From: Pseudomonadota bacterium
GTDB lineage: Bacteria; Pseudomonadota; Gammaproteobacteria; Acidiferrobacterales; Acidiferrobacteraceae
Assembly (NCBI GenBank): GCA_021795255.1
Contig: JAJYPQ010000186.1
Location: 1-7,249, forward strand
Reading direction: 5' to 3'
DNA: 7,249 nt
Of the stretch, positions 1 to 7,249 are shown piece by piece. Position numbers and translations under genes: made by a program. Under the pieces are notes generated by a model that was given only the letters and a program-made list of their open reading frames with translations, was not told the origin of the DNA and did no database searches. The stretch's first letter is position 1. Each line of letters opens with the position of its first letter.

Positions 1-26
1 CGCTAATTCCGCCGGCGGAATTAGCG
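1..26. repeat. 26-bp perfect palindrome interrupting the integrase frame
   Basis: The left arm CGCTAATTCCGCC is followed without a spacer by its exact reverse complement GGCGGAATTAGCG. Read in the integrase frame it contributes TAA at 4-6 and TAG at 22-24, so the recombinase cannot be read through it. No T-run follows, so it does not look like an intrinsic terminator. It may be a real inserted palindrome or an inverted-repeat artefact at a contig end; the window alone does not decide. Confidence 0.85.
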
Positions 27-255
27 CCGCACCTTTGCCACCGTCGCGGAATCCTTGGACATACCGGCCTATGCCTTGAAGGCCCTACTGAATCACAAGG
101 GCGGCTCAGACGTAACGGGCGGCTATCTCATCATCAACACGGAACGCCTACGGGCACCCATGGAGAAGATCGAGGACTTCGTATTGAAGGCGGCGGGGGT
201 ACGAGAGAGTGCCGAGGTCGTGGCCCTTCCCAGGGAGTACGGCAGTGCCGTATAA
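25..255 (+). pseudogene. Tyrosine recombinase (integrase), C-terminal fragment
   Basis: Translation from base 25 gives RRTFATVAESLDIPAYALKA and continues through LLNHKGG, DVTGGYL and ERLRAPMEKIEDFVL, ending at TAA 253-255. This matches, from knowledge of the family, the end of the catalytic domain of P4/phage-type integrases: the RRTF after the usual HDL (the Arg of the HxxR box), the LLNHK segment carrying the last His/Trp-type position, and the GYL(I) segment carrying the Tyr nucleophile (Y42-equivalent, in GGYLIIN). Only about 76 residues of a usual 380-420 remain. Upstream, the frame is closed by TAG at 22-24 inside the palindrome. A TTG at 55 could start a short product, but without the catalytic Arg it would be inactive. 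The fragment may be a true relic or the tail of a gene cut by the sequence end. Confidence 0.85.
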
Positions 256-256
256 T
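251..256 (+). promoter_or_regulatory. TATAAT -10-like box ahead of the higB remnant
   Basis: A perfect TATAAT sits at the integrase stop codon, just before the toxin frame. No convincing -35 hexamer lies 16-18 bases upstream, and a transcript would begin around 263, at or after the likely start of the toxin frame. It could be the old higBA promoter or a chance match. Confidence 0.3.
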
Positions 257-259
257 GCG

Positions 260-439
260 TTGACCCTGATCGAGACGCCGCTGTTTTCCTGGCAGTGGTC
301 CGACCACTGGGACGAGGACGAGCGGGGCGCCTTCTGCGCATGCATCGCGATCTATCCAGATGCGGGGGACGTGATTCCGGGAAGCGGCAAATGTCGCAAG
401 GTGCGGTGGTCATGCCGAGGCGTGGCCAAGTGGGGGTGA
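260..439 (+). pseudogene. higB: HigB/RelE-family toxin, N-terminal fragment
   Basis: The frame reads LTLIETPLFSWQW, then DEDERGAFCACIA, then PDAGDVIPGSGKCRKVRW and GVAKWG before TGA at 437-439. This is the signature of the RelE/HigB mRNA-interferase-like toxins found as toxin-first pairs with HigA (family pattern: IETPxF, DEREAF, NPEAGDVIPGSGGCRKVRW). About 59 of the usual roughly 105-110 residues are present. The family's next block, GVRVIYF, is lost; after the TGA the same frame gives HVIH, a possible decayed trace. The start is also doubtful: the only nearby ATG, at 255, is out of frame and stops after two codons, and the first in-frame candidate is TTG 260. The missing C-terminus is found 660 bases downstream at 1097-1147, just before higA. 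A functional toxin is unlikely. Confidence 0.8.
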
Positions 440-463
440 CACGTGATCCATGACTCGGCCACG

Positions 464-520
464 GCCAGCGGGCAGACGCCTGGCAGACGAGACACCGATA
501 GCATACTGATGGCCGCTGGC
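464..520. repeat. Inverted and direct repeats in the DUF4160 leader
   Basis: GCCAGCGG at 464-471 is repeated inverted as CCGCTGGC at 513-520. Inside, GGCAGACG occurs twice (471-478 and 482-489), 11 bases apart, about one helical turn. This 125-base stretch between the broken toxin and the DUF4160 gene has no recognisable gene. The repeats could be an operator for an autoregulated toxin-antitoxin pair or part of the inserted cassette's edge; both are inference. Confidence 0.4.
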
Positions 521-563
521 GTTAAGAGTACCGCGGGGACAGTGCCTTGGAAGAAGGAGGCCC

Positions 564-821
564 ATGCCTGAGATCAGCCGCTTTTACGGTATTGTCCTGG
601 CGATGTTCTGGCGTGACCACCTACCACCCCACTTCCATGCTTACTATGCAGAGCAGGAAGCGGAGATCGGGTTGGATGGCACCTTATTGGCCGGGAACCT
701 GCCGCGCCGCGCCCTGCAACTGGTGGAGGACTGGCGTACAAAGCATCTAGACGAACTAGCCGCCAATTGGGAACACGCAATCCGGAAAGAGCCCATTAAC
801 CCTATCGAGCCATTGGAGTAG
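564..821 (+). CDS. DUF4160 domain protein (putative toxin-antitoxin component)
   Basis: An 85-residue protein with the whole DUF4160 pattern: ISRFYGI at the N-terminus, the diagnostic PPHFHAYYAEQEAEIGLDG around residues 21-39 (two conserved His after PP), then GNLPRRALQLVEDW and HLDELAANWE. Its length is normal for the family. The ATG at 564 follows a strong AAGGAGG (554-560), although only three bases separate them. The DUF2442 gene follows after five bases. DUF4160 and DUF2442 genes are frequent neighbours and are widely predicted to form a toxin-antitoxin module; the biochemical activity is not established as far as I know, and which partner is toxic is uncertain. The pair sits exactly where the middle of higB should be, so it seems to have arrived as a unit. 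Confidence 0.9.
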   Translation: MPEISRFYGIVLAMFWRDHLPPHFHAYYAEQEAEIGLDGTLLAGNLPRRALQLVEDWRTKHLDELAANWEHAIRKEPINPIEPLE

Positions 822-826
822 TTGCC

Positions 827-1093
827 ATGCTGCATATCATTGATGCTCGCGTTGTACCAAGTAATGACGACCGACGCCTCTTAGAGCTGCGCTTCAGTAG
901 TGGGCAGGCGGGAATTGTGGATTTGGCGGATGAATTTCATGGACCCGTATTTGGACCGCTCTACCATCGAGGATCTTTTTCAGAGGTCAGTCTACACCCC
1001 CTGTTCCATACCGTGACATGGCCTAACGGGGCAGACCTTGCGCCGGAATATTTGTTAGACCTGCTACAGCGCCAGCAAGGGCACGCGGCATAA
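827..1093 (+). CDS. DUF2442 domain protein (partner of DUF4160)
   Basis: An 88-residue protein with the DUF2442 layout: an N-terminal strand (IIDARVVP), the RLLELRFSSGQAGIVDLADEF strand-turn-strand, GPVFGPL, FSEVSLHPLFHTVTWPNGADLAPEYL near residues 50-80 and a short tail. The VxWPNGADLxPExL motif is the most recognisable part. The ATG at 827 has GGAG at 814-817, placed inside the end of the DUF4160 gene, so the two are probably co-translated. In other genomes the pair is predicted as a toxin-antitoxin system. Its stop codon (1091-1093) is immediately followed by the surviving 3' end of the broken higB, so the cassette ends within a few bases of this gene. Confidence 0.9.
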   Translation: MLHIIDARVVPSNDDRRLLELRFSSGQAGIVDLADEFHGPVFGPLYHRGSFSEVSLHPLFHTVTWPNGADLAPEYLLDLLQRQQGHAA

Positions 1094-1096
1094 GTT

Positions 1097-1147
1097 TCAC
1101 CGGCTCATGTACTGCGAGAGATTCGCGAGGAGATCGAACATGGCTAA
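1097..1147 (+). pseudogene. higB: HigB/RelE-family toxin, C-terminal fragment
   Basis: In the frame that overlaps the higA start, the DNA reads SPAHVLREIREEIEHG and stops at TAA 1145-1147. From memory of this toxin family, proteins end in a nearly identical segment of the form NIPAHVLKAIKEEIEHG, and the toxin stop overlaps the antitoxin ATG by a few bases, as here (ATG 1140, stop 1145-1147). There is no start codon or ribosome site for this piece; TAA at 1091-1093 (the DUF2442 stop) closes the frame. Together with 260-439 it accounts for both ends of one toxin gene, with about 25-30 internal residues missing. Confidence 0.75.
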
Positions 1148-1448
1148 GACGGAAAAAGAGTTACAGGCGCGTGACGCCAAGCGGGACATTGGCGCGGAAC
1201 TGCTGGCCTCCGTCCGGCAGATGAAGGCCGGGGAGAAAGGCGCGGTCCACAAGGTCACTCTCTCCCACGTCGTCGAGGCGCGCCTGCGCGCGGGTCTTTC
1301 GCAGATACAGTTCGCGGAAGTTTTGGGGGTTTCGGTGCGTACCCTGCAAGATTGGGAACAGGGACGACGCAATCCTTCGGGGGCGGCCAGCACGCTACTC
1401 AAAATCGCGGCAAGTCATCCCGAAGTCATCCGAGAAGCGGTGGGATAA
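1140..1448 (+). CDS. higA: HigA-type antitoxin, XRE family
   Basis: A 102-residue protein. The N-terminal half (AKTEKELQARDAKRDIGAEL, then LLASVRQMKAGEKG) is the usual lead of antitoxins paired with this HigB type. Residues about 44-82 form the helix-turn-helix: VVEARLRAGLSQIQFAEVLG, then VSVRTLQDWEQGRRNPSG. I chose ATG 1140 over the upstream ATG 1107 because AGGAG lies seven bases before it (1128-1132) and because the old toxin stop overlaps it. HigA proteins bind and neutralise the toxin and repress their own promoter. Here the toxin is broken, so the antitoxin is an orphan; it would have to be expressed from a promoter in or before the DUF4160-DUF2442 cassette. Confidence 0.88.
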   Translation: MAKTEKELQARDAKRDIGAELLASVRQMKAGEKGAVHKVTLSHVVEARLRAGLSQIQFAEVLGVSVRTLQDWEQGRRNPSGAASTLLKIAASHPEVIREAVG

Positions 1449-1454
1449 ACAAAG

Positions 1455-2084
1455 GTGGAAGAAATACCTGAGGGTGTGCGCCAGTCGCTAGCACGCTTTA
1501 ACCGGCGCAGTGATCCGAGGTTCTGGCGAACCCTGGAAGTCACGATCCATAATTTCCGCAACGGATACCGGCAAAAAAGCGATGATGAACCGGCCTATCC
1601 AACACATAACAGCTACCTGATGGCGAAGACCAGGCCAGAGCACAAGAGACGGGTTAAGGCTGCGCGCACCGCTAAAGGAAAGAAGGCCCGCGCCGCCCCG
1701 GATGCCGCATCGAAACTCACCGAAGCGAAACGAGCGACGGAGGCTTGGACCTTCCGCGCATATCAGACAGCCCAATGGCGCGATGCTATTCATGGGTTGT
1801 TTGTCGCTTGGATGAATGGCACAGGGAAGCTTCCTACGCCCGACCATAAACGAGAAGCAAGCGCTAGGGACAGAACGCCCGCCGGAGGCACGTTCAACGC
1901 CTTTTGTCTTATATTGAAGGATCATTTGGACGAAAACCACGAGGATGAGGCCATTCTCACACTCGCGGAACGTCTGCTTGCCGAACCCGCAATAAAGCCC
2001 GGCCAACCGGGTACCATCCGCGACGCTCTTAAAGAAGTCATAGTCCACCTCGACGACCCCGTTCCGCCATCTCGCGCATTCTAG
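1455..2084 (+). CDS. Hypothetical protein, 209 residues
   Basis: I do not recognise this protein. The frame is open for 209 codons from a GTG at 1455, six bases after higA, in the direction of the following genes. The GTG has only a poorly spaced purine stretch before it; the alternative in-frame ATG at 1620 would lose the first 55 residues. Visible parts: an aromatic N-terminal segment (FWRTLEVTIHNFRNGYRQKS), a strongly basic middle (about residues 56-90, MAKTRPEHKRRVKAARTAKG) and a mixed-charge C-terminal half with NAFCLILKDHLDEN and LTLAERLL, likely helical. No signal peptide or membrane segment is seen. The basic middle could suit nucleic-acid binding, but that is inference. A minus-strand frame of similar length overlaps it and is judged a shadow. 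Confidence 0.6.
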   Translation: MEEIPEGVRQSLARFNRRSDPRFWRTLEVTIHNFRNGYRQKSDDEPAYPTHNSYLMAKTRPEHKRRVKAARTAKGKKARAAPDAASKLTEAKRATEAWTFRAYQTAQWRDAIHGLFVAWMNGTGKLPTPDHKREASARDRTPAGGTFNAFCLILKDHLDENHEDEAILTLAERLLAEPAIKPGQPGTIRDALKEVIVHLDDPVPPSRAF

Positions 2085-2197
2085 TTTTTTGTAAAACTTT
2101 TGCGGGTTCCTGACCGCATAAGACTTCCGGCAAGCTGTTCTCGCTTCCAACGACATGGGCCAATTGCACGGCTCGCCATGGTGCGAGGAACTCTACG
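2085..2197 (+). promoter_or_regulatory. Leader of the replication operon
   Basis: This is the only sizeable gap (113 bases) on the plus strand before the AlpA-like gene, so the operon promoter is likely here. It begins with a T-run at 2085-2090 without a clear stem before it, which argues against a strong terminator. GAGGA at about 2186-2190 is the ribosome site for the ATG at 2198. I could not pick a convincing -35/-10 pair. Confidence 0.3.
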
Positions 2198-2410
2198 ATG
2201 TTCGATTCAAACAAACTTTACACCCAAGCGGAAGTCGCCGAGACCCTAGGCAAGTCCGAGGCATGGGCCGAACGCGCACGGTGGGACGGGTCCGGCCCCG
2301 CGTTTGTCAAAGTCGGGCGCTCTGTCCGTTATCGAGGCGGCGACCTTTTAGCGTGGCTTGAAAGCCGTGTGTGTACCTCTACGGCGGATCGGGGTCGGGG
2401 GCACGCATGA
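2198..2410 (+). CDS. AlpA/excisionase-like helix-turn-helix protein
   Basis: A 70-residue protein whose first 55 residues form a MerR/AlpA-type (HTH_17-like) winged helix-turn-helix: LYTQAEVAETLGKSEAWAER holds the two helices, GPAFVKVGRSVRYRGGDLLA gives the wing strands and the GGDLLAWLES end helix. Proteins of this kind control excision or transcription in P4-like and satellite elements. ATG 2198 is supported by GAGGA about eight bases upstream. The last 13 residues (after ESRV) are low in structure. Its TGA (2408-2410) overlaps the ATG at 2407 of the next tiny frame, so translation is probably coupled. In context it is the likely regulator or excision factor of the element. Confidence 0.82.
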   Translation: MFDSNKLYTQAEVAETLGKSEAWAERARWDGSGPAFVKVGRSVRYRGGDLLAWLESRVCTSTADRGRGHA

Positions 2411-2493
2411 CTGCTCGCGCGGTTCGCCGGAAACTGGCGGCGTTTGTTTTCCGACTTGCCAATGCATGGCGCGCCATGGGCTTGCCGTCATGA
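2407..2493 (+). CDS. Tiny ORF (28 residues) coupled to both neighbours
   Basis: A 28-codon frame begins at ATG 2407, overlapping the AlpA-like stop as ATGA, and ends with TGA 2491-2493, which overlaps the ATG of the next gene (2490) as another ATGA. The product starts MTARAVRRKLAAFVFRLANA: basic N-terminus, then a helical, mildly hydrophobic stretch. Its two-sided overlap is what suggests that ribosomes pass through it. It may make a real small protein, or serve mainly to deliver ribosomes to the primase-like gene, which has no good ribosome site of its own. No family is recognised, and the chance of a fortuitous frame remains. Confidence 0.45.
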   Translation: MTARAVRRKLAAFVFRLANAWRAMGLPS

Positions 2494-3086
2494 GCGCCGT
2501 CATCAACCGCGACCCCATGGGGCTGGTCCTGGATCGTCTGGAAGGCGTGCGTAAGTCCGGCGCTGGTTGGATCGCCAAGTGTCCGGCGCACCCCGACAAG
2601 TCGCCGTCTCTCTCAATCCGTGAAGGCGAACGCGGGGTTATCCTTCGATGCTTCGCCGGGTGTTCCTTCGCGGCCATAGTAGACGCCTTGGGCCTTTGCC
2701 AATCCGACACCTTTTATGAGTCTCTTTCAGTCCCACAGCGGCGACAGCGGGCGACCCGGGCCGTTCTCAAGGGCGTAGTGGCCGAGTCGCTGGTAGTGGT
2801 CTGCGCAGCGTCACCTATCGGCCCACCTCTTAACGCCGAGGATATGGCACGTCTCAAAACAGCGGTCACACGGCTGCGGGCGGCGCTCACTCTGGACGGT
2901 TTGCAGGGTAGGCGGGAGATCGAGCGCATTACCGAGTATGGCGACCGGCTCTTGAAGGGTGAAGTCCTGGACGATACCGAGTGCGACAGCCTGACCGATA
3001 ACGTGGAATGGATCGCATGGCTGATCGCGGACGAAACAAAGCCGGGCATGCCGGCCCGGCTTCAAGGAGTAACTACAAATGCGTAA
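2490..3086 (+). CDS. CHC2-type primase zinc-finger protein
   Basis: A 198-residue protein. Residues 28-68 are a DnaG-type CHC2 zinc finger: CPAHPDKSPSLSI (C31, H34), then RCFAGCS (C54, C58) and IVDALGL. This domain recognises the template in bacterial and plasmid primases. The rest (residues about 80-198) is helical and charged; no TOPRIM or other catalytic motif is visible, so it is shorter than a complete primase and probably works with the DUF3987 ATPase downstream. Start choice: ATG 2490 couples to the tiny ORF and leaves the usual short lead before the zinc finger; in-frame ATG 2466 would add eight residues. The stop (3084-3086) lies inside the start of the DUF3987 gene. A 9-bp hairpin sits in its last codons. 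Confidence 0.82.
   Translation: MSAVINRDPMGLVLDRLEGVRKSGAGWIAKCPAHPDKSPSLSIREGERGVILRCFAGCSFAAIVDALGLCQSDTFYESLSVPQRRQRATRAVLKGVVAESLVVVCAASPIGPPLNAEDMARLKTAVTRLRAALTLDGLQGRREIERITEYGDRLLKGEVLDDTECDSLTDNVEWIAWLIADETKPGMPARLQGVTTNA
3039..3062 (+). promoter_or_regulatory. Hairpin before the DUF3987 ribosome site
   Basis: AAGCCGGGC (3039-3047) pairs perfectly with GCCCGGCTT (3054-3062) around a six-base loop. One base later comes the AAGGAG (3064-3069) that serves ATG 3079. No T-run follows, so it is not a terminator. Ribosomes finishing the primase-like gene would open this hairpin, so it may help to tie translation of the two genes or protect the transcript; that role is inference. Confidence 0.45.
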
Positions 3087-4680
3087 CGAGACTATAGCAG
3101 AACGCGAAGCTTTTTGCCCTCCCTCCATCGAGGCGGCAGCGCGGGAAATCGACCAAGGGACGGCCAATCTGGACCGACTGGAAATAAAAAACGAAGCGCC
3201 TGCGCCTTTGCCGGACGGATTGCCGGGTGTCCCGGACTTCGCGCCTGAATTGCTGCCGGACGCCATTCGCGGATGGGTCATGGACATTGCCGACCGGGTA
3301 TCGTGCCCGCCTGATTATGTCGCGGTCCCGGCCGTGTTGGCGCTAGCAACCGCCCTCGGCCGCAAGGTCGGTATCCGTCCGCAATTCCGCACGGACTGGA
3401 CGGTGACGGCGAACCTTTGGGGCCTGATCGTGGGCCGTCCGGGCATGATGAAAAGTCCGGCCATGTCACAGGCCACGGCTCCACTCAAACGACTGGCGGC
3501 GCGGGCGCAAGACGAATACCGGGGGGCATCCGCAGAATGGGCGCTCGACGAAAAGGCCACGAAACTGCGGGCCGATGTTGGCGAGAAGGAAGCCCGCAAG
3601 GTGCTTGCAAAAACGCCCACAGCGGACGTGTCACGCCTTCTTGAGGTGACCCACTCCGATGACGAACCGACGCTGCGGCGATATACCACATCGAACGCCA
3701 CACCCGAAGCCTTGGGCGAATTGCTGCGCCAGAACCCGCAAGGACTGATGCTCGAACGCGACGAGATCATGGGACTACTGCGGACGCTGGACCGAGACGA
3801 AAACGCCGATCACCGGGCCTTCCTGCTCGAAGCATGGGACGGCTCGGGATCGTTCACATTTGACCGGATCGGGCGCGGGTTCAATCTTCACGTCCCGGCT
3901 ATGGCCCTGAGCGTTTGCGGGACGACACAACCGGGACGGCTTCAAGGATACCTAGGAGCGGCCCCGAGCGGCGGGGCGGCAGATGATGGGCTTATGCAGC
4001 GGTTCTCCCTTCTCGTTTGGCCTGACGCTTCGAGCGAATGGCGCAACGTGGATAGGTGGCCCGATGGGGACGCCAAGCGCCAAGCCTTCGCGGCCTTTGA
4101 GCGACTAGACACCTTGGACTGGCGGGCCGTTGGGGCGAAACAGGACACCGGCCTAAACGGCGACCCCGAAGGCCTCCCGTATTTGCGGCTGGATAACTCT
4201 GCGCATGAGCTTTTCTTGGGCTGGCGCACCGAGTTAGAGGCGCGGCTTCGCTCCAACGGCCTCATTCCGGCGGTGGAGTCGCACCTTGCGAAATATCGAA
4301 AGCTCGTACCAGCTTTGGCCCTGATAACCCACCTTGCGGACGGACAGGCCGGACCTATCGCGGCACCGGCCATGCTAAAGGCTTTGGCCTGGGCTCAATA
4401 CCTGGAAGCCCATGCGCTGCGGGCCTACGGGTCCGCCCAAGCTCCCGAGATCGCTACAGGCAAGGCCATCCTCTCCCGCATCAAGCGCGGGGATCTGCCG
4501 CGCGCGGGTTTTGGGTCGCGTGACGTATGGCGGCCCGGCTGGTCGGGACTCAAGGACCGGGACGCGGTGGCGGCCGGACTTTCCTATCTCGCGGGTATGG
4601 GCTGGTTGCATGAGGGCAAGCGCGAGACCGAAGGACGCACGGCGACCGTCTACACCTTGAACCCAAGGGGGATATTGTGA
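3079..4680 (+). CDS. DUF3987 domain P-loop ATPase/helicase-like protein
   Basis: A 533-residue protein of the DUF3987 (YfjI-like) family. The N-terminal about 60 residues are variable. Then follows a RecA-like ATPase core: FxPPDYVAVPxLxxLA-type helix (78-93), Walker A GRPGMMKS (119-126), Walker B LMLERDE (223-229), a sensor-like SVCGTTQPGRL (278-288) and DDGLMQRFSLLVWPD (302-316), whose Arg is a candidate arginine finger. The C-terminal part (about 370-533) is helical and ends in a winged-helix-like segment, GWLHEGKRETEGRTATVYTL. The family occurs beside primase zinc fingers on phages, satellites and plasmids and is thought to be a replication helicase. AAGGAG (3064-3069) supports ATG 3079, which overlaps the previous stop by eight bases; the TGA overlaps the next GTG. 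Confidence 0.88.
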   Translation: MRNETIAEREAFCPPSIEAAAREIDQGTANLDRLEIKNEAPAPLPDGLPGVPDFAPELLPDAIRGWVMDIADRVSCPPDYVAVPAVLALATALGRKVGIRPQFRTDWTVTANLWGLIVGRPGMMKSPAMSQATAPLKRLAARAQDEYRGASAEWALDEKATKLRADVGEKEARKVLAKTPTADVSRLLEVTHSDDEPTLRRYTTSNATPEALGELLRQNPQGLMLERDEIMGLLRTLDRDENADHRAFLLEAWDGSGSFTFDRIGRGFNLHVPAMALSVCGTTQPGRLQGYLGAAPSGGAADDGLMQRFSLLVWPDASSEWRNVDRWPDGDAKRQAFAAFERLDTLDWRAVGAKQDTGLNGDPEGLPYLRLDNSAHELFLGWRTELEARLRSNGLIPAVESHLAKYRKLVPALALITHLADGQAGPIAAPAMLKALAWAQYLEAHALRAYGSAQAPEIATGKAILSRIKRGDLPRAGFGSRDVWRPGWSGLKDRDAVAAGLSYLAGMGWLHEGKRETEGRTATVYTLNPRGIL

Positions 4681-5285
4681 GCGTCGATTATCTGGCTCTA
4701 CTGAAACAAAAATCAGGACATGCGCTTGTGGGGGAACTGCCAAAACTGCCAAAAGCCCCTTTTGACAGTAAAGACAGTGCCCGCACAAATGAAAATGCCG
4801 AAAACGCACCTTCTGCCGAGCACTTCCGTCTCCCTGAGGGCCGCGAGCTTTGGCTATCGCCCCCGGAGACCGTGGAGCAGGTGCAGGGCCGCTACCCTGG
4901 CGCGGTGCCCTGGATGGATGCCGTTACAGTAACTGCACTGCTGCCCGAAGATGAGGCTACGATCCGCGCGTGGCTCGTATCGCTGGGCGAACCCCTGACC
5001 GCCATCGAGCAGGATATAGAGACGGCCCGGCACTTCCCGGACACGGCGGCGTGGCTCCTGGCCCGTGCCCATATCGACGTAGCCGCGCGCGCGATCCCTC
5101 ACACCTGCGGCGACTGCCGACACTTCACCCACGACCCCGAAGGTGGCGGCGGGATCGGAACGTGTGTGATCACCAAGGCCGGACATCCGCCCAAGGACGC
5201 GACAGGCTATCCGTGTTGCTACCCGTTCACGCAAAGGCGCTGCCCGGACTTTGAAGCGGTCAAGGCTACGGGGCAACTGACGTGA
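4677..5285 (+). CDS. Hypothetical Cys-rich protein following DUF3987
   Basis: A 202-residue protein that starts at GTG 4677, overlapping the DUF3987 stop as GTGA; coupling is likely. The N-terminus (MSVDYLALLKQK, then ELPKLPKAPFDS) resembles the lead of small proteins often found right after DUF3987 genes. The middle (about 50-140) is helical and acidic. The C-terminus is a probable zinc site: C144 and C147 with H149 (TCGDCRHF), C163 (GTCVI), C180/C181 (YPCCYPF) and C189 (RRCPDF), a pattern known from hypothetical proteins of integrated elements. No catalytic motif is seen. Its place suggests a role in replication or its control, but there is no direct evidence. The gene ends 40 bases before the next start. 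Confidence 0.75.
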   Translation: MSVDYLALLKQKSGHALVGELPKLPKAPFDSKDSARTNENAENAPSAEHFRLPEGRELWLSPPETVEQVQGRYPGAVPWMDAVTVTALLPEDEATIRAWLVSLGEPLTAIEQDIETARHFPDTAAWLLARAHIDVAARAIPHTCGDCRHFTHDPEGGGGIGTCVITKAGHPPKDATGYPCCYPFTQRRCPDFEAVKATGQLT

Positions 5286-5325
5286 TTGCACGGGTACCTA
5301 AGCAAACTGGTGAGAAGGAACGGGA

Positions 5326-5622
5326 ATGAATTGTGACAGTAACGGAGAGTTTGAGACGATCTGCGAAAGGTCGCCCGATCCTTGCATCCACGCATGGGTT
5401 GATCAATTACCGCGCAAAAGATCACGGAGCATTTTCTTTTGGTGCGCTCATTGCTGGGCATGGCATATCCACGGCCAGCCAGTCGCGGAATATGGCGAAC
5501 GAGAGACGTACCGCGCATCGCATTGCCCGAAATATGCCAGCTATGCTTTGGTTCTCGACTACTATCCACCGGCGGCCATACTCACGGCTTTCCGTAAGGG
5601 GCGGCGTCCTAAAAAATCTTAA
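5326..5622 (+). CDS. Small Cys/His-rich zinc-ribbon-like protein
   Basis: A 98-residue protein with AAGGA at 5315-5319, six bases from ATG 5326. The core is CAHCWAWHIHG (C40, C43, H47, H49) followed about 15 residues later by YRASHCPKY (H66, C67). This CxxCxxWHxHG...HC layout resembles small zinc-ribbon proteins (CPHCxxxHxHG...RVAHC) common in actinobacterial and proteobacterial mobile elements; function unknown. The C-terminus is basic (FRKGRRPKKS). It is the last plus-strand gene of the element, and its TAA (5620-5622) lies in the same TTAA as the stop of the facing minus-strand gene. Confidence 0.62.
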   Translation: MNCDSNGEFETICERSPDPCIHAWVDQLPRKRSRSIFFWCAHCWAWHIHGQPVAEYGERETYRASHCPKYASYALVLDYYPPAAILTAFRKGRRPKKS

Positions 5623-6029
5623 AACTTATGTTGCATTAGCGCTAAAGCAGCCTTTTGTAAGGCCGCTTCCTTTTTGGCAGTAAGCCGCGCATGGTTTAGG
5701 CGGCGCTTCCATTTCGGCTTCTGACTGACAGGGCCTAGCTTGTCGACGCGACGGATGGCGCGGGTGGCAGCCCGTTCGGTAGTGACGCGATGTATGAGTC
5801 CGTGGCACACGCGACAAGACCAAGTATTATTGCGGTTATATAAATGATGGCGGCGATGATTACATTGGGGGCATAGAAAGTAAGGTCGTATGCCTCCCAA
5901 CGGTTCCGGGCACCACGATAGACGGATCGGCTGGCCGTCGATGGTGATGGCACCGTGGCCGGTCGGGATACCGTATTCCCGGCGAATCTGATAGATGCTT
6001 ACTCGGGGATATTCGTCTGTCTTTTCCAT
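5619..6029 (-). CDS. Zinc-ribbon hypothetical protein of mobile elements
   Basis: A 136-residue protein, taking ATG at 6027-6029 as start; the frame is open 49 codons further up, but that stretch does not look like the family. Order of parts: RLSWCPEPLGGIRPYFLCP (residues 37-54) leads into a four-cysteine ribbon, CPQC (53-56) and CRVC (72-75), with LYNRNNTW between, then a basic helical tail (KPKWKRRLNHARLTAKKEAA, about 104-123). This GGxRPxFxCPxC...LY...CRxC...KPKxMxxRTxxRL layout is a known hypothetical family in proteobacterial islands and prophages, perhaps DNA-binding. No good ribosome site precedes the start; a TACAAT (6036-6041, minus strand) just upstream could mean a leaderless transcript. 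The gene is transcribed against the rest of the element. Confidence 0.72.
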   Translation of the reverse strand: MEKTDEYPRVSIYQIRREYGIPTGHGAITIDGQPIRLSWCPEPLGGIRPYFLCPQCNHRRHHLYNRNNTWSCRVCHGLIHRVTTERAATRAIRRVDKLGPVSQKPKWKRRLNHARLTAKKEAALQKAALALMQHKF

Positions 6030-6040
6030 AGCGTGATTGT

Positions 6041-6056
6041 ACCCCGCGACCGGGGT
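6041..6056 (-). promoter_or_regulatory. Hairpin upstream of the zinc-ribbon gene
   Basis: ACCCCG (6041-6046) and CGGGGT (6051-6056) form a perfect six-base stem with a CGAC loop, 12 bases ahead of the minus-strand start at 6029 and touching the TACAAT box. It could be an operator or a leader hairpin; a chance occurrence in GC-rich DNA is also possible. Confidence 0.3.
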
Positions 6057-6260
6057 GGGTGGATAACGGCGGATTGAAACAAAGGGACCGGAACGAGGGG
6101 CAGACCCAAAAAATGATAAAAATCCTCTCGGGAGGTCAGACCCTGTATTTATGGCCCTCCGGGATTGCGCCCCCACCTCCCCGGTATAGTGTACTGGCTA
6201 GTGACCCAGACACACGCTAGTGGCAACTATTTAAAAAATGGTATGAGCCGAGAAGTGCCA
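6057..6260. other. Intergenic region with short repeats
   Basis: No gene is supported here. CAGACCC occurs at 6101-6107 and 6138-6144, CCTC/GAGG arms around TCGG lie at 6124-6135, and GCTAGTG occurs twice (6197-6203 and 6216-6222), 19 bases apart. The stretch is A-rich at 6108-6122. It may hold the remains of a small repeat element and the end of the exported-protein transcript, but no terminator with a T-run was found. Confidence 0.35.
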
Positions 6261-6533
6261 TCACGAACACGAAAGCGACCGGTAGAGCGCCATCGTGAAC
6301 ATTTCGAAACCATTTGGTACCACGACATAATCACCATCATATGAGATATTGAACTTTAGGGTTTCAGTTCCGGCGCTAAGATCACTATCCTTCCGAGCAT
6401 TAACCGTCCAATAGATATTGGTTGAGCGATGAGGCCCTGGCGTCATGCGTAACGTGCCAATGTACTCGCCACTTCCGCGCATACGGCCATGGCCGGAATG
6501 GTATCCATGACGGACGACAGCGGTGTACCGCAT
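6261..6533 (-). CDS. Hypothetical protein, possible C-terminal half of a broken exported protein
   Basis: A 90-codon minus-strand frame from ATG 6533. The part from SGEYIGTLRMTPGPHRST through NIYWTVNARKDSDLSAGTET to LKFNISYDGDYVVVPNGF is rich in alternating polar and hydrophobic residues, as in a beta-strand domain, and has credible codon use. I do not recognise the family. ATG 6533 has only AAGG two bases before it, too close to act well, and TAA lies one codon above in the same frame. The frame overlaps the end of the signal-bearing frame above by 91 bases with a -1 offset. It may be a separate gene read by reinitiation, or the rest of that protein after a frameshift. A 12-bp imperfect direct repeat lies over its end (6257-6268 and 6289-6300). 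Confidence 0.45.
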   Translation of the reverse strand: MRYTAVVRHGYHSGHGRMRGSGEYIGTLRMTPGPHRSTNIYWTVNARKDSDLSAGTETLKFNISYDGDYVVVPNGFEMFTMALYRSLSCS

Positions 6534-6730
6534 GCCTTACGCATAACGAAGTGCATCAGGTTTTGTTCTGGCGCGGGGAGGCTTGAAATAACGTGGGACG
6601 GCCTGGGTTTTGGTTTCGGTATTAGCTTCGCGGTTTTATGGGGCCCCGACGCGCCCCAAGGTGACAATGCCACAACCAACGCCATGACGGCGATTCCTAG
6701 CGCAGTTAAGAAACCTATATGCCGAGACAT
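6443..6730 (-). CDS. Hypothetical protein with N-terminal export or membrane signal
   Basis: A 95-codon minus-strand frame. The start ATG at 6730 is preceded by GGGAGGGGG five bases away, a good ribosome site. The N-terminus is a clear signal: a short basic lead (MSRH), a hydrophobic run (IGFLTALGIAVMALVVAL) and SPWGASG, where cleavage could occur. There is no Cys for a lipoprotein. A Pro/Lys linker (IPKPKPRPSH) follows. The last about 25 residues are read over DNA that is better coding in the next frame (start 6533), so the natural protein probably continued in that frame and a single-base change, real or from sequencing, split it. The product would be in the envelope or periplasm. Function is unknown. 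Confidence 0.5.
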   Translation of the reverse strand: MSRHIGFLTALGIAVMALVVALSPWGASGPHKTAKLIPKPKPRPSHVISSLPAPEQNLMHFVMRKACGTPLSSVMDTIPAMAVCAEVASTLARYA

Positions 6731-6760
6731 ACCCCCTCCCTCTTATTGTCGTGTCCGCCC

Positions 6761-6789
6761 TGAATAGCCCGGTAGCGGCAGGGAGTCAA
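6761..6789 (-). promoter_or_regulatory. Candidate promoter for the exported-protein gene
   Basis: On the minus strand TTGACT (6784-6789) stands 17 bases before TATTCA (6761-6766). The -35 is five of six to consensus, the -10 is weak. Transcription would begin near 6754, leaving about 24 bases of leader with the ribosome site. Spacing is ideal, but the -10 match is poor. Confidence 0.35.
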
Positions 6790-6810
6790 GAAAAGGCCGA
6801 AACCGCCCCA

Positions 6811-6831
6811 AGTGCTTACATAGTGCTTACA
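6811..6831. repeat. Tandem 10-bp repeat near the tRNA, possible integrase site
   Basis: AGTGCTTACA occurs at 6811-6820 and again at 6822-6831, separated by one T. The pair lies about 50 bases inside the element from the tRNA 3' end. Paired short direct repeats near an attachment site are typical of recombinase arm-binding sites; here that role is inferred from position only. An imperfect stem (6841-6847 with 6858-6864) lies between the repeat and the tRNA. Confidence 0.4.
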
Positions 6832-6879
6832 CGCCTTAGGTACGGTATCGGGGGAAGTATCGTAACTCCTTGTTTTATA

Positions 6880-6956
6880 TGGTGGGCCCGGAAGGACTCG
6901 AACCTTCGACCAGAGGATTATGAGTCCCCTGCTCTAACCAACTGAGCTACAGGCCC
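6880..6956 (-). tRNA. tRNA with CAU anticodon (probably Ile2, or elongator Met)
   Basis: The complement folds as a complete 77-base tRNA with encoded CCA (6880-6882). The acceptor arm GGGCCUG pairs with CGGGCCC (one U-G), the D arm is AGCUCAGUUGGUUAGAGC, the anticodon loop is CUCAUAA with CAU at 6920-6922, the variable loop is UGGUC and the T arm contains GGUUCGAGUCC. The UGGUC variable loop and the acceptor are closer to tRNA-Ile(CAU), whose C34 is changed to lysidine, than to elongator tRNA-Met, but sequence by eye does not settle this. It lies 12 bases after rpoD on the same strand and is likely co-transcribed. Its 3' end is the border to the mobile element, so it is the probable attachment site. 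Confidence 0.9.
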
Positions 6957-6968
6957 GCAAAACGTGGT

Positions 6969-7249
6969 CTACATATCGAGAAAGCTGCGCAGATGCTCAG
7001 ATCGGCTCGGATGACGCAACTTGCGCAAGGCCTTCGCCTCAATCTGACGAATACGCTCACGCGTCACGTCGAACTGCTTACCGACCTCTTCCAAGGTGTG
7101 GTCGGTGTTCATACCGATCCCAAAGCGCATACGCAAGACCTTCGCTTCGCGAGGCGTCAGCGTATCCAGGATATCGAGCGTCGCGGCCTTTAAGCCCGCC
7201 ACCGTAGCAGCATCGGTAGGCGCCATGATACTCGTATCTTCCACGAAAT
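6969..7249 (-). CDS. rpoD: RNA polymerase sigma factor RpoD (sigma-70), C-terminal part
   Basis: The frame is open to the right edge of the window and ends at TAG 6969-6971; about 92 residues are visible. They cover the end of region 3 and all of region 4: [15 protein letters not shown] (4.1, the -35-proximal and activator-contact part), then [20 protein letters not shown] (4.2 helix-turn-helix that reads the -35 box) and [20 protein letters not shown], ending LDM. The sequence is nearly identical to housekeeping sigma-70 of gammaproteobacteria. It is core chromosome and marks the outside of the element. Partial only because of the window edge; no damage is seen. Confidence 0.97.

Follow-up and report, generated by a model that had tools for sequence, protein, structure and literature searches.

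A broken higB gene next to an intact higA encloses a DhiTA-type toxin-antitoxin pair and the tail of a foreign integrase gene

DhiTA modules are type II toxin-antitoxin (TA) systems in which a DUF4160 toxin gene precedes a DUF2442 antitoxin gene, both genes being small and overlapping or adjacent; dhiTA of Dickeya dadantii and the Thermus pair called 'PEM' are of this kind. Passages of PMC8198452 report that Dickeya dhiTA is active in vivo, with toxicity and neutralisation in both Dickeya and E. coli, and the heading on plasmid stability in the same paper names only ccdAB2. According to passages of PMC12724237, which give 87 and 92 aa for the Thermus proteins, the DUF4160/DUF2442 pair raised plasmid persistence in that host. 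HigBA is a further type II system. DhiTA, HigBA, orphan antitoxins, and TA modules on integrative elements are already known, as are all of the protein families discussed here. We analyzed a stretch of 7,249 nucleotides from a bacterium of the Acidiferrobacteraceae (the window) in which a DUF4160-DUF2442 pair, similar in size to that of Thermus, stands between the two ends of HigB. This agrees with a sequence-only reading of the window, which had described one TA pair nested in the toxin gene of another.

The window carries, in order, part of a resident tyrosine integrase gene (integrase A), a piece of higB, the DUF4160-DUF2442 pair, the end of higB, higA, cargo that includes a DUF3987 protein, tRNA-Met, and the end of rpoD. 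The C-terminal part of integrase A occupies positions 46–255 (+ strand), and its stop codon overlaps the start of higB. This region is 80% identical to L098 in DNA (window 24–425) and 80% in amino acids, and it is 77% identical in DNA to L002 (window 31–473); the Pfam domain Phage_integrase was matched on the L098 copy. At the other end, tRNA-Met (6880–6956, − strand, found by both ARAGORN and Rfam) adjoins the 3' end of rpoD (6969–7244, − strand, Pfam Sigma70_r4), which is host chromosome. Window 6797–7249 recurs 3' of higA in L001, and 6879–7249 likewise in L005. The host element is mobile and belongs to an Acidiferrobacter-like bacterium, and tRNA-Met is likely to be its attachment site. 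Both an integrase tail and the tRNA gene are present in the window, whose left edge cuts the integrase, and a repeat of the tRNA end was not reported. A palindrome (GCTAATTCCGCCGGCGGAATTAGC) lies at this left edge (1–26), where the integrase homology starts; window 4–35 has a 94% copy in genome G002 and may be a repeat where the contig broke off.

The two parts of higB were delimited by alignment with intact relatives. The 5' piece (245–473, + strand; alignment with P0002, L098, and L002, with the left join set by a shuffle test) encodes HigB residues 1–77; it begins with a GTG at 245, overlapping the integrase A stop, and contains an in-frame TGA at 437–439. The frame had been recognized as HigB in the sequence-only reading, which let it begin at 260 and its homology end at about 437; the identification holds, whereas the limits move to 245 and 473. 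The 3' piece (1100–1147, + strand) comprises the last 15 codons (residues 94–108, at 1100–1144) and the stop, overlaps higA at 1140, and is 100% identical in DNA to L098. Intact HigB relatives (P0002, 108 aa; L098, ORF 1222–1548; L002) resemble the frame 245–436 at their start and end in PAHVLREIREEIEHG, as does the window frame 1100–1147, which bears out the proposal that the segment 1097–1147 is a HigB C terminus. Because homology to higB continues beyond the stop as far as 473 and is found again from about 1100, only about 16 codons (residues 78–93) are absent from the window, and not the 25–30 residues first estimated; since codons were removed, replacement rather than clean insertion remains the correct description. 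What is left is not a complete higB reading frame, as it has the TGA, lacks residues 78–93, and holds an insert of ~630 bases, but HigB homology at both ends and a HigA with a helix-turn-helix (HTH) domain identify the locus as higBA.

An uninterrupted higBA, which the sequence-only reading had proposed to look for in relatives, lies directly behind integrase A in two of them (L098/L143 and L002/L151). In L001, HigA and a full HigB body are present, and tRNA-Met and rpoD follow after ~3.8 kb; the start of its higB is replaced, and a search of this locus for integrase A gave no match. The protein found to end near 437, as a complete protein in the frame 260–439 would, is the truncated HigB P0001 (64 aa; 100% identity at 98% query coverage); its simplest explanation is another copy of the broken higB, and it does not refute the reading of that frame as a HigB fragment. 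P0001 and a DUF2442 protein (P0161, 99%) each come from a single contig with a length of 6063 bases, probably the same one.

The in-frame stop at 437–439 allows another history, in which higB was a dead gene beforehand, like that of many relatives, and the dhiTA DNA arrived there later by chance and without selective meaning. Among the 80 nearest higA loci, higB is full in 45, broken or partial in 22 (including L033, at a contig edge), and absent from 11, the other 2 being at edges; the broken copies mostly have frameshifts, stops, or deletions, and no insert between the pieces. None of the 35 higA loci without full higB had, within 3 kb, an insert flanked on its two sides by higB ends. These counts indicate that loss of higB is common and that a two-sided nest is rare. 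However, dN/dS of the 5' piece relative to L098 is 0.12 (dS 0.81), indicating that higB was under selection until late and died late, and the antitoxin-only pattern recurs behind integrase B, as described below. We consider a chance landing in a dead gene somewhat unlikely.

Three other higA loci have neighbors of related kinds. In genome G011, a second nest (L166, 8101–8175) consists of a HigB-like/HigA pair with a shortened toxin followed first by HigB residues 92–108 and then by a truncated higA, adjacent to tRNA-Met and rpoD. In L031 (4265–5001), yefM-yoeB, an independent TA pair, directly precedes a C-terminal higB remnant (NNIPGQILRQIREEIEHG) and higA. A DUF4160-DUF2442 pair precedes higA in L027, where no higB end was seen.

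The pair inside higB consists of a dhiT-type toxin gene (564–821, + strand, 85 aa; DUF4160, Pfam PF13711, E 4.9e-19) and a dhiA-type antitoxin gene (827–1093, + strand, 88 aa; DUF2442, Pfam PF10387, E 1.8e-9). Both domains are complete and score above the Pfam cut-offs, and the genes are adjacent with the toxin first, which is the domain arrangement of DhiTA. The NCBIfam models gave 65.4 bits for DhiT (cut-off 100) and 22 bits for DhiA (cut-off 200), below the equivalog cut-offs, and we therefore call the pair DhiTA-type and not by the name of the equivalog. The low dN/dS values of dhiT (0.05) and dhiA (0.16) relative to L109, and of higA (0.14) relative to L098, suggest that these three genes are maintained. 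All 23 invariant columns of a 28-row DUF4160 alignment are present in the toxin, by construction since the window's row is included, as are 6 nearly invariant residues; the motif PPHFHA is invariant in this alignment. The toxin (564–818) has a confident predicted structure (pLDDT 95.2), and comparison of this model with solved structures gave no clear match. By analogy with the Dickeya and Thermus pairs, dhiTA would be active here and would stabilize the element.

The insert, from 472 to ~1102, consists of the last 100 bases of a second integrase gene followed by dhiTA. This tail (472–571, + strand) belongs to a foreign tyrosine integrase gene of Acidithiobacillus type (integrase B), of which it forms the 3' end, as assigned by 76% DNA identity to L109 and by a shuffle test. 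Window 472–1091 is colinear with L109 from Acidithiobacillus ferrianus (76% DNA identity), and 475–1091 with L110 from A. concretivorus (75%). The L109 counterpart of 472–571 is the end of a 403-aa integrase ORF, and the integrase B stop overlaps the DUF4160 start in the Acidithiobacillus loci and in the window (ATGCCTGA, 564–571). The integrases compared match Phage_integrase, and integrase B additionally matches Arm-DNA-bind_3.

Shuffle tests placed the left join at 471–473, where GC (472–473) is common to both parents. For window 437–473, none of 2000 shuffles reached the score of the match to L002 higB, and the comparison with the integrase tail gave no match (1888/2000 and 1531/2000 shuffles reached the score). 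For window 474–571, the reverse was found: no shuffle in 2000 reached the score against the integrase tail, and there was no match to the middle of higB (1451/2000). The match of 437–473 to L098 higB was weak (152/2000), which counts against this placement, as L098 is the nearer relative over the rest of higB. The join is known as DNA from the window only, the other copy being represented by protein records (P0001 and P0161). Beyond its stop, the higB frame continues into the integrase B tail as a 42-codon open frame (443–571), the stop of which overlaps the dhiT start, so that translational coupling to dhiT could be kept.

To characterize the donor type, we surveyed the slot directly behind integrase B, which has a match at E 1e-20 in 23 of the 29 genomes of the Acidithiobacillus family. 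The survey covered 19 close-relative loci (66–100% identity to the query) and left out G066:C43, a close match without a locus, and the fragments L128 and L138, which stop short of the slot. As the 19 loci are related, the counts that follow are not independent. An intact toxin adjoins integrase B in 15 of the 19 (8 Gp49/RelE-like with XRE, 5 DUF4258 with DUF2283, and 2 dhiTA); of the other four, L119, L127, and L140 are broken, and the contig of L114 ends within the toxin. Past the first antitoxin, we found no intact toxin and one toxin fragment; antitoxin matches there numbered 11 intact and 13 fragmentary (each part of a split match being counted separately, and a weak HigA2 match in L119 included). 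Without the weak L119 match, there are 18 antitoxin-antitoxin joins of 8 kinds, and the matches lie 5 bases or fewer apart in 14 of them. A newly arriving pair thus seems to replace the toxin already present and to spare its antitoxin, and the outcome in the window, behind a second integrase, is the same. The DUF4258-DUF2283 genes directly behind the integrase in L116, L117, L121, L126, and L139 look like a toxin-first TA pair, with DUF2283 the putative antitoxin by its position behind DUF4258; our search of the open-licence literature found no paper naming both domains.

Alternatively, the antitoxin rows could be immunity genes against the toxins of other elements, recruited singly for anti-addiction and not left over from former pairs. 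Passages of PMC7192599 and PMC12548467 discuss such a role for orphan antitoxins or chromosomal TA genes, and the 11 later antitoxins that are of full length would suit it. Single recruitment does not account as readily for the remains of toxins, namely the C-terminal fragment kept by L122 (DUF4160b, residues 55–79) and the higB ends in the window and in G011, or for the close spacing at 14 of the 18 joins, and we regard it as improbable.

Modules behind integrase B have been swapped repeatedly. In the best tree of 17 integrases, in which L119 was labeled dhi from a remnant and L114 RelE from a part gene, three toxin-first module types require 5 changes, a number that 11 of 200 label shuffles also achieve; 11 of the 16 inner branches are weak, and the well supported ones force at least 2 module changes for each type. 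One supported trio (99/100) carries three different modules: dhiTA in L113, RelE in L114, and DUF4258 in L116. The integrases of L113 and L114 are 95% identical, and their DNA homology ends a few codons before the end of the integrase gene. A search of the 1.5 kb behind nine distant integrases from the same genome family found none of 12 TA representatives (for two of these integrases, fewer than 400 bases were available), and among 11 distant relatives of integrase B outside the family (42–49%; 369 genomes of the class) a TA-like pair was seen by eye at 2 (L179 and L188). The habit therefore belongs to this group of integrases and not to all.

Relatives of integrase A are followed by varied contents, several of the loci being copies of one place. 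A HigB-like/HigA pair occurs in L144, L146, L153, L154, L155, and L158, with a stop in the HigB-like toxin of L146 and frameshifts in those of L153, L154, L155, and L158; L145, L148, L149, and L150 had none of the TA representatives. Behind more distant relatives (44–46%), L152 has a DUF4258 gene, and a further DUF4160-DUF2442 pair is present in L156 and L157. This slot therefore also holds different modules, or none.

The right join was located from a string shared with the donor-type slots, TAAGTTTCACCG (1091–1102, + strand), which comprises the dhiA stop and the Acidithiobacillus slot border. It stands behind the last antitoxin in 6 of the 19 integrase B loci (L113, L116, L118, L119, L120, and L137), indicating that donor DNA reaches 1102, and also behind dhiA in L012. 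The border position has a variant in L136 and other sequences in L117, L121, L126, and L139; one further match of the 11-base core lies elsewhere, in L005 and its copies. ACCG (1099–1102) is common to the donor border and to higB of L001/L002. With 2 shared bases at the left and 4 at the right, microhomology joining is suggested as the mechanism. In the donors, a DUF2283 gene lies between dhiA and the border, and since CACGCGGC is contained in the ends of both genes, DUF2283 was likely lost by a small deletion.

These borders bear on the proposal that a discrete mobile TA cassette jumped into higB with its own terminal inverted repeats, remnants of which had been suspected in GGTGACAC (436–443) and GTTTCACC (1094–1101). 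The right border is indeed a repeated sequence (GTTTCACCG), but one of the donor slot: GTTTCACC is donor border DNA and no inverted partner of the left edge, GGTGACAC lies within higB homology and marks no junction, and on the left the donor DNA begins within an integrase gene. Across the window, no inverted repeat of at least 16 bases was reported, the two junctions do not have the inverted ends of a transposon-like cassette, and among the loci compared (searched with the right end only) none had dhiTA bounded by the same two end sequences at an unrelated site. The insert is thus bounded by an integrase 3' end and a slot border with 2 and 4 shared bases, and a cassette remnant is highly unlikely.

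The antitoxin gene higA (1140–1448, + strand, 102 aa; Pfam HTH_3, E 2.8e-11 on the longer ORF 1107–1448) is intact and without a whole higB, an orphan as first described; HigA is 92% identical to that of L001. It may still bind HigB-type toxins and protect against elements that carry the old toxin. The same dhiA-border-higB end-higA join occurs in L012 (genome G003), with 80% identity over 897–1448 and most of dhiT deleted. This copy (L012, 4400–5303) is decayed: a piece of another integrase is joined to the dhiT end, and dhiA is interrupted. Relative to L098, which lacks the insert, dS is 0.14 for higA and 0.78 for the integrase A tail; relative to L012, it is 0.91 for higA and 0.49 for the 3' part of dhiA, and the window higA is thus closer to L098 than to the locus with the same right join. 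Such differences in dS along the window indicate that it is mosaic and that, besides the insertion, recombination took place at least once more near higA. The unequal divergence of the two window halves from L098 (dS 0.8 at the left and 0.14 at the right) might also be produced by assembly of two elements into a chimera, which is scarcely credible given that the right join occurs in L012, ~20% diverged, and that P0001 and P0161 come from other records.

We conclude that the nest probably arose when DNA comprising an integrase B tail, dhiTA, and the border TAAGTTTCACCG was joined into higB, as one case of wider swaps in which toxins are overwritten and antitoxins kept. Of this account, the sequences show the layout of the locus, both junctions, the type of donor, the repeated swaps behind integrase B, and remains that consist of antitoxins only. 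Two kinds of element would have met, each with a toxin-first TA pair behind its integrase: integrase A-higB-higA in an Acidiferrobacter-like bacterium and integrase B-dhiT-dhiA in Acidithiobacillus. Donor DNA from the last 100 bases of integrase B to the border would have joined higB through the 2 and 4 shared bases, removing ~16 higB codons and leaving an intact, toxin-less higA. Toxin-first order directly behind the integrase would put the toxin at the breakpoint, and the resident toxin would be lost and the antitoxin kept because only loss of the toxin, and not the reverse, is survivable. The new pair would then take over addiction, and the old antitoxins would remain in a row behind it. 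More tentatively, the place behind the integrases may be a dedicated exchange slot for addiction modules, in which swaps are enabled by flanks that are conserved (the 3' end of the integrase gene and the border GTTTCACCG) and the antitoxin row both records their history and shields the host against sibling elements; the swap in the window may then have crossed between two integrase families as well as between two bacterial lineages. The rule would be that toxin-first order beside an integrase lets elements change addiction modules safely. Toxin-less antitoxins would mark past modules, a testable origin for some orphan antitoxins, and the process would bear on how the integrative elements of acidophiles compete for the same hosts.

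We found no description in the open-licence literature of one TA pair spliced into the toxin of another with a foreign integrase tail, or of toxin-less antitoxins standing in an ordered row after an integrase. In comparison with described DhiTA systems, the window pair falls below the NCBIfam equivalog cut-offs and lies, preceded by an integrase tail, within the locus of another TA system. As in higBA modules, some relatives of whose HigB carry PF06296, both higB ends and a whole higA are present, but higB here lacks residues 78–93, has an in-frame stop, and holds foreign DNA. The orphan antitoxins of a K. pneumoniae survey (passages of PMC7192599) are likewise antitoxins without their toxins; the antitoxins studied here, unlike those, are ordered behind one integrase next to an intact pair, and a history of replacement can therefore be proposed. 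In the mobile genome of Acidithiobacillus ferrooxidans, TA modules also lie near integrases and include a Gp49-type toxin-first pair (PMC4226512), and passages of that account describe these without a serial swap behind one integrase gene. What the present locus and its relatives add to these systems is the nesting and the antitoxin row, both of which are new.
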